The notes under the pieces are model-generated. The model saw nothing but the letters and a program-made list of their open reading frames with translations, ran no database searches and had not been told where the DNA came from. Both the position numbers and the translations under genes were made by a program. Shown one piece after another: positions 1 to 64,000 of a stretch of DNA of 64,000 nt. Position 1 is the first letter of the stretch, and each line of letters begins with the position of its first letter. This stretch comes from Streptomyces yatensis. GTDB taxonomy: Bacteria > Actinomycetota > Actinomycetes > Streptomycetales > Streptomycetaceae. The DNA is taken from the NCBI RefSeq assembly GCF_018069625.1, contig NZ_CP072941.1, positions 2,418,001 through 2,482,000 of the forward strand. Reading direction: 5' to 3'.

Positions 1-120
1 GCGGAGCCCCGGTTTCGGGGTCTGGGGCGAAGCCCCGGCTCGGGGTCTGGCGCGGAGCCCCGGTTTCGGGGTCTGGGGCGAAGCCCCGGCTCGGGGTCTG
101 GGGCGGAGCCCCGGTTTCGG
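1..120. repeat. 51-bp tandem repeat, about 2.4 copies
   Basis: Copies start at 1, 52 and 103, so the period is 51 bp. Each unit holds two roughly 25-bp half-units of the form GGGGCG(G/A)AGCCCCGG followed by TCGGGGTCT. Each half-unit can fold into a short GGGGC/GCCCC hairpin. The tail at 121-145 (gaaggggcggggtgggg, then aacagcccgccgc) reappears at 16851 and 17020, so this belongs to the same dispersed family as the array at 16.3-17.06 kb. It lies downstream of the regulator ending at 176, where it may also act as a terminator. Bases 121-175 hold nothing else recognisable. Confidence 0.85.
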
Positions 121-175
121 GAAGGGGCGGGGTGGGGAACAGCCCGCCGCAGGCGGCAGGAGTCGCCGGGCACCG

Positions 176-1630
176 CTACGCCCGCCCGAGCACCTCGTCC
201 CACGCGGTGCGCAACCGCCGCACCCCCTCCGCCAGTTCGCCGACACCCGCCACCGACGCGAAGCTCAGCCGCACATGCGGCGCGGGCGGTTCGGCGCAGA
301 AGTACGGGCCGCCGGGGGCGACGGCGACCCCGGCACGCAGCGCGGCGGCGTCCAGCGCGGTCTCGTCGGTGCCCTGGGGCAGCCGCAGCCAGAGGTGGTA
401 GCCGCCGGGCGGGACATAGCGCAGCTCCAGGGCGGGCAGTTCGCGCCGTACCGCGGTGACGAGCACCTCGCGGCGGGTGCGCAACTCGGCGGCGACGTTG
501 CGCAGATGGCGGGGCCAGGAGGGGGCGCCGACCAGTTCCAGGGCGGCCTCCTGGAGCGGGCGGGGCACGAAGAAGCTGTCGACCACCTGGATCGCGCGCA
601 GCCGCCCCAGCGCGGGGCCGCGGGCGGCGAGCGCGCCCACCCGCAGGCTGGGCGAGGTGGGCTTGGTGAGCGAGCACACATGGACCACCACCCCGTCGGG
701 GTCGTCGGCGGCGAGCGTGGGGGCCAGCGGGGGCGCGTCCTCGTGGACGAGCCGGCGGGCGAAGTCGTCCTCGACCACGAACGCGCCCGCCTCACGGGCG
801 ATCCGGATCACCTCGCGGCGCCGCTCGGAAGCGAGCATCGCCCCGGTGGGGTTCTGGAACAGCGGCTGGCAGACGAAGACCCGGGCGCCGGTCGCCCGCA
901 GCGCCTCGGCGAGCAGCTCGGGCCGGACCCCCTCGGAGTCCACCGGCACCGGGACGGGGCGCAGCCCGGAGGCGCGGGCGGCGGCGAGCACCCCGGGGTA
1001 GGTCGGGGATTCCACGAGGACGGGCGCGCCGGGCGGGGCGAGGGCGCGCAGCGCGCAGGTGAGCGCGGACTGGCCGCCCGCGGTGATCAGTACGTCGGCG
1101 GCGCCGAGGGTTCCGCCCGGCCCGCCGATCTCGCGGGCGAACCAGGCGCGCAGCTCGGGGAGCCCCTCCACCGGCGGGCGGTCCCATGCCCCGGGCCGCC
1201 GTCCGGCACGGGCCAGGGCGGCGGACAGCGCCCGCTCCGGCTGGAGCGAGGAGTGCAGATAGCCGTTGTTGAACTCCAGGATCCCGGGCGGTGGGGCGGC
1301 GAGCGTGGCCAGGACGCCCGAGGCGTCCACCGAACGCCGCACCGGCTCGCCTGCCGTCTCCACGCTCAGCGCGACCTCCTGCCAGGAGGTGTCGCCCGGC
1401 CGGGGCGCCCCGGCCCCGGGGCGGTCGGCGCGGAAGGCACCGGCGCCGGGCCGGGTGACCACCAGCCCTTCGGCGGCGAGGGCGGCGAGGGCGCGGGAGA
1501 CGGTGACCGGGCTCACCCGGTGGCGTTCGACCAGCGCACGACTGGACGGCAGCTTCTCGCCGGGTGAGTAGCGGTCCAGCTCCTTCCGCAGCGATTTCGC
1601 GAGTTCGGCCACACTGCTACGCTGTTCCAT
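176..1630 (-). CDS. MocR-type GntR regulator with aminotransferase fold
   Basis: This 484-residue protein combines an N-terminal GntR winged helix-turn-helix (residues about 5-75, including LPSSRALVERHRVSPVTVSR) with a class-I PLP aminotransferase-like domain (about 110-480). The PLP-binding lysine is in SLTKPTSPSLRVG and the tyrosine/aspartate pocket is near SPTYPG and VVEDDFARR. MocR proteins normally sense PLP or an amino-acid derivative and control a divergent neighbour. Here the neighbour is an EamA exporter sharing the start region, so control of that exporter is the natural inference. I chose the ATG at 1630 because the GntR domain begins there; longer frames upstream run antisense to the exporter. 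The effector is unknown. Confidence 0.88.
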   Translation of the reverse strand: MEQRSSVAELAKSLRKELDRYSPGEKLPSSRALVERHRVSPVTVSRALAALAAEGLVVTRPGAGAFRADRPGAGAPRPGDTSWQEVALSVETAGEPVRRSVDASGVLATLAAPPPGILEFNNGYLHSSLQPERALSAALARAGRRPGAWDRPPVEGLPELRAWFAREIGGPGGTLGAADVLITAGGQSALTCALRALAPPGAPVLVESPTYPGVLAAARASGLRPVPVPVDSEGVRPELLAEALRATGARVFVCQPLFQNPTGAMLASERRREVIRIAREAGAFVVEDDFARRLVHEDAPPLAPTLAADDPDGVVVHVCSLTKPTSPSLRVGALAARGPALGRLRAIQVVDSFFVPRPLQEAALELVGAPSWPRHLRNVAAELRTRREVLVTAVRRELPALELRYVPPGGYHLWLRLPQGTDETALDAAALRAGVAVAPGGPYFCAEPPAPHVRLSFASVAGVGELAEGVRRLRTAWDEVLGRA

Positions 1631-1671
1631 GACAGCACAGGATAGCGCTACTGATGACAGTGCGATAGCGG
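1628..1671. promoter_or_regulatory. Overlapping divergent start codons with direct-repeat operator
   Basis: The regulator's ATG (1630-1628, minus strand) and the exporter's first ATG (1629-1631, plus strand) share two bases. Inside the exporter's first codons lie two direct repeats read on the minus strand, CGCTATC at 1670-1664 and 1647-1641, each followed by CTGTCAT. Paired direct repeats are the usual form of MocR operators. On the minus strand a TATCCT -10-like hexamer (1644-1639) sits 8 nt before the regulator ATG, which would make its mRNA nearly leaderless. A GTG at 1671 is an alternative exporter start that would free the operator from coding sequence. Confidence 0.55.
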
Positions 1672-2831
1672 TGAGCGGCGGCCCCCGCAGGGGCCGGGAC
1701 GACACCGCGCGGGGCCCGGACGACACCGCCCGGGCCCGGGACAACTCCCCGTCACCGTCCGCCGCCCGCACCGGCACCGTGCTCGCCCTGCTCGGCGTGG
1801 CCGCCTTCTCCCTGACCTTCCCCGGCACCGCCTGGGCGCTCACCGGCCTCGGCCCCTGGACGGTGACCACCTGCCGAGTGGTGCTCGCCGCGCTGATCGC
1901 GGGCGGCGCGCTGGCCGCCCTGCGGGTGCCGGTGCCGGACCGCCGCCACTGGCCGGGGCTGCTGATGGTGGCGGCCGGGGTCGTCGTGGGCTTCCCGCTG
2001 CTGACCACGCTCGCCCTGCAGACCTCCACCACGGCACATGCGGCGGTGGTGGTCGGCCTGCTGCCGCTCACCACCGCCGCCCTGTCCGCCGTACGCACCG
2101 GGGTGCGGCCCTCGCGGACGTTCTGGGCGGCGGCGCTGGCCGGGGCCGCGGTGGTGATCGCCTTCGCGGTGCAGCAGAGCGGCGGCGCGCTCACCACCGG
2201 CGATCTGTATCTGTTCGGCGCGCTGCTGGTGTGCGCGGCGGGCTATACCGAAGGCGGCCGGCTGGCCGCCCATATGCCGGGCTGGCAGGTGATCGGCTGG
2301 GCGCTGGTGGGCTGTCTGCCACTGTCGGGGCCGGGCGCGGTGCTCGCGCTGTCGGCCGAGGACGTCCACCTCGGCGGCCGCGCGGTGGCCGGACTGCTGT
2401 GGCTCGCGGTGGGCTCGCAGTTCGTGGGCCTGGTGGTCTGGTACCGGGGCATGGCCGCCATCGGGGTGGCCAGGGCCAGTCAGCTCCAACTGGCCCAGCC
2501 GCTGCTCACCTTGGTGTGGTCGGTGCTGCTCCTGGGCGAGAAGCTGACCCCCGCCGCCCCGATCGCCGCCGTGGCGGTGCTGGTGTGCATCGGGGTGACG
2601 CAGCGGGCCCGGGTCCCGGCGGCGAGGTCCGTACGGACCCCGGCGGCGGCGAGCCGGGCACAGGAGCCCACGGTGGCGGACCGGAACCCCGAAGCGGCGG
2701 ACCGGATCCCCGAAGCGGCGGACCAGGCTCCCGAAACAGCGGACCGCATCCCCGAAGCGGCGGGCCTGGTCCCCGAAGCGGGGGACCGGATTCGTCCCCC
2801 GGCGGGAGCAAACCAGGACAACCAGCCATAG
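1629..2831 (+). CDS. EamA/DMT-family inner-membrane exporter
   Basis: About ten hydrophobic segments in two EamA halves, preceded by a polar, Asp/Arg-rich N-terminus (residues 1-45) and followed by a C-terminal tail (from about residue 345). The tail repeats ADRxPEA-like heptads, encoded by tandem repeats at about 2670-2800. Family members export amino acids, metabolites or drugs. The divergent MocR-type regulator suggests an amine or amino-acid substrate. The start is uncertain: ATG 1629 overlaps the regulator's own start codon, and GTG 1671 (in frame, codon 15) may be the true start because the DNA between them looks like operator. Substrate specificity cannot be read from sequence. Confidence 0.82.
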   Translation: MTAQDSATDDSAIAVSGGPRRGRDDTARGPDDTARARDNSPSPSAARTGTVLALLGVAAFSLTFPGTAWALTGLGPWTVTTCRVVLAALIAGGALAALRVPVPDRRHWPGLLMVAAGVVVGFPLLTTLALQTSTTAHAAVVVGLLPLTTAALSAVRTGVRPSRTFWAAALAGAAVVIAFAVQQSGGALTTGDLYLFGALLVCAAGYTEGGRLAAHMPGWQVIGWALVGCLPLSGPGAVLALSAEDVHLGGRAVAGLLWLAVGSQFVGLVVWYRGMAAIGVARASQLQLAQPLLTLVWSVLLLGEKLTPAAPIAAVAVLVCIGVTQRARVPAARSVRTPAAASRAQEPTVADRNPEAADRIPEAADQAPETADRIPEAAGLVPEAGDRIRPPAGANQDNQP

Positions 2832-2899
2832 ACTGGCCTCAGGGATCGCATTGCCCTCAGCAGATCCCATTGCCCTCCAGCGGACAGGAGGTCACGCAC

Positions 2900-3106
2900 A
2901 TGGAGGCGACCGTAGGCGACAAGCTGCTGGTGCACGGCAGGGTTGTCGGGATTCACGATCGTGTAGCGGAGATCATCGAAGTGCTCGGGACCGACGGGGA
3001 ACCGCCCTACCGCGTGCGTTACGAGGACGACGGACACGAGTGCCTGTTCTCCCCCGGGCCCGACTCGGTCGTCCGCCACCTGGCCGCCGGGCCCGGGCAG
3101 CGTTAG
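2900..3106 (+). CDS. DUF1918 small protein
   Basis: A 68-residue protein matching the DUF1918 pattern: a small beta-rich domain with VGDKLLVHGRVVG near the N-terminus and the YRVRYEDDGHECLFSPGPD segment towards the end. The start is supported by AGGAGG at 2886-2891, 8 nt before the ATG. The family is widespread in actinobacteria, SH3-like in appearance, and has no assigned function. It follows the exporter by 68 nt on the same strand and may be read through from it, but has its own strong ribosome-binding site. Confidence 0.85.
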   Translation: MEATVGDKLLVHGRVVGIHDRVAEIIEVLGTDGEPPYRVRYEDDGHECLFSPGPDSVVRHLAAGPGQR

Positions 3107-3124
3107 CCGGCCCGGGTCCCCGGC

Positions 3125-4357
3125 TCAGCGGGGCGGACGGACACGATGGGGATAGTGGTCGGCGACCACACGCGCCATGGCGCCGTTGCGGTCGGCGGCC
3201 ACTTCCTTGGCCGAGAAGTACACATTGCCGCGCACCTGCGGAAAGCCCTGGTCGAAGGTGAGGTGCCGGGACAGCTCCGCCGGGTCCTGCCAGGGCGCGG
3301 GCTGCGCCGGATCGCCCGCCTTGTAGAGCGCCTCGCCGATGTAGAGGTTCACCCCGGTGCCCCGGACCACCTCCGACCACCACGGGACGAGCGCGGCGTA
3401 GTCGGCGGCGGCGAAGCCGATGTTCCAGTAGACCTGCGGGACGATGTAGTCCAGCCATCCCCGCCGCACCCAGGCGCGGGTGTCCGCGTAGAGGTCGTCG
3501 TAGGTCTGCACCCCCGCCGTGGTGGCGGAGCCGAGCGGGTCGGTGGCCTGGTTGCGCCAGACGCCGAAGGGGCTGATGCCGAACCGCACCCGCCGCTTCA
3601 GCCGCTTGACGCGCACGGCCGTCTCGTACACCAGCCGGTCGATGTTGTCGCGCCGCCAGGACGCCCGGTCCGGGAAGCCCGCGCCGTAGCGCGCGTAGGC
3701 CGCGTCGTCGTCGAAGACCTGGCCGGCCACCGGATAGGGGTAGAAGTAGTCGTCCCAGTGGACGGCGTCGATGTCATAGCGCGCGACCGCGTCCAGCATG
3801 GCGTCCTGGACGAAGCGGCGGACCTCGGGCAGCCCGGGGTTGTAGTAGAGCTTCCCGCCGTACGGCACGACCCACTCGGGGTGCACCCGGGCCGGATGGG
3901 TGGGGATCAGCCGGGAGGGGTCGGTGTGGTTGGCGATCCGGTACGGGTTGAACCAGGCGTGCAGTTCGAGGCCGCGCCGGTGCGCCTCGCGCACGGCGGT
4001 GCCCAGCGGGTCCCAGCCCGGGTCCCGGCCCTGGACGCCGGTGAGGCATTCGGCCCACGGCTCGTACGGTGAGGGCCACAGCGCGTCCGCCGTCGGCCGC
4101 ACCTGGAAGACCACCGCGTTGAGCCGGCGGCGTACGGCGGTGTCGAGGAAGCTCAGCAGCTCGGCCCGCTGCGCGTCCGCGGTGAGGCCGGGTTTGGACG
4201 GCCAGTCGCGGTTGGCCACGGTGGCCAGCCACATCCCGCGGAACTCGGGCCGGTGCTCGCCGCCCCGCCCCTCCGCCAGCGCGTCCCCCGCCGTGACGGT
4301 GGCGGCCAGGGCTCCGGCGGCCGCCACCGTCAGACTTCTGCGCGTGATCGGACCCAT
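3125..4357 (-). CDS. Secreted family-10-like glycosyl hydrolase (GHL10/DUF187)
   Basis: A 410-residue protein with a probable Tat signal (ITRRSLTVAAAGALAATV, residues 4-21) and a TIM-barrel domain typical of the GHL10/DUF187 group. Motifs seen are RGMWLATVANRDWPS, FQVRPTADA, ELHAWFNPYRI, VHWDDYFYPYP and YIVPQVYWNIGF. The aspartates in HWDDYF are good candidates for active-site residues by analogy with TIM-barrel hydrolases. The family is predicted to cleave glycans but few members are characterised. The ATG at 4357 is preceded by GAGGAG. It is divergent from the xyloglucanase gene with about 340 bp between the start codons, so both may belong to a cell-wall or plant-polysaccharide response. 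Confidence 0.85.
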   Translation of the reverse strand: MGPITRRSLTVAAAGALAATVTAGDALAEGRGGEHRPEFRGMWLATVANRDWPSKPGLTADAQRAELLSFLDTAVRRRLNAVVFQVRPTADALWPSPYEPWAECLTGVQGRDPGWDPLGTAVREAHRRGLELHAWFNPYRIANHTDPSRLIPTHPARVHPEWVVPYGGKLYYNPGLPEVRRFVQDAMLDAVARYDIDAVHWDDYFYPYPVAGQVFDDDAAYARYGAGFPDRASWRRDNIDRLVYETAVRVKRLKRRVRFGISPFGVWRNQATDPLGSATTAGVQTYDDLYADTRAWVRRGWLDYIVPQVYWNIGFAAADYAALVPWWSEVVRGTGVNLYIGEALYKAGDPAQPAPWQDPAELSRHLTFDQGFPQVRGNVYFSAKEVAADRNGAMARVVADHYPHRVRPPR

Positions 4358-4582
4358 GCCCAAACTCCTCGCCTCGGTCGTGTCGCCAACGTAGCGCCGC
4401 CGCCCACCACCGGCCGGGACCGTGGCCTCAGGAGGCCGTCTCCCTTCCGGCCCCGGCAAGGCAGCGCGCCGGAGGAGGCAACTCCCGCTGATGATGGGGC
4501 CCTTGTGGGGCACCCGGCAATGCCTATCGCGAATCCCGGCCGCGGAAGCCCAACACCCCTTGAGTAGCGCTTGACTTCACCC

Positions 4583-4640
4583 TTCTCGCACGGCCATCCG
4601 GCCGCTAGCATCGGATGACGCACGCATGGGAGCGCTCCCA
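4583..4640 (+). promoter_or_regulatory. CebR-type operator (4627-4640) and probable promoter of xyloglucanase
   Basis: TGGGAGCGCTCCCA at 4627-4640 is a perfect 14-bp palindrome identical to the published core of the CebR box, the operator of the Streptomyces cello-oligosaccharide repressor. It lies 61 bp before the GTG start. A weak promoter-like pair, TTCTCG at 4583-4588 and TAGCAT at 4606-4611 with 17-bp spacing, would put the operator at about +9 to +22, a repressing position. The rest of the 4358-4700 intergenic region shows no other clear element. Confidence 0.85.
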
Positions 4641-4700
4641 AACAGCCGGCCCGCAGGGCCCGTACCCCTCACCACCCCCACGTCCGGAGAGGAAGTTCCC

Positions 4701-7019
4701 GTGCGCAGCAAAGGCAGCAGACCGCTCGGCGCGCTCATGGCCGCGCTGGCACTCGTCGGCGGCTTACTCACCACCGCCGCCTCCCCCGCGGCGGCCCGTC
4801 CCGAACCGCCCCCCGCCCGGGCCACCGCCCAGGCCGACGCCGCCACCTGGAAGAACGTCCGCGTGGACGGCGGCGGCTTCGTCCCCGGCATCGTCTTCAA
4901 CCGCAAGGAGCGGAACCTCGCCTACGCCCGCACCGATATCGGCGGGGCGTACCGCTGGGACCAGTCCGGCAAGCGGTGGGTGCCGCTGCTGGACTCGCTG
5001 GACTGGGACCACTGGGGCTGGACCGGGGTGGTGAGCCTGGCCAGCGACTCCGTGGATCCCGACAAGGTCTATGTGGCGGCCGGTACGTACACCAACAGCT
5101 GGGACCCGGGCAACGGCGCCATCCTGCGCTCGTCCGACCGGGGCGCGAGCTGGCAGTCCACCACCCTCCCCTTCAAGCTGGGCGGCAATATGCCCGGCCG
5201 CGGCATGGGGGAACGGCTGGCGGTCGACCCGAACAGGAACAGCGTGCTCTACCTCGGCGCGCCGAGCGGCAACGGGCTGTGGCGCTCCACCGACTCCGGG
5301 GTCACCTGGTCGAAGGTGACGTCCTTCCCCAATCCCGGCACCTACGTCCAGGACGCGAGCGACACCAGCGGCTATCTGAGCGACAACCAGGGCGTGGTGT
5401 GGGTGACCTTCGACGAGCGCACCGGTTCTTCCGGCAGCGCGACGAAGACCGTCTACGTGGGCGTGGCCGACAAGAACAACACCGTCTACCGCTCGACGGA
5501 CGCGGGCGCCACCTGGTCGCGGGTGGCCGGGCAGCCGACCGGCTACCTCTCCCACAAGGGCGTCCTCGATACGAAGAACGGCTTTCTGTACCTGACCACC
5601 AGCGACAAGGGCGGCCCGTACGACGGGGAGAAGGGCCAGGTGTGGCGGTACACCACGGCCACCGGGGAGTGGAAGAACATCAGCCCCATGACGGACGCCG
5701 ACACCTACTTCGGCTACAGCGGGCTCACGGTGGACCGGCAAAGGCCCGGCACGCTGATGGTGACCGGCTACAGCTCCTGGTGGCCGGACACCCAGATCTT
5801 CCGCTCCACCGACTCCGGCGCCACCTGGACCCGGGCCTGGGACTTCACCAGCTATCCCAACCGGTCCCTCCGCTACACCCAGGACGTCTCATCCGTCCCC
5901 TGGCTGACCTTCGGCGCCAACCCCTCCCCGCCCGAAGTGACCCCGAAGCTGGGCTGGATGACCGAGGCGCTGGAGATCGACCCGTTCGACTCCCGCCGGA
6001 TGATGTACGGCACCGGCGCGATGGTCTACGGCACGGAGAACCTCGCGAACTGGGACACGGGCGGCACCATCACCATCACCCCCATGGTCAAGGGCCTGGA
6101 GGAGACGGCGGTCAACGATCTGGCCAGCCCGCCCACCGGCGCCCCGCTGCTCAGCGCGCTCGGTGACATCGGGGGCTTCCGCCACACCGATCTCGACGCG
6201 GTGCCCGCGAGGATGTACACCTCGCCGACGTTCACCACGACCACCAGCCTGGACTACGCCGAGACCAACGCGAACACCGTGGTCCGGGTGGGCAACAACG
6301 ACTCCGCCCCGCGGATCGCCTTCTCGACCGACAACGGCGCCAACTGGTTCCAGGGCAGCGAGCCGTCCGGGGTCACCGGCGGCGGCACGGTGGCCGCGGC
6401 GGCCGACGGCAGCGGCTTCGTCTGGGCCCCGGAGGGCACCTCGGCCGTCTACCACACCACCGGTTTCGGCACCTCGTGGTCGGCGTCGAGCGGCATCCCG
6501 GCCGGGGCGGTCGTGGAGTCCGACCGCAAGAACCCCAAGAAGTTCTACGGCTTCAAGGCGGGCACCTTCTACGTCTCCACCGACGGGGGCGCCACCTTCA
6601 CCGCCAGGGCGTCCTCCGGGCTGCCGGCCGACGGCCCGGTGCGGTTCAAGGCGCTGCCGGGCGCCGAGGGCGACATCTGGCTGGCGGGCGGCAGTACGGC
6701 CGGGGCCTACGGGCTGTGGCACTCCACGGACTCCGGCACGACCTTCAGCAAGCTGAGCGCCGTCCAGCAGGCGGACACCATCGGCTTCGGCAAGGCGGCG
6801 CCGGGCGCCTCGTACCAGGCGCTCTACACCAGCGCGAAGATCGGCGGGGTGCGCGGCATCTTCCGCTCCACCGACGCCGGGGCGAGCTGGACCCGGATCA
6901 ACGACGACGCCCACCAGTGGGGCTGGACGGGCGCCTCGATCACCGGCGACCCACGGGTCTACGGCCGGGTCTACGTGGCCACCAACGGCCGCGGCATCCT
7001 GCGCGGCGACGCCTCGTGA
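4701..7019 (+). CDS. Secreted GH74 xyloglucanase
   Basis: A 772-residue secreted endoglucanase of the GH74 family, a double seven-bladed propeller that cuts xyloglucan. The signal peptide runs to about residue 33 (ALMAALALVGGLLTTAASPAAA). YARTDIGGAYRW holds the first catalytic aspartate (about D79), and the second is in EIDPFDSRRMMYGTGA (about D427). Many BNR/Asp-box repeats of the form RSTDSGATW occur. No carbohydrate-binding module follows the catalytic domain. I chose GTG 4701 because GGAGAGGAAG lies just upstream and because an earlier ATG (4626) overlaps the CebR operator. Codon 22, inside the signal peptide, is TTA (4764-4766), so translation should need the bldA tRNA. Confidence 0.92.
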   Translation: MRSKGSRPLGALMAALALVGGLLTTAASPAAARPEPPPARATAQADAATWKNVRVDGGGFVPGIVFNRKERNLAYARTDIGGAYRWDQSGKRWVPLLDSLDWDHWGWTGVVSLASDSVDPDKVYVAAGTYTNSWDPGNGAILRSSDRGASWQSTTLPFKLGGNMPGRGMGERLAVDPNRNSVLYLGAPSGNGLWRSTDSGVTWSKVTSFPNPGTYVQDASDTSGYLSDNQGVVWVTFDERTGSSGSATKTVYVGVADKNNTVYRSTDAGATWSRVAGQPTGYLSHKGVLDTKNGFLYLTTSDKGGPYDGEKGQVWRYTTATGEWKNISPMTDADTYFGYSGLTVDRQRPGTLMVTGYSSWWPDTQIFRSTDSGATWTRAWDFTSYPNRSLRYTQDVSSVPWLTFGANPSPPEVTPKLGWMTEALEIDPFDSRRMMYGTGAMVYGTENLANWDTGGTITITPMVKGLEETAVNDLASPPTGAPLLSALGDIGGFRHTDLDAVPARMYTSPTFTTTTSLDYAETNANTVVRVGNNDSAPRIAFSTDNGANWFQGSEPSGVTGGGTVAAAADGSGFVWAPEGTSAVYHTTGFGTSWSASSGIPAGAVVESDRKNPKKFYGFKAGTFYVSTDGGATFTARASSGLPADGPVRFKALPGAEGDIWLAGGSTAGAYGLWHSTDSGTTFSKLSAVQQADTIGFGKAAPGASYQALYTSAKIGGVRGIFRSTDAGASWTRINDDAHQWGWTGASITGDPRVYGRVYVATNGRGILRGDAS

Positions 7020-7055
7020 CCGTGGTGTGAGAGCCCCGTGCACACGGCGGGGACG

Positions 7056-7095
7056 GGGGCGGGCCGGGGCCGGATTCCCGGCCCCGGCCCGCCCC
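7056..7095 (+). terminator. Very strong hairpin after xyloglucanase gene
   Basis: Two perfect 18-bp arms (GGGGCGGGCCGGGGCCGG at 7056-7073 and its complement at 7078-7095) around a four-base ATTC loop, 37 nt after the stop codon. There is no T-run, as is usual in high-GC actinobacteria. It isolates the xyloglucanase transcript from the dehydrogenase gene downstream. Confidence 0.85.
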
Positions 7096-7173
7096 GCGCC
7101 GATAACCGGAGGGTAACGTCTGGGGCGACAGGGGGACGACACAACGGACAGTTGGACCAGCGAAAGGCACGAT

Positions 7174-8031
7174 GTGACCGACATCGAACGCGTCGGAGTG
7201 GTGGGCTGTGGCCAGATGGGCGCGGGCATCGCGGAGGTGTGCGCCCGATCCGGCCTGGAGGTCATGGTCGCGGAGACCACCGGCGAGGCCCTGGAGATAG
7301 GGCGCACCCGGCTGACCAACTCCCTCGGCAAGGCCGCGGAACGCGGCAAGATCACCGAGGAGCAGCGCGACGCGACGCTGGACCGGCTGAGCTTCACCAC
7401 CGACCTGGGGGAATTCGCCGACCGTGACCTCGTGATCGAGGCGGTCGTCGAGAATGAGCAGGTCAAGACCGAGATCTTCCAGGTCCTCGACCAGGTGGTG
7501 ACCCGCCCGGACGCGATCCTCGCCTCCAACACCTCCTCCATCCCGCTGGTCAAGCTGGCCGTCGCCACCTCCCGGCCGGACCAGGTGATCGGCATCCACT
7601 TCTTCAACCCGGCGCCGGTGCAGGCGCTGGTGGAGCTGATCCCGGCGCTCACCACAGGTGAGGAGACCATCAAGCGCACCGAGGCGCTGGTCCACGACGT
7701 CCTGGACAAACACGCCATCCGCGCGCAGGACCGCGCGGGGTTCGTGGTCAACGCGCTGCTCATCCCGTATCTGCTCTCCGCCATCCGGATGTTCGAGTCC
7801 GGGATCGCCAGCCGCGAGGACATCGACAACGGCATGGAGATGGGCTGTGCCCATCCGATGGGCCCGCTGAAGCTGTCCGATCTGATCGGCCTGGACACGA
7901 TCGCGGCGATCGCCGACTCGATGTACGCCGAGTACAAGGAGCCGCTGTACGCCGCTCCTCCGCTGCTGCTGCGGATGGTGGACGCGGGCCGGATGGGACG
8001 CAAGTCGGGCTCGGGCTTCTACACGTACTGA
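7174..8031 (+). CDS. 3-hydroxybutyryl-CoA / 3-hydroxyacyl-CoA dehydrogenase
   Basis: A 285-residue NAD(P)-dependent dehydrogenase that interconverts acetoacetyl-CoA and 3-hydroxybutyryl-CoA. The N-terminal Rossmann motif is GVVGCGQMGAGIAEV (residues about 6-20). The catalytic region includes ASNTSSIPLVKLA and the histidine of GIHFFNPAPVQALVE. The C-terminal helical domain contains the family segment DRAGFVVNALLIPYL. Length and domain order match monofunctional Hbd/FadB2 proteins. The start is GTG 7174 with GAAAGG upstream. It stands alone between a strong terminator and an accessory island. Roles in fatty-acid oxidation, butyrate metabolism or polyketide precursor supply are all possible. Confidence 0.9.
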   Translation: MTDIERVGVVGCGQMGAGIAEVCARSGLEVMVAETTGEALEIGRTRLTNSLGKAAERGKITEEQRDATLDRLSFTTDLGEFADRDLVIEAVVENEQVKTEIFQVLDQVVTRPDAILASNTSSIPLVKLAVATSRPDQVIGIHFFNPAPVQALVELIPALTTGEETIKRTEALVHDVLDKHAIRAQDRAGFVVNALLIPYLLSAIRMFESGIASREDIDNGMEMGCAHPMGPLKLSDLIGLDTIAAIADSMYAEYKEPLYAAPPLLLRMVDAGRMGRKSGSGFYTY

Positions 8032-8039
8032 TGACCAGC

Positions 8040-8326
8040 GCTGACACCCGCTCGAAGAGGTAGCCCGCAGGTCTCTGCGGACATCAGTAGGGCGGCCATC
8101 CCCGACCACGGACAGCCGCCCCTACCGAGGATCGTGCCGTTCACCCGCACGGTCCGGCCGCCGGTGGGTGAGCGCATCTGGACGATGACATGCGGGGCAC
8201 GGGCCATACGCCCAGCCTGGTGCCACACCTCGGCGCGCGCACCCCCAGGCCAGCCCCCGTGCGCCCTACCGCACACCCCAAGCCCGCGCCACCATGGCCC
8301 TCACTTCAACGAGACGAGGGAGCGCC
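8040..8326. other. Gene-poor boundary, possible small-protein remnant
   Basis: No intact gene seen. On the minus strand about 8130-8215 encodes APHVIVQMRSPTGG followed by RTVRVNGTILGR. This resembles the N-terminus of a small conserved Streptomyces protein, but it runs into unrelated sequence, so it may be a fragment. An inverted repeat TAGGGCGGC/GCCGCCCCTA lies at about 8090-8127. This is the left edge of the accessory island. Confidence 0.3.
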
Positions 8327-8434
8327 ATGGGCAAGCACAGCGGCAAGCCGGACGTAGCCGAAGGCGACGGGCACAAGCCCGACAAGCCCATCCCTCCAGC
8401 CCAGCCGACCCCACCCAGGCCCCAGCCGAAGTAG
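8327..8434 (+). CDS. 35-residue Lys/Pro/Asp-rich peptide, candidate RiPP precursor
   Basis: The reading frame starts at ATG 8327, after GACGAGGGAG, and gives a 35-residue peptide beginning MGKHSGKPDVAEGDGHKPDK and ending PTPPRPQPK. It has no hydrophobic segment, is rich in Lys, His, Gly and Pro, and carries three aspartates (positions 9, 14 and 19), two of them in KPD repeats and one in the aspartimide-prone pair DG. The stop codon ends 5 nt before the ATG of a PIMT-type methyltransferase, so the two are translationally coupled. Two-gene aspartimide RiPPs (imiditides) have this organisation. That the peptide is a modification substrate is inference; it could also be a leader peptide. Confidence 0.6.
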   Translation: MGKHSGKPDVAEGDGHKPDKPIPPAQPTPPRPQPK

Positions 8435-8439
8435 GCGGC

Positions 8440-9571
8440 ATGCTCACCGCGAACGGCCCAGCCGCACTCACCCAGATGCTCAGCCACGGCGGCCACCTCT
8501 CCGCCGACTGGCGCGGCCCATTTCTGCGCGTCGACCGTGCCCGGTTCATCCCTGACCGCATCTGGGTCCGCGGCGACGACGGCTACACGCCCCTCGACCG
8601 AGCCGCCGACCCCGACCGGTGGGACCATCTCGCCTACGCCGACGAGGCACTGGTAACCCAGGTCGAGGACCCGCCCGACGCCGAGGTGGCGCGCACGCCG
8701 TCCAGCTCGGCGAGCATGCCGCGCATCGTCGCCCGCATGCTCGCCGCACTCCGAGCCGAGGACGGTCACCGCGTACTGGAGATCGGCGCGGGCACCGGCT
8801 ACAACGCAGCACTCCTCGCAGCCCGGCTCGGCGACGAGCAGGTCACCTCGGTGGAGGTCGACGCCGAACTGGCCGAGCGGGCGCGCGCCAGCCTCAGGAC
8901 CGCGGGGTACGCACCCGCCGTGGTCACCGGTGACGGCGCTGAGGGCTGGGTGGCGCGTGCGCCGTACGACCGGCTCATTGCGACCTGCTCCGTGCACGAC
9001 GTGCCGCGCGCCTGGATCGAGCAGACCAAGCCGGGCGGGATCATCGTGATCCCGTGGGGCACCACGCTGCGCAACGGCGTGCTCCTCCAGCTCACCGTCG
9101 AGCACTGCCCCGACGGACCTGTGGCATCCGGCCGGGTTGTGGACGACGCGGCGTTTATGTGGATGAGGGCACAGGCACCGCCGCGGGACGTCATGGCCAT
9201 CGCCCGGGCAAACCCCCGACAGCCACACCGGACTCGACCCGCACGTCCTCGGCAACGATGACGCCTGGTTCGCGGTCGGAGTGCTGGTTCCCGGCTGCCA
9301 GTGGGCTACGGGCCAGGGGCCTGACGGTGCGTGGACGCTATGGCTCGCCGACGCGGGCACCGGGTCGTGGGCGTCGGTCGACTACGAGCCGGACGCTGTC
9401 GAGTACGACGTGCAGCAGCACGGCCCGCGCCGGCTGTGGGCCGAGGTCGAGGCGGCCCACGCCTGGTGGGCGGATGCTGGTCGCCCGGCCCGCACGCAGT
9501 TCGGGCTCACGGTGACGCCTGCCGGTCAGCAGGTGTGGCTGGGCGACCGGGGAAAGGCGCTGCCGGTGTAG
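8440..9571 (+). pseudogene. PIMT-type protein O-methyltransferase, frameshifted near the C-terminus
   Basis: The frame from ATG 8440 encodes a protein-L-isoaspartate-methyltransferase-like enzyme with SAM motif VLEIGAGTGYNAALLA and post-motifs PYDRLIATCSVHDVP and PGGIIVIPWG. It stops at 9261 (273 residues). The family's C-terminal domain (SHTGLDPHVLGNDDAWFAVG, later WLADAGTGSWASVDY) continues in another frame to 9571. One extra base in 9206-9217, most likely in the AAACCCCC run, explains the break; without it the protein would be 376 residues. PIMT homologues in RiPP clusters methylate Asp to form aspartimide or isoaspartate. The catalytic core is intact, so partial activity is possible. A sequencing error is not excluded. 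Confidence 0.72.
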
Positions 9572-9819
9572 GGGGCCCACTCGGCGGGGCCGGCAGCCGA
9601 GTCCGGCCGCCGGCTCGACCGCGGCGTCGGCCCCGGGACCACCCTGCTCGCAGAGCAGATGCAGCAGCGCCACGGTGGCGCGTGCTTCGCCTCGGGTGAT
9701 CGGCGGCTCGCGCTTGCCCGGCTCCTCGATCATCGCCCCTGTCTGCGCCTCGTCCATGCGCCGCCCAACCGCCGCGTGGGCGCCGTGGTCACGGCCATAC
9801 CGGGCGGAGTGCGTGCCCG
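9572..9819. other. Non-coding or decayed spacer
   Basis: No intact gene. On the minus strand about 9640-9760 encodes MDEAQTGAMIEEPGKREPP and then ITRGEARATVALLHLLCEQ, which looks protein-like. The frame then runs antisense into the methyltransferase tail without a sensible end. It may be the start of a decayed small gene. Confidence 0.3.
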
Positions 9820-9894
9820 CGCGGGGTAGCTCAGTCAGCTCAGAGCAGCCGGGCGCCGGTCCGGCGGTCGCGGGGTTCGAATCTCCGCCCCCTG
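9820..9894 (+). pseudogene. tRNA-like remnant
   Basis: The stretch folds as a tRNA. The acceptor arms CGCGGGG and CCCCCTG pair at six of seven positions including one G-U. T8 and A9 are present, the D-stem is GCTC/GAGC, the anticodon stem is GCCGG/CCGGC, and the T-arm is CGGGG-TTCGAAT-CTCCG. The anticodon loop has eight bases and no U at position 33, and no CCA is encoded, so it is unlikely to be a working tRNA. Integrative elements often leave such 3-prime tRNA copies; the neighbouring phage fragment fits that reading. Confidence 0.55.
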
Positions 9895-9911
9895 AGGGCG
9901 CGCGCGTACGA

Positions 9912-9949
9912 GGGAGCCCCACCCGAGATCAGATCGGGCAGGGCTCCTC
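9912..9949 (+). terminator. Hairpin downstream of tRNA remnant
   Basis: Outer arms GGAGCCC (9913-9919) and GGGCTCC (9941-9947) and inner arms CCCGA (9922-9926) and TCGGG (9934-9938) form a stable hairpin. It separates the tRNA-like sequence from the phage-protein fragment. Confidence 0.65.
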
Positions 9950-9958
9950 TGCTGTGCT

Positions 9959-10187
9959 GCCCACTCCCCGGTGGGACCCACGGGTCCGCCGGGCGCGGAC
10001 GGGAAGGACGGCCGGAATGGGGCCGATGGGCGGGACGGGCAGACCTGCCCGGACGGGTACAGCCTCCAGCCGCTGCCGGACGACCCCAACGCCCCTCGTC
10101 TGCCGCCGCAACGGATCACCTGCCCCGGAGCCCGACCCGAGCCCGACCACGCCGGCCGCACTTGCTCCCGACCGGCGCCGCCTTTGA
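9959..10187 (+). pseudogene. Frameshifted C-terminal fragment of collagen-like actinophage protein
   Basis: One frame encodes collagen-type Gly-X-Y repeats followed by the phage tail motif (GPTGPPGADGKDGRNGADG, then RDGQTCPDGYSLQPLPDDPN). At about 10092 the homology moves to the next frame, which reads LVCRRNGSPAPEPDPSPTTP and then AALAPDRRRL before a stop at 10187. Together these resemble the C-terminal end of collagen-like proteins of Streptomyces phages and prophages. One extra C in the gcccctc stretch explains the shift. No N-terminal part exists upstream, where a terminator hairpin lies instead. This is a dead prophage remnant. Confidence 0.7.
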
Positions 10188-10244
10188 CACAAGATGCCCC
10201 CTCGTCTGATCTTCGGACCGGGCGAGGGGGTTTCGTCGTGTCAA
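10184..10244. terminator. Nested bidirectional terminator hairpin
   Basis: TTGACAC (10184-10190) pairs with GTGTCAA (10238-10244), and inside it CCCCCTCG (10197-10204) pairs with CGAGGGGG (10223-10230), which is followed by TTT. The phage fragment's stop codon lies in the outer arm. A second small hairpin, GGCCCCC/GGGGGCC, follows at about 10256-10277. Confidence 0.85.
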
Positions 10245-10311
10245 GGAAGCGCGACGGCCCCCACCGAAATGGGGGCCGATCGGCCGTACCACTGGAGCCG
10301 ACCAGGGGTAC

Positions 10312-10340
10312 ATTGCGAGTGTCAGCACGCAATTGGGAGT
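10312..10340 (+). promoter_or_regulatory. Direct repeat before the XRE regulator gene
   Basis: ATTGCGAGT (10312-10320) and ATTGGGAGT (10332-10340) are spaced 20 bp, about two helical turns, and end 4 nt before the ATG; each is followed by a TCAG or CAG. The second copy contains the probable ribosome-binding site (GGGAG). An autoregulatory operator is a reasonable guess; nothing here proves it. Confidence 0.4.
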
Positions 10341-10344
10341 CAGT

Positions 10345-11565
10345 ATGCCCGAGACCAGCGACAAGCACATCGGCGCACGCATCCGCGAATTCCGCCTCAT
10401 CCGAGACTTCTCCCTCGCTGAGCTGGGCCGACGCGCCCACGTCTCCACCAGCCAGCTCTCCCGAGTTGAGACCGGCGAACAGCCAGCCAGCCCGTCTGTC
10501 CTGGCGGCGGTCGCCCGCGCACTCGGGGTGACCCTGTCCGTACTGCACGGCCAGCCGTACATCCACATGCTCCAGAAGGATCAGCTTGACCGGCTGCTCG
10601 CGCCGATCAGCAGCGCGCTGGACGCGTGGGACATTCCCCCCGAGGACGATCTGCCGCTACGCCCGCTGGACGACATCGCGGAAGATACGAAGGTCGTCGC
10701 CAGGAAGCGCGCGCAGGGGAAGTTCGGTCCGGTGGCGGAGGCGCTGCCAGAGCTCATCACCGATACGGCTCTCGCCGTACAGACGTACACCGTGCCGGGC
10801 AGGGACCGCGAGCGAGCGCACAACCTCCAGGCCGAGATCGCGCGGACTACGGCGATCGTCGCGTACCGGCTCGGGTACATGGACTTGGCCCGGCTCGCCC
10901 TGGCGCGCATGGCCGTAGCGGCGCCCCAGTCCGGTGACCCGCGCCAGGTCGCTGTTGAGCGGTACGAACGGGCCGTCATCACCCACGCCGAGACGTCGCG
11001 GCCTGACCGCGGCGTGGCCCTGATGAAGCGTGCGCTGCGCGACCTGGAAGACGACGGCGACCCGGCGACCATGGCCGTGCGGGGCACCTTGCTGCTGCGC
11101 GCCTCGGCGCTCAGCGCGGTGCAGAAGGACCACGCTGCTGCGGGGGATTGGCTCGGTCAGGCCGAGGCGCTGGCCGAAGCCGGAGCGGCTGCGGACGCGG
11201 CGGAGGAGCCGCCCGGGTCTCGGTACGCCCTGGCGTTCGGGGAACTGAACGTCAATCTGGGGCGGCTGGACGTCGCGATGTTCCAGGACGATTACGAGAC
11301 CGCCGTCCGCGTCGCCGGAGACGTGCGGCTGCCCGACTCGTACCAGCCCACCAGGGTCGCCGGGTTCCTGATCCGGCGGGCCAGCGCGGAAGCGTGGACA
11401 GCACGTCATGACGACGCGCTCGCCTCACTGGAGCAGGCCCGCGAGAAAGCGCCGCAGTTGACCCGGTACCACCCCGAGGTACACCAGACTGTCGGGACCC
11501 TGTTGCGGGCGCGGCAGAGGGCGACTGAGCCGCTGCGCGAATTCGCCCAGTGGAGCGGCGTGTAG
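10345..11565 (+). CDS. XRE-family regulator with TPR-like sensor domain
   Basis: A 406-residue regulator. An N-terminal XRE helix-turn-helix (residues about 8-65: IGARIREFRLIRDFSLAELG, then STSQLSRVETGEQ) is followed by an all-helical, TPR-like region to the end (for example LGYMDLARLALARMAVAAPQ and HDDALASLEQAREKAPQLTR). Such long XRE/TPR proteins are common in Streptomyces accessory regions and often respond to signalling peptides or small molecules. ATG 10345 follows GGGAG. Three small overlapping genes start 112 nt downstream on the same strand and are plausible targets. Confidence 0.83.
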   Translation: MPETSDKHIGARIREFRLIRDFSLAELGRRAHVSTSQLSRVETGEQPASPSVLAAVARALGVTLSVLHGQPYIHMLQKDQLDRLLAPISSALDAWDIPPEDDLPLRPLDDIAEDTKVVARKRAQGKFGPVAEALPELITDTALAVQTYTVPGRDRERAHNLQAEIARTTAIVAYRLGYMDLARLALARMAVAAPQSGDPRQVAVERYERAVITHAETSRPDRGVALMKRALRDLEDDGDPATMAVRGTLLLRASALSAVQKDHAAAGDWLGQAEALAEAGAAADAAEEPPGSRYALAFGELNVNLGRLDVAMFQDDYETAVRVAGDVRLPDSYQPTRVAGFLIRRASAEAWTARHDDALASLEQAREKAPQLTRYHPEVHQTVGTLLRARQRATEPLREFAQWSGV

Positions 11566-11597
11566 CCAACTCGGCACGCTGAGTCAATGCTCCGGTG

Positions 11598-11612
11598 TCC
11601 CTACCTTAGGGA
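11598..11612. promoter_or_regulatory. 15-bp palindrome upstream of small-gene operon
   Basis: TCCCTA-CCT-TAGGGA is a perfect palindrome with six-base arms, 65 bp before the ATG at 11678 and 32 bp after the XRE regulator's stop. Its place between regulator and operon suggests an operator. No second copy was seen before the regulator itself. Confidence 0.4.
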
Positions 11613-11677
11613 AATCGGGGCCTTGCCTCGTCGGCACGATGTGACGGTCAGCACACAGACCGCGCATGGAGCCGACC

Positions 11678-12277
11678 ATGACGACCAGAAACCTGCCGTG
11701 GCAGCCGCCGAACGCCGACGACATCGAGGCGTTACCGGTGGGCAAATGGTGGGACGCCATCTCCGCGCCCACCCCTGTCGCCGACCGCGCTCTGGAACTG
11801 ATCGGCCACCGATCCGGCGCCGTCATCCAGGACGACACCTACGGCAAGACATACTGGCTGATCGGCATCGACACCGCCCGTAGCTGGTGCGTGCGCCAGA
11901 TCCGCGTCCTCACCGAACTCGCCGACGAAGGCACCCTCCTCGGCGTACCGCCCGCCTCCTGGGTTACTGGCCGCTCCTCGTACTGGCGCGTCCCGTTCCG
12001 TCTCGACCGATGCCTCACCGACACCCGGCTGCTTCACGACGCCTTGGCCCGGGCCGTCAGGGAGATCCTCGGCCCGACACCGGACGGTCGGCAGCTCTGC
12101 TACCGCTGCCAACTGCCCACCGACGAACCGGTCCCGGTCGCCATCGCGCACAGCGGCAGCGTCGCCGGCCGCACCGTCTACGCCTGCCCCACCCACGCCC
12201 GGGACTACCCGGCGGCCGACGCCATGACCCAGGCCGCCGCCATGCGCCGCGCCCTCGACCGAGGCAGGACCCGATGA
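11678..12277 (+). CDS. Unrecognised 199-residue protein with Cys/His cluster, TTA codon
   Basis: Function not recognised. The protein is soluble, with an N-terminal part starting [20 protein letters not shown] and a possible zinc-binding cluster near the C-terminus ([13 protein letters not shown], then [12 protein letters not shown]), ahead of a final Arg/Ala-rich helix. Start ATG 11678 is preferred over ATG 11666 because GGAG lies 6 nt before it. Codon 19 is TTA (11732-11734), implying dependence on the bldA tRNA. Its stop overlaps the next start as ATGA. It probably works with the two following genes. Confidence 0.7.
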
Positions 12278-12453
12278 CGGCCCCCGAACCCATCGCCGAC
12301 CCGCGCGCCGATGGGTCGTGGCGGGCGGCCCTCGATCACGCCGCGGGCTGCCCGGCCTGCCGGACGCCCGGCGCCGTCTGCTCGGAGGGTGAGCGGCTGT
12401 TGCACGCCCACGAGGAGGCCACTCGGCAGGCCCGGGCAGGAGGCCCCGGATGA
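12274..12453 (+). CDS. 59-residue Cys-containing small protein
   Basis: Unrecognised function. It contains [19 protein letters not shown], a CxxC plus third-cysteine pattern seen in small Streptomyces proteins that lie in such regulator-linked strings, and a helical C-terminus. It overlaps both neighbours by ATGA (12274-12277 and 12450-12453), so the three genes are one translationally coupled operon. Confidence 0.65.
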
Positions 12454-12593
12454 GGCGCCGTCGCCAGACCCCTGCCGTACGGGCCGCGCTGCTCGCCTTC
12501 CGCGCCGCCCGCCTGGGCCTTCTGCTCGGCGCGATTCCCGCGTCGGTGGTGCTCGCGGTCTACCTGTGCGTCGCGGCCGACCCGTACCGATAG
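12450..12593 (+). CDS. 47-residue single-pass membrane peptide
   Basis: The frame begins [20 protein letters not shown] and has one hydrophobic segment (residues about 22-42, [20 protein letters not shown]) before a short ADPYR tail. The positive N-terminus predicts an N-in, C-out orientation. It starts within the stop of the preceding gene (ATGA). The small size and membrane segment would allow a signalling, toxin or anchoring role, but nothing decides between these. Confidence 0.6.
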
Positions 12594-12596
12594 ACC

Positions 12597-12651
12597 GGGT
12601 GGGCTGCTGGGCTCCGGGCCCCCGCTGGAGCGCGCGACCAGCGGCCCACCC
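12597..12651 (+). terminator. Long-stem hairpin ending the small-gene operon
   Basis: GGGTGGGCTGCTGG (12597-12610) pairs with CCAGCGGCCCACCC (12638-12651) with one mismatch, beginning 4 nt after the last stop codon. It is placed as an intrinsic terminator without a T-run. Confidence 0.8.
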
Positions 12652-12704
12652 TCCAAAGCCCCTGCCGGTCGGCTTGCCGAGGCGCGGCCGTCGACCGCAG
12701 GGCA

Positions 12705-12746
12705 GGGACTCCGGCCCCGGATGGGGATCGTGGAGGCCGGAGTCCC
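12705..12746. repeat. 12-bp perfect inverted repeat in gene-free spacer
   Basis: GGGACTCCGGCC (12705-12716) and GGCCGGAGTCCC (12735-12746) flank 18 bases. The spacer 12652-13002 also carries two copies of CTTGCCGAGGC (about 12673 and 12775) and a run of GCCCCC repeats near 12837-12860. No gene is visible. The hairpin may serve as a convergent terminator for the MgtC-like gene. Confidence 0.6.
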
Positions 12747-13002
12747 ACACGGAGAAGCCCCCGCCTCGGCCGCCCGCTTGCCGAGGCCCGGCTCGCTCGT
12801 CTCCACGTGTCCCCGAAGGCGGGCGAGTCTCAAGCCCCGCCCCCGCCCCCGCCCCCGGCGGCGGTTGGCCTCGGTCGCGCCGACCGGGGCGCGGGTACTA
12901 CCACCCACTCTGGCGTCAGCCGCCTCCGCCCGACATATCCAAGGGGCCAGAGCTTGGTGATGGGCGCCGTCGCCCCGTCCTCGTCACTCCAAGTCGCCGC
13001 AG

Positions 13003-13791
13003 TCACTCCGAGTCGTCGAGGTCGCGGCCGGCGTCGGCGCCGAGGACGCCGTCCAGCTCGGAGATCTCCCCGACCAGCCGGAGGACGTCGCCGGTGCCCT
13101 CGAGGGCGAGCTGCACCTCGGCGACGCCGGTATCGGCGGGCCGGGCCTCCTCCTCGGCCCGGACGATACGGGTGGTGCGGTCCCGGCCCTTCCAGGGCGC
13201 CCGGTCCACCCGGACCCGCAGCACCCGGTACCCGGCGGCCGTACACAGCTCCAGGACGCGTGGCAGCAGCCCGGCGCCCACTCGGTAGGAGAGCTGCAAC
13301 TCCACCCGTTCGGCCGACCAGAGGGCCGGCAGCCGGCGGGTGAGCAGCGGATAGCCGCGGATCACCAGGAAGTGCACCGCGGTGACCGCGGTGGCCAGCA
13401 GGGCCAGACCACCGCCGCAGGCCATGCCCACCGCACAGGTGAGCCAGACGGTCGCCGCGGTGGTCAGGCCGTGGACGGCGTCGCGCCGGACGAAGATCAG
13501 GCCGCCGCCGATGAAGCCGATACCGGAGACGACCTGCGCCGCCACCCGTGAGGGGTCCAGGCCGACGTGGTCGCGCAACAGCACATCGGTGAAGCCGTAC
13601 TGGGAGACCTGCATGAACAGCGCGCTGCCCACGCCCACCAGGGTGTGGGTGCGCAGCCCGGCGCTCTTCTGCTGCACCGCCCTCTCGAGCCCGATCAGGG
13701 TGGACAGCACCAGCGCGACGCCGAGCTCGGCGAACTGCCGGACTCCCTGGTCGATACCGAATTCCCACATCGGAGCGGCGATCAGTCGCAC
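13003..13791 (-). CDS. MgtC/SapB-family inner-membrane protein
   Basis: A 262-residue protein with an N-terminal MgtC membrane domain of about five hydrophobic segments. Family signatures seen are LGVALVLSTLIGLERAVQQ, GLRTHTLVGVGSALFM, QVVSGIGFIGGGLIFV and GLTTAATVWLTCAVGMACGG. A soluble C-terminal ACT-like region (about 145-262) follows. MgtC proteins affect magnesium adaptation and membrane ATP synthase activity in other bacteria. The start is taken as GTG 13791 with GAAGGGA upstream; ATG codons further up (MDRMDRT repeats) are possible but lie in short repeats. It is divergent from the small gene at 14022. Confidence 0.85.
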   Translation of the reverse strand: MRLIAAPMWEFGIDQGVRQFAELGVALVLSTLIGLERAVQQKSAGLRTHTLVGVGSALFMQVSQYGFTDVLLRDHVGLDPSRVAAQVVSGIGFIGGGLIFVRRDAVHGLTTAATVWLTCAVGMACGGGLALLATAVTAVHFLVIRGYPLLTRRLPALWSAERVELQLSYRVGAGLLPRVLELCTAAGYRVLRVRVDRAPWKGRDRTTRIVRAEEEARPADTGVAEVQLALEGTGDVLRLVGEISELDGVLGADAGRDLDDSE

Positions 13792-14021
13792 ATCCGTCCC
13801 TTCTGTCCGGTCCATCCGATCCATCCGGTCTGTCCGCCCCCTCACGGCCCCTCCCCTCGACCGCCGTCCCCCATGAGTACCCGCTGAGTAGGGCCTTTCG
13901 CACGGGGTGTGCGCCGGTGACTCACACACCATCCCCACACACGCTCCCGCACCACCTGGGCATGCGCTTGACTCGGAGCGTCACCACTGCACGGACGTTA
14001 CATCCGGAAGGGGATCAACCC

Positions 14022-14279
14022 GTGACCACCGAGCCCGAGCAAGCCGCGTTAGCCGTAGAGCTGACGGAACTGCGCCGGACCGTCGAAGTGGGCTTCACCC
14101 GCGTCGACGGCCGGCTGGCCCTGCTCGACCACCGAGGAGAGCAGGCCGAGGAGGATGTGAACCAACTGGGCGGACGGATGCGGATGCTGGAGCACGGACG
14201 CTGGCCGCTGCCCTCCATCGCCGCCCTGACCGGGGTGACCGCCCTGGCCCTGGCGATATGGCAGGCAGCGGGACACTAG
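14022..14279 (+). CDS. 85-residue coiled-coil protein with C-terminal membrane anchor, TTA codon
   Basis: Two-part architecture: a heptad-rich helix (LAVELTELRRTVEVGFTRVD, then VNQLGGRMRMLEHGRW) and one C-terminal hydrophobic segment (SIAALTGVTALALAIW). This is reminiscent of XhlA-type phage cell-surface proteins, but no lysis genes are nearby. Start GTG 14022 follows GGAAGGGG. Codon 10 is TTA (14049-14051), so expression should depend on bldA. The function is unknown. Confidence 0.65.
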   Translation: MTTEPEQAALAVELTELRRTVEVGFTRVDGRLALLDHRGEQAEEDVNQLGGRMRMLEHGRWPLPSIAALTGVTALALAIWQAAGH

Positions 14280-14303
14280 CGCCGGTGCGGACGGCGGCCC
14301 GGC

Positions 14304-14834
14304 CTACCCGAGCCTGATGTGGTGGAGCAGCAGCAGCGCCGCCGCCATATTGGCCGCGGGCACCTCACCGCGTGCGACCAGGTCGGGCACCATCTTCAGC
14401 GGCACCCACTCGCGGCGGTCCGACTCGAAGTCGTCCTCCGGGTGCCCGACGTACGATGCCTCCTCGGCCCAGTAGATGTGGTGCCGTGCGTCGGTGAGCC
14501 CGTTGGACGGCTCGACGGAGAGCAGATGGCGCAGCGGGCCGGGGCGCCAGCCGGTCTCCTCCTCCATCTCGCGGGCCGCGGCGTCGGCGATGTCCTCACC
14601 GTCCTCGACGACGCCCGCGGCCAGCTCCCAGCCCCAGGCGTCGGTGATGAACCGGTGGCGCCACAGCAGCAGCACCTCGTTGGCCGCGTTCACCACCGTG
14701 GCCACGGCCACGGGGCGGAGCCGGATCAGATAGTGGTCCAGATGGCGCCCGTCGGGGAGCCGGACATCGGCGAGGTTGACCCGGAACCATCGGTTCTCGT
14801 ACACGGTCCGCTCCCTGAGGTTCTTCCATCGCAC
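14304..14834 (-). CDS. NUDIX hydrolase (ADP-ribose pyrophosphatase-like)
   Basis: A 176-residue protein with a complete Nudix box (GVVEDGEDIADAAAREMEEE followed by TGW, residues about 75-97). The fold region TVYENRWFRVNLADV at the N-terminus is typical of ADP-ribose/sugar-nucleotide pyrophosphatases. It probably hydrolyses a nucleoside diphosphate linked to another moiety, using Mg2+. GTG 14834 is preferred as start because AAGGTGG precedes it and homologous proteins begin at (V/M)xWKNL; ATG 14867 is an alternative adding 11 residues. It is convergent with the small gene ending at 14279. Confidence 0.85.
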   Translation of the reverse strand: MRWKNLRERTVYENRWFRVNLADVRLPDGRHLDHYLIRLRPVAVATVVNAANEVLLLWRHRFITDAWGWELAAGVVEDGEDIADAAAREMEEETGWRPGPLRHLLSVEPSNGLTDARHHIYWAEEASYVGHPEDDFESDRREWVPLKMVPDLVARGEVPAANMAAALLLLHHIRLG

Positions 14835-14915
14835 TGTCAGCCACCTTTCGTCGAAACGGGAGGCCATCGTGGGCCACCCGCTGACGAGAGTGCGGACCGC
14901 GAGCGGAACCGCTGG

Positions 14916-16253
14916 TCACAGAGGGACGCGCAGAGCCCCGTCGATGAGCGCGGCGGCCTCGGCCGTCGCGGCGCTTCCGCTGGCCGCGAGGTGCTCCCGT
15001 ACCGCCCGCAACCGGTCGCGTAACCGCTGGGACTCCATGCCCCGCGCCCGCTCGGTCATCTCCACCGCCGTGGCGCCCGCCCGGTCCACGTCGCCCTGAC
15101 GCAGCTCGATATGGGTGAGCATGGCGAGCCGGTGCACCCGGCCCCGGTCGTGCGCGGGGGTGCCGACCGCGGCGGTGGCGTGCTCGCGGGCGCCACCGAG
15201 GTCGCCGAGGCTCAGCAACGCCTCGGCCACCTGGACGTTCACCAGACCCGGCTGGACATAGCCGGTCTCGTCGGGCTCCTGGCCCGGTCTGATCCGGTCG
15301 GCGGCGGTCTCGGCGCGCCGAATGCAGGACAGCGCCCCGGCGCCGTCGCCGAGCCGGGCGTACGCCTTGGCCTGCATGGCGTAGAGGTCGGCGGCGAGCG
15401 CGGGGGTGATCTGCGAGCCCGCGGCGCGCAGCGCCGATTCGGCGAAGGCGACCGCCTGCCGGTACTCCTTCATGAAGAGGGACTGGTTGACCAGCAGCGC
15501 TATGACATAGGCCCCCAGGCCGCGGTCGCCGCTGGCCTTGGCGAGCCGCAGCGCCTGGTGGAAGTAGCGCTGGGCCAGGCCGTGCGTATTGGAGTCGTAC
15601 GCGCAGATCCCGGCGATGGCCACCAGGCCGCCGGTCGCCCGGTGCAGCTGGCGGCCGGTGTCGTCGGCGTAGCTGCCGCGCAGCAGCGGTGCGGCCTCGG
15701 AGTTGAGGAACCCCACCACCCGGGTCCGGGTCGCGACGCCGCCGGCCTTGCGGTACATCTGCTCGTAGTGGGCGCGGGCGGCGCGCAGCGTCTCGATGTC
15801 GGTCATGCTGACGCGGGTCAGACCGCGCCGGGAGACATCGGAGTCCTCGGGAGGGTTCTCCCACTCCCACACCGGGATGACGGCGGGGGTGCCGGTGACC
15901 GCCGGGGCCTCGACGACATGCGGGCGCTGCTGTTCGTCGGAGCGCCACAGCGCGGTGGCGCTCTCGACGAATCCGGACAGCGGGGTGGCGGGCCCCCGGC
16001 GGCTGCCGGGGGTGCCGAGGCCGATGTCGTCCAGGGTGAGGGCGCGGTGCAGCCGCTCGCCCAGCACCTCGCAGATGAGGTCGGGCACCTGGCCGCGCGG
16101 CCGCTGGCCCTTCAGCCACCGGGCCACCGCGGTGTGCTCATACCGCAGCTTCATCCCCCGGGCCCGGCCTGCCTCATTGACATGCGCGGCCAGTCCGGCG
16201 TGGGAGACTCCGGCCTCGTCGAGCACGGAGTCGAGCAGTGTGTTGGGCTCCAT
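14916..16253 (-). CDS. Large TPR-containing regulator (NsdA-like architecture), TTA codon
   Basis: A 445-residue protein. An N-terminal region (residues about 1-75: LLDSVLDEAGVSHAGLAAHV, RYEHTAVARWLKGQRPRG, VPDLICEVLGERLHR) resembles a divergent helix-turn-helix. A long helical TPR region follows to the end. Proteins of this build, including NsdA, act in Streptomyces as regulators of development and antibiotic production; this specific orthology was not verified. Codon 411 is TTA (15023-15021). Start ATG 16253 is preceded by a purine-rich GGGGGCGAG. The next stretch upstream is the repeat array, so its promoter must lie close to 16254-16310. Confidence 0.75.
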   Translation of the reverse strand: MEPNTLLDSVLDEAGVSHAGLAAHVNEAGRARGMKLRYEHTAVARWLKGQRPRGQVPDLICEVLGERLHRALTLDDIGLGTPGSRRGPATPLSGFVESATALWRSDEQQRPHVVEAPAVTGTPAVIPVWEWENPPEDSDVSRRGLTRVSMTDIETLRAARAHYEQMYRKAGGVATRTRVVGFLNSEAAPLLRGSYADDTGRQLHRATGGLVAIAGICAYDSNTHGLAQRYFHQALRLAKASGDRGLGAYVIALLVNQSLFMKEYRQAVAFAESALRAAGSQITPALAADLYAMQAKAYARLGDGAGALSCIRRAETAADRIRPGQEPDETGYVQPGLVNVQVAEALLSLGDLGGAREHATAAVGTPAHDRGRVHRLAMLTHIELRQGDVDRAGATAVEMTERARGMESQRLRDRLRAVREHLAASGSAATAEAAALIDGALRVPL

Positions 16254-16309
16254 CTCGCCCCCCCGAAACGCTCGGTGGCGCCAGCGTAGTGGAGGGGGAT
16301 TCGCACGGG

Positions 16310-17060
16310 GTGTGAACGGGCGGGGTGGGGTGGGGTGTTGGCCTTTGCCTTTCCCCAACCCGCCCCTTCCCGATACCAGGGGCTCCGCCCCTGGACCCCG
16401 CGGGCTGGGGCGAAGCCCCGGTCGGGGAGGGGACGGGGCGGGGAGCAGCCTCCCCGCCCGGGCGCGCTACCGGGGCCCCGCCCGTGGGCCCCAGGTCTGG
16501 GGCGGAGCCCCGGTTCGCGAGGGGCACCTCTTGCCAGGGGCTCCGCCCCAGACCCCGGGCCGGCTGAGGCGAAGCCCCACCACGCGGTAGCGCCGCATAT
16601 CGATGCCGCGGGAAGGGGGCGGAAGGGACCAGCCTGCCCATCCGTGCCCGTTGCCACGGGCTCCGCCCCAAACCCCGGACCGGCTGAGGCGGAGCCCCAC
16701 CATGCGGCGGAGCCGCATATCGATGCCGCGGGAAGGAGCACGACGGGACCAGCCCGCCCACCCGTGCCTGGTGCCAGGGGCTTCGCCCTGGACCCGGGGT
16801 CTGGGGCGGAGCCCCACCACGCGGCAGCGCCGCATATCGACGCTGTGGGAAGGGGCGGGTAGGGGAACAGCCCGCTCACCCGTGCCCCAGTGGCTGAGGC
16901 GAAGCCCCAGTCGGCGAAGGGACCGGGCAGGAGCCCGCCCACCCGTGCCCGTTGCCGGGGCCCCGAAGGCTCGGGCGGAGCCCCACCACGCGGCGGCCGC
17001 CGCATATCGGGGCTGCGGGAAGGGGCGGGGTGGGGAACGGCCCGCCGCGGGCGTCCAGGC
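16310..17060. repeat. Dispersed GC-rich repeat array, four degenerate copies
   Basis: The landmark CCGCATATCG occurs at about 16593, 16713, 16830 and 17000, giving spacings of 120, 117 and 170 bp. Each copy carries GGCGGAGCCCC hairpins, ACCA(C/T)GCGGC before the landmark, and GGGAAGGGGCGGG with an ACAGCCCGC-type tail after it. Related sequence lies at 1-145. No gene is supported in 16254-17074; open frames here are an effect of extreme GC content and are not conserved between copies. Confidence 0.85.
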
Positions 17061-17074
17061 CCGGCGCGCATCTC

Positions 17075-18292
17075 CTAGCCCCGGTGGGCGTCGGCCGCCG
17101 GGAGGGTGAGGGTCGTGGTGGCGGACAGCGGGCAGCGGTCGTAGCGCAGCGCGAGCAACGCGACGTCGTCGGCGAGCCGGCCGCCGGTGTGGCGCAGCAG
17201 CGCCGAGCGCACCCCCGCCACGACCGCCGCGGGGACGAGCGGCCCGGGGCCCGCGGCCTCGGACAGGGCGCGGCGCAGGGGGAAGAACGTGCCGTGGGCG
17301 TCGCGCACGTCCTCGGCGCCGTCGGTGTGCAGCACCAGCGTGTCGCCGACGCCCAGCGGGCTCCAGCGGGCGGTGGGAAGCTCGGCGGGCAGCGGGAAGA
17401 GGCCGAGCGGCGGCAGCACCTCGCCGGGCGCGGTCTGCCGGGCCATGGCCGGGCCCACCGGCTGTTCGTAGAGGCGGTACGGCCAGGGGTGGCCGCAGTT
17501 GAGCGCGGTCACCTCGCCGTCCGCACCCACCTCCATCAGCAGGACGGTCACGAACTCCTCGTCCACATGGCTGTCCAGCGGACACTCCCCGCTCGCGCGT
17601 GCCCGCAGATGGCGCTCCAGGGCGCGGTCGAGCCGGCGCAGCACGCCGCTGAGCAGGGGCTCCTCATGGGCGGCCTCGCGGAAGCTGCCGAGGACGGCGG
17701 CGACGGTGCCGATCGCGGCGAGGCCGTGCCCGCGCACATCGCCGATGATGACGCGCACGCCGTATGGGGTGGCCAGCGCCTCGTAGAGATCGCCCCCGAC
17801 GGCGGCGCCCCGGCTGGCCGAGAGATGGCCGCCGGCCAGCTCGATGCCCTCCAGCCGGGCCGGGAGCGGCCGCAACACCACGTCCTGCGCGGCGGTGGCC
17901 ACCTCCCGGAGCTGTTCCAGTTCGCGCACCAGCCGCAGCTTGCGGCCCGCTGTGAAATAGCAGGCGACGGCCACGCCGAGGACGGCGCAGCAGGTGACCA
18001 GGGCGGCGTGCGGCTCCTTCCCGTCGCCGTCGGCCTCCAGGGCGGTCGGAGGCGCGAGGGCCAACAGCAGGCCGGCGCCGCCGAGCAGCACGATGCATCT
18101 GCGGCGGCCGCTGCTCGCGCAGGCGATGGCGGGTGCCGCGGCGAGGAGCGTGACGACCTCGGTGTGATGCGGGTTCAGCAGGGCCCAGCAGAGGGCGCCG
18201 AGCACCCACAGACAGGGGACCACGCGGGTGACCTCCCGCAGACTCCGTGCCTTCCGTACGAACGCGCCGCCGACTGCCGATGTCCCGATCAT
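17075..18292 (-). CDS. Membrane-anchored PP2C (SpoIIE-type) serine/threonine phosphatase
   Basis: A 405-residue protein with three to four N-terminal hydrophobic segments (residues about 25-125), a short coiled linker (AGRKLRLVRELEQLREVATA) and a PP2C/SpoIIE domain (about 165-400). Metal-binding motifs are AAVGGDLYEA, VIIGDVRGHGLAA, LHTDGAEDVRD and DDVALLALR. Such phosphatases act on anti-sigma-factor antagonists in partner-switching systems. No antagonist or kinase gene is adjacent, so its partner is elsewhere. Start ATG 18292 is supported only by a weak GGGGGCGAC. Confidence 0.85.
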   Translation of the reverse strand: MIGTSAVGGAFVRKARSLREVTRVVPCLWVLGALCWALLNPHHTEVVTLLAAAPAIACASSGRRRCIVLLGGAGLLLALAPPTALEADGDGKEPHAALVTCCAVLGVAVACYFTAGRKLRLVRELEQLREVATAAQDVVLRPLPARLEGIELAGGHLSASRGAAVGGDLYEALATPYGVRVIIGDVRGHGLAAIGTVAAVLGSFREAAHEEPLLSGVLRRLDRALERHLRARASGECPLDSHVDEEFVTVLLMEVGADGEVTALNCGHPWPYRLYEQPVGPAMARQTAPGEVLPPLGLFPLPAELPTARWSPLGVGDTLVLHTDGAEDVRDAHGTFFPLRRALSEAAGPGPLVPAAVVAGVRSALLRHTGGRLADDVALLALRYDRCPLSATTTLTLPAADAHRG

Positions 18293-19270
18293 GTGTCGCC
18301 CCCAACGCCGGCCAATGAGGCGGTCGGCCGGGCCCCTGGACGATCGATCCCGCGCGGGCCGTGCGACCGGCACGATTCTGGCGACAGCTCCTGCCAATTG
18401 GACCGGCACCTTCCGGATCTCACCTGATCGGGTGACCACACCCCAGGCAGCCACCCGAACACCCCACCGCCCCGCGGACGCGGTGTCGGCTGTTTGCCGC
18501 TCACCAGGACGACGCGGCATGGGCCCCGACCCCAGCCCCGCGTCGTCGGGCCGCAGCCCCGGCCCCCCCCGGAATCGCCGACGACACCCACCCCGCCAAC
18601 GCGGTGACGGCGACCCGGCGCGAGCGAGCGACGGGCGCCCCCGCGCCGGGCGGCCCCTGGTGCCCACCGTGCCGTGGCGGGTGGCCGTGGCAGGGGGCCG
18701 CGACGCGCACCCTCTGCGGGGAAGCCCTCGCGGGCGGAGCCGAGGACGAGGGACGGCGGCATGGGGACGGGGAGGCGGGTGTAAACCACCGCCTCGGGCC
18801 ACCCGGATCACGGCGCGGCGGGTGGGCTGCCGTATCGGGACGGGGCGCGGCCCGGGGCGGGGCCGCCCCGTCGGTGGCCACCGCGGTCACCGACGGGGCC
18901 AGCAGGCGCATGAACCCGCCATGCCGAGCCCGGCATCGGCAATGGGGCGCAGCCCCGGTCGGACCACGCAATCCGCACTCGGCCACCGCGGCCACCACGG
19001 CCACCGCAGCCACCGCGGCCACCGACACGAGCCAGCAGGCACATGAGCCCCGGAGCCCAGACGCGGGGATGAGGCGCAGCACGAGTTGAGGGCGCCCCCT
19101 CCATGGCCACGGCGGCGAGCGGCGCGAGCCGGTGTGGCGCGCCGCCGTGGCCCGGGTCCAAGCCGGTGGGGCGCGGCCCGGGCCGCGGGGCGCGCCCCAT
19201 CAGGCGCCACCGCGCGGACCGGCGCCGGCCAGCGGGCGCGTGGACCGCCGTCCTTCGGCCAGGACGCGGC
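18293..19270. other. About 1 kb gene-free region with degenerate repeats
   Basis: No supportable gene. 18300-18440 is likely the promoter region of the phosphatase gene. 18780-19260 contains degenerate repeats built on (A/G)CCACCGCGGCCACCG and GCCAGC(A/G)GGC(G/A)C(A/G)TG: copies of the latter occur at about 18900, 19032 and 19225. A run of CCACCGCGGCCACCACGGCC type spans 18980-19025. The repeats have no conserved reading frame. Confidence 0.6.
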
Positions 19271-19306
19271 GATGGGGCGCGCCCCGTAGCGGGGTGCGCC
19301 CCATCG
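19271..19306 (-). terminator. Terminator of pheST
   Basis: GATGGGGCGCGCCCCG pairs almost perfectly with CGGGGTGCGCCCCATC, 35 nt beyond the pheT stop codon on the minus strand. One base in each arm (G and T) forms a mismatch or wobble. Confidence 0.85.
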
Positions 19307-19341
19307 CCCTGTTCGCGATGACCGGCGGGAGCCGGTCGGGG

Positions 19342-21866
19342 TCAGGCCCCGCGCAGCGTCGCGCCGGTGCGGTCCGCGGCCGCGGCCACCGCGGCGTCGC
19401 GGGAGGTCGCGATCTCCTCGGCGGTCAGCGTGCGGTCCGGGGCGCGGAAGCGCAGCGCGTAGGCCAGGGACTTCCTGCCCTCGCCGAGCTGCTCACCGGT
19501 GAAGACGTCGAACAGGCGGAGGGATTCGAGCAGTTCGCCCGCGCCCTCGCGCAGCGCCGTCTCCACATCGGCCGCGGCGACCGAGGCGTCCACGATCAGT
19601 GCGACGTCCTGGGTGGCCACCGGGAAGGTGGAGACGTGGGGGGCCTCCACGCGGCCGGTGCCGGCCTGCTGCAGGCGGTCGAGGTCGATCTCCATCGCGC
19701 AGGTGCGCTCGGCCAGGCCCAGGGCCTTGGTGACCCGCGGGTGGAGTTCACCGGCGTTGCCGACGAGGATCTCCTCGCCGTCGACGACGGCCAGCAGCGC
19801 GGCGCAGCGGCCCGGGTGCCAGGGGTCCTGCTGGTCCTGGCGGACGATCAGCTCGGCCCCCGCCTCGCGGGCCACGATCCGGCCCGCCTCGACCGCGTCG
19901 GCCCAGCTCACGGGTGTGCCCTTGCCCCACCAGCCAGCCTGCTCACGGTCGCCCGCGAGGACGACGGCGACGCGGCGCGGCTGGTGCGGCAGCGCGGCGT
20001 TGAGCCCGGCGATCTCCTCGTCGGTGGGGCGGCGGTCGACGGGCAGGGTGGCCGCGGCCGGCTCGTGGCCGGTGGCGCGGAACACCAGGCCCGTCTCGAA
20101 GAGCGCGAGGTCGTGCTCGCCGCGCCCGGCGTTGCGGCGCAGCGCGGCGAGCAGCCCGGGCAGCAGCGTGGTGCGGAGCGCGGGCTCGGCGTCCGACAGC
20201 GGGTTGACCAGCCGGACCAGATCGCGCCGCGGGTCATCGGCGGCCAGCCCGAACTGGTCGAGGACCTCTTCGCCGAGGAACGGGTAGTTCAGCGCCTCGA
20301 CGTAGCCGGCCCCGGCCAGCGCCCGGCCGACCCGGCGGTGCAGCCGCTGACGCTCGGTCAGCCCGCGCCCGGCGGGCGGCCGGGGCAGCGTCGAGGGGAG
20401 GTTCTCGTACCCCTCGAGCCGGATGACCTCCTCGGCCAGGTCGTTGGGGTCGGTGAGGTCGGGCCGCCAGCTGGGGACGGTGAGGGTGAGGTCGTCGGCG
20501 CCGTAGACATCGCAGCCGATCTGCTGCAGCCGGCGCACCACGGTCTCGCGGCCGTAGGACACGCCCGCGACCTTGTCCGGGTGGTCGGCGGGCAGCGTGA
20601 TGGTGTGCGGGGCGCTGGGCGCGACGATCTCGGTGACGCCCACCTCGGCGGTGCCGCCCGCGAGCAGCACCAGCAGGTCGACGGTGCGCTGCGCCGCCGC
20701 CGAGGTGGCCTCGGGGTCGACGCCGCGCTCGAACCGGCGGGACGCCTCGGAGGACAGCTTGTGGCGGCGGGCGGTGCGGGCGACCGAGACGGGGGCGAAG
20801 TGGGCCGCCTCGATGACGACCTCGGTGGTGCCCGCCGACTGGCCGGTCCCGGCATCCTCGGCCACGTCCGCGATCTCGGTGTTGGCGCCGCCCATCACAC
20901 CGGCGAGGCCGATGGGCCCGCTCTCGTCGGTGATGACGAGGTCCTCGGCGTCCAGGACGCGCTGGCTGCCGTCGAGGGTGGTGAGCTTCTCGCCCGGCTC
21001 CGCGCGGCGCACGCCGATCGCCCCGTTGATCCGGGTGCGGTCGTAGGCGTGCAGCGGCTGGCCGATTTCGAGCATCACGTAGTTGGTGATGTCGACCGCG
21101 AGCGAGACCGGGCGCATCCCGGCCTTCTGCAGCCGGCGCTGGAGCCAGATCGGGGAGCGCGCCTCGGGGTCGAGCCCGGTGACGGTGCGGGCGGTGAAGC
21201 GGTCGCAGCCGATCGGGTCGGCTACCTGGACCGGGTGGCCGTGGCTGTTGGGCGCGGGCACGTCGATCAGGGCCGGGTCGCGCAGCGGCAGCTCGTAGGC
21301 GGTCGCGGTCTCGCGGGCGACACCGCGCATCGACAGGCAGTAGCCCCGGTCCGGGGTGACGGCGATGTCGAGGACCTCGTCGACCAGCTCCAGCAGCTCG
21401 ATGGCGTCGGTGCCGACCTCGTACTCCGGCGGCAGGACGATGATGCCGTCGTGGTCGTCGGACATGCCCAGCTCACTGGCGGAGCAGATCATGCCCCCGG
21501 AGGTCTTGCCGTAGGTCTTGCGCGCGGAGATCGCGAAGCCGCCGGGCAGTTCGGCGCCGGGCAGCACGACCACGACCTTGTCGCCGACGGCGAAGTTCGT
21601 GGCGCCGCAGACGATGTTCTGCTGCTCCCCCGTACCGTTGGCCTGCCCGACATCCACCTGGCAGTAGCGGATGGGCTTCTTGAACCCCTCCAGCTCCTCG
21701 ATGGCCAGCACCTGGCCGACGACCAGGGGGCCCTTGAGGCCGGCGCCGAGCTGCTCGACCGTCTCGACCTCGAGCCCGGCCGAGACGAGTTTGGCCTGTA
21801 CGTCACGGCCGGTCTCACCGGCGGGCAGGTCGACGTACTCCCGCAGCCAAGAAAGCGGGACCCGCA

Positions 21867-21867
<1 letters not shown>
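19342..21867 (-). CDS. pheT: Phenylalanyl-tRNA synthetase beta subunit
   Basis: The 841-residue beta chain of the alpha2-beta2 synthetase that charges tRNA-Phe in the cytoplasm. The order is that of the family: N-terminal [15 protein letters not shown], a tRNA-binding EMAP-like domain (about 40-150, with [16 protein letters not shown] and [10 protein letters not shown]), the B3/B4 editing domain (about 210-380), B5 (about 410-480), the catalytic-like core (about 490-700) and the C-terminal anticodon-binding ferredoxin-like domain (about 745-841, [16 protein letters not shown]). Its ATG overlaps the pheS stop by one base (TGATG), so the two chains are coupled in translation. Confidence 0.97.
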
Positions 21868-24451
<2,584 letters not shown>

Positions 24452-24495
24452 CCCCACACCCCCTCTCGGGTCCCCTCCCAGAGGGGGCAACCCTA

Positions 24496-25329
24496 CTAGG
24501 TCGATGTGACGGAGCGGCACCCTGCGGGAGCGCGCTGCGCACGAGCGGAGGCATAGAGGCACACGGCGGCGGCCGTGGCGAGATTGAGGCTCTCGGCCCT
24601 GCCGTGAATCGGAACGCGCACCACCTCGTCCGCGAGTGCGCGGGTAGCCTCCGGCAGGCCCCATGCCTCGTTGCCGAAGATCCAGGCGGTGGGGGCGCCC
24701 AGCAGTCCGTCGTCCAGCTCGGAGTCCAGGTCCCGCTCCCCCGCCCCGTCCGCGGCCAGCACCCGCGCCCCGGCCTCCCGCAGCCCGCTCACCGCACGCT
24801 CGACGGGCACCCCGACGGCGACGGGGAGATGGAAGAGGGAGCCGACGGATGCGCGGACGGCCTTGGGGTTGTAGGGGTCCACGGAGGCGTCCGTCAGTAC
24901 GACGGCGTCCGCCCCGGCGGCGTCGGCGCACCGCAGCACGGTCCCGGCATTGCCGGGGTCGCGGACGTTGGCGAGGACGGCGACGAGCCTCGGCCGGGTG
25001 CGCAGGATCTCCTCGAACGGCGAGTCGAGGAAGCGGCACAGCCCGACGACGCCCTGGGGCGTGACGGTGTCCGACATCTCCGCGATGACCTCGTCGGACG
25101 CGGTGAGCACGGGAAGGTTCGCGGCGCGGGCGGCGGCGAGGATGTCCGCGTGGCGCTCGGCGGCCTCGGGGGTGGCGTACACCTCCACGAGGTGCGCGAT
25201 GGCCTCCCGTACGGCCTGCGGCCCCTCGACGATGAACCGCCGCTCCTTCCCGCGGAAGCTGCGCTTGGCAAGCCGCCGGGCGGCGGTGACACGCGGCGAT
25301 TTGAGGGAGGTCAGCTCGGGAGCGGCCAT
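24496..25329 (-). CDS. TrmH/SpoU-family rRNA 2'-O-methyltransferase
   Basis: A 277-residue SPOUT methyltransferase. The N-terminal substrate-binding domain (about 1-100) contains SFRGKERRFIVEGPQAVREA. The knotted SAM-binding domain has motif 1 ANVRDPGNAGTVLRCADAAG, motif 2 WIFGNEAWGLPEA and motif 3 VPIHGRAESLNLATAAAVCL. Its usual place between infC-rpmI-rplT and pheST suggests modification of 23S rRNA. Start ATG 25329. The spacer upstream is filled by repeats. Confidence 0.92.
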   Translation of the reverse strand: MAAPELTSLKSPRVTAARRLAKRSFRGKERRFIVEGPQAVREAIAHLVEVYATPEAAERHADILAAARAANLPVLTASDEVIAEMSDTVTPQGVVGLCRFLDSPFEEILRTRPRLVAVLANVRDPGNAGTVLRCADAAGADAVVLTDASVDPYNPKAVRASVGSLFHLPVAVGVPVERAVSGLREAGARVLAADGAGERDLDSELDDGLLGAPTAWIFGNEAWGLPEATRALADEVVRVPIHGRAESLNLATAAAVCLYASARAQRAPAGCRSVTST

Positions 25330-25554
25330 GGGTTCTCGATTCCTGGTCGTGAGCGACGATCGTGTGGCGGGGCGGATTTCCCCCACCCCGCCCCTCCCCG
25401 AAACCGGGGGCAAGCCCCCGGCCCCCCGGGGATCGGCGGCAGCCGGGGCGGCCGGGCGGCGCCGGGCGCCCCCGGCGGCCAGGCGCCGAGCCGGGCGGGG
25501 CAGACCGCGCCGGGCGGCCGACGCGGAGCCCGGTTGTGGGCAATCGTTCCGCCA

Positions 25555-25583
25555 GGGGGCACCTCCCAGCGGTAGCTGGGGGA
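25555..25583. repeat. Inverse copy of the 29-bp dispersed hairpin element
   Basis: This is the exact reverse complement of the element at 23010-23038. Both copies stand upstream of leftward genes in the pheS/rRNA methyltransferase neighbourhood, but in opposite orientations relative to those genes. Between 25330 and 25554 there is also a GCCCC/GGGGC-rich hairpin region (about 25380-25425) related to the repeats at 1-145. Confidence 0.75.
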
Positions 25584-25644
25584 GGAACGGGTGGGCACAA
25601 CCGGGCCACCGGCCCGCACCCGGCAACGAAACGCCTAGAGCAAG

Positions 25645-26100
25645 GCGGCGAAACGCCGAGAGCCAACGCCCCACCCCGCCCCAGGCGATCCGCACGGCGG
25701 AACGCGGTCGGCACGACCCGGCCACCGGGCGGGCCGCACCCGGCGGCGAGACCCCAAGGGGCACAGCGCGAGGGCACCCGCCCCAGGCGATCCGCACGGC
25801 GGAACGAGGTCGGCACAACCCGGCCGACGGGCCGCACCCGGCGGCGAAACGCCGAGAGCCAACGCCCCACCCCGCCCCAGGCGATCCGCACGGCGGAACG
25901 CGGTCGGCACGACCCGGCCACCGGGCGGGCCGCACCCGGCGGCGAGACCCCAAGGGGCACAGCGCGAGGGCACCCGCCCCAGGCGATCCGCACGGCGGAA
26001 CGAGGTCGGCACAACCCGGCCACCGGGCCGCACCCGGCAACGAAACGGCAAGAGCCAGCCCCCCACCCCGCCCCAGCCAATCCGCACGGCGGAACGCGGT
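25645..26100. repeat. 196-bp tandem duplication built of alternating 102/94-bp subunits
   Basis: GCGAAACGCCGAGAGCC occurs at 25648 and 25844, exactly 196 bp apart, and the sequence between the copies is nearly identical. Inside, the landmark CCCCAG(G/C)(C/A) followed by ATCCGCACGGCGGAACG recurs at 25679, 25781, 25875, 25977 and 26071, with spacings of 102, 94, 102 and 94. The unit is therefore a dimer of diverged monomers that was later duplicated. The period is not a multiple of three, and no reading frame is kept. The whole gap 25330-26159 has no gene. Confidence 0.92.
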
Positions 26101-26159
26101 GGGCACAACCGGCCACCGGCCCGCAGCCGGCAACGAAACCCCAGGGGCACCCACATGCG

Positions 26160-26193
26160 CGGACCCGCAGGTACGCGTTCACCTGCGGGTCCG
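26160..26193 (-). terminator. Terminator of infC-rpmI-rplT
   Basis: CGGACCCGCAGGT (26160-26172) pairs perfectly with ACCTGCGGGTCCG (26181-26193) around eight bases, 24 nt beyond the rplT stop codon on the minus strand. Confidence 0.88.
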
Positions 26194-26216
26194 TGGCGTA
26201 CAGCTCAGCGCAGCGC

Positions 26217-26600
26217 TTACGCGGCCTTCGGCGCGTTGACGTCGCTCGGCAGCGCCTTCTGCGCGGCCTCGACCAGCGCGGCGAACGCACCGGCGTCGTT
26301 CACGGCGAGGTCGGCCAGGATCTTGCGGTCCACCTCGATGTTGGCGGCCTTCAGACCCTGGATGAAGCGGTTGTACGTCATGCCGTTGGCGCGGGCAGCG
26401 GCGTTGATGCGCTGGATCCACAGCTGCCGGAAGTCGCCCTTGCGCTTCTTGCGGTCGTTGTAGTTGTAGACCAGAGAGTGGGTGACCTGCTCCTTGGCCT
26501 TGCGGTACAGGCGGGAGCGCTGGCCCCGGTAGCCGCTGGCCTGCTCGAGGATCGCCCGGCGCTTCTTGTGGGCGTTGACTGCCCGCTTGACGCGTGCCAC
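26217..26600 (-). CDS. rplT: 50S ribosomal protein L20
   Basis: A 127-residue basic protein beginning [20 protein letters not shown], with the L20 segments [17 protein letters not shown] and [20 protein letters not shown]. It binds 23S rRNA early in 50S assembly and in several bacteria represses its own operon. It is the last gene of infC-rpmI-rplT, with 97 nt between it and rpmI. Confidence 0.98.
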
Positions 26601-26697
26601 TTGTTAACTCCTAGTACGGGGCCGCGGGTGACTCACGCGGCCCGGAAACGAATAGGTCCCGGTCTGGCGCTCGCCCCGCCGAAGCGGGGCGGGGGCG

Positions 26698-26892
26698 TCA
26701 CTTGCCGAGAAGCTTCTTGATCTTCTTGGCGTCGGCGGGGGCCATCTCGACCTTTCCGGCCAGGCGGCGCGTCAGCGTGGACGGCTTGTGCTCGAGAAGG
26801 TGGCGGCGACCGGCGCGCTGGCGCACCACCTTGCCGGAGCCGGTGAGCTTGAAGCGCTTGCTGGCACCGCTGTGCGTCTTGTTCTTCGGCAT
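26698..26892 (-). CDS. rpmI: 50S ribosomal protein L35
   Basis: A 64-residue protein ([20 protein letters not shown], ending KKIKKLLGK) of normal L35 length and composition. It lies 148 nt after infC and 97 nt before rplT. The infC-rpmI spacer (26893-27040) is long enough for an RNA structure and contains a GGCGAGG...GCCTCGCC-type stem at about 27025-27040. Confidence 0.98.
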
Positions 26893-27040
26893 GTCGCCGT
26901 ACTCTCCTCGTCAGGGCGCTGTCCGGGCGGCCGCGGCGCGGGTCTGGCCACGATCCGGGCGTCCGGAAGCGTCATGTGTTTCGGTTGGACTCCGAAGCCG
27001 TGCGGCTCCGGGTGGGCGGTCGAGGCTTTCGCCTCGCCCA

Positions 27041-27655
27041 TCACGCCTCGGCGGGCTCCTCGGCGGGCTCCTCGACGGAGACGCCCTGGCGCTCCGCCTT
27101 GCGGGCGGCCTGCGCCTCGCGGGCTTCGGCCATCGCCTCGGTCTTCTTCTTGTGCGGACCGAGAACCATGATCATGTTGCGCCCGTCCTGCTTGGGGTTG
27201 GACTCGACGAAGCCCAGCTCCTGGACGTCCTCAGCGAGCCGCTGCAACAGCCGGTAGCCAAGCTCGGGCCGGGACTGCTCACGGCCACGGAACATGATCG
27301 TGATCTTGACCTTGTCACCCTGCTTGAGGAACCGAACGACGTGACCCTTTTTGGTGTCGTAGTCGTGCGGGTCGATCTTCGGCCGGAGCTTCATCTCCTT
27401 GATGACCGTGTGCGCCTGGTTCTTGCGCGCTTCACGGGCCTTCATGGCCGACTCGTATTTGAACTTTCCGTAGTCCATGAGCTTGCAGACCGGCGGACGG
27501 GCGGTCGCCGCCACCTCGACGAGGTCGAGGTCGTACTCCTGCGCAAGCTCCAGGGCCTTGGCAAGCGGCACAATGCCGACCTGCTCGCCACTGGGACCGA
27601 CGAGTCGCACCTCGGGGACGCGAATCCGGTCGTTGATGCGGGGCTCGGCGCTGAT
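27041..27655 (-). CDS. infC: Translation initiation factor IF-3 with probable AUC start codon
   Basis: The N-domain begins [20 protein letters not shown], then come a linker and a C-domain ([31 protein letters not shown]). An acidic actinobacterial tail of about 25 residues follows. No ATG, GTG or TTG gives a convincing start: the frame is open far upstream, but CGAGGAGGATCC places a strong Shine-Dalgarno 4 nt before ATC at 27655-27653, directly before the conserved SAEPRIN. Initiation at a non-AUG codon is the known autoregulatory device of infC in E. coli (AUU), because IF-3 rejects such codons. On that start the protein is 204 residues. Confidence 0.95.
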
Positions 27656-27925
27656 GGATCCTCCTCGGTTGCACCACGCGACCGCCTGGCGGACTGCCGC
27701 GTAAGTCTGTTTCGGTTGAGACCACCGCGCCGTGACGCACAAAACGCCCCGGACGGTACACAGGCGGGGCTCCTCATTGACCGGGAGCACCGCCGCGATA
27801 ACACCGCGGGGCGCAGCCTGACCGATGACCTGCCGACCCGGGGGGTCGGGAGGTGGGAGCTGGGGAGCCTCCACTTGTGGGCCGGACACGCACGTGACCG
27901 GCCGGTCGTTTATCTACGATACCAG
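27656..27925 (-). promoter_or_regulatory. Long infC leader
   Basis: Between the probable infC start and an AT-rich island at about 27905-27925 (minus-strand GGTATCGTAGATAAACG, promoter-like) lie about 250 nt without a gene. The region contains GC-rich inverted segments near 27785-27815. Such leaders in infC operons often carry ribosomal-protein-binding structures. I see no match to a named leader family that I can vouch for. Confidence 0.4.
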
Positions 27926-28130
27926 GACTGGCCCGGGATGCTCACCCGGTACGTCCCCGGCGTCCGCCGGGCCCCCTGTTCCCCGGCGTTGCCCTGCGTT
28001 CCCGGGCGTTCCCCCGGCGTTCCCCGACGCTCCCCGGCGTTCCTGTGCACTTACCCGCCCCGTGCGTACGGCGCCGGGCGGCCGCCTAGGCTGGGGCCCA
28101 CCATCCCTCAGGAAGTGAGCCCCGACCACC

Positions 28131-28496
28131 ATGAGCGACGCCAACGCCGGGCAGCCGCCGGCCCCCGACTTCGACCGGATGACCCGGGACATCGCGGATG
28201 TGCCCGCGGTCGAGGTGATCACCACGGTCGCGGTGCACCTGATGAGCGCCGCCGCGGTCAACCTGGGCCTGGCCGAGGAGGGCCCCCAGCACAAGGACCT
28301 GGACGAGGCGCGGAAGCTGATCAACGCCCTGGCCGGGCTGGTCGCGGCCAGCGCCACGGAGATCAGCTCCTTCCACGCCGCTCCGCTGCGGGACGGCCTG
28401 AAGTCCCTGCAGCTCGCCTTCCGCGAGGCGTCGGTGGTGCCGGACGAGCCGGGGCAGGGTCCCGGCGAGAAGTTCACCGGCCCGGTCTTCGGCTGA
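28131..28496 (+). CDS. DUF1844 protein
   Basis: A 121-residue protein with the DUF1844 core (VPAVEVITTVAVHLMSAAAV, later LDEARKLINALAGLVAA). In actinobacteria this gene is regularly divergent from infC, as here, but its function is unknown. Start ATG 28131 follows GGAAGTGAG. Confidence 0.9.
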   Translation: MSDANAGQPPAPDFDRMTRDIADVPAVEVITTVAVHLMSAAAVNLGLAEEGPQHKDLDEARKLINALAGLVAASATEISSFHAAPLRDGLKSLQLAFREASVVPDEPGQGPGEKFTGPVFG

Positions 28497-28501
28497 CGGC
28501 C

Positions 28502-28532
28502 GCTCCCGGAGGGGCACGGACCCCTCGGGAGC
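28502..28532. terminator. Convergent terminator
   Basis: GCTCCCGGAGGGG (28502-28514) pairs with CCCCTCGGGAGC (28521-28532) with one bulged base. It lies between the DUF1844 gene and the leftward aquaporin gene and could serve both. Confidence 0.75.
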
Positions 28533-28588
28533 CCGTACGCCCTCGGGGCCCGTGCCTCTCCTCCTGGCCCGGGCCCCCGCGTGCCGCC

Positions 28589-29389
28589 TCAGGCCGCCTC
28601 CGGGCCCTTGGTCTCCTGTCCGCCCGCCTGCGGGCGGTGGCCGCCGCGCAGCCGCCCCCACGGTCCGGTCGCCGGAGGCGGATGGGCCTCCTCCTGGTCG
28701 GCCTGCCCCGCCGGGTGGAGATGGGTGAACCGGTGCACCACGGCGGCGAGCACCCCGCCGACCAGCGGTGCCACGATGAACAGCCACAGCTGGCCGAGCG
28801 CATCGCCGCCCGCGAAGATCGCGGGGCCGAAGCTGCGCGCCGGATTGACCGAGGCCCAGGTCAGCGGGATGCCGATCAGATTGACCGCGGCGAGGGCGAG
28901 GCCCACCGGGATCGGTTCGCCGCCGACCAGGGCCACCGAGTGGGTCACCGCCAGGAAGACGAAGACCAGCAGGAAGGTCAGCAGCACCTCGGCGAGGAAG
29001 GCCCCGCCCGCGCCCATGCCCACCGGTGAGCGGCCGCCGTAGCCGTTGCTGCCGAAGGCGTCGGCCGTCTGGAGCCTGGGCACCTGGTTGGCGAGCAGGA
29101 AGAGCACCGCCGCGCCCACGATCGCACCCACGAACTGCGCGACCCAGTACTGGACGGCCGTACGGATGTCGATGCGCTTGGCCAGCAGCACGCCGAGGGT
29201 CACCGCCGGGTTGATGTGGCAGCCCGAGATGCGTCCGAACGCGTAGGCGATCGCGATCAGCGTGAAGCCAAAGGCGAGCGAGATCCCGAGGGCGTTGATG
29301 TAGTCGCCCGCCAGGACCAGCGAACCGACTCCGAAGAGGACCAGCATCGCGGTCCCGATGAACTCCGCTACGACCGTTCTCGTCTCCAT
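28589..29389 (-). CDS. MIP-family aquaporin / glycerol facilitator
   Basis: A 266-residue six-helix channel with both NPA boxes: SGCHINPAVTLGVLLAKR (residues about 56-73) and WASVNPARSFGPAIF (about 178-192). The second box followed by ARS and the short loop E favour a water-selective AqpZ-type pore over a glycerol pore, but substrate was not tested. A 40-residue Pro/Gly/His-rich cytoplasmic tail follows the last helix. Start ATG 29389 is preceded by GAGGAGAG. Confidence 0.9.
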   Translation of the reverse strand: METRTVVAEFIGTAMLVLFGVGSLVLAGDYINALGISLAFGFTLIAIAYAFGRISGCHINPAVTLGVLLAKRIDIRTAVQYWVAQFVGAIVGAAVLFLLANQVPRLQTADAFGSNGYGGRSPVGMGAGGAFLAEVLLTFLLVFVFLAVTHSVALVGGEPIPVGLALAAVNLIGIPLTWASVNPARSFGPAIFAGGDALGQLWLFIVAPLVGGVLAAVVHRFTHLHPAGQADQEEAHPPPATGPWGRLRGGHRPQAGGQETKGPEAA

Positions 29390-29517
29390 GGCGCTCTCCT
29401 CACGCAGATTCCGACCGCCAGTCGCCTAAGCATTGTGGGGGGAATTGAGGTGATTCGCCTGTTGGTCCGAATGGGGAGGGCCTGGCCCCGCCCTCGCGGC
29501 GGGTCGGACCCCGCCCC

Positions 29518-30252
29518 TCAGCGGCTGAAGAGCGGTTCGCCGGGGACCTTCGCGTCCGGCGGCAGCAGCGCCAGGGTCAGCCCGCGCACCAGCCGTGCCC
29601 GCAGCACCTCGTCGGCGGCCAGGGCGCCCGCCACCCGGTGCGCCGTCTCCCGCGCGGGCGCCTGAGGCGCAAGGGCGAGCGCGAGCATCCCGTCGGCGTC
29701 CGCCGCCGGGGCCAGATGGGCGCGGAGCACCTCCGGCTCGGCGGCCAGCACGGTGCGCACGGCCTCGGTCACGGCCGGGTCGGCGAGCGGATCGGCGCTG
29801 GTCCGCCCCTCGGCGAGGGCCAGCAGCGCGGAACCGGTCAGCTGGTAGGGCACCGGGCCCGCGAGGTCCAGGACCAGCGTGTCCGCCTTCTCATGGGCGG
29901 CGGCCTCCAGCGCCTGGCGCAACGGTACGGCCACGGGCCGGGCGTCCGGGCGCCAGCGGGCCAGCGTCTCGAGCGAGGTGAAGGCGGGCAGGGCGCGCCG
30001 GCCGCCGGGGGCCTCCAGCGTGGGCACCGCCATGTCGCTGCTCTTTTCGCGGCGCAGCCCCCCGGGCCCCTCCTCGACCTCGCCGAGGATCGCCACCACG
30101 GGGACGAGGAGGCGGGCGTCGGTGAGCGCGGCGAGCACCTCGGGCTCGGCCGAGCGGTCATCCGCCCAGGCGGCGAGCGCCGCGGTCAGCCGGGGGTCGG
30201 CGGAGCCGTCGTCGCCGGAGAAGCCAGGGTCGGGAATGTTCTTGAGCGCCAC
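29518..30252 (-). CDS. SseB-family protein
   Basis: A 244-residue soluble protein with two SseB-like halves: LLVPVVAILGEVEEGPGGL to VPTLEAPGGRRALPAFTSLE in the first (residues about 45-95), and a C-terminal helical domain with PEVLRAHLAPA. Actinobacterial SseB proteins have no settled function; in Salmonella the name refers to rhodanese-like serine-sensitivity proteins. GTG 30252 is the likely start; TACCCT lies 6 nt before it, so the mRNA may be leaderless. Confidence 0.78.
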   Translation of the reverse strand: MALKNIPDPGFSGDDGSADPRLTAALAAWADDRSAEPEVLAALTDARLLVPVVAILGEVEEGPGGLRREKSSDMAVPTLEAPGGRRALPAFTSLETLARWRPDARPVAVPLRQALEAAAHEKADTLVLDLAGPVPYQLTGSALLALAEGRTSADPLADPAVTEAVRTVLAAEPEVLRAHLAPAADADGMLALALAPQAPARETAHRVAGALAADEVLRARLVRGLTLALLPPDAKVPGEPLFSR

Positions 30253-30567
30253 GCCATGAGGGTATCGAGGGCGGGGAGAGCCCGACGCGGCGGGCGGCGG
30301 GCGGCGGGCCGCGGGCGGCGGAGAGGGAGGCGCCGCCGAGCGGCCGGCGGACGAAAGGACGGGAGCGGCGCTCACAGCGGTCCTCGGCCGACCGGCGCGG
30401 CCCCGACGCGGCTCACCGCGGGCGGTACCTCCTCAGCGGCGCCCTCGGAGCGGGCCCCAACCGGCCACCCCGGTACCGACACGACGCAGGCCGACGACCG
30501 GCCTCAGCGCGCACGCATGACCACGACCCGCGCGCGCCGGGCCCGAGCCGACGGCGCGGCGGCCGCC

Positions 30568-30611
30568 GTGCCTCAGCGCGGGCGGATCCGTGCCTCAGCG
30601 CGGGCGGATCC
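30568..30611. repeat. 22-bp exact tandem duplication at the 3' end of the mycosin gene
   Basis: GTGCCTCAGCGCGGGCGGAT plus CC is present at 30568-30589 and again at 30590-30611. The second copy contains the mycosin stop codon and last codons; the first repeats them just outside the gene. The gap 30253-30567 otherwise consists of GGCGGGCGGCGGG-type low-complexity DNA (30286-30320) and no supportable gene. Confidence 0.85.
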
Positions 30612-31812
30612 CCGTGAGCAGCGCGCGCAGCTTCGGTGGCATCCGCAGGGGGCCCGAGCCGCGCCATAGGGCTACCGCGGCGACCACCAGGGCCGCTCCG
30701 GCGATTCCGGCGAGCAGCGCCATCTCGTTCGGCCCGGATTCGTCGTGCGCGCCCTGGGCGTGGCCGGGACCGTTGCCGAAGAAGCGCTCCGGGGACGAGG
30801 CCACGGCGGGCCGCTGGGCCTCCGGCTTCATCTTGCCGCCCGCGGCGATCGCCGCCGCCGGGTCCACCAGGCCGGCGCCGAGGGCGTCGCTGTGGCCGCC
30901 CTCCGGGACGTCCTGGGCGGTCCGGGTGAGGAGTTCCCGGAGCTGGCGCGGGCTCAGCTCGGGGTGGGCGGCGCGGACGAGGGCGACGGAGCCGGAGACG
31001 AAGGCGGCGGCCGCGCTGGTCCCCCAGCCCTCGTAGTAGCGCTTGTCGGGGTCGGCGATGACCACGTCGACGCCGGGTGCGCAGACGGTGGCGTACCAGC
31101 GGCGGGTGGAGAAGGCGGCGCGGGAGCCGTAGCGGTCCACGGCGGTCACGGCGATCACCCCCGGGTAGGCGGCCGGGTAGGAGACCCGGTCGCCCTTCTC
31201 GCCGCCGTTGCCCGCGGAGGCGACCACGGCCACGCCCTTGCGCAGCGCGTACTGCACGGCGGCGTCCTCGGCGGCCTCGGGGTGGGCGGAGGCGCTGTCG
31301 TCGCCCAGCGAGAGGTTGATGACGTCGGCGCCGTGGTCGGCGGCCCAGCGGATTCCGGCGGCGAGCGCGCCGCCACGAGATGAACGGGCCTTCTTACGGG
31401 CGGCGTCGGAGTCCTCGAGGATCACCCGCACCGGGAGGATCCGCGCCTTGGGCGCGACGCCGAGGACGCCCTCGCCGCCGCCCGCGCCATGGCCGTGACC
31501 TGCGATGATCCCGGCCATGGCGGTGCCGTGGCGGGCCCAGGCGCGTTCGCCGCGGCGGGCGCCGAAGCCGATGAGGTCCTTCCCCGGCAGTACTTGGCCC
31601 GCGAGGTCGGGGTGGCTGTCGTCGACGCCGGTGTCGAGGACGGCGACGGTGACCCCGGAGCCCTTGGTCATCTGCCATGCCTCCTGGACGTGGAGGGTGT
31701 CCAGCGCCCACTCCTGGGCCTGTATGCCGTCGGCGTCCGCGGGCGCGGCGGTCACCAGGGTCAGCCCGGCGGCGGCGAGGGCCACGGCCAGGCGCCGCCC
31801 GGTCCCGGTCAT
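30595..31812 (-). CDS. Mycosin-like membrane-anchored subtilisin (type VII secretion protease)
   Basis: A 405-residue S8 peptidase with a signal peptide (LAVALAAAGLTLVTAAPADA), catalytic Asp in VAVLDTGVDDSHPDLAG, His in RHGTAMAGIIAGHG, oxyanion Asn in VASAGNGG and Ser in GTSAAAAFVSGSVALV. A C-terminal transmembrane helix (ALLAGIAGAALVVAAVALW) and a short basic cytoplasmic tail follow. This is the mycosin layout, found in ESX/type VII loci. Its ATG overlaps the stop of the upstream gene (ATGA), so the two are coupled. No EccC/EsxA gene is visible in the window. Confidence 0.9.
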   Translation of the reverse strand: MTGTGRRLAVALAAAGLTLVTAAPADADGIQAQEWALDTLHVQEAWQMTKGSGVTVAVLDTGVDDSHPDLAGQVLPGKDLIGFGARRGERAWARHGTAMAGIIAGHGHGAGGGEGVLGVAPKARILPVRVILEDSDAARKKARSSRGGALAAGIRWAADHGADVINLSLGDDSASAHPEAAEDAAVQYALRKGVAVVASAGNGGEKGDRVSYPAAYPGVIAVTAVDRYGSRAAFSTRRWYATVCAPGVDVVIADPDKRYYEGWGTSAAAAFVSGSVALVRAAHPELSPRQLRELLTRTAQDVPEGGHSDALGAGLVDPAAAIAAGGKMKPEAQRPAVASSPERFFGNGPGHAQGAHDESGPNEMALLAGIAGAALVVAAVALWRGSGPLRMPPKLRALLTGIRPR

Positions 31813-32849
31813 GACGTGGTCTCCGTGACGGTGGACAGGGCCCGGCGGAAGATGGCCTCGGTCGCGTCGGCGATGCCTCGGGCGTCGTTGCCGAGGCCCG
31901 ACTGCGCGGGGGCCGAGGTGGCGCCGCGCTGGGTCGCCTCGCCCGCCGACTGCGGGTCGGTGACCTTACGGCCGTCGGCGAAGCCGCTGACGGTATAGAG
32001 GACGACGGGGACGTCGGTGAGGATCCGGATCCGCCAGCTGGCCCGCTGGTCGTCGCCGAAGCCGGCCGCCGCGGTGCCCTTGGCGGCGTACGCGCGGGGC
32101 ATCAGATCGGTGCGCTCGTCCAGCTTCTCGGTCAGGAAGCGCTGGTGCAGCGCCCGCATCCCGGTGGGGCCGGAGGTGGTGATCAGCAACCCGACGGTGG
32201 TGACGCTGGTGCTGGTGGCGTCGGTGTACGTGGCGCGCACCAGCCGCTTGCAGCCCACCGGGGCCAGCGCCTTGGCGAGCAGGGGGTCGAATCCGCCGCC
32301 GCAGCTGCTGTCCGGGGCGACGGCTATTCGGGTCCAGAGGCGGTCGGCGCCGCCGGGGCCCTCGCCCTTGCCGCGCAGGGTGCGCGGGAAGAGGTCGTCC
32401 ACGGGGACGCTGTGCCAGGCGGAACGGGCGTGGGTGTAGTTGTCGGCGGTGGACGGCGGGGCGTCGGGGTCGTCGCCCAGCCAGCTCCCGGCCGCCGCGC
32501 CGCCGAGCAGCCCGAGGCCGAGGACGAGACTCGCGGCGGCGGCCGCCGTACGGCTGGGCGGTCGGCGCCGGCCGCGCCGCCCGCCGTCCGCGAAGAGCCC
32601 TTCGGTGCGCGGCGGTACGGAGGGGCGTGGGGGCACCCGGGTGCCGGACGCCCCGGCGGTGCCTCTGGGGAACGGGACCTTGGCCCGTACGCCGAGGATG
32701 GGGGTGTCCGGGTCCGGGGTGAACCCGGGCGGGGCGGTGGGGCGCGGCGGGGGCGCGGAAGGCTGCGCGGGCGCCGTGCGCGGGGGATGTGCGGGGCGTG
32801 GTGGGGGCGTGCTGTGGGGTGAGTGCGCCTGTTCCGCGTCGGTGCTCAC
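31809..32849 (-). CDS. Pro-rich single-pass membrane protein paired with mycosin
   Basis: A 346-residue protein: a Pro/Ala/Arg-rich cytoplasmic region (residues about 1-110), one transmembrane helix (AAAAASLVLGLGLLGGAAAG) and an extracytoplasmic domain (about 135-346) with a cysteine pair (SSCGGGFDP, PVGCKRL). It is not a recognised enzyme. ATGA coupling to the mycosin gene suggests a type VII secretion accessory role. GTG 32849 with GAGGGGG upstream is the likely start. Confidence 0.75.
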   Translation of the reverse strand: MSTDAEQAHSPHSTPPPRPAHPPRTAPAQPSAPPPRPTAPPGFTPDPDTPILGVRAKVPFPRGTAGASGTRVPPRPSVPPRTEGLFADGGRRGRRRPPSRTAAAAASLVLGLGLLGGAAAGSWLGDDPDAPPSTADNYTHARSAWHSVPVDDLFPRTLRGKGEGPGGADRLWTRIAVAPDSSCGGGFDPLLAKALAPVGCKRLVRATYTDATSTSVTTVGLLITTSGPTGMRALHQRFLTEKLDERTDLMPRAYAAKGTAAAGFGDDQRASWRIRILTDVPVVLYTVSGFADGRKVTDPQSAGEATQRGATSAPAQSGLGNDARGIADATEAIFRRALSTVTETTS

Positions 32850-33061
32850 CTGCACCCCCTCGCAGCCGTCGACACCTGTTTCACCTGGCTCCGTCCGGTT
32901 CGCCGCACCACCCACCGCCTTTCGGGCAGGCGGGCCCGTATACGGACAACACGCCGCTGACCTGCCGGTCGTGGCGTGCGCGACACTCTACGGGCAGCCG
33001 GGGGCCCTGCGCACCGGCCGCCCTCTACCCAGTGGTAATGGCGGTCTGGCAAGCTGCGTCC

Positions 33062-34258
33062 ATGTCCGCTGCCGCCGCTGACCGGGCCCGGTACGACCGG
33101 GCCACCGCCCATCTCGAAGCGCCCGTGGCGATTGTCGACCTGGGAGCCTTCGACGACAACGCCCGGGATCTGGTCCACCGGGCGGGAGGCAAACCGATCC
33201 GCGTCGCCAGCAAATCGGTGCGCTGCCGGGCGCTGTTGGAGCGGGTGCTGGCCCGGGACGGCTTCGCGGGGATCATGAGCTTCACCCTGCCGGAGTCGCT
33301 GTGGCTGGCGCGCGAGGGGTTCGACGACGTCCTGCTCGCCTATCCCTCCACCGACCGGGACGGCTTCGCCACCCTGACCAGCGACCCCAAACTGGCCGAG
33401 GCCGTGACGGTCATGGTGGACGACCTCGCCCAGCTCGATCTGATCGACAGCGTTCGTGCCGGGACCGAAGAGGTCCGGGTCTGCCTGGAATTGGACACCT
33501 CGCTGCGGATGCTCGGCGGGCGGGTGCGGGTCGGGGCGCTGCGCTCCCCGCTGCGCGAACCGGAGCAACTGGCCGAGCTGGCGCGGGCGATCGACCGCCG
33601 CCCCGGCTTCCGGCTGGTCGGGCTGATGGCGTACGAGGGCCATGTGGCGGGCGTGGGCGACTCGGTGCCGGGCAGCCCGCTGCGCTCGCGCGCGGTGCGG
33701 CTGATGCAGTCCGTGGCCCGCCGGGAGCTCGCGGCGCGCCGGGCCGCCGTCGTGCGGGCGGTGCGGGCCGTGGCGGACCTGGAGTTCGTCAACGGCGGCG
33801 GTACGGGCAGTGTGCAGCACACCGCCGCGGAGGACGCGGTGACCGAGATCGCCGCCGGGTCCGGGCTCTACCAGCCGCGCCTCTTCGACAACTACACCTC
33901 CTTCCACGGCCGCCCGGCCGCCCTGTTCGCCCAGCCGGTGGTGCGCCGGCCCGGGGTGGGCGTGGTGACGGTGCTCGGCGGCGGCTATCCGGCGTCGGGC
34001 GCGCCGGGCCGGGACCGGCTGCCGGTGCCGTATCTGCCGGAGGGGCTGGTGTACGACGCGATGGAGGGGCCGGGTGAGGTGCAGACCCCGCTGCTGGGCA
34101 CGGCCGCCGACGATCTGCTGATCGGCGACAAGGTGTGGTTCCGGCATGCCAAGGCCGGTGAGCTGTGCGAGCGGTTCGACACGCTGCGGCTGATCGAGGG
34201 GGACCGGGTGGTGGCCGACGCGCCGACGTACCGGGGCGAGGGCAGGACGTTCCTCTGA
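33062..34258 (+). CDS. PLP fold-type III enzyme (alanine racemase-N / D-threonine aldolase-like)
   Basis: A 398-residue protein with an N-terminal alanine-racemase-type barrel. The candidate PLP lysine is in PIRVASKSVRCRALLERVL (residue about 51). Further motifs are LMAYEGHVAGVGD and VNGGGTGSVQHT, and the C-terminal beta domain contains LGGGYPASGAPGRD and GDKVWFRHAKAGELCERFD. The family includes D-threonine aldolases, D-serine dehydratases and amino-acid deaminases. The exact substrate cannot be called. It starts at ATG 33062 and is divergent from the type VII pair by 212 bp. Confidence 0.83.
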   Translation: MSAAAADRARYDRATAHLEAPVAIVDLGAFDDNARDLVHRAGGKPIRVASKSVRCRALLERVLARDGFAGIMSFTLPESLWLAREGFDDVLLAYPSTDRDGFATLTSDPKLAEAVTVMVDDLAQLDLIDSVRAGTEEVRVCLELDTSLRMLGGRVRVGALRSPLREPEQLAELARAIDRRPGFRLVGLMAYEGHVAGVGDSVPGSPLRSRAVRLMQSVARRELAARRAAVVRAVRAVADLEFVNGGGTGSVQHTAAEDAVTEIAAGSGLYQPRLFDNYTSFHGRPAALFAQPVVRRPGVGVVTVLGGGYPASGAPGRDRLPVPYLPEGLVYDAMEGPGEVQTPLLGTAADDLLIGDKVWFRHAKAGELCERFDTLRLIEGDRVVADAPTYRGEGRTFL

Positions 34259-34303
34259 CCGCCGCCCCCTACGACCGGCGCCTTGCGACGACCGGCACCG
34301 CGC

Positions 34304-35269
34304 CTAGATGGACCGGCCGTCGCCCGCCAGCGCCTCGATGCCCTTGACGATCTTGTCCATGTCGCTGAGCGGCGGCGCCTTGTCGCTCTGGTCGAACCCG
34401 AAGCGCACCACGACCATCGTGTCCGGCACGGTGGGCGACGGGAAGGCCAGCGACTGGACGATGCCGTCGTCGCCCTTCTTCGTCACCACCTTCCAGCGGA
34501 CCAGATAGCCCTTCCCGCCCGCGACCTCGACCGCCGACTCCTTCAGCTCCTTGTGGGAGGTGATCCCGCCGTACGCCTTACGGTCGCTGTCCCCGTCGGT
34601 GCCGTAGGACTCCTCGGCGTTCTGGGCGATGTCCTCCTTGGCTATGCCCTTGGCGGAGGTGGCCTTGTAGCCCTCGGCGGTCCGGGAGAAGGCGCCGCCG
34701 CGCACACATTCGGTGGACGGGTCGCCCGGGCAGGGGTAGCGGGAGGTGGTGACGCCCGCGCCGCCGGAACTGCTGCGCCCCGCCTGCCAGCCGGTGAGCA
34801 CCGGCAGGCTGATCCCGTTGCCGGGGTCCGGGGCGGTGTCCGGGTCGTAGCTGGGCGGTGCGCTGGGGGCGTCGCTGGGCCCGTCCGAGGGGCTGTCCGG
34901 GGTGGGTAGGTCCGGGGCCGGGTCGCCGCCGTCCGGCGGGGCGGAGTCACTGGGGGCGGCGGGTCCGGTCTGGGCGTTGCCACCACCGCCGTCGCCGCCG
35001 TCGCCCAGCAGCACGATGCCACCGACGATCGCGGCGACCACGACGCCCGCGGCGACCGAGACCGCCGCGATCCGCGGACCGCGGCCCCGGCCGTGGCCGC
35101 CCTGCCGCCCCGGCAGGTAGGGCGGGGGCGGCGGGCTGAAGGCCGGGTCCGCGGCGCCCGAGGCGTCGCGGGTGTACTCGGTCCAGGCGGAACCGTCCCA
35201 CCACCGTTCCATGGCGGGGCCGTTACCTGCGTAGCCGGGATCGGGGTACCAGCCGGGGGGCGTGTTCAT
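34304..35269 (-). CDS. DUF2510 membrane protein with extracytoplasmic domain
   Basis: A 321-residue protein. The N-terminal DUF2510 domain (PPGWYPDPGYAGNGPAMERW, WDGSAWTEYTR) sits in the cytoplasm. One membrane helix follows (IAAVSVAAGVVVAAIVGGIV, residues about 67-87), then a Gly/Asp/Pro-rich linker and a C-terminal domain with one CPGDPSTEC pair and mixed alpha/beta composition. DUF2510 domains occur in many actinobacterial membrane proteins without a defined role. Start ATG 35269 or GTG 35275; neither has a clear ribosome-binding site. Confidence 0.8.
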   Translation of the reverse strand: MNTPPGWYPDPGYAGNGPAMERWWDGSAWTEYTRDASGAADPAFSPPPPPYLPGRQGGHGRGRGPRIAAVSVAAGVVVAAIVGGIVLLGDGGDGGGGNAQTGPAAPSDSAPPDGGDPAPDLPTPDSPSDGPSDAPSAPPSYDPDTAPDPGNGISLPVLTGWQAGRSSSGGAGVTTSRYPCPGDPSTECVRGGAFSRTAEGYKATSAKGIAKEDIAQNAEESYGTDGDSDRKAYGGITSHKELKESAVEVAGGKGYLVRWKVVTKKGDDGIVQSLAFPSPTVPDTMVVVRFGFDQSDKAPPLSDMDKIVKGIEALAGDGRSI

Positions 35270-35337
35270 GGTCACACGGTCAGCCTATGGCCAGGGGTGC
35301 GGTCCGTACACCGCGGATGGCGGGACTGCGCACAGGA

Positions 35338-36120
35338 CTACAACGGAGTGACGTACGCCCCGGCGATCCCGCCGTCCACGAGGAACTCGGCGGCGTTGAC
35401 GAAGGAGGCGTCATCGCTGGCCAGGAAGGCCACGGCGGAGGCGATCTCCTCCGGTTCGGCGAACCGGCCCACCGGCACGTGGACCAGCCGCCGCTGGGCC
35501 CGCTCCGGGTCCTTGGCGAACAGCTCCTTCAGCAGCGGGGTGTTGACCGGCCCCGGGCACAGCGCGTTGACCCGGATGCCCTCGCGGGCGAACTGCACGC
35601 CCAGCTCGCGGGACATGGCCAGCACCCCGCCCTTGGAGGCGGTGTAGCTGATCTGCGAGGTGGCGGCGCCCATCACGGCCACGAAGGAGGCGGTGTTGAT
35701 GATGGAGCCCCTGCCCTGCCGCCGCATATAGGGCAGCGCGGCCTTGCAGCACAGATAGACGGAGGTGAGGTTGACCTCCTGGACCCGCTTCCAGGCGTCG
35801 AGCCCGGTGGTGAGGATCGAGTCGTCGTCGGGCGGCGAGATGCCGGCGTTGTTGAAGGCGATGTCCACCGAACCGTAGGTGTCGAAGGCGGTCTTGAAGA
35901 GCGCCTCGACCTCCTCGGGGTCGGTCACGTCCACCCGGACGAAGAGCCCGCCGACCTCGTCGGCCGCGGCCTTGCCCGCGCTCTCGTCGATATCGGCGCA
36001 GACGACCTGCGCGCCCTCGGAGGCCAGGCGGCGCGCGGTGGCCAGGCCGATGCCGCTGCCCGCTCCGGTGACGACGGCGGTACGGCCCACCAGGCGGCGG
36101 CACACGGGGGTCTCGGTCAC
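35338..36120 (-). CDS. SDR-family oxidoreductase of the amine-utilisation module
   Basis: A 260-residue short-chain dehydrogenase: cofactor motif TGAGSGIGLATARRL, NNAGIS, catalytic Tyr/Lys in SYTASKGG, and a substrate-loop CPGPVNTPLL. D in CADIDE after the second strand favours NAD. It starts one base after the stop of the aldehyde dehydrogenase gene, within an operon led by the GlnA4-type ligase. In a gamma-glutamyl-ethanolamide pathway an alcohol-to-aldehyde step is needed; this enzyme is the natural candidate, though annotation as a 3-oxoacyl-ACP reductase would be the usual default. Confidence 0.87.
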   Translation of the reverse strand: MTETPVCRRLVGRTAVVTGAGSGIGLATARRLASEGAQVVCADIDESAGKAAADEVGGLFVRVDVTDPEEVEALFKTAFDTYGSVDIAFNNAGISPPDDDSILTTGLDAWKRVQEVNLTSVYLCCKAALPYMRRQGRGSIINTASFVAVMGAATSQISYTASKGGVLAMSRELGVQFAREGIRVNALCPGPVNTPLLKELFAKDPERAQRRLVHVPVGRFAEPEEIASAVAFLASDDASFVNAAEFLVDGGIAGAYVTPL

Positions 36121-36121
36121 G

Positions 36122-37516
36122 TCACTGCTCCTCGGTGCTGATGAAGACGTTCTTGGTCTCGGTGAAGGCGGTAAGGGCGTCGGGGCCCAGCTCCCGGCCC
36201 AGGCCGGACTGCTTGTAGCCGCCGAAGGGGGTGGCGTAGCGCACGCTGCTGTGCGAGTTGACGGACAGGTTCCCGGCGGCGACGGCGCGCGAGACCCGGA
36301 CCGCGCGGCCCACGTCGCGGGTCCAGATCGAGCCGGACAGGCCGTAGTCGGTGGCGTTGGCCAGCCGTACGGCGTCGGCCTCGTCCTCGAAGGGGAGGAC
36401 GACGGCGACGGGGCCGAAGATCTCCTCCACGGCGGCGCGGTCCCCTTGGCCGGTGGCCTCCAGCACGGTGGCCGGGTACCAGAACCCCTTGCCCCGCGGG
36501 GCCTCGCCACGGATCGCGGCGGGCGCGTCCTCGGGTACGTAGGACCGTACGCGCTCCCGCTGGGCGGCCGAGATCAGCGGGCCCATGGCGGTGGCGGGGT
36601 CGGCCGGATCGCCGACCGCGAAGGAGGTCACGGCGGGCGCCAGCAGCTCCATGAACCGGTCGTAGACGCCGCGCTGGACCAGGATGCGGCTGCGGGCGCA
36701 GCAGTCCTGGCCGGTGTTGTCCAGGAAGGAGCCGGGGGCCGCGGCCGCGGCGCGCTCGATGTCGGCGTCGGCGAAGACGATGTTCGGGCTCTTGCCGCCG
36801 AGTTCGAGGGTCACCCGCTTCACCCCCTCCGCGCACTTGGCCATGATCCCCTTGCCGACGGCCGTGGAGCCGGTGAAGACGACCTTGGCGACGCCGGGGT
36901 GCTCCACCAGTGCTGCGCCCGCGACCGGCCCGGCCCCGGGCAGCACCTGGAAGAGCCCCTCGGGAAGGCCCGCCTCCAGGGCGAGTTCGGCCAGCCGGAG
37001 CGCGGTGAGCGGGGTGGTCTCGGCCGGTTTGAGGACCACGGCGTTCCCGGCGGCCAGGGCGGGCGCGGTGCCCCAGGCGGCGATCGGCATGGGGAAGTTC
37101 CACGGCGCGATGACCGCGACCACGCCGAGCGGCTCATGGAAGGTGACGTTCAGCCCGCCGGCCACCGGGATCTGGGCGCCGTTCAGCCGCTCCGCTCCCC
37201 CGGCCGCGTAGTCCAGCAGATCGCGCACATTGCCCGCCTCCCAGCGGGCGTTGCCGATCGGGTGGCCCGCCTCGCGGACCTCCAGTGTCGCGAGCTCCTC
37301 GATGTGGCCGTCCACGACGGCGGCGAAGCGGCGCAGCAGCCGGGCGCGGTCGGCGGGCGCCAGCGCCGCCCAGCCGCGCTGCGCCTCGGTGGCGCGGGCG
37401 ACGGCGGCGGCCACGTCCCCCGGGGTGGCGGCGGGGACGGTGGCGATGACCTCCTCGGTGGCCGGGTTGAGGATCTGGTGTTCGTGGGGGTGCTGGGGGG
37501 AGGGTTCGTTGCTCAC
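36122..37516 (-). CDS. Aldehyde dehydrogenase (PuuC-like)
   Basis: A 464-residue NAD(P)-dependent aldehyde dehydrogenase. Cofactor site APWNFPMPIAAWGTAPALAA, general-base Glu in TLELGGKSPNIVFADADIE, catalytic Cys in NTGQDCCARSRILVQRGVYD, C-terminal KQSGLGRELG. In context it would oxidise a gamma-glutamyl-linked aldehyde (gamma-glutamylacetaldehydamide, or gamma-glutamylaminobutyraldehyde if putrescine is the substrate) to the acid. GTG 37516 follows GTGAGGAA, 11 nt after the ligase stop. Confidence 0.9.
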   Translation of the reverse strand: MSNEPSPQHPHEHQILNPATEEVIATVPAATPGDVAAAVARATEAQRGWAALAPADRARLLRRFAAVVDGHIEELATLEVREAGHPIGNARWEAGNVRDLLDYAAGGAERLNGAQIPVAGGLNVTFHEPLGVVAVIAPWNFPMPIAAWGTAPALAAGNAVVLKPAETTPLTALRLAELALEAGLPEGLFQVLPGAGPVAGAALVEHPGVAKVVFTGSTAVGKGIMAKCAEGVKRVTLELGGKSPNIVFADADIERAAAAAPGSFLDNTGQDCCARSRILVQRGVYDRFMELLAPAVTSFAVGDPADPATAMGPLISAAQRERVRSYVPEDAPAAIRGEAPRGKGFWYPATVLEATGQGDRAAVEEIFGPVAVVLPFEDEADAVRLANATDYGLSGSIWTRDVGRAVRVSRAVAAGNLSVNSHSSVRYATPFGGYKQSGLGRELGPDALTAFTETKNVFISTEEQ

Positions 37517-37527
37517 TCGGTGGTTCC

Positions 37528-38895
37528 TCACATGCGCTCGAAGGACCGGAAGCGCTCCCAGTCCGTGACGGCGGTGTCGTAGGCGTCCTGCTCGACGCGC
37601 GCCATGTTGAGGTAGTGCTCGACCACCTCGTCGCCGAAGGCGGCCCGCGCTATGGGGCTGTTCCGCCACAGCTCGGCGGCGTCGCGCAGCGAGGTCGGGA
37701 CGTGCTCGGCGTCCGAGGTGTAGGCGTTGCCGGTACAGACCTCGGGGAGCTCCAGCTCTTGCTCGACGCCGTACAGCCCGGCGGCCACCATTCCGGCCAC
37801 GGCCAGGTACGGGTTGACGTCGCCCCCGGGAAGCCGGTTCTCCAGCCGGTGGGAGGGGCCGTGGCCGATGACGCGCAGCGCGCAGGTGCGGTTGTCCGGG
37901 CCCCAGGCGACGGCGGTGGGCGCGAAGGAGCCGGGGCGGAACCGCTTGTAGGAGTTGATGTTCGGCGCGTAGAGCAGGGTGAAGTCGCGCATCGCCGCGA
38001 TCTGTCCGGCGAGGAAGTGGCGCATGGTCTTCGACATGCCGTACGGGCCGTCGTCGTCGGCGAGCACGGGGTGCCCGGCCTCGTCGCGCAGCGAGAGGTG
38101 GATATGACAGGAGTTGCCCTCGCGCTCGTCGTACTTGGCCATGAAGGTGAGCGCCATGCCCTCCTGGGCCGCGATCTCCTTGGCGCCCGTCTTGTAGACG
38201 ACGTGCTGGTCGCAGGTGGTCAGGGCGTCGTCGTAGCGGAAGGCGATCTCGTGCTGGCCGAGGTTGCACTCCCCCTTGGCCGACTCGACGGTCATCCCGG
38301 CGGCACCCATCTCATTGCGGATGCGGCGCAGCAGGGGCTCGACCCGGCCGGTGCCGAGGACGGAGTAGTCGACGTTGTACTGGTTGGCGGGGGTCATCCC
38401 GCGATAGCCGGCGTTCCACGCCTGCTCGTAGCTGTCCCGGAAGACCATGAACTCCAGCTCGGTGCCGGTGTACGCGGTCCAGCCGCGCTCGGCGAGCCGG
38501 TCGAGCTGACGGCGCAGGATCTGGCGCGGGGAGGCGACCACGGGGCTGCCGTCGTGCCAGGCGAGGTCCGCGGTGAGGAGGGCGGTGCCGGGGTTCCAGG
38601 GGGTGCGGCGCAGGGTGGCGGTGTCGCCGTGCATGGCGAAGTCGCCGTAGCCGCGCTCCCAGGAGGACATGGCGTAGCCGTCGACGGTGTTCATCTCGGT
38701 GTCGACGGCGAGGAGGTAGTTGCAGCCCTCGGTGCCGTGCGCCAGCACGTCGTCGAGGAAGAAGCGGGCGGCGAACCGCTTGCCCTGCAGCCTTCCCTGC
38801 ATATCGGTGAAGGCCAGGACGACGGTGTCGATCTCCCCGGCGGCGACCAGTCGGGTCAGCTCGTCGACCGAGAGCGGGGGCGTGCGGTCTGCCAC
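37528..38895 (-). CDS. glnA4: Glutamine-synthetase-like gamma-glutamyl-amine ligase (GlnA4 type)
   Basis: A 455-residue GS-fold ligase with the N-terminal beta-grasp (residues about 15-105) and catalytic domain (about 115-455). Active-site segments are GTELEFMVF, KGECNLGQHEIAF, FMAKYDEREGNSCHIHLSL and NSYKRFRPGSFAPT. The canonical adenylylation loop NLYDLP and other glutamine-synthetase features are replaced, as in GlnA2/3/4 paralogues. S. coelicolor GlnA4 makes gamma-glutamylethanolamide from ethanolamine and glutamate, and the genes around this one (permease, SDR, ALDH, class-I amidotransferase, GntR regulator) match that pathway. Polyamine specificity cannot be excluded. Start GTG 38895 has AGGAGG upstream. 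Confidence 0.83.
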   Translation of the reverse strand: MADRTPPLSVDELTRLVAAGEIDTVVLAFTDMQGRLQGKRFAARFFLDDVLAHGTEGCNYLLAVDTEMNTVDGYAMSSWERGYGDFAMHGDTATLRRTPWNPGTALLTADLAWHDGSPVVASPRQILRRQLDRLAERGWTAYTGTELEFMVFRDSYEQAWNAGYRGMTPANQYNVDYSVLGTGRVEPLLRRIRNEMGAAGMTVESAKGECNLGQHEIAFRYDDALTTCDQHVVYKTGAKEIAAQEGMALTFMAKYDEREGNSCHIHLSLRDEAGHPVLADDDGPYGMSKTMRHFLAGQIAAMRDFTLLYAPNINSYKRFRPGSFAPTAVAWGPDNRTCALRVIGHGPSHRLENRLPGGDVNPYLAVAGMVAAGLYGVEQELELPEVCTGNAYTSDAEHVPTSLRDAAELWRNSPIARAAFGDEVVEHYLNMARVEQDAYDTAVTDWERFRSFERM

Positions 38896-39019
38896 GGTGG
38901 GGCCTCCTGCGTCGGAGAATTTTGGCGGGACGGAGGGTGCGGAGCGGGGTTGGGGGGCGCGGGGTGGCCTTAAGGTAATACCGCAGACCATTGATTGGGA
39001 AGTAGGTGCGGACGGTTCG
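38896..39019. promoter_or_regulatory. Divergent promoter region of ligase operon and FadR-like regulator
   Basis: The 124-bp spacer holds an AT-richer patch TTAAGGTAATACC then GCAGACCATTGATT at about 38970-38994. TAAGGT on the plus strand and TACCTT on the minus strand are -10-like in opposite directions, and AATACC with its mirror GGTCTGCGGTATT contains half-sites resembling FadR-family operators. This is the only plausible control region for both transcripts. Confidence 0.4.
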
Positions 39020-39769
39020 ATGAGCGAGAGCGGGAGTGAGCACGGGAGCGCGGCGGACGACCGGCTGGCGCCGGTGCTGCGCCCGGTGCGGGCGGGGAAC
39101 GGCTTCGAGGAGGCGCTGGAGCAGATACTCCAGGTGCTGCGGCTGGGGCTGGTCCCCGACGGCGGCCGGCTCCCGGCCGAGCGGGAGCTGGCCGACCGGC
39201 TGCGGATCAGCCGGGTGACCCTGCGCGAGGTGCTGAAGGTGCTGCAGGACCAGGGGCTGGTGGAGAGCCGCCGCGGCCGCTACGGCGGCACCTTCGTCCG
39301 GGCCAGGCCCGAGCCCGCCCAGGGCGGCGGGGACGAGCTGCGGCGCCGGGTGGCGGCGGTCGACGTCGAGGACACCCTTCGGTTCCGCGAGGTCCTGGAG
39401 GTGGGCGCGGCGGGGCTGTGCGCCGCGCACGGGCTCGGGGACGGGCAGGTACGGCGGCTGCGGGCGGCCCTGGACGCCACCCGGGACGCCCCGCTGGCCG
39501 ACTACCGCCGCCTGGACACCATGTTCCATCTCACGCTCGCGGAGCTGGCGGGCTCACCGTCGCTGGCCGCCCAGTACGCGGCCGTCCGCGCCACCGTCAA
39601 CGACCTGCTGGACTGCATCCCGCTGCTGGTGAAGAACCTCGAGCACTCCCAGGCCCAGCACGGGGCGCTGGTCGAGGCGGTGCTGGACGGGGACGCGGAC
39701 GGGGCGCGCGAGGTGATGCGGGAGCACTGCGAGGGGACGGCGGCGCTGCTGCGCGGCTTCCTGGTCTGA
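39020..39769 (+). CDS. FadR-subfamily GntR regulator
   Basis: A 249-residue regulator: winged helix-turn-helix (residues about 28-95, LPAERELADRLRISRVTLRE, then VLKVLQDQGLVESRRGRYGG) and an FCD ligand domain (about 115-245) with metal-binding Asp/His candidates (FREVLEVG, DTMFHLTLAELAGS, HGALVEAVLDGD). It is divergent from the ligase operon and followed by the permease gene, and so likely controls amine uptake and degradation. It corresponds in position to the GntR gene next to glnA4 in S. coelicolor. Confidence 0.88.
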   Translation: MSESGSEHGSAADDRLAPVLRPVRAGNGFEEALEQILQVLRLGLVPDGGRLPAERELADRLRISRVTLREVLKVLQDQGLVESRRGRYGGTFVRARPEPAQGGGDELRRRVAAVDVEDTLRFREVLEVGAAGLCAAHGLGDGQVRRLRAALDATRDAPLADYRRLDTMFHLTLAELAGSPSLAAQYAAVRATVNDLLDCIPLLVKNLEHSQAQHGALVEAVLDGDADGAREVMREHCEGTAALLRGFLV

Positions 39770-39973
39770 ACCGCCCGCATCCGGCCCGTCCGCGCTGGCC
39801 CCGCCCACATCCTGACCCGTCCGCGCTTGACCCGCCTGCACCTGGCCCCCCGCATCCTGACCCGTCCGCGCCCGGCTCGCCCGTACCCGGCCCGTCCGCC
39901 CGAGCCCGGGGGCTGTGAGCACCGGCGCTTCACCACGGTTTTACGCAGAGGTCTTGCGCATCGCCGACCGGCA

Positions 39974-40001
39974 GGCAAAGGTATGCCCCCACACCTTTGC
40001 C
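39974..40001. promoter_or_regulatory. 9-bp perfect inverted repeat before the permease gene
   Basis: GGCAAAGGT (39974-39982) and ACCTTTGCC (39993-40001) flank ten bases and end 31 bp before the permease ATG. An operator or a leader hairpin are both possible. Upstream (39780-39895) are short repeats of (C/A)ATCC(T/G)GxCCCGTCCGCGC type and no gene. Confidence 0.5.
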
Positions 40002-40032
40002 ATCGCCCCCTCGCGTGGAGCAGGAGTCCCCC

Positions 40033-41529
40033 ATGGCCGACGGAACCGAGTCCGCCCGCACCGCATCCGCCCGCGCCTCCGCCGGCGGCGCCCCGCCGGG
40101 CGGGGCCCAGGCGCCGTCCCCCGAGGACGCGTATCTGGAGCGCCGCACCCTGCGGCGCGGCAGCGCGGGCCCGCTGCTGCTGACCGGCCTCGGCGTCGCC
40201 TATGTCGTCTCCGGCGACTTCTCGGGGTGGAACTTCGGCCTGTCCGAGGGCGGCTTCGGCGGGCTCGCCATCGCCGCCCTGCTGATGGGCCTGATGTACG
40301 CCTGCATGGTCTTCGCGCTGGCCGAGCTGGCAGCGATCCTCCCCACGGCGGGCGGCGGCTACGGCTTCGCGCGGCGCGCCCTCGGCCCCTGGGGCGGCTT
40401 TCTCACCGGCACGGCGATCCTCATCGAGTACGTCCTGGCCCCCGCCGCCATCTCCATCTTCATCGGCGACTACGTCGAGTCGCTGGGCCTCTTCGGCCTG
40501 GAGTCGGGCTGGCCGGTCTATCTGGCGTGCTTCGTCCTCTTCATCGGCATCCATCTGTGGGGCGTGGGCGAGGCGCTGCGGTTCAGCCTGGTCGTGACCG
40601 CCATCGCCGTCGCCGCGCTGCTGGTCTTCGCCGTCGGCGCCCTCACCGACTTCGACGCGGGCTCGCTCAACGACATCCCGGTGGACCATTCGGCCGCCGG
40701 TGCCACGTCCTGGCTGCCGTTCGGGCTGCTCGGCATCTGGTCGGCGTTCCCCTTCGGCATGTGGTTCTTCCTGGGGGTGGAGGGGGTGCCGCTCGCGGCG
40801 GAGGAGACCCGGGACCCGGCCCGTACGCTGCCGAAGGCCATGGCCTGGTCCATGGGCATCCTGCTGCTCCTCGCCCTGCTCACCTTCCTCGCGGCCACGG
40901 GGGCGCGCGGCTCGGGCGCCGTGCAGGAGGCGGGCAATCCGCTGGTCGAGGCGCTGCAGCCGGACGGCAAGGCGACCGCGCTGTCCCGCATCGTCAACTA
41001 CGCGGGCCTCGCCGGGCTCGTCGCCTCCTTCTTCTCCCTGATCTTCGCCGGTTCGCGCCAGCTCTTCGCCCTCTCCCGGGCCGGCTACCTGCCCCGCTTC
41101 CTCTCCCTGACCAGCAGGCGCAAGGCCCCGTTCCTGGGGCTGCTGGTCCCGGGCGCCATCGGCTTCGCCCTCGCGGCCTGGACCGGTGACGGCGCCCGGA
41201 TGCTCAACACCGCGGTCTTCGGCGCCACCATCTCGTACGCCCTGATGTCCCTCTCCCATATCGTCCTGCGCCGTCGCGAGCCGGGCCTGGACCGGCCCTA
41301 CCGCACCCCCGGCGGCACGGTAACGTCGTCCATCGCCTTCGTCCTGGCCTGCTCCGCGCTGGTGGCCACCTTCCTGGTGGACAAGGACGCGGCCTTCATC
41401 GCGCTCGGCGTCTACGCGGTGGCGCTGGCCTACTTCGCCTTCTACAGCCGCCATCGCCTGGTCGCGGCCGCGCCGGAGGAGGAGTTCGCGGCGCTGGCGG
41501 AGGCCGAGGCGGAACTGTCCCGCGATTGA
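40033..41529 (+). CDS. APC-superfamily permease, probable ethanolamine/amine uptake
   Basis: A 498-residue transporter with about twelve membrane helices. The family start is LTGLGVAYVVSGDFSGWNFG, with LAELAAILPTAGGGYGFARR in helix 3 and GVEGVPLAAEETRDPARTLP after helix 6. The YVVSGDFSGWNFG and GGGYGFAR segments resemble the ethanolamine permease group of the APC family. Its neighbours (GlnA4-type ligase, PuuD-like hydrolase, ALDH) support amine import. Start ATG 40033 follows GGAGCAGGAG. Confidence 0.87.
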   Translation: MADGTESARTASARASAGGAPPGGAQAPSPEDAYLERRTLRRGSAGPLLLTGLGVAYVVSGDFSGWNFGLSEGGFGGLAIAALLMGLMYACMVFALAELAAILPTAGGGYGFARRALGPWGGFLTGTAILIEYVLAPAAISIFIGDYVESLGLFGLESGWPVYLACFVLFIGIHLWGVGEALRFSLVVTAIAVAALLVFAVGALTDFDAGSLNDIPVDHSAAGATSWLPFGLLGIWSAFPFGMWFFLGVEGVPLAAEETRDPARTLPKAMAWSMGILLLLALLTFLAATGARGSGAVQEAGNPLVEALQPDGKATALSRIVNYAGLAGLVASFFSLIFAGSRQLFALSRAGYLPRFLSLTSRRKAPFLGLLVPGAIGFALAAWTGDGARMLNTAVFGATISYALMSLSHIVLRRREPGLDRPYRTPGGTVTSSIAFVLACSALVATFLVDKDAAFIALGVYAVALAYFAFYSRHRLVAAAPEEEFAALAEAEAELSRD

Positions 41530-41582
41530 GTGCACAGTGAGCACACGTTGAGTGCACAGATCTTCGAAGATCGGAGTCCCCG

Positions 41583-42275
41583 GTGTCCAAGCCCCTGATC
41601 GGCGTCAGCACCTATCTCGAATCCTCGGCGAGCTGGGGCGTCTGGAACCTCCCCGCCGCGCTGCTGCCCGCGGGCTACCACCGGCTCGTCCAGCGCGCGG
41701 GCGGCCTGGCGGCGATGCTGCCACCGGACGAGGACCCGGCCGCCGCCGCGCGGATCGTCTCCCGCCTCGACGCTCTCGTCATCTCCGGCGGCCCGGATGT
41801 GGAACCCGTGCGGTACGGGGCCGAGGTGGACCCGCGCACCGGGCCGCCCGCGCGGGAGCGGGACGCCTGGGAGCTGGCCCTGATCGACGCGGCCCTGGCG
41901 TCGGGCACCCCTCTGCTGGGCATCTGCCGCGGCCACCAGCTGCTGAACGTCTTCCTCGGCGGCACCCTCGTCCAGCACCTGGACGGCCACGCGGGCCTTC
42001 CCGGCGTCTTCGACCACCACGAGGTGAAGCCGGTCCCGGACACGCTCCTGGCCGAGATCCTGCCGGACCCGCTGTCCGTCCCCACCTTCCACCACCAGGC
42101 CGTGGCCCGGCTGGGCGAGGGCCTGGTCCCCTCGGCCCACTCCGCGGAGGACGGAACGGTGGAGGCGGTGGAGCTGCCGGACGTGGAGGGGTTCGTGCTG
42201 GGCGTCCAGTGGCATCCGGAGGCGGGCGACGACGTACGGATCATGCGCGCCCTGGTGGAGGCGGCGGGGGGCTGA
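41583..42275 (+). CDS. Class-I glutamine amidotransferase-like gamma-glutamyl hydrolase (PuuD-like)
   Basis: A 230-residue protein of the peptidase C26 group. Nucleophile Cys in GICRGHQLLNVFLGG (residue about 114), SGGPDVEP near the N-terminus, HHQAVARLG, and His-Glu of the triad in GVQWHPE. It should release glutamate from a gamma-glutamylated product (gamma-glutamylglycine in the ethanolamine route, gamma-Glu-GABA in the Puu route). It starts at GTG 41583, 53 nt after the permease stop; co-transcription is likely. Confidence 0.88.
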   Translation: MSKPLIGVSTYLESSASWGVWNLPAALLPAGYHRLVQRAGGLAAMLPPDEDPAAAARIVSRLDALVISGGPDVEPVRYGAEVDPRTGPPARERDAWELALIDAALASGTPLLGICRGHQLLNVFLGGTLVQHLDGHAGLPGVFDHHEVKPVPDTLLAEILPDPLSVPTFHHQAVARLGEGLVPSAHSAEDGTVEAVELPDVEGFVLGVQWHPEAGDDVRIMRALVEAAGG

Positions 42276-42343
42276 GGCGGGCCGGGGCCAGGCGGGATCG
42301 GGCCGGGGCGAGCCGCGCCCGGGCGGACCCGGGCGGGCCCGGA

Positions 42344-43069
42344 TCAGCCGAGCTTGAGCAGCAGCTCGGCCAGTTCGCCCGGCATGGTGATCATGCAGTC
42401 ATGGCCGGTCTCCAACTCCCACACCTGCGCCGGGCTGCCGTTGGGCTGGACCGCGGGGACGGGTCGCCGGGTCATGCCCGGCGGCACATTGGCGACGCAG
42501 TGGATATGCGTCCGCGGGATCGCGTTCACGGCCGGGTTGTCCAGCCGGACCGGCTGCTGCAGGCAGCGCACCGACTGATCCGACATCATCGAGCGCAGCC
42601 ACGCCACGTCCGCCGGGTCGGTGACCCCGAACAGACCCCAGGACGGGTCCATTCCGACCAGAGGCGGATTCCGCCAGCCGCTCTCGGACGCCAGTGCCTG
42701 GTCGATCATGGCCTGGGTGAAGGGCATGACATCGGCCGCGGTCTCGCCGTCCTCCGGGACCATCGCGTCGAGGTAGACCAGCTGCGCGATCCGGTCCGGG
42801 AGCTGGTTGGCCGTGGACGAGATGACCAGCCCGGCATAGCTGTGCCCGACGAGCACCACATCGGTGAGGTCTTCCTCGGTGATCAGCCCGACGATGTCGT
42901 CGACATGTGTATCGAGCCCCACCTCGGGGCCCAGCAGATGTGCCGTGTCGCCGTAGCCGGTCAGCGTCGGCGCGACCACCCGGTGTCCGGCCGCCGCCAG
43001 CAACGGGACCACCCGCTCCCAGCACTCCCCACTGTGCCAAGCGCCGTGCACCAGTACATATGTCGACAT
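42344..43069 (-). CDS. Alpha/beta-hydrolase, salicylate/pyrethroid-esterase-like
   Basis: A 241-residue alpha/beta-hydrolase. Oxyanion region YVLVHGAWHSGECWERV, nucleophile elbow LVGHSYAGLV (Ser about 92), catalytic His in LETGHDCMITMPGELAELLL. This resembles the plant methyl-ester esterase and EstC-type bacterial group. The substrate is unknown. The upstream region carries two strong TetR-type palindromes, so expression is likely induced by a small aromatic or hydrophobic ligand, but no regulator gene is adjacent. Start ATG 43069 with GGAGTGG upstream. Confidence 0.85.
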   Translation of the reverse strand: MSTYVLVHGAWHSGECWERVVPLLAAAGHRVVAPTLTGYGDTAHLLGPEVGLDTHVDDIVGLITEEDLTDVVLVGHSYAGLVISSTANQLPDRIAQLVYLDAMVPEDGETAADVMPFTQAMIDQALASESGWRNPPLVGMDPSWGLFGVTDPADVAWLRSMMSDQSVRCLQQPVRLDNPAVNAIPRTHIHCVANVPPGMTRRPVPAVQPNGSPAQVWELETGHDCMITMPGELAELLLKLG

Positions 43070-43094
43070 ATTTCCACTCCATCCGCATCAAAAA

Positions 43095-43137
43095 TAAACG
43101 GGACGCTGTCCCGTTTAAAAATATGGGACAGCGTCCC
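43095..43137. promoter_or_regulatory. Double TetR-type operator, no regulator gene nearby
   Basis: TAAACGGGAC-GCT-GTCCCGTTTA (43095-43117) is a palindrome with perfect ten-base arms. GGGACAGCGTCCC (43125-43137) is the reverse complement of its core GGGACGCTGTCCC. Both lie in the 96-bp gap between the hydrolase start and the chitosanase stop. The TAAACGGGAC-type half-site is characteristic of TetR-family repressors, usually encoded divergently from the hydrolase they control; that gene is missing here. Confidence 0.8.
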
Positions 43138-43165
43138 GCTTAGCAAGCGGGGACCGGTGCGGCGG

Positions 43166-44032
43166 TCAGGAGTTGATCTCGAACGGGTCGCCGTAGACCT
43201 TCCACTTCAGCGGCGGCGTCAGGTCGAAGTTCTTCTCGTTGAGGAACTTCCGCTGCTCGGTGTCGACGCGGCTGGTGTCGCTGTGCGCCTCCTCGCTCTT
43301 CATGGCCTCCTTACGGGCGTCGAGGAAGGCGCCCAGGTACGTGGTCTCGTTGCCGCCCTGCGCCGGGGGCTTGGCCTTGGACAGCGCGGTCTTACGGATG
43401 CCGCCGAAGCTGTACTTGCTGTCGCCGGGGCCGTGCATCACGATCGCGTCGTAGTAGATGAACTGGCCGAGCGCGCCCAGGCCGTCACCCTTGCCCTGCT
43501 TGACGGCCGGGTTGAAGTAGACGCGGTCGCGCTCGTGCTCCTGGGCGTCCTGGAAGGCCTTGTCGGCGGCGGCCTTCTTCCAGTCCTTGGTGAAGTTCGG
43601 GTCCAGGCCGTCATGGGAGTCGGTGCCGTCGACGTCGCGCAGCGCGGGGAGGTACTTGGCCAGGACGTTGCCGGGCTTCTGCTCGGTGTAGTACTCGACG
43701 AGGTCCAGCATGTCGCCGGTGCCGGAGCAGAATCCGATGATGCCCGCGGTGTAGCCACGGCCGTCGTCTATGTCCTCGATGTACTGGAACTGGGCGCGCC
43801 AGTCGAGCGAGGAGTTCTCGGCGCTGGAGACCAGCTTCATGGCGATTTCCTTCTTCGCCGGGTCGTCCAGGCTGCTCGCCGCGGCGGCCTTGTGCGCCGA
43901 GTGGCGGTGCGTGTCCGCCGACGACGGCAGGTGGTCGGACGCCTGCCCGACTCCGACGCCGGTGAAGACGAGCGCGGCCGGTACGGTGACGGCCACCGCC
44001 GCGAGGCCGATCCTCCGGGGCATGGGGGACAT
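43166..44032 (-). CDS. Secreted GH46 chitosanase
   Basis: A 288-residue secreted endo-chitosanase. Signal peptide to about residue 32 (LAAVAVTVPAALVFTGVGVG), then mature GH46 domain with catalytic Glu in VSSAENSSLDWRAQF and catalytic Asp in YIEDIDDGRGYTAGIIGF, as in the N174 enzyme. Start ATG 44032 has GGAACGGAG 5 nt upstream; ATG 44023 would shorten it by three residues. The promoter region carries the CsnR-type palindrome. It degrades chitosan from fungal walls outside the cell. Confidence 0.93.
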   Translation of the reverse strand: MSPMPRRIGLAAVAVTVPAALVFTGVGVGQASDHLPSSADTHRHSAHKAAAASSLDDPAKKEIAMKLVSSAENSSLDWRAQFQYIEDIDDGRGYTAGIIGFCSGTGDMLDLVEYYTEQKPGNVLAKYLPALRDVDGTDSHDGLDPNFTKDWKKAAADKAFQDAQEHERDRVYFNPAVKQGKGDGLGALGQFIYYDAIVMHGPGDSKYSFGGIRKTALSKAKPPAQGGNETTYLGAFLDARKEAMKSEEAHSDTSRVDTEQRKFLNEKNFDLTPPLKWKVYGDPFEINS

Positions 44033-44119
44033 GGGGACTCCGTTCCTTGTCGACTGTGGGGGAAGTGCGCTCGGCCGTCCCAGGACGCACCGGGGCGACC
44101 CCGGGTCCTGGGACGATCC

Positions 44120-44138
44120 GTTAGGAACCTTTCCTAAC
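44120..44138. promoter_or_regulatory. CsnR-type operator of the chitosanase gene
   Basis: GTTAGGAA-CCT-TTCCTAAC is a perfect interrupted palindrome 88 bp before the chitosanase ATG. A TTAGGAAA/TTTCCTAA-type palindrome is known upstream of Streptomyces chitosanase genes as the site of the ROK-family repressor CsnR. The csnR gene itself is not in the window. Confidence 0.8.
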
Positions 44139-44239
44139 CATTCAAGCGAGCGCGTCGTGTCCACCACAAGGGTTTCGACACCATTCGACAAAGAAGCCCT
44201 GTGCCGGTCCGCCTCCGGGAGGCGGCACCAACTCCCTTG

Positions 44240-45490
44240 CTACGACTGGGGTATGGGCATCGCCGGGTCCGCGCCACCAGCGGCCCCGGACGCTCCTGAC
44301 CCACCGGCAGCCCCCGACGTGCCGGTGAGGCCCGTCGGCTCGGCCGCGCCCTCGGCCCCGGCCGGCGTCTTGGTCACCGGCCGTGCCGCGATCGCCCGCC
44401 ACCACGGCTCCAGCGGCAGCCCCTGCCCCGGCTCGAACGGCTGCCCCGGACGCGGAACGGCCACATTCGCCCCGGCCTCCCCCGCCGCCGACACCGTTCC
44501 CTCCGCGGGCTCCTCCCACGGATGCGGGGCGAGGTTGAAGGTGCCCCAGTGGATCGGCAGCATGATCCCCTTCGCCGGGTCCCCGCCCTGCAGATCGAGG
44601 TGGGCCCGCATGCCCTCCTCGGGGGTCATATGGATGTCCGGCCAGTACTCGGAGTACGCGCCGATCTGCACCATGGTCGCGTCGAACGGCCCGTACGCCG
44701 CGCCGATCTCCGCGAAGCCGGGGAAGTAGCCGGTGTCCCCGCTGTGGTAGACCCGGTGCTCGGGACCGGCCACCACCCAGGAGGCCCACAGGGTGTGCTG
44801 GGTGTTGCGCAGCCCGCGCCCGCAGAAGTGGCGGGCCGGGGTGGCGGTGAGCGTGAGCCCGGCGACCTCGGTGGACTCATGCCAGTCCAGCTCGGTCATC
44901 CGGTCGGCCGGGACGCCCCAGCGCTCCAGATGGGCGCCGACCCCGAGCGGTACGACGAACATGGCGTGGCCGCGCACCAGCGCCCGGATCGTGGGCATGT
45001 CCAGATGGTCGTAGTGGTCGTGGGAGATGACCACCGCGTCCACCGGCGCCAGCTCCCGCAGCGCCACCGGCACCGGGTGCAGCCGCTTGGGCCCCACCAT
45101 CGAGAAGGGGGAACAGCGCTGCCCCCATACCGGGTCGAACAGCACCCGCCGCCCGTCGATCTCCGCGAGCACGCTGGAGTGCCCCATCCAGGTCAGCCGC
45201 AGCCCGGAGGCGGGCGGGGTGGCCAGATCGGCGACGGTCGTGGGGTGCACCGGCACGGGCCCGGCCGGGGCCCTGCGGACGCGCTCCTCCTTGCGGAAGT
45301 AGGTGGCCGCGAACTTCAGCATCGAGCCGGACGGGGCGATGCGGGCGCCCACCGGGTTCACGAACACACCGTTCGCGAAGTTCGGCGACCGTCGGATGCG
45401 CTCCATCCGCTCCCCGGCGGGATCGGCCCCGAAGGCGGCGGGGCGCAGGGTGGCGGTGAGCCGGGAACGTGTCGGACGGGAGCCGGTCAC
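44240..45490 (-). CDS. MBL-fold metallo-hydrolase (NAPE-PLD/UlaG-like)
   Basis: A 416-residue protein. Central metallo-beta-lactamase fold with WMGHSSVLAEIDGRRVLFDP, the dinuclear metal motif VVISHDHYDHLD, later ligands PARHFCGRG, YHSGDTGYFPGF and IHWGTFNLAPHPWEEP. This is the layout of the NAPE-phospholipase-D/UlaG group. A C-terminal Gly/Ala/Thr-rich tail (about 370-416) is low-complexity. The substrate could be a phosphodiester or lactone. Start GTG 45490 with GGAGGATCC upstream. Confidence 0.87.
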   Translation of the reverse strand: MTGSRPTRSRLTATLRPAAFGADPAGERMERIRRSPNFANGVFVNPVGARIAPSGSMLKFAATYFRKEERVRRAPAGPVPVHPTTVADLATPPASGLRLTWMGHSSVLAEIDGRRVLFDPVWGQRCSPFSMVGPKRLHPVPVALRELAPVDAVVISHDHYDHLDMPTIRALVRGHAMFVVPLGVGAHLERWGVPADRMTELDWHESTEVAGLTLTATPARHFCGRGLRNTQHTLWASWVVAGPEHRVYHSGDTGYFPGFAEIGAAYGPFDATMVQIGAYSEYWPDIHMTPEEGMRAHLDLQGGDPAKGIMLPIHWGTFNLAPHPWEEPAEGTVSAAGEAGANVAVPRPGQPFEPGQGLPLEPWWRAIAARPVTKTPAGAEGAAEPTGLTGTSGAAGGSGASGAAGGADPAMPIPQS

Positions 45491-45559
45491 GGATCCTCCA
45501 GGGTGAGAGGGCGGGGGCACTCCAACGCGCGGTGCCGTTGGGCTGCAATCACACAACTC

Positions 45560-46444
45560 TTACGAGGGGTGACCTTGTTCCGGAACGGGGGGCTCGGCCG
45601 GGGTGAACGACACCACCAGATGGTCCTCCAGCGGGCGGTAGCCGAGCCGCTGGTAGAGGGCGTTGCTGGTGGGGTTGTCGAGATCGGTGAAGAGCAGGAC
45701 CTCCCGCACCCCGGCGGCCCGCGCGGCCCGGCTCACGGCGGCCGTGGCGGCGCCCGCGTAACCGCGTCCGCGCAGCTCAGGCGGGGTGTAGACGAGGGCG
45801 ACCCGGGCCATGCCCGCGACCGTACGGCTGATCCCGGCGCAGGCCACCGGCCGGCCGTCCAGCTCCCACAGCGTGATCCCGTCGTGGCTGAGCTTGTCGT
45901 CCACCTGGGCGCCGACATCGTCCATCAGCGCCTGGGTCTCGCGGGCGAACCCCTCGTACCAGGTGACCAGCAGCTCGCGGTCGGCGGCGGTGGCGGTCCG
46001 GGGGCGCCCCGGGGGCGCGGGATCGGGCGGGGTGAGGGTGCCGAGCCGGTAGAGCCGGTGGTTCTGCTCGACGCCGCTCACCGCGCCGGTGAGGCCCGTC
46101 CAGGCGGTGGCGAAGGTCTCGGCGGTCTCGCGCCCGGCGTTCACTCCGGTGATCTGCCGCTCGCCGTTCCCCGCGAGGGTGCGGGCGAGCGCCCGAGCCG
46201 CCTCGTCGGGCAGGGGCGAGAGCAGCGGAGGGTAGGGCGGGGTGCACAGAAACACGCCCTCCACCGAGCCCTGTCCGGTCCACCATCCGTAGACCGGCGG
46301 CTGGTCGCCGTATCTGTCGCTGCCCCCGGCCACCAGGGAGGAGACCACTGTGAGCAAAGTGGTGTGCCGGGCCGGGCGGGCGCCCAGAAAGTCGCCCGCC
46401 GCGGCCCGGAACTCATCGAGGTCGTACGTCACCGTCCACGCCAT
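45560..46444 (-). CDS. GNAT-family N-acetyltransferase
   Basis: A 294-residue protein with an N-terminal divergent domain (about 1-140) and a C-terminal GNAT domain (about 150-290). The acetyl-CoA pyrophosphate loop is YTPPELRGRGYAGAATAAVS, and a late strand/helix follows in LYQRLGYRPLEDHLVVSF. Substrate unknown. It is followed by the metallo-hydrolase gene after 69 nt. Confidence 0.85.
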   Translation of the reverse strand: MAWTVTYDLDEFRAAAGDFLGARPARHTTLLTVVSSLVAGGSDRYGDQPPVYGWWTGQGSVEGVFLCTPPYPPLLSPLPDEAARALARTLAGNGERQITGVNAGRETAETFATAWTGLTGAVSGVEQNHRLYRLGTLTPPDPAPPGRPRTATAADRELLVTWYEGFARETQALMDDVGAQVDDKLSHDGITLWELDGRPVACAGISRTVAGMARVALVYTPPELRGRGYAGAATAAVSRAARAAGVREVLLFTDLDNPTSNALYQRLGYRPLEDHLVVSFTPAEPPVPEQGHPS

Positions 46445-46536
46445 GTGCTCCAGGCTGGCGCGGAGCGGCGGAGCGGCGCACCTCAATTTCCTCGCTTCTG
46501 ACCGGACGACCGCTCGGCGGCCCGGTCAGCGGCCGC

Positions 46537-47442
46537 TCAGCAGCTCAGGTTGGAGCCGGGGGTGGTGCCGAGTATCTGGACGAACCGCTGGTAGGCGTCG
46601 ATCCGGCTCTGCACCTGGCCGGGGTTGCCGCCGTTGCACTCCAGGCTGCCGTTGATGGCGCGGATGGTCTCGCCGAAGCCGCGCTGGTTGACCATGGCGT
46701 TGTGCGGGGTCATCGAGCCGGCCCCGGTCTGGGTGTTCCAGAACCACAGGGCGGTCTTCCAGGACACCGCGGCGTCCCGCTCCACCAGCCAGGGGTTGCC
46801 GAGCAGGTCGATGCCGAGCGCGTCGCCCGCGGCCTTGTAGTTGAAGTTCCAGCTGAGCTGGATCGGCCCGCGGCCGTAGTAGGCCGCCTGGCCCGCGGGG
46901 CAGCCGTAGGGCTGGTTCCAGTCGCAGTAGTGCGGGTAGTTGGAGGTGTTCTGCTCCACGATGTGGACCAGGCCGCCGGTCTCGTGGTTGACGTTGGCCA
47001 GGAAGGCGGCCGCCTCCTGCTTCTTGACGGTGTCGCTGCCGGTGTTGGCGAAGCCGGGGTAGGCGCTCAGGGCGGCGGTCAGGCCCTGGTAGGTGTAGAA
47101 CGAGTTCCGGTTCGGGAACATCTGGTTGAACTGCGCCTCGCTCACCACGAAGCCGCTCGGGTTCTGGCCCTCGCCGCCGCAGTTGAAGGGCTCCCAGTAC
47201 CAGGTGCTGATCACCGGGTCATAGCCCGGGTTGTCGTGCTCCGCGCGGTAGTACTTGCCGTCGGTGTACCGGACGATGTCGCCGGCGACATACGCCCTGC
47301 CCGCGACCCAGTTCGGGTAGTCGCAGGCCGCCTGGGCGGACGTCCCCGCCGCCGAGGCGGATGAGGCCATGGGCATGACAAGCACACTTGCACACACCGC
47401 CGCGGTCGCCGCGAGCGGCGCCAGAACACGTCGTCTCCACAT
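46537..47442 (-). CDS. Secreted GH19 chitinase with N-terminal chitin-binding domain
   Basis: A 301-residue secreted enzyme: signal peptide (residues about 1-31, ending SSASA), a type-3 chitin-binding module CBM5/12 (about 39-88: WVAGRAYVAGDIVRYTDGKY and STWYWEPF), then the GH19 catalytic domain (about 98-301). Acid Glu is in NVNHETGGLVHI, base Glu in IVEQNTSNYPHYCDW, substrate loop YYGRGPIQLSWNFNY. Start ATG 47442 follows AAGGAGATCG. Two DasR-like sites lie upstream. The arrangement is that of ChiC/F/G-type Streptomyces chitinases active on fungal walls. Confidence 0.94.
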   Translation of the reverse strand: MWRRRVLAPLAATAAVCASVLVMPMASSASAAGTSAQAACDYPNWVAGRAYVAGDIVRYTDGKYYRAEHDNPGYDPVISTWYWEPFNCGGEGQNPSGFVVSEAQFNQMFPNRNSFYTYQGLTAALSAYPGFANTGSDTVKKQEAAAFLANVNHETGGLVHIVEQNTSNYPHYCDWNQPYGCPAGQAAYYGRGPIQLSWNFNYKAAGDALGIDLLGNPWLVERDAAVSWKTALWFWNTQTGAGSMTPHNAMVNQRGFGETIRAINGSLECNGGNPGQVQSRIDAYQRFVQILGTTPGSNLSC

Positions 47443-47497
47443 GGGGCCGATCTCCTTCGCGTGGGGGGCCCTGCAATGCTGAGGGACACTCAAGCGG

Positions 47498-47529
47498 CTT
47501 GGTCTATACCAGTCAAGGTATAGACCAAA
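47498..47529. promoter_or_regulatory. DasR-like double site upstream of the chitinase
   Basis: TTGGTCTATACC (47499-47510) and GGTATAGACCAA (47517-47528) are perfect 12-bp inverted repeats with the spacer AGTCAA. The left half extended, TTGGTCTATACCAGT, matches the DasR responsive element (consensus ACTGGTCTAGACCAGT) at most positions. The right half is a second, mirrored site. DasR is the GlcNAc-responsive repressor of Streptomyces chitinase genes. Confidence 0.8.
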
Positions 47530-47595
47530 CCTTTGTGCCGGAATGAGCAAAGTGGCGGCCGTCGCGGCAAGTCCGTTGGTGACGAAGGGATCTGA

Positions 47596-47967
47596 TTGAC
47601 GATCAGGTCTCGCGCTCGGGGCGATAGGCGTCGGCGTCCACCCCGAAGGCCTGCGACAGCTTCCATCACCGCACACGCAACTGCCATGGCGGCGGCCGCA
47701 GTCGGGGAACGGGATCGAGCACGCCGACTCGCCGAACGGGCCTATTGCCTAGCGCTGCAAATCTCGACGGCCGAGGAACGGCCAAGTTGGTTGTACTGGC
47801 TCAGCCCAGTTCGGGCCCAGCTTCTGCTCGGCGAGGCCGCATACGCGGCACGTGACTGGTCAATCGCCGTCAGCGCCTTCAAGGAGAGCTTGATGGAGCT
47901 AGAAGGCTATCCACGTGATCACGCGTACTACAGCGCCCAACTGGAATACGCCCGCAGGCGAGCCTGA
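47596..47967 (+). pseudogene. C-terminal TPR fragment of an XRE-type regulator
   Basis: Protein-like only from about 47690: GERDRARRLAERAYCLALQI, ERPSWLYWLSPVRAQLLLGE, DWSIAVSAFKESLMELEGYP and QLEYARRRA. This is the TPR end of a Streptomyces XRE/TPR regulator. The helix-turn-helix and more than half of the sensor are absent; the upstream sequence (47597-47690) has no matching frame and contains no plausible start. A degraded remnant. Confidence 0.65.
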
Positions 47968-48026
47968 CCAGGGTCGTTGCGTCAAACGCAACGATCGCCC
48001 GGGCGCTTCTCCACACGTGTTCGGCC

Positions 48027-48614
48027 ATGTATCGCTATCCACACAAGACCGCCTACCGGCCGCCGGCGGACCGTCCCGCTCTGCGCGAGACGACGGAGCC
48101 CGGGGCGGAGGCGGACGCGGAGTGGGACGAGCGGCGGCTGCGGCTGTCCCCCGAGGGGCTTGCGCACTCCGACGCCGAGGCGGCCGAGTGGACCGCGCTG
48201 GACCCGCTCTTCGGCTACAGCCGCCATCCGCACCGAAGCGCCGGTCTGCCATGCCGGACCGGCGCCTCGGTGATCTCGGTGGACGGCGACGGCACGGTGC
48301 GCCGCTGCCATTTCGTCCCGGCGGAACTGGGCAATCTCTACGACGGGTCGTACCGCGCGGCGCTGCGGCCCCGGCCCTGCCCGCTAGCCGTCTGCGACTG
48401 CCATATCGGCTATGTGCACCTGGAGTCGCTCCCCCTGTACGACGTGTTCGCGGGCGGTGTGCTGGAACGCGTCCCGGCGCCGCCCCCGCCGGTCGGTTCG
48501 TGGTCGGTCGGTCACCCTGCTTCCCCCTCGATCCCCCTGGTCATGACGAGCGTCGCGGAACCGCGCGTCACAGGAACAGAAAGTCCGCTTCCCCGGCCTT
48601 CGCCCCCTGGATGA
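48027..48614 (+). pseudogene. N-terminally truncated STM4011-type radical-SAM protein
   Basis: The frame encodes RRLRLSPEGLAHSDAEAAEW, then GLPCRTGASVISVDGDGTVR, RCHFVPAELGNLYDGSYRAA and CPLAVCDCHIGYVHLESLPL. This is the C-terminal half of STM4011-family radical-SAM proteins, with the auxiliary-cluster cysteines. The N-terminal half with the CxxxCxxC motif is missing, replaced by unrelated sequence from about 48027 to 48080. The frame continues past the natural C-terminus (about 48480) into the 3' end of the opposing DUF397 gene. The partner genes STM4012-4014 are not present. Confidence 0.7.
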
Positions 48615-48819
48615 AGCGTTTCATCTCCACCGGGGTGTAGATGAGTGCCGGTCCGTCCGGATCGGTCGACTGGCGCAGCGCCACCCGCCCGTCCTTCAGC
48701 CTCATCGCCTCGACGCAGCTTCCCCCGTTGCCGCCACTCCAAGGCTTGTGCCAGCCCTCGCTGCCGAGGTCCCTTGCCGGCATGCCGCTGTAGACGCGGC
48801 TCCCGCATATGCGATCCAT
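48568..48819 (-). CDS. DUF397 small protein
   Basis: An 83-residue protein with the DUF397 core: WHKPWSGGNGGSCVEAMRL, VALRQSTDPDGPALIYTPVE and MKRFIQGAKAGEADFLF. It starts 3 nt after the stop of the XRE regulator, so they are coupled. In Streptomyces DUF397 proteins pair with WhiJ-type XRE regulators and modulate them. Confidence 0.9.
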   Translation of the reverse strand: MDRICGSRVYSGMPARDLGSEGWHKPWSGGNGGSCVEAMRLKDGRVALRQSTDPDGPALIYTPVEMKRFIQGAKAGEADFLFL

Positions 48820-48822
48820 CGT

Positions 48823-49689
48823 TCAGATCTCCTTGCGAATGCGACTCAGAATGGCCTGAGTCGTCTGTGCAGGCGCGGCCTGCGCGCACATCCGGTCCAA
48901 GGCCTCCAGGAATGCCGATACGTCATCGCGCTGGTCGAAGTAGGAGCCGCTGACCAGCGACTCCGTATACGCGATATCCGGCAGCTCCGGGATCGGGAAC
49001 CGGAAGATATGGAAGGGGCCGTACATCGCCGGGTGCGGGCCGGCGTCGAACGGCATGATCTGCAGCCGGATATGAGGGGCCTCCGCCTCCTCGATCAACC
49101 GCGCGATCTGGGCACGCATGGTCTCGGAACCGCCGATGGGGCGGCGCACCACCGTCTCGTCCATGACCACCCACAGCATCGGCGGGTTGTCCCGGGTCAG
49201 CAGGGCCTGGCGTTCCATACGGAGGGCGACATTGCGCTCGATCTCCGACTCGGGCGCATGCGGCATGCCCGCGCGGAGCACCGCGCGGGCATAGTCCTCG
49301 GTCTGCAGCAGCCCGGGAATGTAATGCGGCTCGTAGGCCCGGATCAGATTGGCCTCGACCTCCAGGCTGACGAAGGTGTTGAACCACTCCGGCAGGACGT
49401 CGCGGAACCGGTGCCACCAGCCGGCCTTGTTGGCCTCGCGCGCGAGGGAGAGGAACCCCTCGACCTCTTCGGGGTCGGTGACGCCGTACGTCCGCAGCAG
49501 CTTCTCGACGTACGGGAGCTTCAGACCGACCTCGGCCTTCTCCATCCGCCGGATCGTGGCATGCGTGACGTCCAGGGCGCGCCCGGCCTGTTCGAACGAC
49601 AGCCCGGCCTTCTCCCGAAGGTCCTGGAGCCGTTTTCCGAGCACGACTCGCAGGACGGTCGGGGCTCCGCCCGCCCGCGCATCCGCCAC
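48823..49689 (-). CDS. WhiJ-type XRE regulator with DUF5753 domain
   Basis: A 288-residue regulator: XRE helix-turn-helix (residues about 15-70, LGKRLQDLREKAGLSFEQAG and THATIRRMEKAEVGL) and a DUF5753 domain (about 95-285, YEPHYIPGLLQTEDYARAVL, MWVV-like strand, HIRLQIMPF). It is divergent from an anti-sigma-like ATPase gene and followed by a DUF397 gene, the triad of the whiJ/abaA-type loci linked to development and antibiotic production. It likely binds the palindrome at 49768-49782. Confidence 0.9.
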   Translation of the reverse strand: MADARAGGAPTVLRVVLGKRLQDLREKAGLSFEQAGRALDVTHATIRRMEKAEVGLKLPYVEKLLRTYGVTDPEEVEGFLSLAREANKAGWWHRFRDVLPEWFNTFVSLEVEANLIRAYEPHYIPGLLQTEDYARAVLRAGMPHAPESEIERNVALRMERQALLTRDNPPMLWVVMDETVVRRPIGGSETMRAQIARLIEEAEAPHIRLQIMPFDAGPHPAMYGPFHIFRFPIPELPDIAYTESLVSGSYFDQRDDVSAFLEALDRMCAQAAPAQTTQAILSRIRKEI

Positions 49690-49767
49690 TACCGTCCCCC
49701 TCCAAGTACCTTCACGACACAGCAGTCTGGCATGGGCTCAGCATTCCGAACAGCCTGCGCTTGCGAT

Positions 49768-49826
49768 TCTGTAATTTACAGATTGAACCTTGCCATACGC
49801 GAGCGTGACAGAGCATAGTGTCGGCG
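49768..49826 (+). promoter_or_regulatory. Palindromic operator plus leaderless promoter of the ATPase gene
   Basis: TCTGTAATTTACAGA (49768-49782) is a near-perfect palindrome (one central mismatch). Directly after it come TTGCCA (49790-49795) and CATAGT (49814-49819), with 18-bp spacing. Six bases later is GTG 49826, so the transcript should begin at the start codon. Such AT-centred palindromes are typical operators of XRE/DUF397 modules. Confidence 0.65.
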
Positions 49827-50269
49827 TGGCTCCTTCCTATGAGGCTCTCCGGTTAGGGCGCGGCGGCACCGTGGTCGCTCCGCCCCGCCACGACGTGTTT
49901 CGTCTGCCGGCGCTGAGCACGTCCGTCGCCGAGGCGAGAAGGCATGTCGTCCGGCGGCTGCGCTCATGGGGCATCGACCAGGACACCCGGGACAGCGCGG
50001 AGTTGATCGTCTCCGAGCTGTTCACCAACGCGGTGCGCCACACCTCCAGCGAGGACGTCCGCTGCTCACTGCAGCTCATAGGGACCCGGCTGCGGCTCGA
50101 GGTGGCCGACCAGGGCTGCGCCCGTACGGTGCCGGAGGCCAGGTCGGTGACCGCGGACCAGGAGGGCGGCCGCGGGCTGATGCTGGTGGAGGCCCTCTCG
50201 GAGGCCTGGGGGGTCAGGCCGAACCAGGGGGGAGAGGGCCGCGCCGTCTGGGCCTATCTGGCGACGTAG
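49826..50269 (+). CDS. Anti-sigma-factor-like ATP-binding protein (RsbW type), TTA codon
   Basis: A 147-residue HATPase_c protein. N box DSAELIVSELFTNAVRHT, G1 VADQGCARTVPEA, G2 EGGRGLMLVEALSEAWG. It has the size of Streptomyces single-domain anti-sigma-like kinases that form part of WhiJ/AbaA-type loci. GTG 49826 is chosen because it coincides with the expected transcription start; an upstream TTG at 49790 lies in the -35 element. Codon 10 is TTA (49853-49855). Confidence 0.85.
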   Translation: MAPSYEALRLGRGGTVVAPPRHDVFRLPALSTSVAEARRHVVRRLRSWGIDQDTRDSAELIVSELFTNAVRHTSSEDVRCSLQLIGTRLRLEVADQGCARTVPEARSVTADQEGGRGLMLVEALSEAWGVRPNQGGEGRAVWAYLAT

Positions 50270-50445
50270 CGGCTCCGCGACGAGACGACCGGACGAGCGG
50301 GCACGGACGAGTACGACTCACGCACGATCCAGGCACGACCCAGGCACGATTCACGCACGACCCACGTACGAGCAGGCACGGCGCGACGCGACGTCCGGCG
50401 GCCGAGGCGGCGCGAGCACAGGGGCTCGGAACGAGCGGTGCCGAG

Positions 50446-50514
50446 GGAATAGGGGCAGCGACAGCGCACGAGGCGGTCAGCCTCGGGGCGCCAACGGGGG
50501 TCTGCCCCTATTCC
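50446..50514. terminator. 13-bp inverted repeat between convergent genes
   Basis: GGAATAGGGGCAG (50446-50458) and CTGCCCCTATTCC (50502-50514) are perfect complements with 43 bases between. The convergent gap 50270-50542 also has seven or eight imperfect copies of GCACGA(C/T)(C/T)CA at 50300-50380. No gene is visible. Confidence 0.65.
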
Positions 50515-50542
50515 TCCGGGACCGCTTCGGGTCACGGAACGT

Positions 50543-51340
50543 TCAGGGCCGCAGCGGCAGCAGATCCGGCCGCTTGGGCTCCACATGGTCACCCGACGAC
50601 TCACCGCGCAGTCGTCGGCCGATCCAGGGCACCAGATACTCGCGCGCCCAGTGGATGTTGTCCCGGCGCACCTCGGCGGCGGTGCGCTGCCCCTCCGGGG
50701 GCCAGGACTGATCGGGGTCGGCGGGGACGTCGAGCCCGAGCACCTGACCGGCCCTCAGCGCGACCCGGGTGTGCCCGTCCGGCGACAGATGCAGCCGGTC
50801 GGCGTCCCAGGCCCGGCGGTCCTGCACCGAGCGCAGCGACCACAGGTCGAGCACCGGGCAGTCGTAGCGGTCGGCGATCGCCCGCACATGCGCCGTATAC
50901 GTGGCGATCTTGCCCCGCAGATGACGCAGCACCGGCACCCCTCGGGTGTCGAAGCCCGTGCACAGCAGCACCGTGCCCACCCGCGCCTTGAGGTCGGCGA
51001 CGGCCGCCTCGTAGCGCTCGGCGACATCGTCGGGATCGCTGCCGGGGCGCAGGATGTCATTGCCCCCCGCACAGAAGGTGACCAGATCGGGGCCGAGCTC
51101 GATGGCGCGCGCCACCTGCTCCGCGACGATCTGGTCAAGGAGTCGACCGCGTACGGCCAAATTGGCGTAGCGGAAATCGTCGTGAGGTCGTTGGTCGGAC
51201 AGCAGGACCGCGAGCCGGTCGGCCCAGCCGACGAACACACCATCAGGACCGGGGTCGCCGACGCCCTCGGTGAAGCTGTCGCCGACGGCTGCGTACGACC
51301 CGATCGAACCGTTGCTGAATCTCTCCTTATCGTCTGCCAC
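50543..51340 (-). CDS. SGNH/GDSL-family hydrolase
   Basis: A 265-residue cytoplasmic-looking esterase. Block I AAVGDSFTEGVGDPGPDG (Ser about 22), block III CAGGNDILRPGSDPDDV, and block V Asp-x-x-His in DADRLHLSPDGHTRVAL. The N-terminus lacks a signal peptide. Such stand-alone SGNH proteins act on acyl esters; the substrate is unknown. GTG 51340 is the likely start. Confidence 0.88.
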   Translation of the reverse strand: MADDKERFSNGSIGSYAAVGDSFTEGVGDPGPDGVFVGWADRLAVLLSDQRPHDDFRYANLAVRGRLLDQIVAEQVARAIELGPDLVTFCAGGNDILRPGSDPDDVAERYEAAVADLKARVGTVLLCTGFDTRGVPVLRHLRGKIATYTAHVRAIADRYDCPVLDLWSLRSVQDRRAWDADRLHLSPDGHTRVALRAGQVLGLDVPADPDQSWPPEGQRTAAEVRRDNIHWAREYLVPWIGRRLRGESSGDHVEPKRPDLLPLRP

Positions 51341-51419
51341 GTCGGGACATCATTCACCCGACGGCGTGACTTACGCCATCGTAACCAGGGCTTGACGTGG
51401 GGTGATCTATCCCACCTGG

Positions 51420-53531
51420 TCAGTTTCGGCGAAGGTGGAATACGGCCGCGTCGAGGTCGCCGCCCAGCCCGGTGCGCAGGCCCCGGTGCGCGAGCACCGC
51501 TCCCCGGTGCACCTCCCCGGTCTCCAGGTCCCGGTAGCCGGCCGCCGGGTCGAGCCCGCGCAGCCGCAGCGGGAGCTGTGCGTCGCCGTAGTGCTGCGCC
51601 TGGATCCAGGCCAGCACCACGGTCTCCTCGCCCCGGACGTACTGCACGGCGCTGAGCCCGTCGCCCTCCGGCGGCCGCAGCCGGTACAGCTCACCGTGCT
51701 GGACGACCGGGCGCACCCGCTTGTAGAGCGCCACCCAGTCGCGGGCCTCGGCGAGTTCCGCCTCGCTCCAGCGGGTCAGATCGCCGCCGACGCCCAGCAC
51801 TCCGGCCATCGCGCTGACGAAGCGGAAGCGCAGCGAGCTGACGCGGGCGTTGCCCATGGCGTTGGGGCTGTCGGTGACCCAGGCGGCCATCACCCGGGCC
51901 GGGTGGAGCTGGCTGAAGCCGTGCTGGATGGCCAGCCGGTCCAGCGGGTCGGTGTTGTCCGAGGTCCACACCTGGTCGGTGCGGCCCAGGACGCCCAGGT
52001 CGATCCGGCCGCCGCCGCCCGAGCAGGATTCGAAGGCGACGCCGGGGTGTGCCGCGCGCAGCCGCTCCAGCAGCTCGTACAGCCCGCGTACGTGGTCGAT
52101 CCACAGCCGCCGCGGATAGGCGTCGCCGGGCCAGCCGGCGTCCGAGAAGGAGCGGTTGAAGTCCCATTTCACATAGTCGATGGGCGCACCGCTGAGCAGG
52201 GTGTCCAGCCGCTCCCACAGATACTCGCGCACCTCGGGGCGGGCGAGGTTGAGCACGAGCTGGTTGCGGAATTCGGCGCGGGCCCGGCCGGAGTGGTGCT
52301 GCACCCAGTCGGGGTGGGCGCGGTAGAGGTCGCTGTCGGGGTTGACCATCTCCGGCTCGACCCAGATGCCGAACTGCATCCCCAGGGCGTGCACCTCGTC
52401 GGCGAGCGGCTTCAGCCCGTGCGGAAAGCGCTCCGGGTTGGCCGTCCAGTCGCCGAGCCCGGCCCGGTCGCTGGTGCGCGCCCCGAACCACCCGTCGTCG
52501 ACGACGAACAGCTCGACGCCCATGGTGGCGGCGAGCTGCGCGAGCGAGCGCTGCTGCTCCTCGCTCACCTCGAACTCGGTGGCCTCCCAGGAGTTGTAGA
52601 GCACCGGCCGGGACAGCTCGGCGCCGGGGACCACCCGCGCGAGCTGCCAGGCGTGCCAGGCGCGGCTCGCGGCCCCGAAGCCGCCGTCGGTCCACAGCCC
52701 CGCGAAGACGGGGGTGGTGAACGACTCACCGGGCGCCAGCAGGAGCTGGCCCGCGTCGTCGTGGCCGACCCCGCCGACCGCCTGGACGGCGCCGTCGGCC
52801 AGCCGCTGGACGGCGATCCGCCAGGCCCCGGACCAGGCGAGCGCGCAGCTGTGCACCTCGCCGCTCTCCTCGGTGGCCTCCCCGTTGTCCAGGGCGATCC
52901 AGGGCAGATGGTGATGGCTGGTGTGGCCCCGGCGGCTGCCGATCACCTTCTCGCCGGGGGTGAGCTCGGTACGGGCCAGCCGGCTCTCGGCGGCCCAGCG
53001 GCCGTGCAGATGGGACAGCCGCCAGCGGTCGCGCGCCGGGAGCGACCAGGCGGCGGAGTCGGCGCGCAGCAGCTCCACGGGCTCCTGGCCGGCGTTGCCG
53101 GTGTGGGTGAGGGTGGTCCAGCGCTCGATGACATCGCCGTCCTCCCGCATCCGGTAATGGAGGGTGATGTCGAGGTGGTGCAGCGGGTCGTGGAAGCGCA
53201 GCCGCAGCTCCTGGCCGGTGCCGGGGTCCAGGACGGTGCCGCTGCTGAAGCGCCATTCGGTGCCGCGTACGCCCCCGGCGTGTACGGACAGGGCGGGGCG
53301 GACGAAACGCGGGCCGCCCTCCACGGGGTACTCCTCGCGCCCGTCCAGCGGTGATTCGAACGGCCGGTCCGGCGGCCCCGGCTCGGCGGCGAGGGCCTCG
53401 GCGTCCTCGACCGCGATGCCCGGGCCCCAGTGGAGATGGAGCAGTTCATCACGGTCGGTGACGTGCAGGGCATAGCTGCTGTGCCGCCCCGAGAGCACCC
53501 AGAGCCGACCGCTTCCACCGGTTTCGATCAT
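51420..53531 (-). CDS. GH36 alpha-galactosidase
   Basis: A 703-residue enzyme of the melibiase/raffinose family: N-terminal beta-sandwich (about 1-320), TIM barrel (about 330-620) and C-terminal beta domain. Nucleophile Asp in DYVKWDFNRSFSDAGWPG and acid/base Asp in QVWTSDNTDPLDRLAIQHGF. Motifs SWEATEF and VDDGWFGAR are also present. No signal peptide, so it acts on imported galactosides. Start ATG 53531 has GGGGGAGCG upstream. It is divergent from the phosphatase gene by 170 bp; no transporter gene is adjacent. Confidence 0.93.
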   Translation of the reverse strand: MIETGGSGRLWVLSGRHSSYALHVTDRDELLHLHWGPGIAVEDAEALAAEPGPPDRPFESPLDGREEYPVEGGPRFVRPALSVHAGGVRGTEWRFSSGTVLDPGTGQELRLRFHDPLHHLDITLHYRMREDGDVIERWTTLTHTGNAGQEPVELLRADSAAWSLPARDRWRLSHLHGRWAAESRLARTELTPGEKVIGSRRGHTSHHHLPWIALDNGEATEESGEVHSCALAWSGAWRIAVQRLADGAVQAVGGVGHDDAGQLLLAPGESFTTPVFAGLWTDGGFGAASRAWHAWQLARVVPGAELSRPVLYNSWEATEFEVSEEQQRSLAQLAATMGVELFVVDDGWFGARTSDRAGLGDWTANPERFPHGLKPLADEVHALGMQFGIWVEPEMVNPDSDLYRAHPDWVQHHSGRARAEFRNQLVLNLARPEVREYLWERLDTLLSGAPIDYVKWDFNRSFSDAGWPGDAYPRRLWIDHVRGLYELLERLRAAHPGVAFESCSGGGGRIDLGVLGRTDQVWTSDNTDPLDRLAIQHGFSQLHPARVMAAWVTDSPNAMGNARVSSLRFRFVSAMAGVLGVGGDLTRWSEAELAEARDWVALYKRVRPVVQHGELYRLRPPEGDGLSAVQYVRGEETVVLAWIQAQHYGDAQLPLRLRGLDPAAGYRDLETGEVHRGAVLAHRGLRTGLGGDLDAAVFHLRRN

Positions 53532-53701
53532 CGCGCTCCCCCAATTCTCCACAGGTGTCAACATGATCGGGGAGGGCGGGCCGGTGCGGCAATGCCCTCG
53601 CACCGGCAGGAGACCGATTGCCCGTTGCACCCATGTCGTATGGTCGGCTCAGCCCGCCTCGTCGACGAGCCGCGTCGGCGGCCGATGGTGAAGGAGAGCC
53701 C

Positions 53702-54526
53702 GTGACGCAGCAGTCGCAGTCGCCGCAGGTCCCCCAGGCCGAAACACAGCTGGTGGGGGTACGCAACTTCCGTGATCTCGGCGGACTGCCGGCTGCCGAC
53801 GGCCGCCGCGTGCGGCCCGGCGTACTGTTCCGCAGCGGCCATCTCGCCCATGCCACCGAGGCGGACAGGGCCTTCCTCGACGGTCTCGGCCTGCACACCG
53901 TCTTCGACTTCCGCAATGCCGCCGACATCAAGCTGGAGGGCCCGGACGTCACGCTCAGCGGGGTCCGGAACGTCAATCTGCCGCTGTCCGACCCGGCCGA
54001 CGGCGCCGGTTTCTGGACGATGGTGCGCGAGGGCGATCTGGACACCCTGCGCAAGCTGCTCGCCGAGGGCCGGGCCGAGAAGCGCATGATCGGTTCCTAT
54101 CGCGGGATCATCACCACCCGGATCGTCGAGCACGGCCGGATCCTCAGCGAGATGGCGGAGGACAGCTCGCCGGTGCTGATGCACTGTTCGGCCGGCAAGG
54201 ACCGGGCAGGGCTGTCCATCGCGGTGACCCTGCTGGCCCTCGGCGTCGAGCGGGAGGCCATCGAGGCCGACTACCTCGCGTCGGCGGCCGCCCACCGCCG
54301 CTACAAGATCTGGCGCAAGGGCGATCCGGGGGACGGCTCCGACCCGATGTCCCCCGAGGTCATGGCGCTGCTGCTGCCGCTCTTCGACGCGCGCGCCGAA
54401 TATCTGGCGGAGGCCTTCGCGACCATCGAGGAGACCTGGGGCGGCACCGACCGCTATCTCTCCGAGGGGCTCGGCCTCACCCCCGAGCGGCGCGAGCGGC
54501 TCCGCGAGCGGCTGCTCACCGCCTGA
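53702..54526 (+). CDS. Tyrosine/serine protein phosphatase (Y_phosphatase3 family)
   Basis: A 274-residue phosphatase with the P-loop signature LMHCSAGKDRAGLSIAV (Cys nucleophile about 163, Arg about 169). N-terminal NFRDLGGLPAADGRRVRPG and LFRSGHLAHATEAD are typical of the MptpB-like group, which can also act on phosphoinositides. A GTG start at 53702 follows AAGGAGAGCCC. It is convergent with the serpin gene. Confidence 0.9.
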   Translation: MTQQSQSPQVPQAETQLVGVRNFRDLGGLPAADGRRVRPGVLFRSGHLAHATEADRAFLDGLGLHTVFDFRNAADIKLEGPDVTLSGVRNVNLPLSDPADGAGFWTMVREGDLDTLRKLLAEGRAEKRMIGSYRGIITTRIVEHGRILSEMAEDSSPVLMHCSAGKDRAGLSIAVTLLALGVEREAIEADYLASAAAHRRYKIWRKGDPGDGSDPMSPEVMALLLPLFDARAEYLAEAFATIEETWGGTDRYLSEGLGLTPERRERLRERLLTA

Positions 54527-54571
54527 CGGCACCGCCCCGGGGACGACAACGCCAACTGGCACCCGCCCCGG

Positions 54572-54627
54572 GGCTCACGGCTCACGGCTCACGGCTCACG
54601 GCTCACGGCTCACGGCTCACGGCTCAC
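54572..54627. repeat. Eight perfect copies of GGCTCAC, overlapping the serpin stop codon
   Basis: GGCTCAC is repeated eight times without change from 54572 to 54627. The serpin stop codon (minus-strand TGA, 54626-54624) lies in the last copy, so the repeat begins exactly at the end of the reading frame. The array lies between convergent genes. A seven-base unit is not a multiple of three. Confidence 0.97.
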
Positions 54628-55817
54628 CACATCGTGTCGGCCCCGGGCTCGGGCTCGGTGACCCAGCCCGCCGTCAGCACCAGACCGGTGGCGCGGTGCA
54701 CGGCCAGGAAGCCGAACGGCCGGTCGTACCGCACGCTGATCAGCTTCACCTTCCGCCGCGGCGGCGCCGAACCGGGCGCCATGGAGAACGCGGTCACCGC
54801 CGCCGCCCAGAACCCCTCGGCGCTGAACGAGGCGGTCATGGACTGCTCCCCGGAGGACAGCGCCAGCGCGGCCGGGCTGATCCCCGGGAAGTGGCCGCGC
54901 GCGGTGTCCTGGGCGGTACGCAGCCCGAACAGCTCGGCCCGGCGCAGCAGATCGTGCCGGGCCTTCACGGTGAAGGCCGGGGTGGTGAGCGTCACCCGGG
55001 GCGTGGGGTCCCAGCTCTCGACCTCCATCACCTGGACTCCGGGCCCGGCCGCGCCCGGCGGCAGCGCCGAGCCGGGCCATCCCTCGTACCGCCCGGCCAC
55101 CGCGCCGATCCCGGCCTCCAGCACCTCGCCGCCCGGTGCGTCCTCGGCGCCCAGGGCCAGATGCACATCCAGCCCGTTGCCGCCCGCGACCCCGGAGAGG
55201 GTGAGCGGACCGGCCGGAGTGTCGGGGACGACCCGCAGCACCCCGTCGAGGTCGTCCACGGACCGGGTCAGCCCGGCCAGCGACCGGTCCCGCCACGGGC
55301 CGCTCCGCGGCATCAGCCAGCCCGGCCGGAACGGCTGCAGCCAGGCCGTCCGCACCGTGAGCGCCCCGGCCAGCACCAGCTGGGTGGCGGGGCTGAGCGG
55401 CACCGGCAGCTCGGCGATCGCGCCCCGGGTGCACCGGGACGCCCAGGCGTCCAGCTCCTTGCGGTCGTGCTCGCTGTCCCCGGTCAGCGCACCCCGTACG
55501 CCCGGCGGCAGCGCGGCCTCCCACGCGGGCCGGATCGGCAGCTCCTGGCGGGTCCACAGCCCGGTGGCGGCGTCGACACCGTCCATGCCGTCCAGCGCCC
55601 CGAGCAGCGCGCCGCCGAGCGCCGCCGCCCGGTCGGCGCCGACGCCCAGCGCGTCCTCCAGCTCCTGGCGGGCCGGGCCCCCGGCACCGCCCGCGAGCAG
55701 GGCGAGCAGCGGCCAGACCCCGGTGGCGGCGAGGACCGTGCCCTCGTCCCCCACGGCGGCCCGCGCCCACCTCGCCGTCATCGTGTTGACGGCCCCTACG
55801 GCGGTCGCGTCGGTCAT
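54624..55817 (-). CDS. Serpin-family protease inhibitor
   Basis: A 397-residue serpin without a signal peptide. The helical N-terminal part is present, as is the reactive-loop hinge AEGFWAAAVTAFSMAPGS (Gly at P15-like position and small residues at P12-P9, as in inhibitory serpins). The C-terminal signature YDRPFGFLAVHRATGLVLTA then GWVTEP is also seen. The bond cut (P1-P1') cannot be fixed, but lies within MAPGSAPPRR. It starts 17 nt after the end of hpnO on the same strand, so it is probably transcribed with the hopanoid operon. ATG 55817 has GGGGGA upstream. A role in controlling an intracellular protease is inference. Confidence 0.85.
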   Translation of the reverse strand: MTDATAVGAVNTMTARWARAAVGDEGTVLAATGVWPLLALLAGGAGGPARQELEDALGVGADRAAALGGALLGALDGMDGVDAATGLWTRQELPIRPAWEAALPPGVRGALTGDSEHDRKELDAWASRCTRGAIAELPVPLSPATQLVLAGALTVRTAWLQPFRPGWLMPRSGPWRDRSLAGLTRSVDDLDGVLRVVPDTPAGPLTLSGVAGGNGLDVHLALGAEDAPGGEVLEAGIGAVAGRYEGWPGSALPPGAAGPGVQVMEVESWDPTPRVTLTTPAFTVKARHDLLRRAELFGLRTAQDTARGHFPGISPAALALSSGEQSMTASFSAEGFWAAAVTAFSMAPGSAPPRRKVKLISVRYDRPFGFLAVHRATGLVLTAGWVTEPEPGADTMW

Positions 55818-55834
55818 GCCGGGTCCCCCATCGG

Positions 55835-57241
55835 TCAGCGGTTGGCCACCGCCTGCTTGACGAGAGTCCGGCCGAACTCCCACATCAGGCCGCCGCCCTG
55901 GTGTGCGTCGTCCATGACCGCGGTGAACGCCTCGACGAACCGGTCCACTTCCCGCTCGCCGATGATCAGCGGCGGAATCAGCTTAATGACCTCCAGATGG
56001 TCCCCGGACACCTGGGTGAGGATGCGATGGCGCCGGAGCAGCGGGACGACGACCATCTGCGCGAACAGCCCCTTGCGCGCCGTCTGCAGCATCGCCCACC
56101 GGCTGCGCAGCCCCAGTGAGCTGGGCCTGCCGAACTCGATGCCGATCATCAGCCCCCGGCCGCGGACGTCGTGCAGCAGCTCGTAGCGGTCCACGAGCGC
56201 GGCGAGGCGCTCGCGCAGCAGATCGCCGGTGCGGCGGGCGTTCGCCACGATCTCCTCGTCCTCCATGACGGCGAGGACGGCGAGCCCGGCCGCCATGGCC
56301 TGGGCGTTGGCGCCGAAGCTGGCGGAGTGGACCAGCACCCGGTCCATCGAGGAGTAGACCTTCCGGAAGATCCAGTCCTTGCCGAGGGTCGCGCCGACCG
56401 GCACATAGCCGCCGGAGAGGGCCTTGGCCACGCACACCAGATCCGGTTCGACACCGTCCTCGTGGCTGTAGGCGAAGAAGTCCCCGGTGCGGCCGAGGCC
56501 GGTCTGCACCTCGTCCGCGATGAGCAGCGCCTTGTGGCGGTGGAGCAGCTCCTGCGCGGCGCGCAGAAAGCCGGGCGGGGTCTCGTGCACCCCCTTGCCC
56601 TGGATGGGCTCCACCACGAACGCCGCCACGTCCCCGCGCGCCAACTCCCGCTCCAGCGCGTCGAGATCGCCCATCTCGATGGCGGTGTCGGGCAGCAGCG
56701 GGGCGAACCCCTTGCGGAAGCCGTCCTCGCCGTTGACCGACAGCGAGCCGGTGGTCAGCCCGTGGAAGGCGTGGGCGCAGTAGAGGATGCGCGGCTTACG
56801 GGTGGCGTAGCGGGCGAACTTCAGGGCCGTCTCGACGGCCTCGGTACCGCTGTTGCCGAAGAAGACCCGGTCCAGATGCGGCGCCTGGGCCAGCAGCCGC
56901 TCGGCCAGCAGACCGGGCAGCGGCTGGCAGTCGAAGCGGGTCAGATCGGCCAGGTCGGCGTCCAGGACGTCGTGCAGCGCCTTGCGGACCACGGGGTGGT
57001 GGCGGCCCAGGCCCATCACCCCGAAGCCGGCGAGCATGTCGAGGTAGTCCTGCCCCTCGTCGTCCCAGAAGTACGCGCCCTCGCCCCGCTCGTAGACCTT
57101 GTCGAATCCGATGGTCTGCAGCATCCGGGGCAGTTGGTGGTTGAGATGCCGGGTGTGCAGGTCGTACCGCTCCGAGGCGCGCTCGGCCAGCAGCTTCCCG
57201 AGGTCGAAGCCCGAATGCCGCTGCTGCTCGGCTGCTGTCAT
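55835..57241 (-). CDS. hpnO: Class-III aminotransferase of hopanoid biosynthesis (HpnO)
   Basis: A 468-residue PLP aminotransferase of the ornithine/GABA type. Aldimine region [20 protein letters not shown], Asp and pocket in [23 protein letters not shown] lysine in [16 protein letters not shown]. In hopanoid loci this enzyme converts a ribosylhopane aldehyde to aminobacteriohopanetriol. Its ATG overlaps the dxs stop (ATGA). Position at the end of shc-hpnG-hpnH-ispG-dxs supports HpnO over ornithine aminotransferase. Confidence 0.9.
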
Positions 57242-59205
57242 CCCTGGCTCTCCTTGGCGGCGGCGGTACGGGCCCGGGCGGCGGTACGGGACTCGGCGGC
57301 GGTACCGGCCTGGGCGGCGCCGCTCGCGCGCTGCTGACGGGCGGCGATACGGGTCAGGGCCGCCCCGATCCGGCCCGCGATCTCGGCGGGGGTGAGCCCG
57401 ATGTCGGCGAGCACCTCACCGCGCTTGGCATGGGGCAGGAACTCCTCGGGGATGCCGAACGTCCGCACCGGCAGGTCGACTTCGGCGTCCCGCAGCGTCT
57501 GGGCGACCGCCGCGCCCACCCCTCCGGTGCGCACATTGTCCTCGACGACGGCCACCAGCCGGTGGCGCGCCGCGAGTCCCGGCAGCTCGGGGTCGACGGG
57601 CTTGACCCAGCGCGGATCGACGACCGTGCAGCCGATACCGCGCTCGGCCAGCAGCTCGGCGGCGCGCAGCGCGACGGTGGCCATGACCCCGGCCGCGACG
57701 AGGAGGACGTCCTCGCCCCGGCGCAGGACGTCCATCCCGCCGACGCGGTCGAGGGCCGCGATGGGCTGCCCCACCGACTCCTTGGGGAAGCGGATGACGG
57801 TCGGCGCGTCGTCCACGTCGATCGCCTCGCGCAGCTGGGCGCGCAGCTGGTCGGCGTCGCGCGGGGCGGCGATCCGCAGCCCCGGCACCACCTGGAGGAC
57901 GGACATGTCCCACATGCCGTTGTGGCTCGGCCCGTCCGTGCCGGTGACACCGGCCCGGTCCAGGACGAAGGTCACCCCGCAGCGGTGCAGGGCGATATCC
58001 ATGAGCAGCTGGTCGAAGGCGCGGCCCAGGAAGGTGGCGTAGACGGCGAAGACCGGGTGGAGTCCGCCGGTGGCGAGCCCGGCCGCCGAGACCGCCCCGT
58101 GCTGCTCGGCGATGCCGACGTCCCACACCCGCTCGGGATACGCCTCGGCGAAGCCGGCGAGGCCCACGGGGTGCAGCATCGCGGCGGTCAGGGCGACCAC
58201 ATCGGGCCGCTCGGCGCCGATCCGCACCATCTCCTCCCCGAACACCGAGGTCCATGAGCGGCCGCCGGAGGGGATGAGGGGCGCGCAGGTGAGCGGGTCC
58301 ATCGCGGCGACGGTGTGGAAACGATCCGCCTCGTCCTCCAGCGCGGGCCGGTAGCCGCGTCCCTTCTCGGTGAGGCAGTGGACGAGGACCGGGCCGTGGA
58401 ACCGCTTGGCGCGGCGCAGGGCCGACTCGACCGCCTCGGTGTCATGGCCGTCGATGGGGCCGACGTACTTCAGCCCCAGGTCCTCGAACATGCCCTGCGG
58501 GGCGAAGGCGTCCTTGAACCCCTTCTTGGCGCCGTGCAGCGAGCCGTACAGCGGCTGGCCGACCACGGGGGTGCGCTGCAGCACCTCCTTGCCCCAGGCC
58601 AGGAAGCGCTCGTAGCCGTCGGTGGTGCGGAGGGTGGCGAGGTGGTTGGCGAGCCCGCCGATGGTCGGCGCGTAGGAGCGCTCGTTGTCGTTGACGACGA
58701 TGACCAGCGGGCGGTCCCGGGCGGCGGCGATGTTGTTGAGCGCCTCCCAGGCCATCCCGCCGGTCAGCGCCCCGTCCCCGATGACGGCGACGACATGGTC
58801 GGTGGCGCCGCGCACCTCATTGGCCTTGGCGAGGCCGTCGGCCCAGCCCAGCACGGTGGAGGCGTGGCTGTTCTCGATGACGTCGTGCTCGGATTCGGCC
58901 CGTGACGGATAGCCGGACAGCCCGCCCTTGTGGCGGAGCTTGGAGAAGTCCTGACGGCCGGTGAGCAGTTTGTGGACGTAGGACTGGTGGCCGGTGTCCC
59001 ACAGGATGCGATCGGCGGGCGAGTCGAAGACGCGGTGCAGGGCTATGGACAGCTCGACCACGCCGAGATTCGGTCCCAGATGGCCTCCGGTCCTGGCCAC
59101 CGCGTCGATCAGGAACTCCCTGATCTCCTGGGCGAGCACGTCCAGTTCCTCACCGGTCAGCGCCTTGAGGTCGTGCGGGCCCCGGATGTTCTCCAGCAAC
59201 GGCAT
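57238..59205 (-). CDS. dxs: 1-deoxy-D-xylulose-5-phosphate synthase
   Basis: The 655-residue first enzyme of the MEP pathway. It condenses pyruvate and glyceraldehyde-3-phosphate using thiamine diphosphate. Motifs seen: [36 protein letters not shown], ThDP-binding [16 protein letters not shown] with ND further on, catalytic Glu in [16 protein letters not shown], and [10 protein letters not shown]. The C-terminal 40 residues are Ala/Arg-rich and variable. Its place beside ispG in the hopanoid operon suggests a second, dedicated isoprenoid supply. Confidence 0.96.
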
Positions 59206-59226
59206 GTCGGTTCCCCTCCTCGTGTA

Positions 59227-60393
59227 TCAGCCCACGGTGACGTCCGGGGTGCCCGACGGGACCCCCTCGTCCTCCATGCGCCGCGCGATGTTCATGGCCT
59301 CGTCGATCAGGGTCTCCACGATCTTCGACTCCGGCACGGTCTTGATGACCTCACCCTTCACGAAGATCTGCCCCTTGCCGTTACCCGAAGCGACACCCAG
59401 ATCCGCCTCACGCGCCTCACCGGGGCCGTTCACCACACACCCCATCACCGCCACGCGCAGCGGAACCTCCATGCCGTCCAGACCGGCCGTCACCTCGTCC
59501 GCCAGCTTGTACACATCCACCTGCGCCCGCCCACACGACGGACACGAAACGATCTCCAGCCGCCGCTGCCGCAGATTCAGCGACTCCAGGATCTGGATCC
59601 CGACCTTGACCTCCTCCGCCGGAGGCGCCGACAGCGAGACCCGGATCGTGTCCCCGATCCCCTCACTGAGCAGCGCACCGAACGCCACCGCCGACTTGAT
59701 CGTCCCCTGGAACGCCGGACCCGCCTCCGTCACCCCCAGGTGCAGCGGATAGTCGCACTGCGCCGCCAGCTGACGGTAGGCGTTGACCATCACCACCGGA
59801 TCGTTGTGCTTCACCGAGATCTTGATATCCCGGAAACCGTGCTCCTCGAACAGCGAGCACTCCCACAACGCCGACTCCACCAACGCCTCCGGCGTGGCCT
59901 TGCCGTACTTCTCCAGCAGCCGCTTGTCCAGCGACCCCGCGTTCACCCCGATACGGATCGGCACACCCGCGTCCGAGGCCGCCCTCGCGATCTCCTTGAC
60001 CTTGTCGTCGAACTGCCGGATGTTCCCCGGATTCACCCGCACCGCCGCACACCCGGCATCGATCGCCGCGAACACGTACTTCGGCTGGAAATGAATGTCC
60101 GCGATCACCGGAATCTGCGACTTCTTCGCGATCACCGGCAACGCGTCCGCGTCATCCTGCGACGGACACGCCACCCGCACGATCTGACAGCCCGACGCCG
60201 TCAGCTCCGCGATCTGCTGCAGCGTCGCCCCGATGTCCGCCGTCACCGTCGTCGTCATCGACTGCACCGAGATCGGCGCGTCGCCACCCACGGCCACCGG
60301 ACCGACCTGGAGGCGGCGCGAGACCCGGCGCGGTGCGAGCGGCCTGCCCGGCATGGCGGGCAGGCCGAGTGCCACTGGTTCCGCCGAGCTCAT
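59227..60393 (-). CDS. ispG: 4-hydroxy-3-methylbut-2-enyl-diphosphate synthase
   Basis: The 388-residue [4Fe-4S] enzyme (GcpE) of the MEP pathway. Barrel domain with [20 protein letters not shown] and [16 protein letters not shown]. Cluster-ligand cysteines lie in [20 protein letters not shown] and [18 protein letters not shown]. Start ATG 60393 (MSSAEP) is preferred; ATG 60405 would overlap hpnH by 8 nt. From about 59340 to 60290 the plus strand is strongly C-rich over G (14-15 G against 26 C in sampled 60-base lines), unlike dxs and hpnH; gene conversion with a second ispG elsewhere is one explanation. Confidence 0.95.
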
Positions 60394-60397
60394 CCCG

Positions 60398-61423
60398 TCA
60401 CCCATGGCTTCCGGCGGCGGTCTCCCGGGCGGCGCGCAGCGACTCCTTGAGGGAGCCCATGGTCGCCAGGACCGCGGTGGGCTCATAGCCGCAGTGGGCC
60501 ATGCAGTTGTCGCAGCGCGGGTCCTTGCCGCGGCCGTACTTGTCCCAGTCGGTCTCCTTGACCAGCTGGCGGTAGGTCGGGACATAGCCGTCGCTCATCA
60601 GATAGCAGGGGCGCTGCCAGCCGAAGAGCGAGTAGTTGGGGATGCCCCACGCGGTGCACGGGAAGTCCGCCTTGCCCTCGAGGAAGTCGAGGAAGAGCGG
60701 GCTGTGGTTGAGCCGCCAGCGGCGCCGGTTGCCTCCGGCGAACGCCTTGCGGAACAGCTCGCGGGTCTGCTCGACGCCCAGGAAGTGCTCCTGGTCGGGC
60801 GCCTTCTCATAGGCGTAGGCGGGCGAGATCATCATCTCGTCCACCTCGAGCTCGTCATTGAGGAAGTCGAGCACGTCGACGACGGTCTGCGGGGTGTCGG
60901 TATTGAAGAACGTGGAATTGGTGGTGACCCGGAAGCCGCGCCGCTTGGCCTCCTTGATGGCCTCCACCGCCTCGTCGAACACCCCCTCCTTCGCCACCGA
61001 TTCGTCGTGCCGCTCCCGCAGCCCGTCGATGTGCACCGCGAAGGCGAAGTATGGGGAGGGGGTGAACAGATGCATCTTCTTCCGCAGCAGCATCGCGTTG
61101 GTGCACAGGAAGACGTACTTCTTCCGCTGCACCAGCTGCCGTGCGATCTCGTCGATCTGCGGGTGCATCAGGGGCTCGCCGCCCGCGATGGACACCATCG
61201 GCGCACCCGACTCCAGCACCGCGCCCACCGCCTGGGCGACGGGCATGCGCTGCTTGAGGACCCCGGCCGGATGCTGGATCTTTCCGCAGCCCTCGCACTT
61301 GAGATTGCACGCGAACAGCGGCTCGAGCTCGACGATCAGCGGGAACTTGTCCCGCCGCTTGATCATCTTCTGTTCAAAGAGATACGTCGCGACCCGGATG
61401 GTCTGGCGGAGAGGCATGGCCAT
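60398..61423 (-). CDS. hpnH: Adenosyl-hopene transferase HpnH (radical SAM)
   Basis: The 341-residue radical-SAM enzyme that joins the 5'-deoxyadenosyl group to hopene, giving adenosylhopane. N-terminal [20 protein letters not shown], cluster motif [17 protein letters not shown] (CxxxCxxC), SAM-binding [16 protein letters not shown], and the C-terminal Cys motif [17 protein letters not shown]. Its first 50 nt overlap the 3' end of hpnG; AGGAGGTGAG before the ATG lies inside hpnG. Confidence 0.95.
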
Positions 61424-62138
61424 CTAGCTCACCTCCTGGGAGCAGCGAAGAATGGTGCCAGTGAAAGAAAGCGGGAAGAACGGTCCGCAATACCCGGAAA
61501 GCTGATATTCCACCGCGCAGCGTGCCGATACGGACGAGTTCATGTTCTGGAGCGTCCACGACCACCCGGACGGCCGCAACCGGACGGACGCCGTGGCCGA
61601 TGGCGGTGCGCAGGGTCGCGGCGGACTCCATGTCCACCGCGATGGCGCCGGTGCTGTGCAGCGCGGCCCGCTCCGCGCCGCGCACCACATGGTCGGAGCC
61701 CACGACCGGGCCGATGTGAACTCTCCGGCGGGGGCCGCCGGAGAGCGGACGTGACAGGGCGTCGGCGAGGATCCGGGGGCCGGTGCATACGGTGCGGCCC
61801 GCCGGATCGCGGGTCTCGTCGGCGACAACGATGTCCCCGGGGTGCATCCCCGGGGCCAGTCCGGCGCAGAAGCCGGTGGCGATGACGGCGGTCCGCGGCT
61901 CCCCGGACGCCCCGGGCTCACCGGACACCCCGCGCCGCTCCCCGGGCTCACCGGACCTTCCGGTCAGCGCCCGGGCCACGGCGCGCTCGGCCGACTGCGG
62001 CCCCATGCCCGTGCGCAGCACGGTCACGGGCCCGGCGGCGCCGGAGCCGGCGCCGCGCAGGGCGAACCGCTCGATGCCGAGCGCACAGGCGATCAGCAGC
62101 GGGGCACCGCCGGCCTCCGGGGCCGGATCGGCGGACAT
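61374..62138 (-). CDS. hpnG: Hopanoid nucleoside phosphorylase HpnG
   Basis: A 254-residue phosphorylase that removes adenine from adenosylhopane to give phosphoribohopane. PNP/UDP-phosphorylase-fold features: VLRTGMGPQSAERAVARAL, VIATGFCAGLAPGMHPGDIV, and GAIAVDMESAATLRTAIG with the Asp-Met-Glu substrate motif. A Gly/Glu/Pro-rich insert (SGEPGERRGVSGEPGASGEP) is encoded by short DNA repeats. The tail after LPAFFHWHHSSLLPG runs about 20 residues into hpnH and may be an extension. ATG 62138 overlaps the shc stop as TGATG. Confidence 0.9.
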   Translation of the reverse strand: MSADPAPEAGGAPLLIACALGIERFALRGAGSGAAGPVTVLRTGMGPQSAERAVARALTGRSGEPGERRGVSGEPGASGEPRTAVIATGFCAGLAPGMHPGDIVVADETRDPAGRTVCTGPRILADALSRPLSGGPRRRVHIGPVVGSDHVVRGAERAALHSTGAIAVDMESAATLRTAIGHGVRPVAAVRVVVDAPEHELVRIGTLRGGISAFRVLRTVLPAFFHWHHSSLLPGGELDGHASPPDHPGRDVSL

Positions 62139-64000
62139 CAGCCGCTCCGCGGTCGCGCCCCGGTGGGCTCGCCGTGGACATACCGGCCGAGTGCCGTGAC
62201 CGGGAAGACCTGCCGGTACAGGTGGTAGTTGATGGAGAAGTCCCAGGGGAAGCCGGTGCCGGTGAAGTACGGCTCGTCCCAGGAGCCGTCCTCGCGCTGG
62301 GTCTCGGCGAGCCAGGTGACCCCGCGCTCGACGGCCGCGCCGTCCCGCTCCCCCGCCGCCAGCAGCGCGAGCAGTGCCCACGCCGTCTGCGAGGCGGTGG
62401 AGGCGCCCCGGCCCATCCACTCGGCGTCGAGGTAGGAGCGCTGGTCCTCGCCCCAGCCGCCGTCCTCGTTCTGGACACTCTCCAGCCAGCGGACGGCCCG
62501 GCGGACCGCCGGATGGGAGGCGGGGACGCCCGCGGCGATCAGCGCGGGGACGACCGAGCCGGTGCCGTAGACGTAGTTGGTGCCCCAGCGGCCGAACCAG
62601 GCGCCGCTCGGCTCCTGCTCCGACAGCAGCCAGGCGATACCGCGCCGGGTGCGGGCGTCGTACGTCCTCCCTTCGTGGGCGAGCATCTCGACGACATGCG
62701 CGGTGACATCGGCCGACGGCGGGTCGACGACCTCACCGAAGTCGCAGAACGGCAGCTTGTTGGGGAGCGGGCTGGTGTTGTCGACGTCGAACGCGCCCCA
62801 CGCCCCGTTCTTGGACTGCATGCCCAGGGTCCAGCGCATGGCGCGCCGCACGGCCGCCTCGATCCGCTCGGGCTCGGGGTGGTCGACCCGGCGCAGCGCC
62901 AGGACGACCTCGGCGGTGTCGTCGATGTCGGGGTAGTTGTCGTTGTGGAATTCGAACGCCCAGCCGCCGGAGGGGAGGCCGGGCCGCCGCACCGACCAGT
63001 CGCCGGGCCGGTCGATCTGCTCGGCCAGCATCCAGTCGGCGGCCTTGACCAGCGCCGGGTGGTCCGGGGCGAGCCCGGCGTCGGCGAGCGCGATGGCGGC
63101 CAGGCAGGTGTCCCAGACCGGGGACTGACAGGCTTCGATCATCCGGCTGCCGTCCTCGCGCCACACCGCGAAGCGGTCCAGCGACTCCAGACCGGCGCGC
63201 ATCACCGGGTGGTCGAGGTCGTAGCCGAGCAGATGGAGGGCGATCACGGAGTAGACGGCGGGTGGCTGGATACCGCCCCAGCAGCCGTCGTTCTCCTGGC
63301 GCTCCACGATCCAGCGCGCGCAGGAGCGCAGCGCGGCCCGGCGCAGCGGGCGGAAGGCGACCTTGTGGTACGCGTGCAGGGCCCGGTCCAGCCGCTGGAA
63401 GGCGCCGTCCCACGAGGCGATGGGGGCCGGCGGCCGGGGCGGATTGGGTCTGCGGGGGTCGGTGTGGAGCTCGTCGAGGGGGAAGGGGGCCGGGCGCACC
63501 GGGCGTTTGGCCGAGACGATGGTCAGCGGCACGATGGTCTGCCGGGCCCAGCAGCCGAAGTCGTAGATGTTGAGCGGCAGCCACTTCGGGAAGTAGATGA
63601 TCTCCGGTGGCAGCTCGGGCAGGTCCTCCCAGCGCCACCAGCCGAAGAGGGCCAGCCAGATCCGGGTGAACACCCTGGCCGCCGCGATGCCGCCCCGGGA
63701 GCGCACCCAGGCGGAGGCGGCGGCCATATGGGGCGCGTCGGGCTCGTCCCCGGCCAGCCGCAGGGCGACATACGCCTCGATGGTGGTGGAGAGCTCGGGC
63801 GGACCGCCGTGGAAGGAGGCCCAGGTGCCGTCGGCGCCCTGCTGGGAGCGGAGGAAGCGGGCCGCGGCGTCGAGGGTATCGGGGTCCTGGATACCGAGGA
63901 ACTGCCGGAGCATCAGATCCTCGGCGTCCATGGTGACGTTGGTCTCCAGGTCGCCCTTCCACCAGCCCCGCTCGTCCTGGCGGGACAGCAGGTGCTCCAC
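62138..64000 (-). CDS. shc: Squalene-hopene cyclase, N-terminus beyond the window
   Basis: At least 620 residues; the frame continues past the window end, so the N-terminal part (some 25-60 residues) is missing. The catalytic DxDDTA motif is present (YPDIDDTAEVVLALRRVDHP). QW repeats are plentiful (GTWASF, GCWGG, GAWGAF, GAWFGRWG, GGWGED, GSWDE), and the C-terminus has GTGFPWDFSINYHLYRQVFP. It folds squalene to hopene/hopanol on the membrane. It is the most upstream gene seen of a leftward operon; squalene-forming genes would be expected beyond 64000. Confidence 0.96.
   Translation of the reverse strand: MEHLLSRQDERGWWKGDLETNVTMDAEDLMLRQFLGIQDPDTLDAAARFLRSQQGADGTWASFHGGPPELSTTIEAYVALRLAGDEPDAPHMAAASAWVRSRGGIAAARVFTRIWLALFGWWRWEDLPELPPEIIYFPKWLPLNIYDFGCWARQTIVPLTIVSAKRPVRPAPFPLDELHTDPRRPNPPRPPAPIASWDGAFQRLDRALHAYHKVAFRPLRRAALRSCARWIVERQENDGCWGGIQPPAVYSVIALHLLGYDLDHPVMRAGLESLDRFAVWREDGSRMIEACQSPVWDTCLAAIALADAGLAPDHPALVKAADWMLAEQIDRPGDWSVRRPGLPSGGWAFEFHNDNYPDIDDTAEVVLALRRVDHPEPERIEAAVRRAMRWTLGMQSKNGAWGAFDVDNTSPLPNKLPFCDFGEVVDPPSADVTAHVVEMLAHEGRTYDARTRRGIAWLLSEQEPSGAWFGRWGTNYVYGTGSVVPALIAAGVPASHPAVRRAVRWLESVQNEDGGWGEDQRSYLDAEWMGRGASTASQTAWALLALLAAGERDGAAVERGVTWLAETQREDGSWDEPYFTGTGFPWDFSINYHLYRQVFPVTALGRYVHGEPTGARPRSG

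Follow-up and report, generated by a model that had tools for sequence, protein, structure and literature searches.

A candidate imiditide (type I pamtide) gene pair in Streptomyces yatensis with a frame break in its methyltransferase gene

The window analysed here is a stretch of 64,000 nt from Streptomyces yatensis (contig NZ_CP072941.1, positions 2,418,001 to 2,482,000), and all positions given below refer to it. It carries a 35-codon gene directly followed by a gene for a PIMT-like methyltransferase (PAMT), and we consider it very probable that the two are an imiditide pair, with the chemistry at Asp14 of the peptide carried over from characterised members. Imiditides, an alternative name for type I pamtides, are an already published class (PMC10787088, PMC13001092). 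An earlier, sequence-only reading of this DNA had proposed a two-gene system for an aspartimide RiPP akin to imiditides. Two results support that proposal, namely the presence of the enzyme gene behind the peptide gene at 21 of 21 loci and the invariance of Asp in the peptide; the chemistry itself we infer.

The peptide gene and its family in Streptomyces

The precursor peptide gene lies on the plus strand at 8327..8434 (ATG to TAG, 35 aa, MGKHSGKPDVAEGDGHKPDKPIPPAQPTPPRPQPK), as seen by direct reading and family comparison, and is preceded on the same strand by the ribosome-binding site GAGGGAG (8316..8322), 4 nt before the ATG. Its stop codon is separated by 5 nt from the ATG of the methyltransferase gene at 8440. 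Direct reading thereby bears out what had been described first, a 35-codon gene with a ribosome-binding site that ends 5 nt before a methyltransferase, and the sequence likewise contains the reported Asp residues at positions 9, 14 and 19, which stand in the contexts KPD, DG and KPD, respectively. With an alternative in-frame ATG at 8294 the peptide would be 11 residues longer; the start at 8327 is preferred because of the ribosome-binding site and the relatives. In L047 and L048, the loci of two close relatives, the 16 bases upstream of the peptide start are identical to those of the window. No family in NCBIfam or Pfam matched the window peptide at E 1, and four peptide sequences of the family were not found in the literature searched, of which the main text without figures was covered.

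When 199 Streptomyces genomes were searched with a single sequence, 30 loci were fetched; an enzyme was present within the 1.6-3.1 kb examined at 8 of them and absent there at 22. A profile built from seven peptides was then run over 392 Streptomyces genomes and yielded at least 21 strong places in 17 genomes at E ≤ 1.6e-6, with the next match at 8.6e-5; as 19 candidates were scored per genome, the number of 21 is a lower bound. A PAMT gene lies directly downstream of all 21 strong peptide matches listed, at a gap of -4 to +14 nt, a linkage count that covers the strong matches only and leaves aside 23 weaker ones (E 8.6e-5 to 0.005). As many as 14 of the 21 strong matches are absent from the rows of the search profile, and since all 21 precede the same kind of enzyme, the pairing is more than chance. 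Orthologous enzymes without the small frame, or without its Asp residues, ahead of them had been named in advance as evidence against the proposal; the frame and its first two Asp are present at all 21 loci. Judged by these comparisons, the window peptide is the product of a genuine conserved gene and a member of this family.

Some further observations concern individual members. L088 is a decayed family locus that lacks a usual start codon and whose enzyme is broken, and the enzyme of L094 appears by eye to be without the stretch around PWGT. L091 and L092 (G300:C1 96363 and 8815918) encode identical peptides and like-sized enzymes on opposite strands, about 96 kb from each chromosome end, and this pair seems to be located in terminal inverted repeats. 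A plasmid search with the L048 enzyme matched 37 records, none of them at ≥60% identity.

Distinct peptides, 21 in number, were obtained from 20 of the 21 places (one identical copy was removed) and from L094. They are rich in Pro (22.8%), Gly (14.9%), Lys (14.7%) and Asp (10.3%), and the mean length in the family is 36 aa. Close pairs within the family show the pattern of strong purifying selection, with pN 0.024 versus pS 0.245 for the peptides of L052/L084 and pN 0.036 versus pS 0.40 for L084/L085. The pooled pN/pS over 209 peptide pairs is 0.54, a value obtained at synonymous sites that are already far changed (pS 0.53). The window peptide and the two closest to it are set apart by 1-2 amino-acid changes and zero synonymous ones, and this is too little for selection to be demonstrated among the three.

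Two Asp positions are invariant in the 21 distinct peptides. The first, Asp9 in the window, is followed by Thr in 14 peptides, Pro in 4 and Val in 3. The second, Asp14, is followed by Gly in all 21 and then by His in 20 and Lys in 1. At the third position Asp is found in 15 peptides and is replaced in the other 6 (Glu 3, Asn 1, His 1, Gly 1), so that by this comparison the third Asp is dispensable. A basic residue occurs among the last five positions of every peptide. An aspartimide can form only if the following residue has a backbone NH, and Pro is without it. As 4 of the 21 peptides have Pro behind the first Asp, this residue was ruled out as the modified site of the whole family; the constant Gly makes Asp14 the likely modified residue. 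Its codon and that of Gly15 (8366..8371, plus strand) are likely the best candidate for the aspartimide/isoaspartate site. The weight originally placed on the KPD repeats does not survive this comparison, given the replacements of the third Asp and the Pro behind the first; it is DG that is invariant instead.

The methyltransferase and its frame break

The methyltransferase frame extends over 8440..9261 on the plus strand (273 aa) and comprises the catalytic core and an out-of-frame tail. It matches TIGR04188 with about 270 bits (family cut-off 380) and Pfam PCMT with 112 bits, and the SAM motif that had been announced for it was found, VLEIGAGTGYNAALLA. The enzymes of the two close relatives, L047 and L048, are intact (379 aa) and reach TIGR04188 scores of 344 and 350 bits, also below the cut-off. 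Nucleotide alignment with these two loci, which are 98% identical in DNA, places the frame break at 9209..9210 (plus strand), where the window carries a net 8-nt deletion and one substitution. The window enzyme has its sequence in common with an intact relative up to residue 257, and the last 16 aa, beyond the break, are non-homologous. A remnant of the C-terminal domain continues in another frame of the plus strand at 9218..9571 (TIGR04188 match 9218-9535; ORF 9281-9571, 69 bits), and this remnant includes WADAGRP, an instance of the WXXXGXP motif, at 9467-9487 (plus strand, by motif reading), out of frame in the window. Sequencing error was considered and judged unlikely: a net loss of 8 nt together with one substitution does not look like the result of a single-base homopolymer error. 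From these alignments, the enzyme frame is one that recently lost its last third with the C-terminal domain.

The PIMT of T. maritima (1DL5) can be aligned to the model of the L095 enzyme from residue 1 to residue 368, whereas most of the other top PIMT matches stop by about residue 244. Comparison with this model and with an intact relative shows that in the window almost none of the C-terminal domain is still in frame. It had been stated earlier that the frameshift falls beyond the catalytic core, and this is correct, the break being near 9209 and the frame ending at 9261. Of the further suggestion, a decaying or partially working copy, the 8-nt deletion agrees with decay; partial function is unlikely, because nearly all of the C-terminal domain is out of frame. 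In NmaM, modification was greatly decreased when an acidic loop of the C-terminal region was replaced (PMC13001092). The window pair is probably inactive, and with the C-terminal domain of its enzyme lost the peptide would most likely stay unmodified in this genome, unless another PAMT acts on it.

The strain is not devoid of this enzyme type, as it has at least two more pairs. L002 (G000:C1:6987763-6988782) and L003 (G000:C1:4802503-4803528) are full-length PAMT frames of the same genome with Pro/Lys/Asp-rich peptides of 34 and 39 aa directly upstream, likely additional type I imiditide pairs by their sequences. Another PAMT-like gene, L006 (G000:C1:2368893-2369975), is preceded by an ORF whose end resembles by eye a radical SAM protein, and rSAM-PAMT pairs are mentioned in PMC10787088. 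Upstream of the PAMTs at L107, L111, L133 and L138 we noticed another peptide subfamily, with the common core LPGEP(Y/W)PGP..PP(T/S)PDGGP.

That the pair still works in the window's genome, with the peptide modified by the truncated enzyme or by another PAMT, would be compatible with the intact peptide gene, with the few changes that the window copy alone has acquired after the break and with the further PAMT-like genes, two of which have type I-like peptides of their own. Against this stand the loss of nearly the whole C-terminal domain from the frame, the identity of only 31-58% between the window enzyme and its other matches in the genome, and the description of imiditide class members as highly specific (PMC13001092), and we consider continued function improbable.

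The extra C-terminal domain and the WXXXGXP motif are present across the family and absent from the 273-aa main frame of the window and from L088; the motif was found in 19 of the 21 listed enzymes (18 distinct), these two being the exceptions. This bears on a second alternative, in which the methyltransferase would have some other role, e.g. protein repair, and the upstream ORF would be a leader or coupling ORF and not a substrate. The tight spacing of the two genes would suit such an arrangement, but the peptide sequence stays conserved while the family enzymes go down to about 40% identity, both of its invariant Asp and its basic C-terminus are retained, and all 19 listed enzymes besides the two exceptions have the RiPP-associated motif. 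The repair PIMT (Pcm) and 1DL5 have the same catalytic fold, and 1DL5 shares the C-terminal extension. Repair PIMTs are not known to pair with a small conserved peptide gene. Their substrates are damaged proteins (PMC10787088). We regard a leader or coupling ORF as quite unlikely.

Enzyme tree and gene neighbourhood

A quick tree with one support value was made of 103 enzymes. The window enzyme falls within a starred set of 10 rows, all 10 of which belong to this peptide family, and the enzymes of the family as a whole form two groups on the tree. Enzymes adjacent to an ATP-grasp gene, 21 among 80 named loci, were identified by sequence comparison with six upstream proteins, all six of which match TIGR04187. 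Across the deepest branch (support 92) from the window enzyme lie 19 of these 21. The other two, L127 and L129 from Actinomadura, are located on the window's side of that branch, outside the peptide family, and a change of partner among pamtide-type enzymes is a possible explanation for their position. Partner changes have thus occurred on both sides of the tree, which by itself would be insufficient to decide the class.

Comparison of 8 neighbourhoods revealed no third gene common to them, only the peptide and the enzyme being common to all. The neighbours are varied and include an arginyl-tRNA synthetase (L050), a trypsin-like protease (L049), an acyl-CoA dehydrogenase (L053) and DUF397 and DUF5753 proteins (L051). 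A Pfam scan of 10 neighbouring proteins of L049-L053 and of 9 around the window pair revealed no RiPP enzyme. No graspetide ATP-grasp genes were found at E 1e-6 in the 9.5-20 kb around each of the 21 family loci. In 8 genomes there was likewise no TIGR04187 match near the pair, the drafts G073 and G150 being readable only to the ends of short contigs; the nearest match is about 46 kb off in G090, where it adjoins a methyltransferase of its own, and G100 has none.

Next to the pair, the region 9571-12600 of the window varies between close relatives. A helix-turn-helix regulator gene in it (10345-11565) has a counterpart of 37% identity in L048 and none in L047 at E 1e-5. A tRNA-like sequence at 9820-9895, just downstream of the pair, has an abnormal two-base anticodon. 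A tRNA-anchored element was rejected: the ARAGORN match in the window is a poor one, and 10 related loci gave none.

The best NCBIfam match of the window enzyme, TIGR04188, is named ATP-grasp peptide maturase system methyltransferase, and this name, together with the position of L127 and L129, would fit a remnant of a graspetide cluster (TgmA/TgmB/TgmC) with its ATP-grasp gene lost, a reading we consider extremely unlikely: it was rejected on the lack of ATP-grasp genes in the 9.5-20 kb around the family loci, in part also on the 19 of 21 ATP-grasp-adjacent enzymes beyond the supported branch, and both the sub-cut-off TIGR04188 scores of the window frame and the two intact relatives and a peptide without an NCBIfam or Pfam match speak against it.

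Comparison with known systems and predicted chemistry

In type I pamtides, as Lee et al. 2023 (PMC10787088) describe them, a cluster has two genes, one for a PAMT and one for a precursor of about 45 aa that is rich in Gly, Pro and Asp; for SpaA/SpaM, species of +14 and -18 Da were demonstrated in the same work. The characterised pairs NmaA-NmaM of Nonomuraea maritima and SpaA-SpaM of Streptomyces sparsogenes consist, as here, of two genes with a short linear Gly/Pro/Asp/Lys-rich precursor. The likeness to these two is judged from published descriptions. According to PMC10787088 and PMC13001092, the class further shares with our family a conserved Asp near Gly/Pro, conserved charged ends, a PAMT with an extra C-terminal domain and WXXXGXP, and a frequent occurrence in Streptomyces, and the composition of the family peptides is close to the type I profile given in PMC10787088. 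The subfamily described here differs by its PD....DG core and its shorter peptides (mean 36 versus about 45 aa), by the predicted Asp-Gly site, NmaA being modified at an Asp followed by His (PMC13001092), and in the window by the truncated enzyme. Cysimiditides, or type II pamtides (FcaA, TceA, NalA), also combine a precursor with a PAMT and Asp modification and carry two zinc-binding CXXCXGXG motifs, whereas Cys is absent from the window peptide. Aspartimidylated graspetides (TgmABC; fuscimiditide, amycolimiditide, SsfABM) agree with the pair in predicted chemistry and have a methyltransferase related to its own (TIGR04188), but their precursor is first cross-linked by an ATP-grasp enzyme (PMC10787088), and none is present beside the pairs here. 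Except for the truncation of its own enzyme, the window pair has every type I pamtide feature examined.

For the reaction, the site and the recognition roles we follow the characterised class members. As an imiditide system, the small gene would give rise to a linear precursor peptide, and the adjoining PAMT would use SAM to methylate the Asp14 side chain. Attack of the Gly15 backbone nitrogen on the ester would then form an aspartimide (-18 Da), from which hydrolysis would give isoaspartate or aspartate. Recognition by the enzyme, above all by its C-terminal domain, would probably involve the invariant first Asp, the basic C-terminus and the residues behind DG.

A more far-reaching interpretation is that the family forms an imiditide subfamily of its own, marked by a two-aspartate code in which the first Asp (PD) would serve in recognition and never be cyclised and the second (DG) would be the site. 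Its members would be bare mobile two-gene units without a common exporter, protease or regulator, and the peptide would have an intracellular function of its own or be served in trans by PAMTs of the same genome. We hold this to be a tentative and rather doubtful interpretation. The window, where the enzyme is lost and the peptide frame kept, would suggest such an own function or such service in trans. The family is of value as a clean comparative set of 21 distinct peptides, which predicts the modified residue from sequence alone. It is accompanied by a natural contrast at the same place, where the enzyme is truncated in one genome and intact in two close relatives.
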